A stretch of DNA of 34,784 nucleotides, from positions 1-34,784 of the forward strand of contig JALHRB010000041.1 in the NCBI GenBank assembly GCA_022841665.1, given 5' to 3'. The position numbers and the translations under genes were made by a program. Shown in pieces: positions 1 to 34,784 of the stretch. The notes beneath the pieces were generated by a model. That model was given only the letters and a program-made list of their open reading frames with translations. It was not told the origin of the DNA and made no database searches. This DNA comes from Pseudolabrys sp. (GTDB lineage Bacteria > Pseudomonadota > Alphaproteobacteria > Rhizobiales > Xanthobacteraceae). Position 1 is the first letter of the stretch. Each line of letters starts with the position of its first letter.

Positions 1-91
1 TGGATGTCGCATGAACCTTCAAGCCCCGCTTGATAGTTCCCCATGAAACACAAACCCCGTTGCGTCTCACCAGAACGGCATCGGTGAGCCG
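1..91. other. Left edge, no clear gene
   Basis: This stretch lies downstream of the holin-like gene. It holds an inverted repeat CTCACC/GGTGAG at 66-71 and 83-88 with an 11-base loop and no U-tract. A minus-strand ATG at 44 opens a frame (MGNYQAGLEGSCDI) that runs off the edge, but it has no evident ribosome binding site. It could be the start of a cut gene such as a lysin, or host flank. Nothing here is firm. Confidence 0.2.
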
Positions 92-298
92 CTACTCCTG
101 GGCGATCCCCTCGCGCAGCCGGTCCACCGCCACCGTCAGCGCCGAGACGGCATCCGTGTTACGGCTTGCGATCCCCCGCCACTCCCGCATCTCCTCGCGC
201 AGCGTCCGCCACAGCACGATGCAGGCGCCCGTCAGGATGATGACGATGATGGGCGAGCTTTCCGTCACCCTCTCAAACAGCGCGATGTCGGTGCCCAT
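92..298 (-). CDS. Holin-like single-TM protein
   Basis: This 68-aa protein has a short N-terminus, one strongly hydrophobic segment at about residues 17-31 (PIIVIILTGACIVLW), then a charged amphipathic helix rich in R and E to the C-terminus. That layout fits small phage holins or holin-associated membrane proteins. Its place at the very end of the late cluster, after the tailspikes, also fits. The ATG at 298 is preferred over the TTG at 304 because AGGAG lies about 8 bases upstream. No endolysin is visible next to it; one may lie beyond the left edge. The function is inferred from topology and position only, and a tail-associated membrane protein remains possible. Confidence 0.5.
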   Translation of the reverse strand: MGTDIALFERVTESSPIIVIILTGACIVLWRTLREEMREWRGIASRNTDAVSALTVAVDRLREGIAQE

Positions 299-300
299 GC

Positions 301-570
301 TCAACGCTCCTGTTCTATGGCGACGACGCTGCGCGCCAGTTCACACCCCGGCCGCAGCCGGTAGCCGACGCCCCATTGCGTCTCGATGCCGCTCCACAGG
401 TCCCGCATGCGGCTGACGACGCGCCGGATGGACACCAACGCGTAGGCAGGCGGGTCCGGGCCATAGACGGCCGCGACGAGGTCCGCATGCCGCACGACCG
501 CGCCGTTCGCCTCGACCAGGCGCTGCACGATCAGGTGGTGCATGCCGAGGCCGCGGAGGGGCGTGGGCAT
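301..570 (-). CDS. Stand-alone OmpR/PhoB-type winged-helix protein
   Basis: This 89-aa protein looks like an isolated C-terminal effector domain of the OmpR/PhoB family. Residues 24-37 (VVRHADLVAAVYG) match the helix where response regulators carry an LL..VWG-type motif. Residues 45-58 (LVSIRRVVSRMRDL) fit the recognition helix, and residues 63-72 end in GVGYRL, the beta-hairpin wing signature. There is no receiver domain, so phosphorylation control is not expected. It starts 3 bases after the beta-helix tailspike stop and ends just before the holin-like gene, so it is probably co-expressed late. It likely binds DNA, but the target is unknown. A second start at Met10 (543) would still leave the whole domain. 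Confidence 0.65.
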   Translation of the reverse strand: MPTPLRGLGMHHLIVQRLVEANGAVVRHADLVAAVYGPDPPAYALVSIRRVVSRMRDLWSGIETQWGVGYRLRPGCELARSVVAIEQER

Positions 571-572
571 CG

Positions 573-2939
573 TCAGGCGGTCCCGATGTTGTCGGACGCG
601 CTGCCCTGGCTGTTGGCGCCGAGGTTAACGAGGTTAAGCACCCCGGCGGTGACATTCCCACGGAAGTTGTTGTCGCGCAGGATGATGTAGTCGCAGCCGG
701 TGGTAACGCGGAGCCCGTAGGCTTGTGTTTTCGTGCCCTGCGTATCCGTCGCGCGGTTGCTGGTCAGGATGGCATCAGTGACGCTGGCGCCGATGCGGAA
801 GCCGCAGGAGGTCGCGCCGGCCACCTGATTGGTTGAGCGGTTCGCTGTGACGATGGCGCCGACCGCCTGCACGTCGATCCCGACAAGGAAGCCCTGCACG
901 GTGTTGCCCACGCAAGTCGCGCCGACGCCGGTTGCATGAAGCAGGATGCCGCTATTGGCGCCCGCGCCCTCGCACACGTTGCCGACGATGCTCGCGTCTG
1001 GCGCGCGGTTTTCGATGGCGCGTGCGCAATCGCGGATGACGTTGCCCTGCACCGATACGCGCGATGCTGCCGCGACGTTGATAGCGTAACTGGTAGCACC
1101 GTTGAACGTGTTGCCTACGATGGCGCAATCGGCAGCGGAGCCCGTGAGGCGCACGCCGTTAATCGGCGTGCCGCGGATCGCGTTGCCTATCACCGTATGG
1201 CCAAGCGATGCGCTCATCAGGATGCCGTCGCATGTGCCGATGCCAGACTGCGGCGCCAGTTCAATCGAGTTCCCGCTGATGACTGCGCCGGCAGAACCGC
1301 CCGCGCTGTAAATACCAGCGAAGCCAAGCCCGTTCACGCTGTTGTTCGCGACAACAATTGTATCGCAGTCCTGGAAATTGATGCCGAGATAGGCGCACGT
1401 CACCGTGTTGCCGATGCACACCGCGTAATTGATCGTGTCGAGATGGATGCATGCGCCGCCGGTCGCGTCGAACACGCCGCCGATGCGGTTGTTCGCGACG
1501 ATGCAGTTGTTCGGCGGGTGCCCATCCGCCGTCTTCACATAGATGGCGCGGCGGCAGCCTTGCGCGTCCGCGTAGAGGTTGCCGGCTTGATCGAACGTGT
1601 TGCCGATTATGACCAGTTCGGACGATCCGGCGCCGCCCGCGTCGATCACTTCCTCATTCGCTTGGCGGTTGCAGTCCTGAAAGTGATTGAAGGCAATTAA
1701 GACTTTCTCCCACCGGCGATTGCATTCAATCGCCTCTTGGTAGGTGCCTTGCACGATGTTGTGCGCGAAAAGGATGCGCCCGACGTTCGGCAACCCGCTG
1801 TCAGGCCCCGGCGTCTGCCCAAGCATCATCGCGGTGTAGGCTTCGCGGAACCGGCAGTTAGTGACCATCAATTCGGTTGAGCCGCCGTCCGCGGTCGCCT
1901 CAACCTCGATCCCGCGCAGCCATTCAATGGTGCAGTGGTTAAAGGTGACGCACTTGCAGTTCTTGAGTTCGATCCGGCTTTCGTTGGAAAGCGCCGACCA
2001 GCGGCCGGTCAGATGCACGCCGTCGAACCGCACATCGTCGCAGTCGGTCAGGGAGATGATGTTGATACCGGCAGAGCGCCGGCCAAGGATCGCGCCCGCC
2101 TTGCCGCGGATACCCCATCCATCTTTGCCCGTCTCTGCGATGCCTGCCGTCACGAAATACGAAAGCCCGTCGCCCAACACGAGCGTTCGGCGCGAGGCCG
2201 CGCAGAGCGAGATAAGCGCGTTCAGCACGGTGCCGGAGGCGGAGGAAAAGCTCGCTTCGCTGCCCGGCGCGACGCCGCTAACGAAGTCCTCCGCGTGAAT
2301 GACATCTTGCGCGCGCTCGCGCATGTCCCGCGTGACGGCGCCGGCCCATTCGGACGCGTAAGCGATATTCTGCGCCACAAGGTCGGCAGCGGTCGGAATG
2401 GAAGTCCCCGCCGCCACGCCCATCGTGCGGCTGGTGACGGTGTTGCCGGAGCCCCACTCCATCAGCCCTGACGTGGCGCCAGAGGCCGCGACGGCTGCCA
2501 GGCGGGCGTTAGCCTGCTGCGCGCCAACATCGCCATAGGCCAGCACGACAGCGCCCGTGCTGCCGTTGACGCTGGACACGGGCGAAGCGGTCGGCGGCGC
2601 GCTGCCCGCTTCGCGCTCAACCACAACGAAGCTGCGCGCGTCCTTGCCAATGTCTGGCGTTTTGCACGCCATCTCAACCTGATAGGTGCCCGCGTAGTCG
2701 GCGGGGATCACGACATACCAAACGCCGGTGCTTTCCTCGACGGGATCAATCGCGGGCTCAAGCAGCGTCCCGCCGGGGAGATAGACATGCGCGGTCACGG
2801 TGCCCGCGTCGGCTGGCGTGCCGGGCGCGTTCGTCAGGAAGAAGTCGCACCAGACCACCACGGTGTCACCGTGCCAATAGCGGGGAATGCGCGAGGTTGC
2901 GCGCTCGCCAAAGCGCATGCGCGCGGAGACTGCTGCCAT
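573..2939 (-). CDS. Tailspike with right-handed parallel beta-helix
   Basis: This 788-aa receptor-binding tailspike has three visible parts. Residues about 1-112 are an adaptor module (RFG..., GDTVVVWCDF, PVEESTGVW, FVVVER) that is clearly related to the start of the next tailspike. A linker follows. From about residue 230 to 770 there are many short repeats of the N-x-I/V or G-N-x-I/V type (for example IVGNTFNG, ISGNSIEL, VIGNAIRG), typical of PbH1 coils in pectate-lyase-like beta-helices. Such bodies usually bind or cleave surface polysaccharide as trimers. The catalytic residues cannot be located from sequence. GAGG sits 5 bases before the ATG, 10 bases after the upstream tailspike stop. 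Substrate unknown. Confidence 0.8.
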   Translation of the reverse strand: MAAVSARMRFGERATSRIPRYWHGDTVVVWCDFFLTNAPGTPADAGTVTAHVYLPGGTLLEPAIDPVEESTGVWYVVIPADYAGTYQVEMACKTPDIGKDARSFVVVEREAGSAPPTASPVSSVNGSTGAVVLAYGDVGAQQANARLAAVAASGATSGLMEWGSGNTVTSRTMGVAAGTSIPTAADLVAQNIAYASEWAGAVTRDMRERAQDVIHAEDFVSGVAPGSEASFSSASGTVLNALISLCAASRRTLVLGDGLSYFVTAGIAETGKDGWGIRGKAGAILGRRSAGINIISLTDCDDVRFDGVHLTGRWSALSNESRIELKNCKCVTFNHCTIEWLRGIEVEATADGGSTELMVTNCRFREAYTAMMLGQTPGPDSGLPNVGRILFAHNIVQGTYQEAIECNRRWEKVLIAFNHFQDCNRQANEEVIDAGGAGSSELVIIGNTFDQAGNLYADAQGCRRAIYVKTADGHPPNNCIVANNRIGGVFDATGGACIHLDTINYAVCIGNTVTCAYLGINFQDCDTIVVANNSVNGLGFAGIYSAGGSAGAVISGNSIELAPQSGIGTCDGILMSASLGHTVIGNAIRGTPINGVRLTGSAADCAIVGNTFNGATSYAINVAAASRVSVQGNVIRDCARAIENRAPDASIVGNVCEGAGANSGILLHATGVGATCVGNTVQGFLVGIDVQAVGAIVTANRSTNQVAGATSCGFRIGASVTDAILTSNRATDTQGTKTQAYGLRVTTGCDYIILRDNNFRGNVTAGVLNLVNLGANSQGSASDNIGTA

Positions 2940-2949
2940 GTGCGCCTCG

Positions 2950-5367
2950 TCAGACGGAAGGGTGGAACGTCATGGGCAGCATGCGCCGCCCGAGGTCATC
3001 GAAGGCGTAGGGCACGCGGGACATTTCTTGACACTCGGCGCCTGCACCATCCGGCCAATAGGCATGCACCGTGCTGGTGCCGTCGTCACCGGTCGTCTCA
3101 AAGTCCACGTAGTCGTTGGGTTCCGTGCCGCCCCATGTCCAAGAGATATTCTTGATGGTCAGGCGATCGGCCAGCGCGGCCGAGGAAAGCGCGATGCCGA
3201 TGCATACCGGGACAACCTCTCGGTTGAGCGCGGTGCATCCGTTGCGGTCCATCTGCATCCGGAAGGCATTGGTCGCCGTGCGCGTGATGCTGGTGAACTT
3301 CGGCCCGATCTTCTCGGTTCCGCCGCTCAGGTTGCGATAGGCGCGCGCGAGCATGCGCCCGTGTTCCGCGCGTCCCGAAAGGTAGTGATGCCGGTTGTTG
3401 AACGGGCGAATATGCGGAAGATCGGGGCCGCGGTGCGTGTCAGCGTCCACGGCGCAGACGCCGAGTTGAGCCTTGCGGAGCGGGCCGAAGCACTTGACGT
3501 TGAAGGCGCCGGTGTCCTGCGTCGGCAGCGGGCACATGAAGATGGGCGCGTCGCCGAGCCCGGTTGCGAGCAATTCCAACTGTGCGCGGAACAGCGCGAG
3601 GAACGCCGCGCAATCGGTTGTGTATTGCGCTGGCGTGTAGTAGCCGCCTGCCGCTAGCGAAAGCAGGTCCGGCAGGCCCATGATAAACACGCCGAACCAA
3701 TTCGCCGCAGCCGGCGCGCCCTCGGCCGCAAGCGCCGTCGATATGGCATCCAGGCAAAGCGTCGCGTTGGGGCCGAGCGTGTCGGCGTCCTCATCGAACC
3801 AATAATTCGTGGGATCTCTGGTCGTGCTGACGCCGTTCTTCCAGAGCCCCGAAGCGCCGCGCGCGGTGAAGCGCGCCGAGAGGACGGAGCGGTTGAGCCC
3901 CATCCGCTCAAACTCTTCCTGCATCCCAAAGACGGCGCTGTCCGTTTCCTGATCGGCCCAGCTCTGCCCGATCCAGAACACGGCGCGCGAATACGTCCCG
4001 ATGCTCGCCGTGCTGGCGATCGCCGTGGACGATCCGAGTTCCGCCGCCAGCGTAATCGTGCCTTGCCGCCGGATGATCTTGCCATGCCACGGCGCCGCGA
4101 TGGTGGCTTTGGGCGTGCCAACGCCGAGGATGTTCATGGGCGAGGAACCGGCCGTCGCGCCGACGTAGCCGGTATGGATAAGCAGCGTGCCGCTTTCCAC
4201 GCTGACGCTGTATTCATCGCCCGGCCCGCCGTGGTGGAAGGTGGCGGTATTGCTGCCCGTAAAGCGCGTCAGCTTGCCTTGGTTTGGCGGCCCGAATTGA
4301 TAGATGCCGCCGGGCGCGACATTGACCGTCTCGTTGCCATAGTCGATGCGCGTTCGGTCGCCGCTTTCGGTCGCCTGCTCGATCGCATCCACGTAGAGCG
4401 GCGGAGGGCTGTAGGTAGAATAGACCGGGCGGCCTCGGCCGTCCTGTAGCGACCTGTCCGCCGCGATACGCAGCCCGAGCGCGGATGCGGCGGCGCCCGT
4501 GCCGACGTAGAAGTCGGTTCGCCCATCGGTATCGAAGAAAACCCGCGCCGTCGCGTGCGCATCCGTCAGCGCCTGCCAATAGTTAAGGAACGCGCCGCTG
4601 CTTGCGGTGATGTTCTGCGACCCGAACAGGTAGCCGACCGGGTGCATCTCGCACACGAAAACCGGCGTCGCGCCGACAAGCCGGACCACCAGCGGATACA
4701 TGTAGCCCTCGCGGAACATCGCCGCCGCGCTGGCCGAGGTAGAGGAAAACCGCAGGCTACGCGCCGTTTGCGTGCCCAACTTGAGCGTAGGCGCCGAGCC
4801 GCTAGTCGTGTGCGGCACGAAGATAACGGAAAGTCCTTCGGCAATCGTCACGTCGGTCGTTGACGTGTAGGCGGTGGAAGTGCCCGCGACGCCTGCGAGG
4901 AACAGCACGCCACGCGCTGACGCTGCCGCGCTTTCCGACGCAGCCTGCGCGGCAACGGCCGCAGTCTCAGCCGCCTCGGCCTGCTCGACCAAATCGACCA
5001 GCACCGCCCATTCCGGATCAGGCGCCGGGCCGGCGTCGGGAGACAGCGCCTCGACAACGAAGTCGCGGCGGTCGAGCGAGATGTTCGGCGTGGCGCATCG
5101 CATCGCGACAGACCATGTGCCCGAGTAGGCGGTGGGGATGGCAAGGCGCCAAACGCCGGGGCTTTCCTCAACTGGCGTCAGCGCGGGATCAACCTCGGCG
5201 CCACCCGGCGTCCATACCTGCGCCGTCACATCATCGGTGGCGCCATCAAGCGACCCGGTGATGATGTCGCGGAAGTCGCACCAGACATCGACGTTATCAC
5301 CGCGGAACTCGCGCGGGATTGCCAGGCTTCGGAGCGGGCCGAAGCGAATGCGCGCTTGCACCGGCAT
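2950..5367 (-). CDS. Tailspike with SGNH/sialate-esterase-like domain
   Basis: This 805-aa tail protein shares its N-terminal adaptor (residues about 1-108: RFG, GDNVDVWCDF, PVEESPGVW, DFVVEA) with the following tailspike. An alanine-rich helix (about 128-150) may form a short coiled coil. A central beta-rich region follows, and residues about 462-690 look like an SGNH esterase: GQSWAD at about 467 for the nucleophile block and DLPHI at about 649-653 for the Asp-x-x-His block, followed by a helix (HGRMLARAY) common in these enzymes. It would deacetylate a host glycan. ATG at 5367 is chosen over a TTG at 5382 because it aligns with the paralogue's start; it begins 4 bases after the preceding TAA. 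Catalysis is inferred from motifs. Confidence 0.7.
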   Translation of the reverse strand: MPVQARIRFGPLRSLAIPREFRGDNVDVWCDFRDIITGSLDGATDDVTAQVWTPGGAEVDPALTPVEESPGVWRLAIPTAYSGTWSVAMRCATPNISLDRRDFVVEALSPDAGPAPDPEWAVLVDLVEQAEAAETAAVAAQAASESAAASARGVLFLAGVAGTSTAYTSTTDVTIAEGLSVIFVPHTTSGSAPTLKLGTQTARSLRFSSTSASAAAMFREGYMYPLVVRLVGATPVFVCEMHPVGYLFGSQNITASSGAFLNYWQALTDAHATARVFFDTDGRTDFYVGTGAAASALGLRIAADRSLQDGRGRPVYSTYSPPPLYVDAIEQATESGDRTRIDYGNETVNVAPGGIYQFGPPNQGKLTRFTGSNTATFHHGGPGDEYSVSVESGTLLIHTGYVGATAGSSPMNILGVGTPKATIAAPWHGKIIRRQGTITLAAELGSSTAIASTASIGTYSRAVFWIGQSWADQETDSAVFGMQEEFERMGLNRSVLSARFTARGASGLWKNGVSTTRDPTNYWFDEDADTLGPNATLCLDAISTALAAEGAPAAANWFGVFIMGLPDLLSLAAGGYYTPAQYTTDCAAFLALFRAQLELLATGLGDAPIFMCPLPTQDTGAFNVKCFGPLRKAQLGVCAVDADTHRGPDLPHIRPFNNRHHYLSGRAEHGRMLARAYRNLSGGTEKIGPKFTSITRTATNAFRMQMDRNGCTALNREVVPVCIGIALSSAALADRLTIKNISWTWGGTEPNDYVDFETTGDDGTSTVHAYWPDGAGAECQEMSRVPYAFDDLGRRMLPMTFHPSV

Positions 5368-5371
5368 GGGG

Positions 5372-6157
5372 TTAGCCCACAATCGCCATGACGTTGACGA
5401 TGCCGCTATCGGTCAACACGCCCGCATCAGAGGTCGCGAGGATGACAACGGATGTCCCGTTCTTCGTGCTCTCCCCGAACACGAGGTTGCCGGTGCCGCC
5501 CACGTTCGCCGCCATTGCCCACACGCCATAGAGCGACGTGCCGAAATCTTCGCTCCATGTGATCGTGTAGTTGCCGGTGCTGTTCCGCACGACGCTGGAG
5601 ACGTTGTAGCTGGTGAGGATGGTTCCGGTCGTGCCTGTGAAGGTGACCCAGGACCGGATGAACGATGGCCCGATGGCGCCGAAGCTGCTGCGGACGCGCC
5701 CGCCAGTCGTGGCGCGCAGCCTGTTGCCGAGCGAGACGAGCCGGAACACCGAGCCGTCATAGACCAGCGTGGCGATGTGATTGGTCTGGATGTCGCCCGC
5801 TACAAGCGCCGTCGTGCCGTCCTGATGCCGGATCGCGACCGCCGATGCGCCGCCAACCGCGAGCGTCGATGCGCCGGTATTCGTGGCGTTGACGATCACC
5901 GAGATGACGAAGCCGGCCGTGATCGCGTTCGGCTCGCCCGCCGTTGTGCATGTGTAGGCGGTCGTCGTGCCGCCCGTCGTGCCGCCCCATGCGCCCGCGC
6001 CGATCACGTCCCGCGCCTCGCGTTCGGTCGTGGTCGCGTGAAACGCCTGCACCGGCCCATCCGCGCCGAGCCCGGCTTTCAGCAACGTTCGCAGAGATGC
6101 CTTCGGCACGTCGCTGCCGTCAACGATGGCCGCATCAACTGCCGCGTGATTGCTCAT
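5372..6157 (-). CDS. Tail fibre-like protein
   Basis: This 261-aa protein follows the tail-tip host-specificity protein directly; the stop and start abut, with GGAGG 7 bases upstream. The first 60 residues are mixed helix (SNHAAVDAAIVDGSDVPKAS). The remainder is rich in Thr, Gly and Val with alternating beta-strand patterns and Asn-Gly-type turns. This composition is typical of small fibre or baseplate-appendage proteins. No enzymatic motif is visible. It may connect the tail tip to the two tailspikes encoded next. The assignment rests on composition and on position between the J-like gene and the spikes. Confidence 0.55.
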   Translation of the reverse strand: MSNHAAVDAAIVDGSDVPKASLRTLLKAGLGADGPVQAFHATTTEREARDVIGAGAWGGTTGGTTTAYTCTTAGEPNAITAGFVISVIVNATNTGASTLAVGGASAVAIRHQDGTTALVAGDIQTNHIATLVYDGSVFRLVSLGNRLRATTGGRVRSSFGAIGPSFIRSWVTFTGTTGTILTSYNVSSVVRNSTGNYTITWSEDFGTSLYGVWAMAANVGGTGNLVFGESTKNGTSVVILATSDAGVLTDSGIVNVMAIVG

Positions 6158-8281
6158 TCACTCGCCTCCATCGCCGCCACCGTCGCCGCTGCCATCGCTG
6201 CCGCTACCACCGTCGCCGCCATCACCGCCGCCGCCGGCGTTGTCGCCGGCCGTGCCAGTGTCGCCCGGCAACGTGCCGCCCGATCCGACAAGCCGCGTCG
6301 CGACGAGAGGCCCGGCGGGCGGCCCGAAATTGCCGTCAGCATCAACCGCGCGAACCCAAATCCATCGGTTGTTGTCGTTGCCGGGCGTGATGCTCAGCGT
6401 GCCATTCGTCGCGGTGGGTTCCGTGCCTTGTTTCGTGCTGGCGCTGTAGTCCTCTGCCGTGTGGACAAAGATTTGCGCCTTCGCCGCGCCGGCCGGCAGC
6501 GTCCATGAAATATCAATATCCGTTGCGTCGCCCGTCGCGCTCAGGTTCGTCGGCGCGGCCGGGATCGTCACATCATCCCAGGCCGAGACGTTATCCGCCG
6601 CGATGGCGCGAGCGCGGAACGCCGCGCGGCCAGCCGTGCTAGCCGTCCAATTCGGATGCGTGAACGAAACCGCGTTCCAAACCGACGAGCCCGGCCCGCG
6701 CCATTGCAACTCATATGAGGTCGCGCCGCTGACGGTGGTAAGCGTGCCGCTGACAGTGGACGGGACCGCAGTGGATGGCGTGGTGACGGCGATAGCCGGC
6801 GCCGTCAGGCCGAGCCCGCCGGGGAATGTGACCTCGCCAACATCGCCAAGCGGGCGCTCATCCGTCGCCGGGTTCCACGCCCAGACGTTCGCGTCCTCTT
6901 GGTCCAGGGTCACGTCAACGCCATCGGCCGCGAGCGACCACGACGTAATGCGGTAGGTGTCCGCCGGCAGGCGAGGCAGGCTCAGCGTGACCGTATCGCC
7001 GCAGCGGAGAGACAAGCCCCGCATGTTGAGCGCGAGGGAAACCTGGCGCTGCTTGCGGTTCTTCCTCAACGCGATTTGCATGAGCCTCTGGGCCGTCGTG
7101 CCGCTGGTAGTGAAATCGAATTGGAAGTCCTGATAGACCTCGACGCCGCCATCCTCGTTGATCGCCTGCGCGTCAATCAGCGGCGGCGCGTCGGTCGGCT
7201 GGTAGCCCGCGAGAGGCCGCACATAGACAGCGCGCACGCCGTTGAATAGGTCGCGAGCCGCCCGGTTCGCTCGCACCTGCACCGGGCCGCGCAAGTCGTT
7301 TTCCGTCAGCGTGACAGTAGGCGACACCCACGCCCCCGCGACGATCACCCACTTGCCGCCGGTGTAGATCGCGGTCCCGGCCATGGATGACAGCAGCCGC
7401 TCAAGGATGCGGCCGGGCGCTTCATCGAGGTCGAACGTCCCGTTGCACGAATAGCGCGGTTCCGTGCCGCCGCCCGCAAGCGAGACTTCCTCGTCGCAGA
7501 TGTTCGCCGCCGCGATCAGCGCGGGCAGGTCTATTTCATCCCAGCCCGCACGAAGGCCGAAGTCGGACGTGATGTAGTCCGCCACGCAAAGCGCGGCATT
7601 GGCGCTCCACCCCGTCGCGCCGGTGCGCGGGTCATAGACGCGCCGGCCGCGAACCACCGCCGAGATATTCGGCAGGCCGCTGCGGTAGACCGTGCTGTCA
7701 TAGCGCAACACGGAATAAAGCATCGCCCTGCCCTGCGCGCGGCAGGTGTTGACCCACTGGCCGTCCGTCTCGGCAATCAGCATCGCGTTCGCGTTCTGCG
7801 TGCTGCGACCGAGGCCAAACTCGATATGAGCGAGGCCGCGATATCGCTCGTCAGTCAAAATCACGTCGTTGAGGTAGATCGCTTCAACCCAGTCGATTTG
7901 ATGCGATGCGATGGCATGCGCGAGGTAGATCAATGCCTCCGGCTGGTAATTCGCCGCCACGCCGCCGTTGACCGCGCTCGCGTAGCTCGTTCGCGCCGCC
8001 GCATTGGTGTGGATAAACACCATCGGGGCAGATACGCGCATGCGGCCATAGACAACGCGATGATGCGTGATCGCCTGGCGGGTCTGCTGTGTGCGGCTGG
8101 CAAGTTCATTCGCGACAACCGCGCCGCGCGGCTGCTTCGGACCGCCGATGATGGCCTGAGCGGCGTAGGAGACTGCGAAGGTGACGACCGCGCCGACGAG
8201 AGCGCCGAGAATGCCGCCGCCGATGAACGAGCTGGCAGCCGCACCCGCAACAGCCGCGATCAGTGGCAGGACAACGGCCAT
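6158..8281 (-). CDS. Tail tip / host specificity protein (lambda J-like)
   Basis: This 707-aa protein is the central tail-tip protein. It begins with a hydrophobic, glycine-rich segment (residues 1-50), seen in many J/TipA-like proteins, followed by a baseplate-hub region (about 60-480) with the usual 'YG..RV.AP' start (HHRVVYGRMRVSAP). Two fibronectin type III-like domains follow (about 490-570 and 575-660: 'SYELQWR', 'PAAPTNLSATGDATDIDISW'). The last 30 residues are almost only Gly, Asp and Ser, a flexible acidic tail. It follows the DUF6950-like gene, in the same order as lambda K then J. It should contact the host receptor or inner tube plug. The acidic GD tail is unusual. Confidence 0.8.
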   Translation of the reverse strand: MAVVLPLIAAVAGAAASSFIGGGILGALVGAVVTFAVSYAAQAIIGGPKQPRGAVVANELASRTQQTRQAITHHRVVYGRMRVSAPMVFIHTNAAARTSYASAVNGGVAANYQPEALIYLAHAIASHQIDWVEAIYLNDVILTDERYRGLAHIEFGLGRSTQNANAMLIAETDGQWVNTCRAQGRAMLYSVLRYDSTVYRSGLPNISAVVRGRRVYDPRTGATGWSANAALCVADYITSDFGLRAGWDEIDLPALIAAANICDEEVSLAGGGTEPRYSCNGTFDLDEAPGRILERLLSSMAGTAIYTGGKWVIVAGAWVSPTVTLTENDLRGPVQVRANRAARDLFNGVRAVYVRPLAGYQPTDAPPLIDAQAINEDGGVEVYQDFQFDFTTSGTTAQRLMQIALRKNRKQRQVSLALNMRGLSLRCGDTVTLSLPRLPADTYRITSWSLAADGVDVTLDQEDANVWAWNPATDERPLGDVGEVTFPGGLGLTAPAIAVTTPSTAVPSTVSGTLTTVSGATSYELQWRGPGSSVWNAVSFTHPNWTASTAGRAAFRARAIAADNVSAWDDVTIPAAPTNLSATGDATDIDISWTLPAGAAKAQIFVHTAEDYSASTKQGTEPTATNGTLSITPGNDNNRWIWVRAVDADGNFGPPAGPLVATRLVGSGGTLPGDTGTAGDNAGGGGDGGDGGSGSDGSGDGGGDGGE

Positions 8282-8284
8282 CGT

Positions 8285-8701
8285 CTAGACTGCCCAAGCC
8301 TTCGATGCGAGCGACATCGGCACCGAAACCACCCCGCTAGGCCCCGTCGCCCATGCCGTGCTGCCGCCGCAGAGGCCCGCGGTCGGGCCGCCCGGCAGCC
8401 GCAGCACCACCAGATCACCCCGCCGCGCGAGTGCCGGCGGTATCTCCTGCATGTCGAGCGCGGCGCATCGGGCCGTTAGCCCGTCCTCCAAATCCTGCCC
8501 CCACGCGGCAATGGCCTCTGCGGCCCCTGCGGCGTCGTTGTAGGTGCCCTTGATGCCCGCAGCGATGTTGGGGCCGCCGAGACGCCGCACGCCCTCAGCG
8601 GCGAACAGGAAGCAATCCCAGCGCCCCCACGCGAACCGCTTGCCAGCGGCGTCGCGAATGAAGGAGTCCAACTCCTCCGGCCATGTGGCGCGGCGCGTCA
8701 T
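8285..8701 (-). CDS. DUF6950-like tail assembly protein (NlpC/P60-related)
   Basis: This 138-aa protein contains FAWGRWDCFLFAAEGV near residues 22-37. This is the Trp-Asp-Cys motif of DUF6950 and more distantly of NlpC/P60 cysteine peptidases, followed by RRGDLVVLRLPGG, the usual second core strand. In NlpC/P60 enzymes a His follows this second motif. None is seen here, as in much of DUF6950, so peptidase activity is doubtful. It takes the lambda gpK position, before the J-like protein. ATG at 8701 is chosen because it gives an ATGA overlap with the upstream gene and starts just before the domain. A role in tail-tip assembly is likely. Confidence 0.7.
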   Translation of the reverse strand: MTRRATWPEELDSFIRDAAGKRFAWGRWDCFLFAAEGVRRLGGPNIAAGIKGTYNDAAGAAEAIAAWGQDLEDGLTARCAALDMQEIPPALARRGDLVVLRLPGGPTAGLCGGSTAWATGPSGVVSVPMSLASKAWAV

Positions 8702-9255
8702 CCCCGCCCCCACTTGATTTCGCGTTCCTGCAAGCTCGCCACGAATTGAAACGCCTGATCGCCCGGAAACTCTGCCTGCTGGTCCGCATCGGTGTATCGG
8801 CGCGCGCGCGGGCGTTCGAGGTCCGCAAGGTGGTTCTCGACGCTCATGGATACTGTGGCGGTTTCGCCTTCCTCCCACCCCAGCGTGTCCATGCGGCCCG
8901 CCAGCACGGCCACAGGCTCGCCGACCATCGCGCCCGCCTCTGTCAGTAGCGCCAGCCAGATGCGCGCTGCACGGCCCTGCCAGGTGACCGCAAGCGCGTG
9001 TCCGATGATCTCGCCCGGCAGGCCGGAGAGCGAGATGGCGACGCCGCGCGCCGTGACTTCGCTCGCCTCATCAACCGCGCCGATGCCGAGCAGGTCGCCC
9101 GCCCCGGTAAACGTCCGGTTGCCCCAAACGAAGTCGCCGACGCCGGCCCAGATGCGCAGCGGGTCCGGCGCGAAGTCCAGTTCCACCAGCACGGCGAGCG
9201 CCATCGCGGGCGCTGCTACGGCGGTTTCCTGCGATCCGGACAGCCCGCGCGTCAC
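8698..9255 (-). CDS. Tail-tip protein (lambda L-like position)
   Basis: This 185-aa protein starts with GTG in a GTGA overlap with the upstream gene and stops in an ATGA overlap with the next. Segments such as VELDFAPDPLRIWAGVGDFVWGNRTFTG and the closing VSMSVENHLADLERPR resemble baseplate-hub proteins that sit between the distal tail protein and the NlpC-like protein in alphaproteobacterial siphophages and gene transfer agents (DUF2163-like). It probably forms part of the tail-tip hub. I assign it by order and by these motifs; the exact family is uncertain. Confidence 0.6.
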   Translation of the reverse strand: MTRGLSGSQETAVAAPAMALAVLVELDFAPDPLRIWAGVGDFVWGNRTFTGAGDLLGIGAVDEASEVTARGVAISLSGLPGEIIGHALAVTWQGRAARIWLALLTEAGAMVGEPVAVLAGRMDTLGWEEGETATVSMSVENHLADLERPRARRYTDADQQAEFPGDQAFQFVASLQEREIKWGRG

Positions 9256-9938
9256 GGCAGGCTTTCCACGAATGAGAGGCTGTAGGTGGAGAAAAGACCC
9301 GGCACGGTGTTGTTTTGGCCCTGCCGGTTATCCACCAGCCGGAAGCGCGCGGTCGGGCGCGTGGTGACAACCGACACGCTCGCCGCCACCGCGACACGCA
9401 AGCGCGGCCGGATGCTCAAGGTCGCGCGCCCGACGCTGTCCGAATTGGCATCGGCCGTCAGCATGTAGAGCCGGCCGTCGAGGCCGATGTAGTCGCCGGC
9501 CATCAGGGTGCCGGTGATGTTCGCGGCCCAGCCGCCGGTTGCCACGCTCTCCGCGTTGGCTGCTGTAGAGGACAGCGTTTGCGGCGCGGCCGGCTGGTCG
9601 AGAAAGCCGGTGCCGTCCGTAAAGCGGTAGGTGTCCGTGAACTCGGTAATCAGCGCCGAACCGCGCGCAGTCGCCGGGCCGCGCGGGATGTCGCGCCGAA
9701 AATCCCAAAGCCTGACTTCGTGTTCGCTGCCGTCCAGCTTGGCTAGGAAGGCGTCAATCTCGCCTGCCCATGCCAGCGGCCGATTGCGGAACCCGAGTTG
9801 CGCCACCCACCGCGAGCCGGGCCGGCTTAGAACCTGCGTTGTGCGGGACAGCGGGCTTTCCGTGCGCAGCGTGTTCGCTTCGAGGAAAAACGTCACCTCG
9901 CTAGGGCCGCGATCCGTAGGCCATGTGTAGACAGTCAT
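9252..9938 (-). CDS. Distal tail-like protein (lambda M position)
   Basis: This 228-aa protein follows the tape measure with a TGATG overlap. It opens with WPTDRGPSEVTFFLEANTLR, then QVLSRPGSRWVAQLGF and WAGEIDAFLAKLDG, a pattern seen in phage proteins that attach the tube to the tail tip. The C-terminal half (about 140-228) is beta-rich (ITGTLMAGDYIGLDGRLYML) and may be a galectin-like or OB-like decoration. The position between tape measure and hub supports a distal-tail (Dit/M-like) role. There are no catalytic motifs. Family membership is inferred mainly from order and the N-terminal pattern. Confidence 0.6.
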   Translation of the reverse strand: MTVYTWPTDRGPSEVTFFLEANTLRTESPLSRTTQVLSRPGSRWVAQLGFRNRPLAWAGEIDAFLAKLDGSEHEVRLWDFRRDIPRGPATARGSALITEFTDTYRFTDGTGFLDQPAAPQTLSSTAANAESVATGGWAANITGTLMAGDYIGLDGRLYMLTADANSDSVGRATLSIRPRLRVAVAASVSVVTTRPTARFRLVDNRQGQNNTVPGLFSTYSLSFVESLP

Positions 9939-11401
9939 CAGCGGCCTCGCACGGAGCGAGAGAACGAACCGCCACGCCGGGCGGCGTCTTCAACGGCAGC
10001 GCGCGCGAGTGCGGGAATTTGCATGCGAAGCGCGTCAATCTCGCGCGGGCCGGCGCCCTGCGCGTTGACGTTCATTACGAGCGTGACGCCGCCGCCGCCG
10101 CCGTTGGGCACGATGTTTCCTGCGGTATTCGGCACAAACATTTCCGGGCCGCGCTCGCCAACCATGTAGATGCTACTCGGGTCAACCGGGCCGCCCATCG
10201 CGCGTTGCCCGCCGTAGGAGAACGGGCCAGCTAGCGACGGGTCAGGCGCACCCTTGGCAGGGCCGCCGGGACCAAACAGGCCGGAAACCACGCTGCCGAG
10301 TGCATTAGCAAGAGGCGCCGTCACGGTCTGCCGCAGCACGAGCCGCGCGAGGTCTTCCGCGATGCCGCCGAGCACGTCGCGAAAAGACTTGCCCTTGACG
10401 ATGGCGTCTTCGAACGCGCTGGTGAAAGTCATGCCCAGCGTGCGTGTGATATCCGCGGTGCGCTGCGTTTCGTCGCCGATCTCGCGCATTTTTACCTTGG
10501 TGCTTTGCAGCGCCTCGGTGTTTTGCGTGTTGCGCTGAACCATGCGGGAAATACTGTCGAGCCCGCCGGCACGGCCGCCCCCGCGCGCGCCAGCGAACGG
10601 GTTTTCCGGCTGGTCGTATTGCTGCCCGCGATCCACACCGGCGCGGTCGAAGTTGGCGAGCGCCTGATCGAGTTCGTTTAGGCGCCCTGTCAGGAAGCCG
10701 ACATTCTCGCCAAGTGCCGCAAGCCGACCTTGCGCCGCGCGGATGCCGGCTTCGGGGCCGGCGAAGTTGCCTTGCACGCTCGGGTCATTGCGAGCAAAGT
10801 CGATCGTCGCTTGCTCTGTATTGATGGCGCGTTGTGCCGCTTCGATGTCGCGCAACACCGTTTCGCGCTGCTGCCGCGTGTCCGCGACCAACTGCGCCCG
10901 GTCACGCTGCGCCCGCGCCGCCGTGCGCTGCTCATTTGTCAACAGCGCGTCGTTAGCCGCCTGGATAAGCTGAGCGTAGCGTTCCCAGAATTGATTGGTT
11001 CGCTGGATTTCCTCGCCCGCGCGCTTCTGCGCCCCGGCTGCTGTCTCCGCGTCGCCGCCCAACTTGAGGAACTGCGCCGCGAGGATGCCGACCGTCAGCA
11101 CCGCGCCAGCAATCGCGCCAGCCGGGCCGAAGATGCCGAGGAACTGCGAACCCTGTTGCGACAACGCGGTTAGCGCGCTCGTGCCGCCCTGAACCTGAAC
11201 AGCGAAGTCCTGCAGCTGAAAGCCGGCCTGCCCGATGGCGTTGCGGAACCCGCCGCCGCTTGCCGTCGCGCGATCGCTTGCGGCGCTAACGCGCTGCATG
11301 GCCCGTTCGCCAGTCGCCGCCACAGCGTTGAAAGCCGCCTCGGCTTGTTGCTGCCCTTGAACTGCGATAGTGATTGGAAGGTTGGCGCCGCTGCCGCTCA
11401 T
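9938..11401 (-). CDS. Tail tape measure protein
   Basis: This 487-aa protein is short for a tape measure, which predicts a short tail. Residues 1-60 are Ala/Gln-rich helix, and residues about 88-113 form a hydrophobic segment (GPAGAIAGAVLTVGILAAQFL) typical of tape measures. Residues 120-250 are long charged coiled coil (ERYAQ..., RAQRDRAQLV). Residues 335-375 hold FEDAIVKGKSFRDVLGGIA, the conserved block of lambda-type tail tape/minor-tail proteins, followed by a Gly-rich region with YMVGERGPEMFVP, which is common near their C-termini. The ATG overlaps the stop of the frameshifted chaperone frame (ATGA at 11398-11401), which supports real translation of that frame. Confidence 0.88.
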   Translation of the reverse strand: MSGSGANLPITIAVQGQQQAEAAFNAVAATGERAMQRVSAASDRATASGGGFRNAIGQAGFQLQDFAVQVQGGTSALTALSQQGSQFLGIFGPAGAIAGAVLTVGILAAQFLKLGGDAETAAGAQKRAGEEIQRTNQFWERYAQLIQAANDALLTNEQRTAARAQRDRAQLVADTRQQRETVLRDIEAAQRAINTEQATIDFARNDPSVQGNFAGPEAGIRAAQGRLAALGENVGFLTGRLNELDQALANFDRAGVDRGQQYDQPENPFAGARGGGRAGGLDSISRMVQRNTQNTEALQSTKVKMREIGDETQRTADITRTLGMTFTSAFEDAIVKGKSFRDVLGGIAEDLARLVLRQTVTAPLANALGSVVSGLFGPGGPAKGAPDPSLAGPFSYGGQRAMGGPVDPSSIYMVGERGPEMFVPNTAGNIVPNGGGGGVTLVMNVNAQGAGPREIDALRMQIPALARAAVEDAARRGGSFSRSVRGR

Positions 11402-12122
11402 GCCTTGCCCTCCCTAGCCTTCGCAGCCGCAACGCCGTCTTGCACGTCCATAATCAACTCCGCCGCCGCGAGGCGCGGAACACCAGCGGCCTCGGCCAGC
11501 AGGAGCGCGGACGCCATGTCCACATGCACGTTGACCATGCCTGCGCGCAGGCAGGCTTCAGCGGCACGCCAGCACGCCCAAGCCTCCACCGTTTCCGGCT
11601 GACGCTCAGCTGCCAGGTATTCACAGACTATGCCGTCGCGGCACCGTCGCCCTGGATGCTCGCAGGCCCGGCAATATCCAGCGCCCCCGCCGTGGTGCCA
11701 TTCAGCGCGGGCGCGGAGCCGTTTCCCTCCGCACGCAACGCCGCAACCAGCGACATAGCCGCATCGGCATAGCGCCCGGCCAGGTGCGGGATGTTGAGCA
11801 GAGCCTCCACGTGATCCGGCGTGCATGGCAGCGTCTCGCCCGCATGGTCCGCGACGCCGCGCCAATCGGTGACGCAGAGCCGGCCGAGCGCGATGACGAA
11901 GAAGCCCCATTCAAGGCGCGTCACCAACTCGCCATCGTCGCCCGGTTCCATGCCGAGCCGTTCACGGATGGCTTCGCGCTGGCGCTCGGCGACAGCAGCC
12001 GCGCGGCCCTGCGCCCATGCGGTTGCTGCCGGCACTTCATGCGGCTGCGCGGGACGGTTGAGGACAGAGACGCCGGGCGCGAGTTCAACCCACGCCGCTT
12101 CGAGGGAGGGGAGCCTGAGCAT
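11398..12122 (-). CDS. Tail assembly chaperone GT (-1 frameshift product)
   Basis: Translation starts at 12122 in the G frame, reads 134 codons, slips back one base on GGGAAAC (11727-11721), and continues for 107 codons in the -1 frame to the stop at 11398, giving about 241 aa. The added part carries four cysteines, CRAC-x6-C-x5-C (about residues 151-167), that could bind zinc, and then a helical domain (ETVEAWACWRAAEACLRAG...). In lambda the equivalent T domain recruits the tape measure while G coats it. The -1 frame has no plausible start of its own near its beginning, and it ends in an ATGA overlap with the tape measure gene. The frameshift is inferred from the heptamer and frames, not measured. 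Confidence 0.8.
11628..12122 (-). CDS. Tail assembly chaperone G
   Basis: This 164-aa unshifted product lies between the tail tube and tape measure genes, the conserved place for tail chaperones. Residues 1-100 form a helical body (WVELAPGVSVLNRPAQ..., LVTRLEWGFFVIALGRL, DWRGVADHAGE); after about 134 the tail is low complexity (GSAPALNGTTAG). The start overlaps the tube gene stop (TGATG). It would coat the tape measure during tail assembly, with the longer GT form made at a lower ratio. The shift site lies 30 codons before the stop of this frame. Confidence 0.8.
   Translation of the reverse strand: MLRLPSLEAAWVELAPGVSVLNRPAQPHEVPAATAWAQGRAAAVAERQREAIRERLGMEPGDDGELVTRLEWGFFVIALGRLCVTDWRGVADHAGETLPCTPDHVEALLNIPHLAGRYADAAMSLVAALRAEGNGSAPALNGTTAGALDIAGPASIQGDGAATA
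11721..11727 (-). promoter_or_regulatory. -1 ribosomal frameshift heptamer G GGA AAC
   Basis: On the minus strand the sequence reads GAG GGA AAC in the G frame, a perfect X XXY YYZ heptamer (GGGAAAC), close to the GGGAAAG of lambda G-T. Six bases downstream, GCGCCC (11714-11709) can pair with GGGCGC (11686-11681) around a 22-base loop, a possible stimulatory stem. Slippage by -1 enters exactly the open frame that ends at the tape measure start. Confidence 0.82.
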
Positions 12123-13081
12123 CAGGTGAAAGCCGCCGTCTGGTTCTTGAGGACGACTTGCAACGCGCAGGCAGCCGAAGCGTTGTAGGCACCCCGGAAG
12201 GCGAATGACTGCTGGATGCCTGCGCGCCCGCGCACCGGCAGACCGGCGCGGTTAATGTAGGCTTCGGGGATGGTGAACTCGACAAGCTGCGTTGCGCTGA
12301 TCGAGTAGCCGAAGGCGAGCGCAACGGCCGCGCTGCCTTCGCTGTCGGAAAGCAGCGTCTCCGCGTCCATGCGAAGATCGATGGTGCCGGTCACTTCGGT
12401 AACGCCGGGCGCGGCTTCCGTCAGCGCCGCATTCGCCCGGTTTGCCTCCATCACCTTTTCCAGATTGTTGGAGAAGTTGAGCGACGTGCCGACCACGCGC
12501 GCGATTGCGGAACCCGCCCGCGTCGCGGTGCCGACCGCGCCAGTGAACGGCGTAAAGGTCGCCAGCGTCGGCGACGCATCGGCGGAACTGCCGGCGCGCG
12601 ACACGCTCGCGCCAATCATGCCAATGGTCATGGTTTGCTCAGGGCGACCGTAGGCAAATTCGATCGCCAGCGTGTTCCCCCGGATGCCGAGATATTGCTG
12701 GTATCCGTTGCTGATCGCGCTGTTGCCGTGTTCGATTGACAGGCTGCGCGGCGTCGCGCCGCCGCTCTTGAAGGTGTGCGTGTAGTCGGATGAGCCGGAG
12801 GTCGTCGGGTCGCCGAGCAGCAGCCGCAGCCAATAGCCGGTGTTGACGAGATCAACCGGCACGACAGCGGACGGGTCCACTACCACCAGGCCGCGGCGCG
12901 GGTCCGGCTCATCACGACCGCCGGCCAGGCCGACCACATCCTGACGAAGCCATGCTTCCTCGACGCCGGGTCGCCATTCCGTGACCGGCAGCGACTTCCA
13001 CGACGTGCCGGACGCAAGGGTTTTATAGGTCCCTTCCCATCCGGCGATGATGTTCGAGCCGTGCCCAAAGGCGAGGGCCAT
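12122..13081 (-). CDS. Major tail tube protein
   Basis: This 319-aa protein begins MALAFGHGSNIIAGWEGTYK, a typical start for lambda-like tube proteins. It has long beta-rich stretches, including DYTHTFKSGGATPRSLSIEHG, and then EFTIPEAYINRAGLPVRG, which resembles the tube-protein core of the phage TTP families. It is longer than lambda gpV but close to many alphaproteobacterial phage tube proteins. GGAGG lies 5-6 bases before the ATG, a strong site that fits high expression. It sits directly upstream of the G/GT chaperones. It polymerises to make the tail tube. No extra decoration domain is evident. Confidence 0.8.
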   Translation of the reverse strand: MALAFGHGSNIIAGWEGTYKTLASGTSWKSLPVTEWRPGVEEAWLRQDVVGLAGGRDEPDPRRGLVVVDPSAVVPVDLVNTGYWLRLLLGDPTTSGSSDYTHTFKSGGATPRSLSIEHGNSAISNGYQQYLGIRGNTLAIEFAYGRPEQTMTIGMIGASVSRAGSSADASPTLATFTPFTGAVGTATRAGSAIARVVGTSLNFSNNLEKVMEANRANAALTEAAPGVTEVTGTIDLRMDAETLLSDSEGSAAVALAFGYSISATQLVEFTIPEAYINRAGLPVRGRAGIQQSFAFRGAYNASAACALQVVLKNQTAAFT

Positions 13082-13090
13082 GATTGCCTC

Positions 13091-13819
13091 CTATCGGCCG
13101 ATACGTCTGAACGGCAGTTGCCCGCGCAGGGCCAATTCCCAAACGGCGCGAGCGTCTTTCTCAACGGTTTGTTGGATCACTCGGGCTGGCGCCAAGCGAG
13201 CGCGGTAGTTGGCCGCTCGAACGAAGGCGATCACCAGCAACGGCGCCCCGCCCTGCTCGTGCGCAATGCGGTAGATGCCAGGCCAGAGTTGCGCGTGGTC
13301 GGAACCGGGCCGGATGATGAAGTAGTTTTCGCGGCGTCGCGTGCCTCGGCTGCGGTTGCGCCGGTTCGCGATGTATCCGCTTTCCCCGAATAGCCGCAGT
13401 TCCGAGATGATCTTGACCAGTTGCCCAGCCTTGATGTTCCCGTAGGCGTCTAGTTCGGCCCATTTGCCAGGCACCGCGATACGGTTAGCCGGCAGGCCGA
13501 TCAGCCGTTCGAAACGTTTTAGGCGCCGCGGGCCGCCCTCGATTTGAGCACGCAAGATTTTCTCTGCGGATATGCTTCGGTTGCCGCCGCCCGGCTTCCA
13601 CTCCACGGTCGCGCCGTTCGTCGCCGGCACGACCTGCATGCCGTTAAGCACCCACGGCGTCGGGCGATCAAATACGCGAAGCATCTCGGCCCGAACCGCC
13701 TCGACGCCACGAAACGCCAGTTCATATGTTGCCCGACGCTGCACGCGAGCAAGCCTCTCGGCCTCGCGCTTGAACTCCTGCCGCAGACGCGCCGTGTCGA
13801 ATTGAACGCCGATCTGCAT
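13091..13819 (-). CDS. Tail completion protein (lambda Z-like)
   Basis: This 242-aa basic protein starts in a TGATG overlap with the tail-terminator-like gene. Its N-terminal helix (RLRQEFKREAERLARVQRRATYELAFRGVEAVR) and later FDRPTPWVLNG and the C-terminal block VEKDARAVWELALRGQLPF resemble prophage minor tail protein Z/head-tail completion proteins. Between them is an Arg-rich loop (NRRNRSRGTRRRENYFII). It probably acts at the head-tail interface before head and tail join. In lambda the order is Z, U, V; here the presumed U-like gene comes first. Family call is from pattern and position. Confidence 0.6.
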   Translation of the reverse strand: MQIGVQFDTARLRQEFKREAERLARVQRRATYELAFRGVEAVRAEMLRVFDRPTPWVLNGMQVVPATNGATVEWKPGGGNRSISAEKILRAQIEGGPRRLKRFERLIGLPANRIAVPGKWAELDAYGNIKAGQLVKIISELRLFGESGYIANRRNRSRGTRRRENYFIIRPGSDHAQLWPGIYRIAHEQGGAPLLVIAFVRAANYRARLAPARVIQQTVEKDARAVWELALRGQLPFRRIGR

Positions 13820-14859
13820 CAGGACACGTAGGCTGCCGACACGACCAGCACGCGGCTTTCATATTCCTGCGCAACCAGTTCATTCGCGCGCGAGCCCGTG
13901 CCTTCCTCGACCGTCACGCCGAGGCTAGCGCCGCCGAGCGTCGGGTTTGCATCCAGCGCCACCCTGATGCGTTCCATCATGGCGGAAACGCGATCCTGCA
14001 CGCTGGCGGTAACGTCGCCGTCGCGGATGGCGTCCACTACCTCCACATGGATGCGCTGGGTTCGCAGCGCGGTCGCGCCCGCAAACTCGGCTTCAATTTG
14101 CGTATCGAGCGAGTAGAGCAGGACGCGCGGCAGTTCTTCCGGCGTTAGCGCGGTGCGGCGTTCCCGCTCCACGATCATGTCGAACGGAGCCGCCACCGCG
14201 CGCAGGATATCGTTAAGCGCGCGAGGCATGCGCACCGGGCCGGCGGCGTGGAAGTTGTTCGGCACCAGCGCGCCTCCAGGGATAATGTCCCATCCGAAAC
14301 TCAACGCCGCGCCCGTTGCCGTGGCGTTGCCGACACCGCCGCCGGTCGCTGCGCCGGGGGCGATCGTCCAGGTAAGCGATAGGCTTGCGCCCGCCGCCGT
14401 AGATGCCGCCGTCGCGGCGCCAGCCGATTGCGACCACGTGAGCCCGAGTGCCGCGCCGCTAGCCGTGGCGTCGCCGGTAGCGGACGCGCTGCCAGCGGCG
14501 AGCGACCATGTGAGCGTTAGAGCCGCGCCAGAGGCCGTAGAAGCCGCCGAGGCAGCGCCAGCGGCAAGTGACCATGTAAGGCTAGGCGCGGCCCCTGCGG
14601 CCGTGCTGGAGGCCGTAGCGGCGCCCGCAGCAAGAGACCACGTGCTGGTTAGCGCCGCGCCGGCCGCGGTGCTCGCGGCGGATGCAGCACCAGCCGCTAG
14701 TGACCACGTGAGCGATACGGCAGCGCCGCCCGCCGTGCTGGCCGCAGTCGCGGCACCGGCCGCCAGGCTCCACGTTAGCGAAAGGCTGGCGCCGTTCGCT
14801 GTCGCGTCTGCGCCCGCCGCCCCGTCGCCGAGTTGCGGAACCCTAACCCGGAGCGCCAT
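13819..14859 (-). CDS. Tail-terminator-like protein with tandem 22-aa repeats
   Basis: This 346-aa protein has two very different parts. Residues 23-202 are eight copies of a 22- to 26-aa repeat, G-A-A-x-S-L-T-W-S-L-A-A-G-A-A-x-A-x-S-T-A-x. Residues 211-346 (MPRALNDILRAVAAPFD ... VQDRVSAMMERIRVAL ... EYESRVLVVSAAYV) have the size and helix-strand pattern of a tail terminator of the U-like group. Met211 (14229) could start a normal 136-aa terminator but has no clear Shine-Dalgarno site. The repeat part is beta-strand-like, small-residue rich, with one Trp per unit; it may decorate the neck or tail. The terminator call depends on fold pattern and gene order. Confidence 0.55.
   Translation of the reverse strand: MALRVRVPQLGDGAAGADATANGASLSLTWSLAAGAATAASTAGGAAVSLTWSLAAGAASAASTAAGAALTSTWSLAAGAATASSTAAGAAPSLTWSLAAGAASAASTASGAALTLTWSLAAGSASATGDATASGAALGLTWSQSAGAATAASTAAGASLSLTWTIAPGAATGGGVGNATATGAALSFGWDIIPGGALVPNNFHAAGPVRMPRALNDILRAVAAPFDMIVERERRTALTPEELPRVLLYSLDTQIEAEFAGATALRTQRIHVEVVDAIRDGDVTASVQDRVSAMMERIRVALDANPTLGGASLGVTVEEGTGSRANELVAQEYESRVLVVSAAYVS
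14254..14793 (-). repeat. Eight tandem 66-78 bp coding repeats
   Basis: The units encode residues 23-44, 45-66, 67-88, 89-110, 111-134, 135-156, 157-182 and a degenerate last copy from 183 of the terminator-like protein. Unit length is 22 aa five times, with 24- and 26-aa insertion variants (ATGDATAS, GGGVGNATAT). The units keep reading frame and share LTWSLAAG, while third codon positions differ between copies, which argues for an old, selected repeat. Confidence 0.85.
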
Positions 14860-14863
14860 CGGT

Positions 14864-15685
14864 TTACGCTCCGATCAGCGGCGGCGCGCTCTTGAACCTA
14901 TGCGTGCCCGCCATCGTGGCGGTGTGGCGCCACTTGTGCGCCAAGTAGCCCTCGAAGTAGGGCCGCAGGATCACGGCATCATTGCCGCAGTAGACCAGCC
15001 CCTCGCCGAACCTGCCGTTGTATGGCGCGTTGCCCGACCCGCTGCTGCCGGTGACATCCTGACAGCCGGACATGAACCGCACCGCCGACCAAGTAGGCGT
15101 GGCGCCAAGCGTGCTGGTGTCGCCCGCGCCGCCGTTGAGGAAGTGCGCAATGTTGCCGCTGCCGTCGATGTAGACCGAGAAAATCATAATCGAGCCTAGC
15201 GTGACGCTCGTAATCGCCCGCTGCACGCCATTAAAATAGGTCGTGATCGCATCGGTCCCGTTCCACCGGATCATGCAGGACAGCCCGTTCGTGCTGCCGC
15301 TATCCGAGCCGGTGCTAGATGCCCATGCGAACATGCGCGCGAAGTTTCCGGAGCCGCTGTCCATGCGCATGATCGCGCTCGCCACAAGCGGCAGCGTCAC
15401 CGCGACGTAGGTATCGGACAGAACCCGCTCATGCGGCGATAAAGTGAACGTCGCGCCCGGCAGATTGTTGACCGCCGTCAGGCTCCATGTCGGGCCATCA
15501 GAAACGCGCGCCCAGCCTACGCTTGCAGTCGGATCGCTAACCGTCGTGATGTCGCCGCTACTGATGCCGATTGCGCGGCCATAGCCGAAATCAAGCCAGC
15601 ACTTGAGCCCGCCGCGAACCGCTGCCGGCGTCCACAGCCGGCGCTGTATCTGCGCTTCATCAACGCGGGAAAGGCCACGCGGCAT
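14864..15685 (-). CDS. LamG/concanavalin-like structural protein
   Basis: This 273-aa protein shows a jelly-roll lectin pattern: GGLKCWLDFGYG near residue 25, LPGATFTLSPHERVL, RMDSGSGNFARMFAW, MIRWNGTDAITTYFNG, and finally YFEGYLAHKWRH (about 242-253), the C-terminal strand-helix motif often found in LamG-like domains with 'EGYLAHKWG'. Such domains bind sugars or act as inert decoration. It starts where the previous gene stops (TGA then ATG) and lies between head-tail joining and tail terminator genes. I infer a surface decoration of head, neck or tail. No enzymatic motif is visible. Confidence 0.6.
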   Translation of the reverse strand: MPRGLSRVDEAQIQRRLWTPAAVRGGLKCWLDFGYGRAIGISSGDITTVSDPTASVGWARVSDGPTWSLTAVNNLPGATFTLSPHERVLSDTYVAVTLPLVASAIMRMDSGSGNFARMFAWASSTGSDSGSTNGLSCMIRWNGTDAITTYFNGVQRAITSVTLGSIMIFSVYIDGSGNIAHFLNGGAGDTSTLGATPTWSAVRFMSGCQDVTGSSGSGNAPYNGRFGEGLVYCGNDAVILRPYFEGYLAHKWRHTATMAGTHRFKSAPPLIGA

Positions 15686-16117
15686 TCACGCCACGCTCTC
15701 GTTATAGGGCTTCACGTGCAGCGCGTTGGACGATGCGTTGAACGTCACGCCGCTGTTGTTCGTCACCTGGAGCCGCATGCTCGCCGGGTAGAGCCGCACC
15801 ATGGGGAACACCACCACCTTCGCGCTTCCGGCGCCCGCCGTGGTGAGCGGCGCCGTATAGGTCTCGCCACCACCCACGATACCGGTATCATCCGGCGTAT
15901 TGGTGCCGTCCGTCGCATAAACCCGCAGCGTGATGGACCCACCGTCAGTGGGGTCGATGCTGCCCAGCAGCACCGTCACCGAAGCGTAGAGGTCGAGGTT
16001 GCTGCTGTTGTCATGCGTCACGAAAGCTGAGGTCGAGCCATTCGCGAGGCTGTTGAGCGTCGTGCTGGCAATGTTGCTGCCGAGCGCGGAAGGCGTTGCC
16101 CATTTCGCGGTTGCCAT
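15686..16117 (-). CDS. Structural protein of unknown function
   Basis: This 143-aa protein is rich in Thr, Ser, Asn and Val with repeated beta-strand patterns (STTLNSLANGSTSAFV, LDLYASVTVLLGSIDPTDGGSITLRVYATDG). It ends MRLQVTNNSGVTFNASSNALHVKPYN. The composition fits a small beta-sandwich virion protein. The ATG overlaps the upstream stop (TAATG), so translation is coupled. I do not recognise a family. Its partner is probably the LamG-like protein encoded next. Confidence 0.5.
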   Translation of the reverse strand: MATAKWATPSALGSNIASTTLNSLANGSTSAFVTHDNSSNLDLYASVTVLLGSIDPTDGGSITLRVYATDGTNTPDDTGIVGGGETYTAPLTTAGAGSAKVVVFPMVRLYPASMRLQVTNNSGVTFNASSNALHVKPYNESVA

Positions 16118-16638
16118 TAGATCGCACCCCGCGCCAAGCCGACATCGCGCGCCGTGACGCCGCGCGGATAGCCGTTAGCCTCGGCCCATGAAGCCTGCCG
16201 CTGGATCAACGCAACGATAATGTCGCGCGTCGCGCTCGCCACCCACCCGCCCGTCACCAGCGCCGCGAAGATGGCGCTAAACCGCGTCCGGACATCGGCG
16301 TCCGTTGCCTCGATCGTTGGGAAACTCTGCACCAGTCGGACGAGCGCGGTCATGTGCGCCACGATGATATCCTGCGCGTTCGGCGCGCTCGCGGCCGTCG
16401 CGAACGTCGTAGATGGCACGCGCCGGCTGTTCAATTCGATCAGCCCCCACGCGCTCACGGCGGCAGCGCCAGGCGCCGCGTCGATCAGCAAGCGCCGATA
16501 GACCGCAGCGGTCGGGATGTTCTGAAACACCGTGCCGTTGCCGGCCGATGGCGTGTTGAGGACATCGGCCGCGCGCGCTTCGTCCAGTTCTACGACGTCA
16601 GCCTGTTGCAGCCTGATTTGAAGCGGCGTCTGAGACAT
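16117..16638 (-). CDS. Phage protein of unknown function, helical
   Basis: This 173-aa protein is predicted mostly helical (LQIRLQQADVVELDEARAADVLN, DIIVAHMTALVRLVQSFPTI, ADVRTRFSAIFAALVTGGWV). It contrasts with the beta-rich products on both sides. It starts 2 bases after the upstream TAG. It might be an assembly chaperone for the neighbouring structural proteins, but that is only suggested by its place. No known motif is seen. Confidence 0.5.
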   Translation of the reverse strand: MSQTPLQIRLQQADVVELDEARAADVLNTPSAGNGTVFQNIPTAAVYRRLLIDAAPGAAAVSAWGLIELNSRRVPSTTFATAASAPNAQDIIVAHMTALVRLVQSFPTIEATDADVRTRFSAIFAALVTGGWVASATRDIIVALIQRQASWAEANGYPRGVTARDVGLARGAI

Positions 16639-16640
16639 GG

Positions 16641-17060
16641 CTAGTTCTGCACCGTGATAACGGTCGCCGCGAGCGTGAACGTCCCCGCCGTCGTGCTGAC
16701 ATCGCTTCCGAAGTCATTCACGCAAATCAATTCATCCGCGCTCGAAGCCCCGCCGCGCCGCTTGTAGTAAACCGCCTTGCGCGCCGTGATGGTGCTCGTG
16801 GTCCATGTGACCTGAGCGAAGGTGATCGTGAAGCGGTCATTCGCCGTGTCCACCGAAGACACCGTGCATGTGACCGCCTGCCCGCCCGCGCTGTATCCGG
16901 TGCCCGTGACTTCGTTCGTCACGTCGTCGCGGAAGTCGTGCGTATCCTTGTTCTCTGTGTAGCTCGACGTGGTAAGCATCACGTAGAAGGTATCGGTGTC
17001 GAAGTCGATCGACCCGATAGCCGCGAAGCGCGGCGCGGTGTTGTAGATCAGCGATGCCAT
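16641..17060 (-). CDS. Minor structural protein, beta-rich
   Basis: This 139-aa protein begins MASLIYNTAPRFAAIGSIDFDTDTF and contains YVMLTTSSYTENKDTHDFRDDV, VTGTGYSAGGQAVTC, TWTTSTITARKAVYYK and NDFGSDVSTTAGTFTL. This 'DTHDFRDDV ... GTGY.AGGQA' pattern recurs in many uncharacterised tailed-phage structural proteins. ATG at 17060 has GGAGG 7-8 bases upstream, so it is chosen over an upstream in-frame start. It probably forms a virion subunit near the neck or a head decoration. The exact role is unknown. Confidence 0.6.
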   Translation of the reverse strand: MASLIYNTAPRFAAIGSIDFDTDTFYVMLTTSSYTENKDTHDFRDDVTNEVTGTGYSAGGQAVTCTVSSVDTANDRFTITFAQVTWTTSTITARKAVYYKRRGGASSADELICVNDFGSDVSTTAGTFTLAATVITVQN

Positions 17061-17071
17061 AGGGCCGCCTC

Positions 17072-17425
17072 CTAGATGTCGTTGCCGAGCAGCGTAGAGC
17101 CGAGCGTTGCCGGCCCCTGCTTGCGGCATGGAAGCCGCCAAGTGTCGCCTGTCGCGTCGAGCAGCGCGGCCTGCACCGCGTAGAGCGTGCCGTCGATCTC
17201 GAATGCGTCGCGCTCGCCCGGCGTCGCGAGCGCCGCCACCGTCACGTAGAGCAGCACATCAGAACCCACAACGCGCGCCTCTGCCAGGTCCACCGCGTCG
17301 TCTGGCGCGCTGACGATAACCCTCACCGTCTCCGGCGGGCCGCCATCAGCAGGCGACCAGATGGCATCCACACCCATGTTCGGGTCAGCCGCAATGGAAG
17401 CTGCGGCGGTAGCGAAGACTGTCAT
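17072..17425 (-). CDS. Head-tail joining protein (FII-like position)
   Basis: This 117-aa protein starts MTVFATAAASIAADPNMGVDAIW, then VRVIVSAPDDAVDLAEARVVGSDVLLYV, and ends EIDGTLYAVQAALLDATGDTWRLPCRK. The small beta-barrel pattern with 'I.G..Y.V......D..G..W.L' is common in lambda FII-like head-tail attachment proteins. It follows the inserted methyltransferase with an ATGA overlap (17422-17425). It should seal the portal vertex and bind the tail. The call rests on pattern, size and gene order. Confidence 0.55.
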   Translation of the reverse strand: MTVFATAAASIAADPNMGVDAIWSPADGGPPETVRVIVSAPDDAVDLAEARVVGSDVLLYVTVAALATPGERDAFEIDGTLYAVQAALLDATGDTWRLPCRKQGPATLGSTLLGNDI

Positions 17426-17955
17426 GCGCCCCTCGCCGGCTTTACCGCTTGCAGGACAAAGCCGAAGCACGGCCCGTCAAGCGTTGTCTCAAACATCAGG
17501 TCAAAGTCGCCGCGCCACCACCGCCGGTAATCGGTGCGATTGGTCGGCGTCGGGCCGCCGCACTCGGCCGCGTAGTGCGCTTGCGAGAGAAACGTCAGCG
17601 TCTGCGGCAGGATGACGCGCGTATGGCCGGGATCAGCCCATGCCCACACGCCATCCCACTGCGGCACGATCGCAAACAGCAGCCCATCGGGCTTGAGGAT
17701 GCGATAGAACTCGGTGAAGTCGGCGAAAAAGCCGCGCCAGTCACCTTGCGTGCCGAGGTGTTCGAGCACGTCGTAAAGGTGGATTTCGTCGGCGCTGTCG
17801 TCCGGGAACGGCAGCGGATACGAGCCCAGGTGGTGAACGATATCCGCGCCGACATCCGGGCTCATGTCGAGCGTCACAAGGTCGGTCCAATGCTCGCGGC
17901 CTTGAGCGAAAAGCCGCTTCACGCGGGCGTGGCCGCAGCCGAGAAGCAGTTCCAT
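17422..17955 (-). CDS. Class I SAM-dependent methyltransferase
   Basis: This 177-aa protein begins with LLLGCGHARVKRL (a motif I-like Gly loop) and continues TDLVTLDMSPDVGADIVHHLG (acidic residue for SAM ribose) and DEIHLYDVLEHLGTQGDW, the post-motif typical of Methyltransf_11-type enzymes; then FTEFYRILKPDGLLFAIVPQW. These are the standard steps of a small Rossmann methyltransferase. ATG at 17955 gives a TGATG overlap with the glycosyltransferase gene, so the two are made together. It lacks a DNA-methylase DPPY/NPPY motif, so a sugar or protein substrate is more likely. It may modify the glycan added by its partner. Confidence 0.75.
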   Translation of the reverse strand: MELLLGCGHARVKRLFAQGREHWTDLVTLDMSPDVGADIVHHLGSYPLPFPDDSADEIHLYDVLEHLGTQGDWRGFFADFTEFYRILKPDGLLFAIVPQWDGVWAWADPGHTRVILPQTLTFLSQAHYAAECGGPTPTNRTDYRRWWRGDFDLMFETTLDGPCFGFVLQAVKPARGA

Positions 17956-18740
17956 CAGAGAGCGCCCCGCGGATCGCCGATGAAGGACGCCGCGCCGATG
18001 TGCTCCAGTTGGATAGCCGGATCGGCCCACACGTCGCCGCCGAGGTCGCGCCAGCGGCGGCAGAACGCATAGTCTTCCGAGAGGTAGTTGCCCGTCTCGT
18101 CAATCCAGCAATCGAACAGGCTGTAAGTGTGGTCGCGCCAGCCGCCGGGGTTGCCGTCAGTCGGCGCAGTCACGTAGCGCAGGCGCGAGCGCAACGGCTC
18201 GTCCGGCACAGGCGTTTCCAGCGATGCCTCGATCATGCGGAAGATGACTTCGCGCTTGATGAGCATAAAGCCGGTGCCGACCGCGGCGCAGGACACGGCG
18301 CCCGTCTTCGGGTTCCGCTTCTCCTGATCCGGCGGCAGGCGGTTCCACACGTATTCCGCGCGGTCTAGTTGCTTGCGCCGGTAGAGCCCGCCGATCAGCG
18401 GAACATCATGGGCCAGAAGCCGCAGCACTTGCCGCGCCGTAAAGCCGATGTCGCTGTCCACGAAAAGCAGATGCGTGGCGTTCGGCCTGGCGATGAACTC
18501 CGCGACGCAGCGATTGCGCGCGCGCTGGACGAGGCTTTCGTTCCTCGTGGTGATGTGGCCCATGTTGATATTCAGCGCCGTGCAGGCTTGGCGCAGGTCC
18601 AGCATGCCGTGAAGCACGCCATCCATGACGGCGCCGCCGTAGCACGGGACCGCAACCAGCAATTCGCCGATCTCCACGTCGCAATTGATCTTTGGCGCGT
18701 CCTCCGCAACGTGCGGGCGCCATTCTTCGCTGCTTGTCAT
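17955..18740 (-). CDS. Glycosyltransferase, GT-A fold
   Basis: This 261-aa protein has GELLVAVPCYGG (nucleotide-sugar strand, about 25-36), ITTRNESLVQRARNRCVAEF, and LLFVDSDIGF with D95-x-D97, the metal-binding DXD motif of GT-A enzymes. GGLYRRKQ and, later, YLSEDYAFCRRWRDLGGDVW (an ED acceptor-site motif) follow. It resembles phage glycosyltransferases of the family 2 type. It overlaps the membrane peptide gene upstream (ATGA) and the methyltransferase downstream. Sitting between capsid decoration and head-tail genes, it may glycosylate capsid or decoration proteins. The substrate is not known. Confidence 0.78.
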   Translation of the reverse strand: MTSSEEWRPHVAEDAPKINCDVEIGELLVAVPCYGGAVMDGVLHGMLDLRQACTALNINMGHITTRNESLVQRARNRCVAEFIARPNATHLLFVDSDIGFTARQVLRLLAHDVPLIGGLYRRKQLDRAEYVWNRLPPDQEKRNPKTGAVSCAAVGTGFMLIKREVIFRMIEASLETPVPDEPLRSRLRYVTAPTDGNPGGWRDHTYSLFDCWIDETGNYLSEDYAFCRRWRDLGGDVWADPAIQLEHIGAASFIGDPRGAL

Positions 18741-18883
18741 GGGAGGGTCGCCATCCCCCACACGCCGATGACAATTCCGCCGTAGAGAAATGTTAGATAA
18801 GCGTGTTCAGGATGGCGGCGCATGAGCACCCTGACCGCCCATCCCGCAGGGACCGCGCCCGCGAGAAATATGATGTAGGGCAT
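18737..18883 (-). CDS. Small two-TM membrane peptide
   Basis: This 48-aa peptide (starts MPYIIFLAGAVPAGWAVRVL) has two hydrophobic segments, about residues 2-18 and 28-44, separated by a basic loop (RRHPEHA). ACAGGAA lies just upstream of the ATG at 18883. It ends in an ATGA overlap with the glycosyltransferase gene. It could anchor the sugar-modifying enzymes or be an unrelated membrane factor. No family is recognised. Confidence 0.5.
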   Translation of the reverse strand: MPYIIFLAGAVPAGWAVRVLMRRHPEHAYLTFLYGGIVIGVWGMATLP

Positions 18884-18944
18884 GTTGATTTCCTGTGTCG
18901 GCAGGATGGTGGCGGGAGGGACCGACATCCCCCCCGCCGTTGTC

Positions 18945-18977
18945 GCGCGCGAACGCGCAATCCGCTGTCGGGCGGAT
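18945..18977 (-). terminator. Two adjacent hairpins after the decoration gene
   Basis: On the minus strand ATCCGC-CCGACA-GCGGAT (18977-18960) is followed by GCGCG-TTCG-CGCGC (18958-18945). Both arms are exact, and the second loop is UUCG. There is no U-run. They lie in the 107-base gap between the decoration gene and the membrane peptide gene, and could dampen read-through or stabilise the 3' end of the capsid message. Confidence 0.4.
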
Positions 18978-18990
18978 CACTCGTCGCGGA

Positions 18991-19329
18991 TTACCAGGCG
19001 CCGGTGAGGCGCACGGCAACCGCGACGTCGGTGTTCGCGGCGGCTGCCGTCGCGACGCCGATCTTGAGATTGGACGTCGCCGACACCGTGCAGTTGGCGT
19101 TGGTGTTGTCCCAATGCACGTTGGCGCCCTGCGCGAAGCTGGACGAAGCGCCGTTGAGCTTGCGAATGGAATGAACGCCAACGGTGCTGATCGGGAGCGA
19201 CGCGGCGGAAGCCGCGTTGATGACGGCCACGCCGAAGAGGTTGCCGACAAGCACGCCCTCCCCGCTGTTCTTTGCGGCAGGCGCGGTCACCGTCACAACG
19301 GCGCCGTCCTGCAAGAGGCTCTTGGTCAT
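18991..19329 (-). CDS. DUF2190 capsid decoration/cement protein
   Basis: This 112-aa protein (starts MTKSLLQDGAVVTVTAPAA) shows the DUF2190 pattern: GEGVLVGNLFGVAVINAASA near residues 24-43, then VGVHSIRKLNGASSSFAQGANVHWD, and a closing IGVATAAAANTDVAVAVRL. Members decorate or cement capsids and often follow the capsid gene as here. AGAAGGAGAT sits 6-8 bases before the ATG, the strongest ribosome site I noted in the window, consistent with a high-copy virion protein. Confidence 0.82.
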   Translation of the reverse strand: MTKSLLQDGAVVTVTAPAAKNSGEGVLVGNLFGVAVINAASAASLPISTVGVHSIRKLNGASSSFAQGANVHWDNTNANCTVSATSNLKIGVATAAAANTDVAVAVRLTGAW

Positions 19330-19353
19330 GTGATTATCTCCTTCTTGTCAGGA

Positions 19354-21336
19354 TCAGCCGTTGAACCAGCCGCCGCGGAAGTCGATCGGGCCGCAGGCGA
19401 AGTCGAGCCATACGTCGATCTGAACCGCGCCATCCGTGCCAGGCGGGTTGGTCGTGCGGACCTGCGGGCCTTCGGCGCCATTGAGGAAGCCGTAGACGTA
19501 GACAGGCGCCGCCGCCGGATCGGCGAACAGATACCAGTTGGTGGCGGTGATGTTCGCGTCCGCGATCGGCTCCAGCCGGCCGGCGAACGGGTTGATGTTG
19601 GTCTGCGCCGCCGCGACGTAGTTCGCGGAGGTGTATTGCTCGGCGATGGTGAGGTATTGCGGGCCGCAGAGCAGGTAGCGCGGGCGGAGGTTCAGCTTGA
19701 GCCCATCGGGAGAGGTCTTCTCCATGATGTTCTCGCGGCCGGTCGCCAGCGTGGTGATATCGATCGCGCCGGCAGAACTTGCGCGGTTGGCGCGGCCGGT
19801 GGTGAACACCGCCGAGCCGTCCGCGAGGTTCGGGCCAGCGCCGGAAGCCGTGGTGAGCACGCTGAAGGCTGTGGCGTTCTCGAAGTCGAGCACGCGGCGG
19901 CCGATCATGTTGGAGAAGTCGGCGAAGGCGCCGAGGTCGTCATTCACCAGCATCTGGCGCGTGACGCGGACACCCTTGCCGTAGGTCGCGAGCGTCACCG
20001 TCTCGCGGCCTTCGCTGATGGTGCCCACCGTGATCTCGCCGCCCTCGGCCATCGTGGCCAGCGCCGGGAAGTCGCCGACGCGCAGGAACTTGTGCGACTT
20101 GAAGTCGTTGAACGAGCGCCGGCCCATGAACATGCGATAGGTCGGCATCGCCAGTTCGTAGTCGGCGAGCATCGCCTTGTTCATGCTGTCGGCTAGCAGA
20201 AGCGGGAAGTCGCTGGACGAGTGGAAGGCGCGTTCGGCGAGCAGCACCGGGTTGCGCGGGATGTTGGTTTCCCCGCGCGCGGCGAGCAGGTCGCGCGCCA
20301 TGTCGCGGAGGCCGACGCCGGCATACTCGGCCGCGCGCTCGCACGCCTTGAAGCCGGGCTTGATGCGCTTCACGATCGCATCGGCCATCGCGGAGCGGAT
20401 CGCGATCGGGTCGTCGCCGGAGGCGCCCATGCGCACGGTCTGCACCGGCGTCGTGGTGGTGAGACGCTGCTGCGCGATCATCGCATCGTAGGCGAGCGCG
20501 CGGGCGGCATCCACAGTCAGGCCGCCGCTGATGGCCTGCCCACGGATCGCGGTTTCCGTCTCTGGCGTGATGAGGCCGCGCGCGGCGGTGAGAACGCCAT
20601 CCACGCCGGCGATGCGTTCGCGCTCCATGCGCTGCGCCTCCGCGCGAACGGCGGCAACGTCGATATTCGGGGGGGCCGCGACGGTTTCCGGCGCGGCAGG
20701 CGTGACGGGGTCCGTCATGGTCTGCTCCATTGTTGCGGCCGGGGCCGCGGTTGAAGTGTCTTCGGCAGGATCTTCGGCGATGAAAGCCGGCGCCGACGCT
20801 GCCGCGTCGGATCGCACCACCGCGCCCAGGTCCACAGGGACCGGCGCAATGGAGATTTCGTAAGGCTCCCAGTCCACCGCGCGATGCACGGTGCCGACCT
20901 TGGCATCCTCGATCAGCTGATAGCGGTGGACGATGTAGCCGACGCTGACGGTGCGAATGGTGCCGTCAGCGACGCGTTCCCACAGCGGCGTGACATCCGC
21001 CGCCATGCTGAATTGCAGCGTGGCAACGCCGCGCTTGCCGTCCGCGCTGGCGGTCACAACGCGGCCGATGGTGTCGCGCGAGGATGCGTTGCGGTGGTGG
21101 TCGAGGACTGGCGCCGTGCCGCTGCGAAGGCGATCCATGCGGATCGCGCTAGCGCCCATATCCAACTCTTCGAGGATTTTGCCGACGCCTGGCACGTAGT
21201 TTTGAGCCCGCGTGCCGGTAGACCACACGACTTCAACGGTGCGATCGGCCGCGTTGATGGTGGTCGGCGTCAACCGCGCCCGCGCGCACATGATCGGCGG
21301 CGCAGCGGGCGCCGCGTCGTTGTCTTCTTCCGACAT
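19354..21336 (-). CDS. Prohead protease / major capsid fusion protein
   Basis: This 660-aa polyprotein joins two normally separate phage proteins. Residues about 15-185 look like an HK97-type prohead protease (family S78): PVLDHHRNASSRDTIG with His80/81 and TVSVGY with Ser131. Residues about 205-330 are a linker with charged helix (AAVRAEAQRMERERIAG), like a scaffold or delta domain. Residues 330-660 are an HK97-fold capsid protein (GRRSFNDFKSHKFLRVGDFP, GKGVRVTRQMLVNDDLG, the closing IDFRGGWFNG). The protease should cut the fusion during prohead maturation. An internal ATG at 20718, with GGAG 6 bases upstream, could yield a 454-aa scaffold-capsid form. Such fusions are known in tailed phages. 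Confidence 0.85.
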   Translation of the reverse strand: MSEEDNDAAPAAPPIMCARARLTPTTINAADRTVEVVWSTGTRAQNYVPGVGKILEELDMGASAIRMDRLRSGTAPVLDHHRNASSRDTIGRVVTASADGKRGVATLQFSMAADVTPLWERVADGTIRTVSVGYIVHRYQLIEDAKVGTVHRAVDWEPYEISIAPVPVDLGAVVRSDAAASAPAFIAEDPAEDTSTAAPAATMEQTMTDPVTPAAPETVAAPPNIDVAAVRAEAQRMERERIAGVDGVLTAARGLITPETETAIRGQAISGGLTVDAARALAYDAMIAQQRLTTTTPVQTVRMGASGDDPIAIRSAMADAIVKRIKPGFKACERAAEYAGVGLRDMARDLLAARGETNIPRNPVLLAERAFHSSSDFPLLLADSMNKAMLADYELAMPTYRMFMGRRSFNDFKSHKFLRVGDFPALATMAEGGEITVGTISEGRETVTLATYGKGVRVTRQMLVNDDLGAFADFSNMIGRRVLDFENATAFSVLTTASGAGPNLADGSAVFTTGRANRASSAGAIDITTLATGRENIMEKTSPDGLKLNLRPRYLLCGPQYLTIAEQYTSANYVAAAQTNINPFAGRLEPIADANITATNWYLFADPAAAPVYVYGFLNGAEGPQVRTTNPPGTDGAVQIDVWLDFACGPIDFRGGWFNG

Positions 21337-21345
21337 GCTGTGTTC

Positions 21346-22875
21346 CTACTCGGCCGGCGCCGGTTCGGCGGGCGCGTCTGCCGGGTCTTCTTGCCGCGGT
21401 ATCGCCGCGCCCGTGGCGGCAATCTCGATCGCCGCGATCTGCTTCGGGTCGTGCGCCGATCCCGATTTCGCCACGCGGCGCGGATCGGCGTCCGACACAA
21501 CGCCGGCTTCGTCCATCATCTCCTGGGCCTCGGCCCATTCCTTGACGATGTCCTCGTATTCCCAGCCCATCATTGCCGCGGCGCGCTGCGGAGACAGCAA
21601 CATCGCGCGCATCTGCACGATAAGCGCCGTCGTTTCCTTTACCGGGTCAATCATTTCCGGCGCCGGCGGCGTGTGCTTGAACTCGCCTTCTGTCAGCGAC
21701 CACAACCCCGCCATCGCGCCCATACGGTGAAACTCCTGCGCTATCGGCGCGCAGAGCTGCGGCAGCAACAGCGACCATTGCACCTGTCCGTTAAGCGCGC
21801 GGAACTCGATCTTGCCCGCCTTGAGCGAGGAATAATTGGCGCCCGTCAGGTCGCCCGAAACCTGATCGTATGTCAGCCCCGCGCCGATCGCCGCGCGCTC
21901 CAGCGAACGCCGGGCAAAGTTGAGATGCGAGCCGCCGCCGCTCGGGTTGATGACCTCGATTTCCCCGCTGCCCTTGCGGTATAGGATCATCCCAGGCTCA
22001 AACGTCTCGATGCGGACGCCGTTTGCGTCCGTCACGTAGCCGCCCGTCATCTGCTCTTGCTCGTTGTCATCGCTGACGACAGCCGAAAGGCAAGCCTCGA
22101 TCTTCGCCTTGAGCAGTAGCGCCGCCTCATAGTCCTTGAGGTCGCGCAGGCCCGGCAGCACAGGCGCAAGCCACGACACGCCGCGAACCTGGCCCGGCCG
22201 CTCCTGCCGGTAGATGTGCAGCACGTCATCAGCGGGCACGCGAACCGATGTCCGCAGCCCAATCGTCGGCATCATCGGCCACGTCTCGCCGGGATGCCGC
22301 GGCAGCAGCCAATAGGCCACGGGTCGCCCCGTATTCGTGACTTCCACGCCCTGTAGAACCGCCCGCCCTTCGTGCGTGCCGCTTTTCATCCGGTCGAGGT
22401 GGTCCGCCTCCATGACCAGCAGACGCAGCCCAAGCGGGTTCGCCATCGTTGGCCGTTCGCGCACGAAGCGCACAAGGACTTCGCCGTCTTGAACCAAGGC
22501 GCGCATGACGGCCGCTTCGATGCCGGCAAGCGTTTTCTTGCCTTCTTCGTCGCAGGCTCGCGTTTCGGCCCAAGCCTTCCACGCATCTGCATGGCGATCG
22601 TCATCCCACGCGCAGGTGATACCAGGCCCGACCGCGTTCGCGGCCCACAGGTCCACAATGCGACGGGCAAAGGCATCGTTGCGCACCGCGTCGCGCGCCT
22701 GCTCCGCGATCGTTTTCGCGCCTGCCGACACCTCGGCATTAGCCGATGATCCGGACGGAATGTTTGTGCCGCTGCGAAACCGGCTATCGGATTGCCCGGC
22801 CTCATAGGCGCGCAGCCCCACCATTCCCGCAAGCCGCTTCACGGCCCGCTGGGCAACGTTCAAACGGCGCGCCAT
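21346..22875 (-). CDS. Portal protein (lambda family)
   Basis: This 509-aa portal starts MARRLNVAQRAVKRLAGMVG and carries the lambda-portal signatures NDAFARRIVDLWAANAVGPGI (about 66-86), ALVQDGEVLVRFV, LRLLVMEADHLD, GRPVAYWLLPRHPGE, YRQERPGQVRGVSWLAPVL, and GAGLTYDQVSGDLTGANYSSLKAG. The last block is the hallmark 'Y...S.D....NYSS.R'. The C-terminal 60 residues are acidic and low complexity. It forms the dodecameric DNA channel. The start at 22875 gives a TGATG overlap with the gpW-like gene and begins at the usual 'M...N...' position; a longer reading frame upstream is rejected. Confidence 0.9.
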   Translation of the reverse strand: MARRLNVAQRAVKRLAGMVGLRAYEAGQSDSRFRSGTNIPSGSSANAEVSAGAKTIAEQARDAVRNDAFARRIVDLWAANAVGPGITCAWDDDRHADAWKAWAETRACDEEGKKTLAGIEAAVMRALVQDGEVLVRFVRERPTMANPLGLRLLVMEADHLDRMKSGTHEGRAVLQGVEVTNTGRPVAYWLLPRHPGETWPMMPTIGLRTSVRVPADDVLHIYRQERPGQVRGVSWLAPVLPGLRDLKDYEAALLLKAKIEACLSAVVSDDNEQEQMTGGYVTDANGVRIETFEPGMILYRKGSGEIEVINPSGGGSHLNFARRSLERAAIGAGLTYDQVSGDLTGANYSSLKAGKIEFRALNGQVQWSLLLPQLCAPIAQEFHRMGAMAGLWSLTEGEFKHTPPAPEMIDPVKETTALIVQMRAMLLSPQRAAAMMGWEYEDIVKEWAEAQEMMDEAGVVSDADPRRVAKSGSAHDPKQIAAIEIAATGAAIPRQEDPADAPAEPAPAE

Positions 22876-23114
22876 CACCAGCCCCGCGAAAACTTGGCGT
22901 AGGACACGGGCGGCCGGCGCGTGGTCGCGCTCAGGCTGGAGCCGTAGCCGGCCAGCAGCGTTGACCACATCTCGTCAGACGAGTGGTAAGTCACTTCGCG
23001 ACCGTCAGCGAACCGCACGCGCAACGCACCGCCGGCAATAGCCTCGGCCAGCTTGCGCCAGCGGTCGGTCGTCTCCAGCGCAAGAGCCCATTCAAGGGCG
23101 GCTTCTTGGCTCAT
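22875..23114 (-). CDS. gpW-like head-tail joining protein
   Basis: This 79-aa protein lies between terminase and portal, the place of lambda W. It begins with helix MSQEAALEWALALETTDRWRKLAEAIAGG and continues LRVRFADGREVTYHSSDEMWSTLLAGYGS, which matches the helix, beta-hairpin, helix layout of gpW ('G...V...DGR.V.Y...'). ATG at 23114 makes an ATGA overlap with the TerL stop. It plugs the portal after packaging to permit tail joining. Confidence 0.75.
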   Translation of the reverse strand: MSQEAALEWALALETTDRWRKLAEAIAGGALRVRFADGREVTYHSSDEMWSTLLAGYGSSLSATTRRPPVSYAKFSRGW

Positions 23115-25084
23115 CGCAACCACCCTCCCCTCGGCTTGAGCCATCCGCTCTGGCGCACAATCGGCTGTGACTGCGCGACCGGCACAGGCACCGGAGCAGG
23201 CGTCACAACCGGCGCCTCAGTCTTCCCCGCCGCCGCGTCCAATTCACCCGCCAAGCGCGTCCAGTAGCGTTCGCCGTAGCGATCGGCGCCCGCCACCCAC
23301 AAGGCAGCGCGGGCATAGACGGCGCAGTCTAGCGCCTCGTTTCTCTCACGAAGGGGCCGCCATTCCTGCCGGGAATAGCCCCGCTTGTCCTTCACCGTGA
23401 CTAATTGTTCGGCGACAAGCTGCTTTGTCGGCTCGGCGCCTAGCCACATCGGCAGATGCACCCAGCCGGGCGGGAACCCGTCGCCCTCGCGCTTCAACCA
23501 AAGCCGCCTGTAGAGGTCTGACTTGAAGTGCGATACCGCGACAATCCAAATCTTTAACCCGCCGCGTATCTTCCGCCCGCCTTCGGTCACATCAACCGAG
23601 GTCGGGCCGGTTATCGGCGACGTCGCGCCGCTGCGCTCCACGCCTTTGACCGGCACCAATCGAGGATCACGCAACCGCCGCAACTGCGCGTAGACCGCAG
23701 CCGTCGCAAACCCTGTATCCACCGCGCACCGCGCTACCATCAGCGGCGCCAAGCCTGGCCGGCGGATCGGCTTGTCCAACTCCCGTTTCAGGGCATCCCA
23801 GACAGCCGGTTGCGTCGGGTCGCCCTCGATAATCTCGCGGCGCACAAGCCACGACGTCAGCCCGCGGCCCCATGCCCACACGTAAAGCTCAATCCGCGCG
23901 CCCTGCACGTCCACGCCAGCCGTGACCACCAGCGCATCCGCTGGCGCCTCGGCCTCTGGCATGTCTTCGGCGCGCTCTAGCAGGCGCTCCCACTCGGGCG
24001 CCTCGCCGCGATCCTGCCAAACCTCCCCCAGCGTCGTATTCACCCAGGTCTTCAGCAATTCCGGCCGATCCTTGGCCGCAAGAAAGTCCAGAACCGTCTC
24101 GCTCAACCGGCGCCACGGGGAATACAACTCAGACAGATGAAACCCGGCCGTCGCGCGAAACGGCGCCTCGGCCCGCCACTCCCCGCGCCGCACAGCCGCC
24201 CATCGCTGCGCGTCATCCCACGGCTCGTCACAAGAGCCGCAATGGTAGGTCGCCGTGGATGCGTCGCCGCCTTCCCACCGCACACCATCCCACCGCAACG
24301 TCTGCATCTCGTCGCAATGCGGACACGGCACCCAAAAGCGCCGCTGATCGCTGTCTGCGTATGCCTTCTCAATCCGCGACACGCCCGCAATCGTCGGCGT
24401 GCTCACCAGCACCACCTTGCGGTTCCAGAATGTCGCCGTCCGCTTCCTGCCCAGCGATACCGGGTCGCCTTCCGAGCCCGCGCTGGCCGGATAGCGGTCT
24501 ACCTCGTCGCAGCACAAAACCCGGATAGGCCGAGACGCCAGCCCCGCCGCGCTGTTCGCGCCAGCAATCGCCAGATGCCCGCCGGGGAACTTCTTCTGCC
24601 GCAGCGTGTTGTTGCCGTCGCGGGCCTTCGCCTCGCTCACCCGCCCGCGTAGTGCCGGCGTATCCCTAAGCATCGGCGCCAGGCGATCCTTAGACCACGC
24701 CTCTCCCATCTCGGTCGTCGGCTGAATAACTAGGATCGGCGCCGGGTCCTGGTGGATGTGGTAGCCGACCAGATTGTTGATGATCTCAGTCTTGCCGACC
24801 TGCGCGCTGGACATGATTACCAGCGTCTCGACGCGAGGATCGCTTACCGCGTCCATGATGCCGCGCTGGTATTCCGCCCGGCCCGTATCCCATCGCCCCG
24901 GCTCTGCTGACGCCTCCGCGCTCAGATGGCGGTAAGCGTCAGCCCATTGGCTCACCGTCAGCCGCGGTGGCGGCGCCATCCGCCGGAGAAGCCGCGTCCC
25001 CGCTCGCGCTGCGGCCGGCGCGACGCCGAGCCCGATCGTGAACGGTGGAGACGATTTCACCGGCAGCGAGGTCGCTGCATGCAT
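23111..25084 (-). CDS. Terminase large subunit (GpA family)
   Basis: This up to 657-aa motor cuts and pumps the phage DNA. It shows RLTVSQWADAYRHLSAEASAEPG (the family's entry block), a P-loop SSAQVGKTE (about 92-100), a Walker B VLCCDEVDRY, and zinc-finger-like CPHC and CGSC pairs. The nuclease half starts AGVDVQGARIELYVWAWG, with later AVDTGF and LDCAVYARAA. The first ATG (25084) would overlap TerS by 146 bases; Met36 (24979) overlaps by only 41 but would remove a helix (IGLGVAPAAARAGTRLLRR) that in relatives binds the small subunit, so the longer form is kept. Lambda-type GpA relatives often make cohesive ends. Confidence 0.92.
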   Translation of the reverse strand: MHAATSLPVKSSPPFTIGLGVAPAAARAGTRLLRRMAPPPRLTVSQWADAYRHLSAEASAEPGRWDTGRAEYQRGIMDAVSDPRVETLVIMSSAQVGKTEIINNLVGYHIHQDPAPILVIQPTTEMGEAWSKDRLAPMLRDTPALRGRVSEAKARDGNNTLRQKKFPGGHLAIAGANSAAGLASRPIRVLCCDEVDRYPASAGSEGDPVSLGRKRTATFWNRKVVLVSTPTIAGVSRIEKAYADSDQRRFWVPCPHCDEMQTLRWDGVRWEGGDASTATYHCGSCDEPWDDAQRWAAVRRGEWRAEAPFRATAGFHLSELYSPWRRLSETVLDFLAAKDRPELLKTWVNTTLGEVWQDRGEAPEWERLLERAEDMPEAEAPADALVVTAGVDVQGARIELYVWAWGRGLTSWLVRREIIEGDPTQPAVWDALKRELDKPIRRPGLAPLMVARCAVDTGFATAAVYAQLRRLRDPRLVPVKGVERSGATSPITGPTSVDVTEGGRKIRGGLKIWIVAVSHFKSDLYRRLWLKREGDGFPPGWVHLPMWLGAEPTKQLVAEQLVTVKDKRGYSRQEWRPLRERNEALDCAVYARAALWVAGADRYGERYWTRLAGELDAAAGKTEAPVVTPAPVPVPVAQSQPIVRQSGWLKPRGGWLR

Positions 25085-25511
25085 CGTGGGTCAATTCCGT
25101 GAGCTTGTCGCGAACCTCAGCCAAACCAGCCAAGCCCAGCACCATCGGCGCTGCCCGCGTCGGGATCGCCAGCACCTTCGCCCGGACGCCGTCGCACACA
25201 GCGCCGACAACCGCCTCCAAGTCCTCGGCCAGCACCGTCTCGCCGCGCATCTGGTCGTTAAGCATCTCGCGGGCCTCGGCCTGCGCCGTCACCAAACGGA
25301 TGCGGGCCGCGTCGAGCGACTGCCCGCCACCCCCGTCACCAGCCTGTTCGCCTAGGGCCTGCACGCCGGCCTTGAGGATCGCCCTCAGGTCAATGCGCCC
25401 GCCCGGCGTCACCGGCAGCCGCCCCGCCTGACGCTTGCCCGCAATCACCCTTTCGGATGTGCCTAGGGCCTGCGCTAGTTCGCCGCTGGTTGCCTCAAGT
25501 TGGAGGGGCAT
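24939..25511 (-). CDS. Terminase small subunit (Nu1-like)
   Basis: This 190-aa protein starts MPLQLEATSGELAQALGTSERVIAGKRQAGRLPV, a winged-helix DNA-recognition domain of the Nu1 type. A helical oligomerisation region follows (LDAARIRLVTAQAEAREMLNDQMRGE, then VLAEDLEAVVGAVCDGVRAKVLAIP), a pattern shared with many small terminases and Nu1-like phage proteins. The C-terminal 35 residues are Ala/Arg-rich. ATG 25511 has AGGGGA about 5 bases upstream; the longer frame to 25634 has no support. It should bind the packaging initiation site, often close to this gene. I could not locate that site. Confidence 0.82.
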   Translation of the reverse strand: MPLQLEATSGELAQALGTSERVIAGKRQAGRLPVTPGGRIDLRAILKAGVQALGEQAGDGGGGQSLDAARIRLVTAQAEAREMLNDQMRGETVLAEDLEAVVGAVCDGVRAKVLAIPTRAAPMVLGLAGLAEVRDKLTELTHDACSDLAAGEIVSTVHDRARRRAGRSASGDAASPADGAATAADGEPMG

Positions 25512-25712
25512 GATGTCCCCTAGGATACCTTGGCCACTAGCAATGTAACGCGGCCTGAACCACTGCAACCCAAGGTTGCCAGGAAGGACCCGCGAAAACG
25601 CATGCGCGAAGGCGCCCCCTCGCGTCTGGCGCATGGGGACGCTGGGCTAGGCGCAACTATGAAGGATGCACACCCGATTGCACAAATCCCGGAGACTGTC
25701 AACACTAGGCTG
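25512..25712 (-). promoter_or_regulatory. Gap before terminase genes, possible late promoter
   Basis: This 201-base region separates the small-gene block from the packaging genes and is one of the longest gaps without a gene. On the minus strand TTGACA (25702-25697) is followed after 17 bases by AATCGG, a poor -10. Promoters of high-GC alphaproteobacteria often have weak -10 boxes, so this is only suggestive. The region may also hold the cos or pac site. No strong hairpin is seen. Confidence 0.3.
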
Positions 25713-26213
25713 TCAGCACTCATTGTCCACCATCCCCCAATGTTCGGCTAGGCGACGGATGGCGCTGGCGATGCGGCCCAGGGTGATCTCTTCGCGCTCG
25801 GCTCTGCGCCTGGCGATCTCGGCCACGGGGAGGCAGTCGCGAACGAACAGGCGGAGGAGGATGGTCCCGCTAATGCCAACTGCCTGATGGGCGTTGCGTA
25901 GGGATGCAGAGGCTTGAACCTGCGACATGGCAGGGTGCCCACGTGCCCAGGGTGGGGAGGCTATGGCGATGCCGTCCTGTGACTTAGCCCCTAGTTCCGC
26001 CTCGCACGTGATGGCGTATCGGTCGCAGGCTTCCCGTTCCTCGCTGGACAGGCGGCCCTTGCGCTGTAGCGCCACATAGGGCGGCGTATGCATAGCGCGG
26101 CGGATGGTGCGGTTAGGTGCGCCGGGGTCTGGCGCGTCCACCACGGCCACGTCGCCGCGCTTGATCCGCAGCGCCGGGCCGTAGTCGCCGATCGGCTGGG
26201 TAGACGCTCGCAT
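25713..26213 (-). CDS. Possible late transcription regulator, unknown family
   Basis: This 166-aa basic protein sits directly before the terminase genes, where many phages place Q-, RinA- or ArpU-type late activators. Residues about 112-160 (VGISGTILLRLFVRDCLPVAEIARRRAEREEITLGRIASAIRRLAEHW) have the helix pattern of a DNA-binding region, with 'PVAEIARRR' like an HTH. The middle part has LSSEEREACDRYAI, also helical. I do not recognise the family with certainty. ATG 26213 is chosen because an upstream extension reads through the small gene before it. Function is inferred from place and the HTH-like segment. Confidence 0.5.
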   Translation of the reverse strand: MRASTQPIGDYGPALRIKRGDVAVVDAPDPGAPNRTIRRAMHTPPYVALQRKGRLSSEEREACDRYAITCEAELGAKSQDGIAIASPPWARGHPAMSQVQASASLRNAHQAVGISGTILLRLFVRDCLPVAEIARRRAEREEITLGRIASAIRRLAEHWGMVDNEC

Positions 26214-26239
26214 GGGCTCGGCCTTTCGCTTGCGGCGGG

Positions 26240-26338
26240 TCAAAGGGCGCCTCGGATAAATTCCAGCGCCACCCACCAGCCGATCCACAGCGCGGCGAAG
26301 ATGGCGACCGCGCTGCATGCTGTGCGCAGCGGGCTCAT
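26240..26338 (-). CDS. 32-aa single-TM peptide
   Basis: The frame starts in an ATGA overlap with the upstream gene (26335-26338) and stops at 26240. It reads MSPLRTACSAVAIFAALWIG and continues with WWVALEFIRGAL, one clear transmembrane segment (about 8-27) with basic residues outside. The overlap and the hydrophobic pattern favour a real gene despite its size. Role unknown. Confidence 0.45.
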   Translation of the reverse strand: MSPLRTACSAVAIFAALWIGWWVALEFIRGAL

Positions 26339-26568
26339 CCCCGGTAATCCCACCCACCTGCGGCCACGTCGGGCGGCGGGTCGGGGATGGGGAGGCAGAG
26401 AATGTCGGCGGCGCAGTCTTTGGCTTCGTCACGCATGGAGTTGGGGCCTCCGTCGTCAGGTCCGTGCAGGCGCGCCCTCGCCTTGCACGTTTCGGCGCAC
26501 GCCGCCCGCATGGCCTCGCACGCGCGGCGCCACACGTCGCCCTCGCCCGTCGTCAGATCAGCGCGCAT
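26335..26568 (-). CDS. Small phage protein, unknown
   Basis: This 77-aa protein (MRADLTTGEGDVWRRACEAM...) has a helical N-terminal half with three cysteines (ACEAMRAACAETCKA) and a Pro-rich acidic end (CLPIPDPPPDVAAGG). It overlaps the preceding 53-aa gene by one base (TGATG) and the following 32-aa gene by four (ATGA). No family recognised. Confidence 0.5.
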   Translation of the reverse strand: MRADLTTGEGDVWRRACEAMRAACAETCKARARLHGPDDGGPNSMRDEAKDCAADILCLPIPDPPPDVAAGGWDYRG

Positions 26569-26729
26569 CACCACCACCCCATCCAGCGGCCGAGCCACGC
26601 AAGCGGCCATGTCGCGAAGCCAAAGCCGGCGATGTCCGCAAACCCGATGCGCGGGCGCGTCCACCAGTTATGGACCTTGCGCAAGTCGCCCATGACCTCG
26701 GCAGCTAGGCGCTGGTCGATGTCGTCCAT
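26568..26729 (-). CDS. Trp-rich 53-aa membrane-like peptide
   Basis: It starts MDDIDQRLAAEVMGDLRKVH and ends with a hydrophobic, Trp-rich segment (FADIAGFGFATWPLAWL, GRWMGWW) that could lie in a membrane. GGAGGGAG lies 5 bases before the ATG, a very good site. It stops in a TGATG overlap with the next gene. Two possible small membrane peptides so close together (with 26240-26338) might be lysis- or superinfection-related, but nothing shows this directly. Confidence 0.5.
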   Translation of the reverse strand: MDDIDQRLAAEVMGDLRKVHNWWTRPRIGFADIAGFGFATWPLAWLGRWMGWW

Positions 26730-26820
26730 CACTCTCCCTCCGGTTCGTGCGTCGGCATCGCGTTAGCGGCCAGCACCCCAAGGCCATCTGGCGCCCCGCA
26801 CAGGCCGCCGCGCGCGTCAT
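26668..26820 (-). CDS. Doubtful 50-aa ORF
   Basis: An ATGA overlap with the zinc-ribbon gene (26817-26820) opens a 50-codon frame (MTRAAACAGRQ...), Arg- and Cys-rich, that overlaps the next gene by 62 bases in another frame. The composition looks like out-of-frame GC-rich DNA. It may only serve to carry ribosomes towards the strong start at 26729. Confidence 0.2.
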   Translation of the reverse strand: MTRAAACAGRQMALGCWPLTRCRRTNRRESDGRHRPAPSCRGHGRLAQGP

Positions 26821-27047
26821 TCGGTGACGTGGTCATAGCGCAACTCCCCGAACGCGACGCTGATTTCGACGGGCGGCTCGCAGGCCGCGCAGATGAGGGC
26901 CGCGACGAACGGCTTTGCCGGCAGGCCCCGGCAGACGACGGCGAACTCGTCGCCGTGGCATTTCGGGCAGCCGAGAAAGCCCGCGTCTTCGCCGCCGTTG
27001 CGCACGCGGTATGCGTCCAGGTTTACGATCTTGCCTTGGTTCGCCAT
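26817..27047 (-). CDS. Small zinc-ribbon protein
   Basis: This 76-aa protein has CPKC (27-30) and CAAC (53-56), a treble-clef or ribbon-type zinc site, with VNLDAYRVRNGGEDAGF before it. It begins in a TGATG overlap with the gene upstream. Such proteins are common in phage early regions and bind nucleic acid or proteins. The specific role is unknown. Confidence 0.6.
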   Translation of the reverse strand: MANQGKIVNLDAYRVRNGGEDAGFLGCPKCHGDEFAVVCRGLPAKPFVAALICAACEPPVEISVAFGELRYDHVTE

Positions 27048-27241
27048 CACCCGTTCTCCCCATCGGCCCAACGTTCCAGCATTTCGCGCGCCTCGCCCTC
27101 GCGGTTGCTGCGGATTAGGTGGCCGGCGGTCGCCATCGGCAGGCCGGCGGCGCATGCGTCGGCCAGCAACACGAGCGCGGCCTTCTGGTAGTCCGTGAGC
27201 AGCAGCAGCACGGCGCGGGCTGCGTATTCCAGCGGCGTCAT
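27047..27241 (-). CDS. Small helical protein, unknown
   Basis: This 64-aa protein is Leu/Ala-rich and helical: YAARAVLLLLTDYQKAALVLLADAC and AGHLIRSNREGEAREMLERWAD. It starts in an ATGA overlap (27238-27241). It looks soluble and amphipathic rather than membrane-spanning. It could be a small DNA mimic or partner protein; no family is recognised. Confidence 0.5.
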   Translation of the reverse strand: MTPLEYAARAVLLLLTDYQKAALVLLADACAAGLPMATAGHLIRSNREGEAREMLERWADGENG

Positions 27242-27780
27242 GCATCCGCCCCCATGAGTTCGGGGTAATTCTCGGGCTGTAGGTTCGGCCCGAGGTCATC
27301 GCGCGGCACTTGCCCAACCGGCGGCAGGCGAGGCGGCATGATGTCGGCGCCGGGGAACATATCCTTGATGTCCGACACCAGCGGGATTGCCCGGATGAGC
27401 GTGGCGATCTCGGCGACGGTCCACACGCTGTAGTGGCGCCGCTTGTCCGCCACGGCGCGCAGTTCCAGCGCCTGCTTGTGCGTGGCGTCCAGGGCGACGG
27501 CGAACACCTTGCCCTTGTCCCACTCGGCTTCGGCAACGGCGCCCGGCAGCGGCTCGTGGCCGCGGGCGCGGGCGTCTGCCGCCATCGCTTGCCAGCCGCG
27601 TGCGATGGACGCCCGGACTTCTTCCCAGGTCTTGCCAGCGGGCGGGTAGTCCGCCGCCAGCAGGTCCAGGGCGCCCTGGAACCTCGCCGCCAGGTCCGGC
27701 GAGACGATCAGCGGCAGGCGGTTGATGCCCCATTCCCGCTCGTGCTTGTTCGCGATGAGGTCGAGTTCGGCGGGGGTCAT
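27238..27780 (-). CDS. Phage protein of unknown function
   Basis: This 180-aa protein starts MTPAELDLIANKHEREWGIN and ends in a Pro-rich part (DIMPPRLPPVGQVPRDDLGPN). The middle is helical (TWEEVRASIARGWQAMAADARARG, HYSVWTVAEIATLIRAIPLV). It follows the iteron-bearing 55-aa ORF in ATGA overlap, so it belongs to the replication message. It may be a helicase partner, but only the position suggests it. Confidence 0.5.
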   Translation of the reverse strand: MTPAELDLIANKHEREWGINRLPLIVSPDLAARFQGALDLLAADYPPAGKTWEEVRASIARGWQAMAADARARGHEPLPGAVAEAEWDKGKVFAVALDATHKQALELRAVADKRRHYSVWTVAEIATLIRAIPLVSDIKDMFPGADIMPPRLPPVGQVPRDDLGPNLQPENYPELMGADA

Positions 27781-27944
27781 CTGGCGATGTCCAGGCCCGT
27801 AGCGGGACGGGACAAACGGGTAATCGCCAAAGGGCGATTAACCCGATTTCTGTCCCGCGTCAACCCGCCACTAATGGCCCCGGGACATACCGGGACATGT
27901 CCCGCCAATGTCCCGCATGTCCCGCTAAATTGCCGATTGTTCAT
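27777..27944 (-). CDS. 55-aa ORF spanning the iteron cluster
   Basis: The frame opens in an ATGA overlap with the helicase gene stop (27941-27944) and closes in an ATGA overlap with the next gene (27777-27780). The product (MNNRQFSGTCGTLAGHVPVC...) has segments encoded by the GGGACAT repeats. Both exact junctions favour translation, but the peptide looks unstructured, and its main job may be to couple translation across a DNA element. Confidence 0.4.
   Translation of the reverse strand: MNNRQFSGTCGTLAGHVPVCPGAISGGLTRDRNRVNRPLAITRLSRPATGLDIAR
27802..27925. repeat. Iteron cluster 2, ATGTCCCGC in both orientations
   Basis: Plus-strand copies of (A/C)TGTCCCGC lie at 27850, 27897, 27908 and 27917; reverse copies CGGGACAT lie at 27881 and 27891, and weaker GGGAC words at 27804 and 27810. 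Two facing copies form a perfect 14-base palindrome at 27891-27904. With cluster 1 about 200 bases away, this resembles an iteron-type replication origin or a multi-site operator. Confidence 0.65.
27817..27845. terminator. 12-bp hairpin next to the iterons
   Basis: CGGGTAATCGCC (27817-27828) pairs with GGCGATTAACCCG (27833-27845) around AAAG, with one bulged base. On the minus strand it is followed by TTT only. It may be a weak terminator for the replication message or a structural part of the putative origin. Confidence 0.4.
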
Positions 27945-30100
27945 GTTCTTGTTGCCTCCTCTGTCAGCCACGCTTTGTCATTGAAAACAGCAACTTGGCC
28001 GGCAGAGCGCAGCGCGCTGACAGCACGTTGGAACGCTTTCCGCTTGGCTTCGGGGCTGTCGGCGTGGCTGCGCGCGTAAAATTCCTGGCGCCACAAATCG
28101 ACTGGGACGGCCCGGACATTTGGAGGAATGTCCCGCAAATGTCCCGCTGATGTCCCGCTATGTCCCGCTGTTGTCCCGCTCGCGATGATGGCTTCGCAGA
28201 GGGCGTCGAAGGCGATGCGCGCCCCTTCCGGAATGCGGGCGGGGCATGCCGATACGGCGGCGTCAGAAGCCTCCACAACGCAGCTTGTGACCGGCTTGCC
28301 GCGGCGGTTCTTCCCTAGCTCCACTTGGCGCAGCGTAAAGACGAAGTTGCCTTCGATCTCTAACTCTCGCTGTTTGGTGACCTTCGCGACGGAGGGGCTA
28401 TCGTTGTCGGCGCGGCTGATCTCGATCTCGGTATCGGTCGCGGCGCGCAGCAGGCTATGGCCGCGGGCGCCCTGCGCCTGGTCTTTCCCCGAGTGATGGA
28501 TGAAGCAGATATGCGCCTTGAGCGCCTGCCGGATGTAATCGGCGCTGGCGACAAGGGCGCCCATGTCATCGGGGGCATTCTCGTTTCCGCCGGCCAGCGC
28601 CCTGGACAGGGTGTCTATGACGATCAGCTTGACCGGCACGCCCATGTGTTCGGCCGCCGCCTTGACGGCTTCCACGAGCCTTTCGCGGTCAGCGTTGGGG
28701 TCTAAAAGGTTGATGGCGACAGGCACCACGGCAAACGGCACCTCGACGCCTTCTGGGCCGTGCTCCCGCTTGAAGGCGGCAATCCGGTTGCTGATGCCGT
28801 GGCCGCCCTCCAGCGCGCAGTAAACCACGCCGCCGGGCTCAATCTCTTTCCCACGCCACGCCCGGCCCGTCGCCACATGCATGGCGAGGTCGGTCATGAA
28901 GAAGGTTTTGCCGCAGTTGGACGGGCCATAGACCACAGACATGGCCGTCTCGATCAGCAGCCCCTCAACGAAGTCTGCCGCGTCCAGATTGGCCTTGATG
29001 TCCTCGAAGAAGATGAGCGGAAGGGGCGACACCGGCCCCTCAGGCTTTCCCGGCAGCACCTCGCCCGTCTCCGGGTCTATGCTGAAGGTCTGCCGCGACA
29101 TGATGCCGAACGGATCGCGCTGCGGCGCGGCCTGGCGCTCGGCCACCTCCCGCGGCGCGGCCTTGCCGTCATCAAACGCCTTGCGCAGCGTCCGTTGAGC
29201 GTGGCCGTAGTCTTCGCAGCGGTGCCGGATATCGGCCAGCGCGCCAGACAGGGCGGCGAAGGCCGGCGCCTCGGCCAGATGCCCGCCGGAGACCAGGCCG
29301 CCGATGCTGTATGCCGCCTTGTTGAGTGCGTGATGCTTGCCGCCCTCGCCAGCGTTGCGGATGGCGTTGCATTCCGCCTCCATCGCCGACACGCCATAGC
29401 GCGAGCCGTCGCCGTCATAACGGAAAGGCGCGGCATAGGCTGGCGCCGGTGTGGGCTCGGCCTTCTTGCGCTCGGGCCGGCCGATGGCTTCGCCGTCCAG
29501 ATCAGGGCAGAGGTCTATGGCCCGCCCTTCGACGGGGATAACCTCATGGGCGGTGGAACCGTGCAGCGCGCCGAAATAGTAGGACTGCGACAGCGTAAAG
29601 CTTTCCGCCGCTAGCGCGCCCAGGAACAGCCCGTTGACCCGCGCCATGAGCCGCGCCCGGTCGGCGGGCGGCAGGCTTTCGCTGGTCGGGCACAGCACGC
29701 GCCAGCGTGGCGCGTCGGCGCGGTGCGAAGGGCTGGTGTATAGGATGGCGGCGACGTCGGCATTGCCGAGGATGCGGCGGGCACGCTCTAGCGTGATGTC
29801 CTCGCCGTCGTAGTCGGCTTCGATGCCGTTGATCTCGATCATGTTCGCGTCGTGGCGAAAGCTGCCGCGCAGGCTTTGCGCTTCTCCGAACGTCGCCAGC
29901 TTTACCCACGGCAACGCGGCCTTATCCGCGGCGCGGGTGTCGCGCAGGTTCGGGATGATGGCGCGGAGGGACAGGGTTCGGGGGTGCTTGCGATCGGCCG
30001 CAGCGCCCTCGAAGAAGGTCATAGCCAACGGCCGATCGAGGGCAGACGCACCTAGGGCGTTGCTTGCCGTGGCCTGCGTATTCGATAGGCTGTCTGGCAT
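27941..30100 (-). CDS. Replicative primase-helicase (PrimPol-like + RepA/AAA)
   Basis: This 719-aa protein should unwind and probably prime phage DNA. Residues 25-200 resemble a PrimPol-type domain: GIEADYDGED (about 93-101) with catalytic acidic residues and LYTSPSHRADAPRWRVLCP (about 120-138). Residues about 380-560 are a RecA-like helicase: VYGPSNCGKTFF (Walker A, about 390-401), VVYCALEGGHGISNR, KLIVIDTLSRALAGGNENAPDDMG (Walker B, about 491-513) and FIHHSGKDQAQGARG, as in hexameric RepA-type helicases. The C-terminal part (about 628-719) looks like a winged helix, and its reading frame carries iteron cluster 1. ATG 30100 is used; a TTG 3 bases upstream is possible. Confidence 0.8.
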   Translation of the reverse strand: MPDSLSNTQATASNALGASALDRPLAMTFFEGAAADRKHPRTLSLRAIIPNLRDTRAADKAALPWVKLATFGEAQSLRGSFRHDANMIEINGIEADYDGEDITLERARRILGNADVAAILYTSPSHRADAPRWRVLCPTSESLPPADRARLMARVNGLFLGALAAESFTLSQSYYFGALHGSTAHEVIPVEGRAIDLCPDLDGEAIGRPERKKAEPTPAPAYAAPFRYDGDGSRYGVSAMEAECNAIRNAGEGGKHHALNKAAYSIGGLVSGGHLAEAPAFAALSGALADIRHRCEDYGHAQRTLRKAFDDGKAAPREVAERQAAPQRDPFGIMSRQTFSIDPETGEVLPGKPEGPVSPLPLIFFEDIKANLDAADFVEGLLIETAMSVVYGPSNCGKTFFMTDLAMHVATGRAWRGKEIEPGGVVYCALEGGHGISNRIAAFKREHGPEGVEVPFAVVPVAINLLDPNADRERLVEAVKAAAEHMGVPVKLIVIDTLSRALAGGNENAPDDMGALVASADYIRQALKAHICFIHHSGKDQAQGARGHSLLRAATDTEIEISRADNDSPSVAKVTKQRELEIEGNFVFTLRQVELGKNRRGKPVTSCVVEASDAAVSACPARIPEGARIAFDALCEAIIASGTTAGHSGTSAGHLRDIPPNVRAVPVDLWRQEFYARSHADSPEAKRKAFQRAVSALRSAGQVAVFNDKAWLTEEATRT
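28128..28179. repeat. Iteron cluster 1, five phased ATGTCCCGC copies
   Basis: Direct plus-strand copies start at 28128, 28139, 28150, 28160 and 28171 (the last begins TTG). Spacing is 11, 11, 10 and 11 bases, one helical turn each, so all sites face the same side of the DNA. They lie inside the 3' end of the helicase gene and encode its TAGHSGTSAGHLRD segment. Lambda likewise has its origin iterons inside O. Confidence 0.75.
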
Positions 30101-30134
30101 CAACGCTTGAGCCTCGCCGGTTAGGCGTTGGTGT

Positions 30135-30175
30135 GCCGGCGCGCGTCTGGCCTGGAAAACGAGGCGCGCGCCGGC
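30135..30175. terminator. Strong GC hairpin before the helicase gene
   Basis: GCCGGCGCGCG (30135-30145) and CGCGCGCCGGC (30165-30175) are perfect complements with a 19-base loop; inner C-G and T-A pairs extend the stem after one wobble. It fills most of the 82-base gap between the SSB-like gene and the helicase start. No U-tract follows on either strand, so it may be an attenuator or RNA-stability element more than an intrinsic terminator. Confidence 0.5.
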
Positions 30176-30182
30176 GGCTAGG

Positions 30183-30926
30183 CTAGAACGGCAGCGGCTC
30201 GGCCATGTCCGCAGTCATGCTTGGCGCCATGCCGTTCGCAGCGACAGGCGCCGCGGCAGGCTCCGGCGGATAGGTCACGGCGTGCTGCTGCACGGGCGGC
30301 CGGGTGCCAGGCGCCGGGCAGGTGCGGTCGCCGAAGATCGCCGGGCGGTCGATCCACTGGACGATCTTCCACTCGGGCGCGTAGTTCTTGGTCGTGCCGT
30401 GCTTGCCGCTCGTCTCCAGCGTCTTCGTGCTGGCGTGCTGCACGACGGGGATCAGCCCCCGCGCAGCCTCCGGCGCGGCGCTGAACGCCTTGTAGAGTTC
30501 TTCCATCGTGGCGAGCACGCCCTTCGCCGTGTGCGCGAAGTAGCGCGGCTCTGCGTCGCCGAAGACCTTGCCTGCCAGCTTGATGCGGAAGCCCGGCAGG
30601 AACGCCTTGCGGGCCGCCTCGCCCTGCTTGGCCGGCGTCGTCATCTCCTGCGGCTGCGGCGGATAGACCGTCGCATCGCCTACGAACGGCACCAGGATGA
30701 AAGCCGGCGGCGAGGCGAACTTGATGTAGCCGGCTTCCATCGAACCGAAGTCGAAGGCTGCCGTGAGCCCGCGGTAGGGCTCGCCCGCGTTGTCGCCCCA
30801 GCGGCCGTCTTCGCCCTGGACGCGATCCACGTTGGTGAAGAAGCCCGACCGCGCGTCATACTGCACGCGGGCGAGGAAGGAACCGCTGTCAGTGCCGGCG
30901 GTGCTGCCGGGGATGCCGAAAGCCAT
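30183..30926 (-). CDS. Possible ssDNA-binding protein
   Basis: This 247-aa protein starts MAFGIPGSTAGTDSGSFLARV and has a beta-rich core (SGFFTNVDRVQG, AGYIKFASPPAFILVPF, RIKLAGKVFGDAEPRYF, EWKIVQWIDRPAIFG). The last 60 residues are Pro/Ala-rich and flexible, ending DMAEPLPF. A flexible tail ending in acidic residues and PF is the partner-binding tip of SSB proteins. It lies directly before the helicase gene, which suits such a role. AAAGG lies about 10 bases before the ATG. I do not see a clear OB-fold signature, so this remains a suggestion. Confidence 0.45.
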   Translation of the reverse strand: MAFGIPGSTAGTDSGSFLARVQYDARSGFFTNVDRVQGEDGRWGDNAGEPYRGLTAAFDFGSMEAGYIKFASPPAFILVPFVGDATVYPPQPQEMTTPAKQGEAARKAFLPGFRIKLAGKVFGDAEPRYFAHTAKGVLATMEELYKAFSAAPEAARGLIPVVQHASTKTLETSGKHGTTKNYAPEWKIVQWIDRPAIFGDRTCPAPGTRPPVQQHAVTYPPEPAAAPVAANGMAPSMTADMAEPLPF

Positions 30927-30944
30927 TGTCTCAACCTTTCATCG

Positions 30945-31199
30945 TCACGACAGATTACCGGCGTCGTGTGCCCGGGCTTGCCGCTCGGCGATCATCGCCA
31001 GAGCGGTGCGCTCCACATGCGGCGACATCTCGCGATGCCGCAGCAATTCCATTCGCTTGTGCAGCCGATCGGCCAGCGCCGGCAGCGCGCCGATGTCCGC
31101 TTGCTCGATAGCGATTTCCCACGCTTCCATGCGCACGTCGTCGCCGATCGCGAGCGCGCGCATTGCAGCGTCTGCATCGGGGATGCGTAGGAGGCTCAT
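30945..31199 (-). CDS. Small helical phage protein
   Basis: This 84-aa protein (MSLLRIPDADAAMRALAIGDD...) is almost all helix and charged (RMEAWEIAIEQADIGALPALADRLHKRMELLRHRE). The ATG at 31199 makes an ATGA overlap with the nuclease gene stop. It might be a partner of the nuclease or the SSB-like protein. The family is not recognised. Confidence 0.5.
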   Translation of the reverse strand: MSLLRIPDADAAMRALAIGDDVRMEAWEIAIEQADIGALPALADRLHKRMELLRHREMSPHVERTALAMIAERQARAHDAGNLS

Positions 31200-31537
31200 C
31201 GCGCCATCCCCCATCCCCGCACGGCGGCAACGGCGTCATCCACGCTGCGGACCACGGCGACGCGCAACTGGTCGCGCTCCATGCCTTCGATGTGGTCCAC
31301 CTGCGCGTCGGACAGCCTGCCCTTCGCGGCCTTGACCTCCAGGAACCCGACCTGCCCGCGGGCATCCCAGCAAATCAGGTCCGGGAACCCCGCGACCATG
31401 CCTTCCTGCTTGAGCATGCGGCCGGCGACCAAGGATCGCTTGCCGGCGTTCGGCACATGGCGCGACCGCACGCCGAGCATCGTCAGCGCGGAGCGGATCG
31501 CGATCTGGATGTTGCGTTCGGGGGATGCGCGCTTCAT
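31196..31537 (-). CDS. VRR-NUC domain nuclease
   Basis: This 113-aa protein is a single VRR-NUC fold, a PD-(D/E)XK nuclease type. GFPDLICWD gives Asp53, FLEVKAAKGRLSDAQ gives Glu67-x-Lys69 and Gln79, and the N-terminal helix (ERNIQIAIRSALTMLG) is also typical. Phage versions are thought to process replication or recombination intermediates. It starts in an ATGA overlap with the small HTH gene and ends in one with the next gene, so it belongs to the early message. Confidence 0.85.
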   Translation of the reverse strand: MKRASPERNIQIAIRSALTMLGVRSRHVPNAGKRSLVAGRMLKQEGMVAGFPDLICWDARGQVGFLEVKAAKGRLSDAQVDHIEGMERDQLRVAVVRSVDDAVAAVRGWGMAR

Positions 31538-31737
31538 GCCCCGCGCCTCGCCGCACGCTTAAGCCGCACGCACGACACGCCATAGCGGCCCAGCGTGCAG
31601 TAGAGCGCGCGCTTCTCGATGCCGAGCATGGCGGCGGTGCGCTTGGCGCTAAACCGCAGGATGCACTCGCACACGGCGGTCAGCAGTTCGCGCGACCAGC
31701 GCAGGCGCCGCAGCGGGCGGCCGTCAAAGGTGGTCAT
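31534..31737 (-). CDS. Small HTH-like protein
   Basis: This 67-aa protein (MTTFDGRPLRRLRWSRELLT...) has helices ELLTAVCECILRF, SAKRTAAMLGIE, RALYCTLGRYGV. The last two form a good helix-turn-helix pair ('AKRTAAMLGIEKRALYCTLGRYG'-like, similar to small Fis/resolvase-type HTHs). It is basic (many Arg). The ATG at 31737 overlaps the stop of the GcrA-like gene (ATGA), so the longer frame is rejected. It may bind DNA as a regulator. Confidence 0.55.
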   Translation of the reverse strand: MTTFDGRPLRRLRWSRELLTAVCECILRFSAKRTAAMLGIEKRALYCTLGRYGVSCVRLKRAARRGA

Positions 31738-32300
31738 GCCGCATCCCCCTTCGGTCGCACGGCGAGCGTGTGGTGCTTGGCGCAATAGGGCAGCCGGCCG
31801 CCATCGCGGGGTGCGTCACAGAAGATCCCGGTCGGGCGGCCCTCATGGCCCCACATCGGCCACAGGCAGGTGTGCCCCGGCGCACGTGGCGCCAGCACCA
31901 GCGGCGGCTCGCGCAGAACCGGCGGCAGCGGCCCGCGCAGTTCGCCAGGCGGCCGTCCGCCAAGGCGCGGCGGGGTTGCCTGCCACCGCTCGCGACGCCG
32001 CGTCGTGCGGGTGCCAGGCGTGTGCGCGCGCTTCGCTGCGGCCTCGCTGTGCGGCGAGACAAAGCCGGCCGTGCGCCACGAGCCGTCCGGGGCCGAGACG
32101 ACGCGGGATGAGATGCCGCGCTGCACGACGATCAGCCCGGCCCGCTCTGCGCCGCGGATCATCTCAGAAGCAGCGGACGGCGAGCGGAGTTCGAACTTAC
32201 CGACCACGGCGTCATTGGTCGGGCACACGTCGCCGGCCATCGCTGCGGCGCGGATAACGCCGACCAGCTTTTGCAGGCGTTCGATGCTGTAGTTGGTCAC
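31734..32300 (-). CDS. Winged-helix protein with GcrA-like C-terminal domain
   Basis: This 188-aa protein has an N-terminal winged-helix-like domain (residues 1-70: LQKLVGVIRAAAMAGDVCP, NDAVVGKFELRSPSAASEMIRGAERAGLIVV, then a wing QRGISSRVVS). A basic Pro-rich linker follows, then residues 142-182 (GHTCLWPMW ... GIFCDAP ... LPYCAKHHTLAVRP). That last part closely matches the C-terminal sigma-binding part of GcrA, where C-W-P, F-C-G and P-Y-C-x-x-H are conserved (here Cys145, Cys161, Cys173, His176). GcrA activates promoters with methylated sites through sigma70. The usual GcrA N-terminal HTH is replaced here. The methyltransferase gene lies just upstream. Domain identity is from motif; function is inferred. 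Confidence 0.65.
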   Translation of the reverse strand: MTNYSIERLQKLVGVIRAAAMAGDVCPTNDAVVGKFELRSPSAASEMIRGAERAGLIVVQRGISSRVVSAPDGSWRTAGFVSPHSEAAAKRAHTPGTRTTRRRERWQATPPRLGGRPPGELRGPLPPVLREPPLVLAPRAPGHTCLWPMWGHEGRPTGIFCDAPRDGGRLPYCAKHHTLAVRPKGDAA

Positions 32301-32455
32301 GTGCGCGCCTCCGAAAAGGCACGCCGGGCGGTATGAGGGCCGCCCGGCGCGAGGTTAGGGATGTCCAGAAGCGGACACGTCACACCTAGACGTGTCGCCG
32401 GCACATGCCGGCTCGTGTGGGTGTCCGAAGACACCGCATCTCGTGTGTTGCTCAT
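32297..32455 (-). CDS. 52-aa ORF with ATGA junctions, unknown
   Basis: The frame starts in an ATGA overlap with the methyltransferase stop (32452-32455) and ends in an ATGA overlap with the GcrA-like gene (32297-32300). The product (MSNTRDAVSSDTHTSRHVPA...) is hydrophilic and has no recognisable fold. Nearly half of the coding DNA forms three hairpins. It may be a leader-like coupling ORF, with ribosome movement deciding whether the hairpins form. Confidence 0.45.
   Translation of the reverse strand: MSNTRDAVSSDTHTSRHVPATRLGVTCPLLDIPNLAPGGPHTARRAFSEART
32374..32435 (-). promoter_or_regulatory. Three tandem perfect hairpins
   Basis: On the minus strand GGTGTC-TTCG-GACACC (32435-32420) comes first, with a stable UUCG loop closed by C-G. 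GCCGGC-ATGT-GCCGGC (32412-32397) follows, and directly after it GACACGT-(9)-ACGTGTC (32396-32374). The first and third share GTGTC/GACAC words. All lie inside the 52-aa ORF between the methyltransferase and GcrA-like genes. They could act as an RNA attenuator or as binding sites. Confidence 0.6.
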
Positions 32456-33318
32456 GCGACTGCATCCCGGAAGATGTCGCCCTGCCGCTGCGCGTCGGCG
32501 ATGCGGCGAAGGGCGATGTCGAAGTAGCGTTCTTCGATCTCGATCCCGACGAAGGGATGCCGCATCTGCACGGCGGCGACGCCGGTGCTGCCGCTGCCCA
32601 TGTAGGGATCGAGGATCACACCGCCGGGCGGGACGCGCAGCTTGTCGATTGTGAAGCGCATCACCGAGATGGGCTTCTGCGTCGGGTGGTCGCCACCTTC
32701 CGCGACAAGGACCGCGCGCGGCACGGTTATGCGCCGCGTCGCCTGCCGGCGATTTGTCCAAGCCATCTCAACGTCAGCAAGGCTGAAGTCGGTTTGGCCC
32801 TTATCCCAAATTAGCCACCCCATCGAAGGCGGCAGGCAATCGGCGAAGTAGTTTCCGCCCCATAGCGCGACGTAATCCGCTGCAGCGCCAAGCCACGACA
32901 GCCACGCTGCAGGCGGGCGCTCGCGATCCCATGCAACGTCTTCGCGGGTTTGCCGCCAGCCGTGAGACGCGCTGAAGCCCCCGCTGTTGCCGTGGTCTAT
33001 CCCATAGGGCGGATCGGAAATCACCGCCGCCGGCCGCGCGAGCGTCGGCGCGATGAGCCTGCAATCACCTAGGTAGAGCGTCGCGAGGCCGATCTGTTCG
33101 CGCCGCTTCCACGGCCCCGGATACTGCGGGTCTTCGTGCGGCTGATCAGGGACGGCGGCGGGGTGCTCGATGAGGGGCCGAGCCCCCGCCGCCGTGGGCG
33201 CGCTGCCGTTGCGAAGTGGCCCGCGCGCGCCGTCTGGTGTGGTCGGCGCGGTCGGAGGCTTCCGGTCGCCCCCGCGCCGGGTAGTAGCCTGGGCGGCCGG
33301 ATCAGGAGCCGCGCGCAT
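32452..33318 (-). CDS. Beta-class DNA methyltransferase (N6-A or N4-C)
   Basis: This 288-aa enzyme methylates DNA with SAM. After about 65 Pro/Ala-rich residues, LYLGDCRLIAPTLARP leads to VISDPPYGIDHGN (catalytic DPPY, about 101-104). The target-recognition stretch follows, then GGDHPTQKPISVMRF and VILDPYMGSGSTGVAAVQ (SAM-binding, about 244-261). DPPY before the SAM motif is the beta-class order, as in CcrM. It lacks CcrM's C-terminal extension, so a GANTC target is not assured. No restriction enzyme lies nearby, so it is an orphan enzyme, used to protect phage DNA or mark promoters. It overlaps DUF2303 by one base (TGATG). Confidence 0.85.
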   Translation of the reverse strand: MRAAPDPAAQATTRRGGDRKPPTAPTTPDGARGPLRNGSAPTAAGARPLIEHPAAVPDQPHEDPQYPGPWKRREQIGLATLYLGDCRLIAPTLARPAAVISDPPYGIDHGNSGGFSASHGWRQTREDVAWDRERPPAAWLSWLGAAADYVALWGGNYFADCLPPSMGWLIWDKGQTDFSLADVEMAWTNRRQATRRITVPRAVLVAEGGDHPTQKPISVMRFTIDKLRVPPGGVILDPYMGSGSTGVAAVQMRHPFVGIEIEERYFDIALRRIADAQRQGDIFRDAVA

Positions 33319-34130
33319 CAGGCGCTCGGCGCCCGACCGTCCAGCACGGACACGTTGCTTCCGCGCTCGATCTTCGCGACCACGTCCTCCAGGACGCGGC
33401 CCATCAGATCGTCCAGCCGCTCCAGCTTCACGCCTAGCCGAAGCTTCCCGTCCTCCAGACGGTAGCGGAAACGCGCTGGCACCGCGTAGGGCGCGTTGCC
33501 TTGGAGCGGCGAGAGGCTGAGGGTGATCGTCTCCGGCACGTCGATTTGGCCGGCGCCGACCTTGGCTTCGGTGTTCTCGATGTTCTCGAATTGCACCTGA
33601 CCGTTGGACAAGCGAACGGCGCGACGGAAGTTGGTGGTGCGCGTCGCCTGGAACAGCGTGGCGATTTCCAGCATGACCGCGCCGGCCGGCGAGACGATGT
33701 CGGCGATGTTCTCCTCGATGAACTCGGCGAACTCGGTCTGGCCCATCAGCCGGCCATCAATACCCTTCCACCGCGTCCACTGCGGCGTCGGACGGAACTC
33801 GATGCGGGCGCGGAAATCGCCCCACCCCGGGCCGTCCTTGCCGTTGCCGTTCAGCACCGCCTCGATGGCGGGCTTGTCTGGATTGCGGTCGAGATAGATT
33901 GCGACGTTGCCGGCGCCTTCATTGTCGCGGATGACCTGATTGAAACTCGCCGCGTCAAAGACGGTGACGACGCCCTTCTTGCGCGGGGGCGCCGGGAGGT
34001 AGCTCCGCAGGTCCACGATCTCGCCATTGGCCTGCACGAGGATCGGTGCTTCAGCCGGATTGGCGATGGTGAGGGCGACGCCTTCGCGGGCGGCATCGAT
34101 CACTGCCTGCATGTCGTTGTTGTTCGGCAT
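33318..34130 (-). CDS. DUF2303 (YfdQ-like) phage protein
   Basis: This 270-aa protein begins MPNNNDMQAVIDAAREGVA and contains VVDAAS-like FDAASFNQVIRDN, YLDRNPDKPAIEAVLNG, GWGDFRARIEFRPTPQWTRWKG and MGQTEFAEFIEENIADI. These are the characteristic blocks of DUF2303/YfdQ proteins found in early regions of many proteobacterial phages. Function is unknown; its place beside nuclease and recombination-type genes suggests DNA metabolism. A GTG at 34145 in a GTGA overlap would add five residues; the ATG at 34130 has GAGG nearby and matches relatives better. Confidence 0.8.
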   Translation of the reverse strand: MPNNNDMQAVIDAAREGVALTIANPAEAPILVQANGEIVDLRSYLPAPPRKKGVVTVFDAASFNQVIRDNEGAGNVAIYLDRNPDKPAIEAVLNGNGKDGPGWGDFRARIEFRPTPQWTRWKGIDGRLMGQTEFAEFIEENIADIVSPAGAVMLEIATLFQATRTTNFRRAVRLSNGQVQFENIENTEAKVGAGQIDVPETITLSLSPLQGNAPYAVPARFRYRLEDGKLRLGVKLERLDDLMGRVLEDVVAKIERGSNVSVLDGRAPSA

Positions 34131-34141
34131 GTCCGCGGCCC

Positions 34142-34501
34142 TCACGCCAGCGCCCGCGCGGCCGAAGCCGAAGGGCCAATGTCGCGAACAGGTTCAGCAG
34201 CACCGATCTCCCGCAGCGGTAGGCTGGGCTGCTTCGGGTCCTGCCGGATCAGATTGTTCTCCGGCGTCACAAAGAAGATGCTGCCGCCCTTGGTCGGCTT
34301 CGGCTTCGTGATCTTGAGTTCGTCCATCACCATCACGGCGCCGTCGCCATGCGGCTTGACGGCGATGGTGAGGGTCAACTTGCCGCCCTTGCCCTCGCTC
34401 GCGACCGCTTCCACGATCTCGTTCAAGGCTTCGGTCAGTTCTTCATGCGTGAGCCCGTTGCGGTGCTCGCGCAGCAAATCCAGGAACGGCCTGGCGCTCA
34501 T
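34142..34501 (-). CDS. Small early phage protein
   Basis: This 119-aa protein starts MSARPFLDLLREHRNGLTHEEL with a helical region (LTEALNEIVEAVASEGKGG). LTLTIAVKPHGDGAVMVMDELKITKP follows, then SIFFVTPENNLIRQDPKQPSLPLREI. This pattern is seen in phage proteins commonly encoded directly before DUF2303 genes. ATG 34501 has AAGGAGA upstream, so the TTG at 34507 is not needed. Role unknown, perhaps linked with DUF2303. Confidence 0.6.
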   Translation of the reverse strand: MSARPFLDLLREHRNGLTHEELTEALNEIVEAVASEGKGGKLTLTIAVKPHGDGAVMVMDELKITKPKPTKGGSIFFVTPENNLIRQDPKQPSLPLREIGAAEPVRDIGPSASAARALA

Positions 34502-34503
34502 AC

Positions 34504-34784
34504 TCAAGTCTCCTTCTGGCTTGTCGCGCGAGCCCGGCGCGACGCGGGTTTCTGGAGAAGCGCGACCGCCACCACGCCGGCCCCGAACACCACGAGCGCG
34601 CTGGGCTCGCTGACGGGCGTTCCAACGCGGGGAGTTTCCAGCGCAGGTCGCGGCGACGGCAGCGACGGCGGCTCCAGCATGCGGTCACCGACCACGAGCG
34701 CGGCCGGGATGGACGCGCACACGATCAGCGGCGCGACGATGCGGCGGATTGGCCCGATGCTGGCGCCGGAGCCGATGGCACGCG
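34504..34784 (-). CDS. PEP-CTERM-like secreted/membrane peptide (5' cut)
   Basis: The frame runs in from the right edge, so the start is missing. It shows a first hydrophobic segment (IRRIVAPLIVCASIPAALVV) that looks like a signal peptide, a Pro-rich linker (LEPPSLPSPRPALETPRVG), and an end very like a PEP-CTERM sorting signal: VSEPSALVVFGAGVVAVALL, then a basic cluster (RRAR). In PEP-CTERM systems a Glu-Pro motif, a transmembrane helix and an Arg cluster direct sorting by exosortase. A phage copy may use this, or may just be a two-TM peptide. Confidence 0.5.
   Translation of the reverse strand, partial: RAIGSGASIGPIRRIVAPLIVCASIPAALVVGDRMLEPPSLPSPRPALETPRVGTPVSEPSALVVFGAGVVAVALLQKPASRRARATSQKET

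Follow-up and report, generated by a model that had tools for sequence, protein, structure and literature searches.

A putative phage regulator joining a LexA-like head to a GcrA-type sigma-interacting domain in a Pseudolabrys contig

Early genes of the contig

The window, meaning the whole stretch of DNA analysed, is a complete contig (C41) of 34,784 bases from a draft genome (G000) in 125 contigs. Its proteins match terminase, portal, head, tape-measure, tail-fibre, primase-helicase, VRR-NUC, DUF2303 and methyltransferase families, and because of these structural and replication matches we identify it as a tailed phage or prophage. The minus-strand order is phrog_204, DUF2303, methyltransferase, leader, 188-aa regulator, 67-aa ORF, VRR-NUC, two ORFs and primase. 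The coordinates of the regulator ORF, 31734-32300 (-), and of the methyltransferase, 32452-33318 (-), are correct. The features discussed below are:

32452..33318 (-): beta-class DNA methyltransferase, 288 aa (motif order, PF01555)
32301..32451 (-): probable structured leader; contains inverted repeats, and TGTCC/GGACA-type dyads at three places (folding, repeat search)
32297-32455 (-): doubtful 52-aa ORF, overlapped by the leader (open frame)
31734..32300 (-): 188-aa regulator with a LexA-type head, a flexible linker and a GcrA sigma-interacting domain, or SID (profile searches, structure model)
32067..32300 (-): regulator head, residues 1-78, LexA-like winged helix (sequence profile; the predicted structure of the head is poor)
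31743..31877 (-): regulator SID, residues 142-186, with CLWP, FC and YCAKH (profile searches)
31534..31737 (-): 67-aa ORF, overlapping the regulator stop (ATGA); HTH-like by eye only
31196..31537 (-): VRR-NUC nuclease, the next early-operon gene (family match)

The regulator begins at a GTG preceded by GGAGG, and is separated from the methyltransferase by 151 bases. The initial annotation placed a structured 52-aa ORF in this gap. The frame is open and the stretch 32295-32460 folds far better than its shuffles (z -4.54), but the gene is doubtful: its GC content is nearly flat over codon positions (0.64/0.64/0.68), which speaks against a gene, and third-position GC is 0.77-0.90 in 11 other ORFs measured whole. 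A structured leader is the more likely description. It contains a perfect 10-bp inverted repeat and the pair GACACGTC-N7-GACGTGTC; by eye, its hairpin has a perfect stem of 10 bp with TGCCTTTTC after it. A consensus scan of 27000-34784 returned 0 sigma70-type promoter sites and did not list this hairpin as a terminator. The TGTCC/GGACA-type dyads lie at 32362-32377, 32374-32396 and 32421-32434, with one more in the window at 16846; that they serve as operators is a guess.

The 67-aa ORF has no match in family searches. Searched with phmmer, the ORFs of loci L063-L151 and L182-L422 yielded only the window's own copy, and the set of GcrA DNA-binding domains (DBDs) yielded no relative. A split GcrA, with this ORF as the missing DBD, was considered and rejected (DBD profile 2.6 bits, E 4.9).

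Tail and head of the 188-aa regulator

GcrA binds domain 2 of sigma70 and activates promoters that carry m6A. A match between the regulator's C-terminal tail and the sigma-binding part of GcrA had been noticed by inspection, and it is borne out. A SID profile built from 12 other sequences, with the regulator left out, scores the tail at 34.1 bits (best of 20,000 shuffles, 14.3), and in the PDB its only significant matches are GcrA. The initial annotation had also suggested a GcrA-family HMM search and a structure comparison. Pfam model PF07750 matches residues 142-186 with its positions 108-150 (E 3.7e-4), but at 21.3 bits it stays under the gathering score of 26.9. Foldseek finds no PDB match at E <= 0.001, with GcrA in ninth place (E 1.1). 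The regulator keeps C145, W147, P148, C161, Y172 and C173, invariant over 54 aligned SID rows, an invariance that is partly by choice since the rows were found through a DNA pattern for the same residues. By profile, then, the identity of the tail as a GcrA SID is confirmed. Like GcrA (PF07750; structures 5YIX, 7YE1, 7YE2), the protein has two linker-joined domains and a C-terminal SID with CxWP, FC and YCxxH; unlike GcrA, it has WPMWGHEGRP in place of the canonical GDP loop (WPxGDP), and a LexA-like head in place of a detectable DBD for methylated promoters.

The DBD of GcrA occupies its N-terminal residues 1-45, according to a passage of PMC7403470. This part is missed by the PF07750 match, which is restricted to profile positions 108-150, and a DBD profile run over all window ORFs gives nothing significant (best E 0.095). 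Searched alone, the regulator head has weak matches to the DNA-binding domain of LexA (Pfam E 0.089, PDB E 0.13). Its matches in 297 genomes of the order lie in a segment shared by long cellular frames, presumably HerA-like ATPases, at 25-37% identity (best E 4.1e-6). A profile of the head plus five of these segments (A6) ranks LexA chains first in the PDB, with seven at E 1.3e-5 to 1.1e-4 and 1lea_A the best, part of this signal stemming from the five cellular segments. The structure model of the head, built without homologues, is poor, and LexA is not in its best 50 VIA-align rows. The resemblance is to the DNA-binding domain of LexA; unlike LexA, the regulator shows no Pfam match at E <= 0.1 to the C-terminal self-cleaving protease part, and its tail is the SID. 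The regulator also has a weak match to phrog_362 (transcriptional repressor, E 0.011). On the profile evidence its head is similar to the winged helix of LexA, and such a head might equally well repress. The earlier reading of the N-terminus as a winged helix other than GcrA's therefore stands, and with it the suggestion that a GcrA tail on so different a head would have altered DNA specificity.

A second protein appears to share this architecture. A search of 385 genomes of the class gave a single further match that spans head and tail (G699:C23, 50.3 bits). This full-length member is 32% identical to the regulator, with 34% in the alignment over residues 12-180; a two-member profile found no further full-length match in the same genomes. 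Its head is homologous to the regulator head (48.8 bits, where the highest of 3,000 shuffles reaches 14.9). The pairwise tail match is marginal, at 13.0 bits with one of 3,000 shuffles higher, and the tail is without the WP motif; a SID profile excluding both proteins nonetheless scores it at 24.8 bits (best of 20,000 shuffles, 15.1). The G699:C23 locus is a prophage, with a primase and a terminase near the gene by eye, and a 100% identical protein occurs in a 47.8-kb IMG/VR virus contig (L422). A search of that contig for methyltransferases by PF01555 gave no match at E <= 0.01.

The draft genome that contains the window also encodes a mirror image of the regulator. In this protein (L001, G000:C38:36653-36910) the DNA-binding part of GcrA is matched (PF07750 3-85, 32.4 bits) and the SID is not. 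No full-length gcrA was found in the draft, although in 56 of 60 relatives a GcrA match exceeds the cut-off; the absence is probably a gap in the assembly.

SID proteins, methyltransferases and GANTC sites in viral genomes

DNA patterns for the SID core collected at least 140 viral loci. Among the matches listed, 135 of 140 contain a SID ORF, for 137 ORFs in total, or 122 once 15 with a cut 5' end are left out. A GcrA-like HTH is present at 15 bits or more in 99 of these 122 listed ORFs, weak in 6 and absent from 17, some of the last being hardly longer than the SID itself. The following frames are hardly more than a SID:

L276 1438-2028 (+): frame directly after a PF01555 methyltransferase
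L216 2840-3232 (+)
L293 4058-4570 (+)
L413 1462-1740 (-)
L414 1357-1686 (+)

The last two, of 93 and 110 aa, come from two further genomes and have a core akin to the regulator's (CLWPMW.H). The regulator head found nothing below E 0.17 among the N-terminal parts of the 122 listed ORFs. A Pfam scan of these ORFs plus the regulator matched MarR_2 in 3, MarR in 2 and LexA_DNA_bind in 1 (E 6.2e-4); since these winged-helix matches are scattered and the scan output is without member names, some other winged-helix SID fusions may exist. Two long viral frames with a SID tail, L198 2003-3430 (-) of 476 aa and L199 2213-3376 (-) of 388 aa, have no GcrA-like HTH by profile, and by eye their N-terminal part is DnaA-like plus an HTH; a second SID ORF is present in both loci.

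Phage proteins with a GcrA SID are known, as in phiCbK gp222, Atu_ph08 gp5 and phiLM21-like prophages; the architecture with a LexA-like head is what is unusual here, and a search of the open-licence literature found no paper on a GcrA SID joined to such a head. By eye, the homologues of phiCbK, Bajun and Ssp-JY42 differ from the regulator in retaining a GcrA-like HTH, and those of Milano, 7-7-1 and RHph_X2_24 in having diverged HTH heads.

The neighbouring methyltransferase had been called beta-class, and its sequence agrees: PF01555 (N6_N4_Mtase) matches above cut-off at 68.5 bits, and DPPYG stands ahead of DPYMGSGS, motif IV before motif I, which we take to be the beta-class order. It resembles CcrM and phage GANTC methyltransferases (PhiLM21_p027, Phi2LM21_p21, PhiOC_p213) in lying within an alphaproteobacterial phage's early region. 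Unlike CcrM, it scores 46 bits with the CcrM model NF050803, far under the cut-off of 830; the CcrM-like gene of the host genome, at 599 bits over 4-349 of 350, is also under this Caulobacter cut-off. By sequence the window enzyme is not CcrM. PhiLM21-type enzymes carry NPPW/F/Y motifs, according to part of PMC5537653, where the window enzyme has DPPY. Its nearest annotated relatives are in Pseudanabaena phage Pan3 (49.5%) and Rhizobium phage 16-3 (45.2%). The first ~68-70 residues, 33109-33318 (-), are unmatched in most relatives and the best alignments begin at 69-76, so the true start may lie further in.

Its association with SID genes is loose. A SID ORF lies within the flanks (up to 4 kb) of 3 of 80 viral loci with methyltransferase relatives, all three among the first 14 listed. 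Only one named genome was found with a SID frame just before a relative of the enzyme, that of Neoroseomonas alba. The examined stretches of Pan3 and Rhizobium phage 16-3 contain no SID ORF beside the related methyltransferase. PF07750 occurs in 3 of 23 whole methyltransferase records (one below cut-off) versus 0 of 27 terminase-relative records. PF01555, in turn, is rarer rather than commoner in SID records, at 23 of 50, while 20 of 27 terminase-relative records have it (Fisher p 0.03, kinship unmatched), the former being hand-picked for length (32-94 kb) from viral loci among the matches listed and the latter measuring 12-55 kb. Where a contig has both, the genes tend to be close, within 1 kb in 8 of 23 (1.7 expected, permutation p 5e-5), a number that rises to 12 of 23 at 3 kb (3.5 expected), the expectations being for random placement with general early-gene clustering not factored in; the SID start of L271 was set by hand, and one of two SID ORFs was used for L198 and L199. 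This excess, together with the unpaired cases, describes a tendency to neighbour and not a fixed pair. Most likely the methyltransferase is an enzyme separate from the regulator that lies in the same early region.

The window has almost no GANTC, with 1 site (8664) versus 127 expected from dinucleotides (z -11.2). It is the most depleted palindrome of those tested (2+2 bases with 0-5 between, 3+3 with 0-4), followed by GTAC (0 versus 47 expected). The median ratio of observed to expected GANTC is 0.13 in 79 terminase-relative loci, 0.36 in 84 chromosomal loci (3 under 0.05) and 0.30-0.35 in three groups of SID loci among the matches listed; the low-ratio chromosomal loci of the order that were listed give 0.27-0.46, and the 4 kb surrounding the CcrM-like gene of the host contain 9 sites versus 16.2 expected. 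Head type and GANTC loss are not correlated in the 114 viral SID loci of at least 4 kb among the matches listed (Spearman 0.045, p 0.64). GANTC loss is thus broader than SID carriage and not special to SID phages; a portion of PMC9516812 already reports it for pelagiphages. With 1 site versus 127 expected, a switch that works by reading methyl-GANTC in the DNA of this phage is very unlikely. The idea of a phage-borne GcrA/CcrM-like switch that reads GANTC methylation is not supported: the methyltransferase is not CcrM, all but one of the GANTC sites are missing, the DBD of GcrA is undetected, and the virus contig with the second protein has no PF01555 match.

A proposed mechanism and its rivals

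We propose, with moderate confidence, that the regulator is a phage transcription factor tethered to sigma70, docked by its SID, that goes to operators chosen by its head and does not read GANTC methylation. The LexA-like head would bind phage operators, perhaps the dyads of its own leader (32362-32434); a flexible linker would connect it to the GcrA-type SID, which would dock on domain 2 of the host sigma70; and the regulator would thereby bring host polymerase to phage early promoters or stabilise it there, without reading GANTC methylation. The computed basis consists of the SID and LexA-like profiles, the absence of a detectable DBD of GcrA, one further member, and the GANTC loss. Sigma binding, operators and activation are what we infer, the model of binding and regulation being drawn from reports on GcrA (sections of PMC7403470). 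Several results weigh against the proposal: the replaced loop in the tail, the second member's missing WP motif and marginal pairwise tail match, the lack of a significant Foldseek match, the weak LexA matches of the head alone together with the absence of LexA from the 50 VIA-align rows, and the empty scan for sigma70-type promoters in 27000-34784.

The same SID without a DBD of GcrA would also suit a competitor that occupies sigma70 domain 2 in GcrA's place, again without reading methyl-GANTC, so that the host GcrA regulon falls during infection. SID-only or nearly SID-only proteins in viral contigs favour such a role, yet a pure competitor has no need of a DNA-binding-type head, and one is conserved in both members; such interference with host cell-cycle control is the likeliest alternative, though taken by itself we consider it rather unlikely. 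It is quite improbable that the protein is a phage repressor, its head closing phage promoters and its tail merely a folding or dimer unit: the LexA-like head, the weak phrog_362 match and the dyads in its own leader would all fit, whereas the retention of all six invariant SID residues (over the 54 rows, partly by choice) would not.

Two further readings keep a role for DNA methylation. The neighbouring methyltransferase could set some non-GANTC mark that the head reads, a functional tie favoured by the 8 of 23 contigs with both genes within 1 kb (1.7 expected), by the adjoining frames of Neoroseomonas alba and by the relatives with a SID ORF nearby in 3 of 80 viral loci. We nevertheless find it very doubtful, given that PF01555 finds no match in the contig of the second member, that it is not enriched in the listed SID contigs (23/50 versus 20/27), and that the related methyltransferases of Pan3 and 16-3 stand without a SID ORF in the stretches examined. 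An ordinary phage mimic of GcrA, activating methylated GANTC promoters of the host, has precedents in phage homologues such as phiCbK gp222, interpreted in a passage of PMC3556154 as a means to switch on host DNA replication genes; with the DBD of GcrA undetected by profile, it would be a great surprise here.

To return to the proposed tethered factor, two lineages of phages or prophages have the sigma-binding half but lack the methyl-reading one, and the two functions therefore seem separable. The LexA-like head with its SID suggests that phages can reuse GcrA's grip on the polymerase as a plug-in part, without methylation sensing. More tentatively, the SID may be a portable polymerase-gripping part in alphaproteobacterial phages, carried on GcrA-like HTH heads, nearly alone, or on unrelated (LexA-like) heads, and yielding methylation-independent sigma70 activators or GcrA competitors. 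Two questions become directly testable: can a SID alone bring the sigma70 of alphaproteobacteria to a new operator, and do phage proteins that are nearly SID-only work by driving host GcrA off sigma70?

A canonical SID query at E <= 1 retrieves 37 named phage records, some weak (E up to 0.4): 26 from Caulobacter phages, 5 Agrobacterium, 2 Synechococcus, and 1 each Pseudanabaena, Brevundimonas, Rhizobium and uncultured Caudoviricetes. A GcrA-like SID protein is a mark of alphaproteobacteria. Such proteins also occur in phages labelled as cyanophages, Pseudanabaena phage Pam5 (L063/L411) and Synechococcus phage Ssp-JY42 (L064), whose actual hosts might be heterotrophs present in those cultures.
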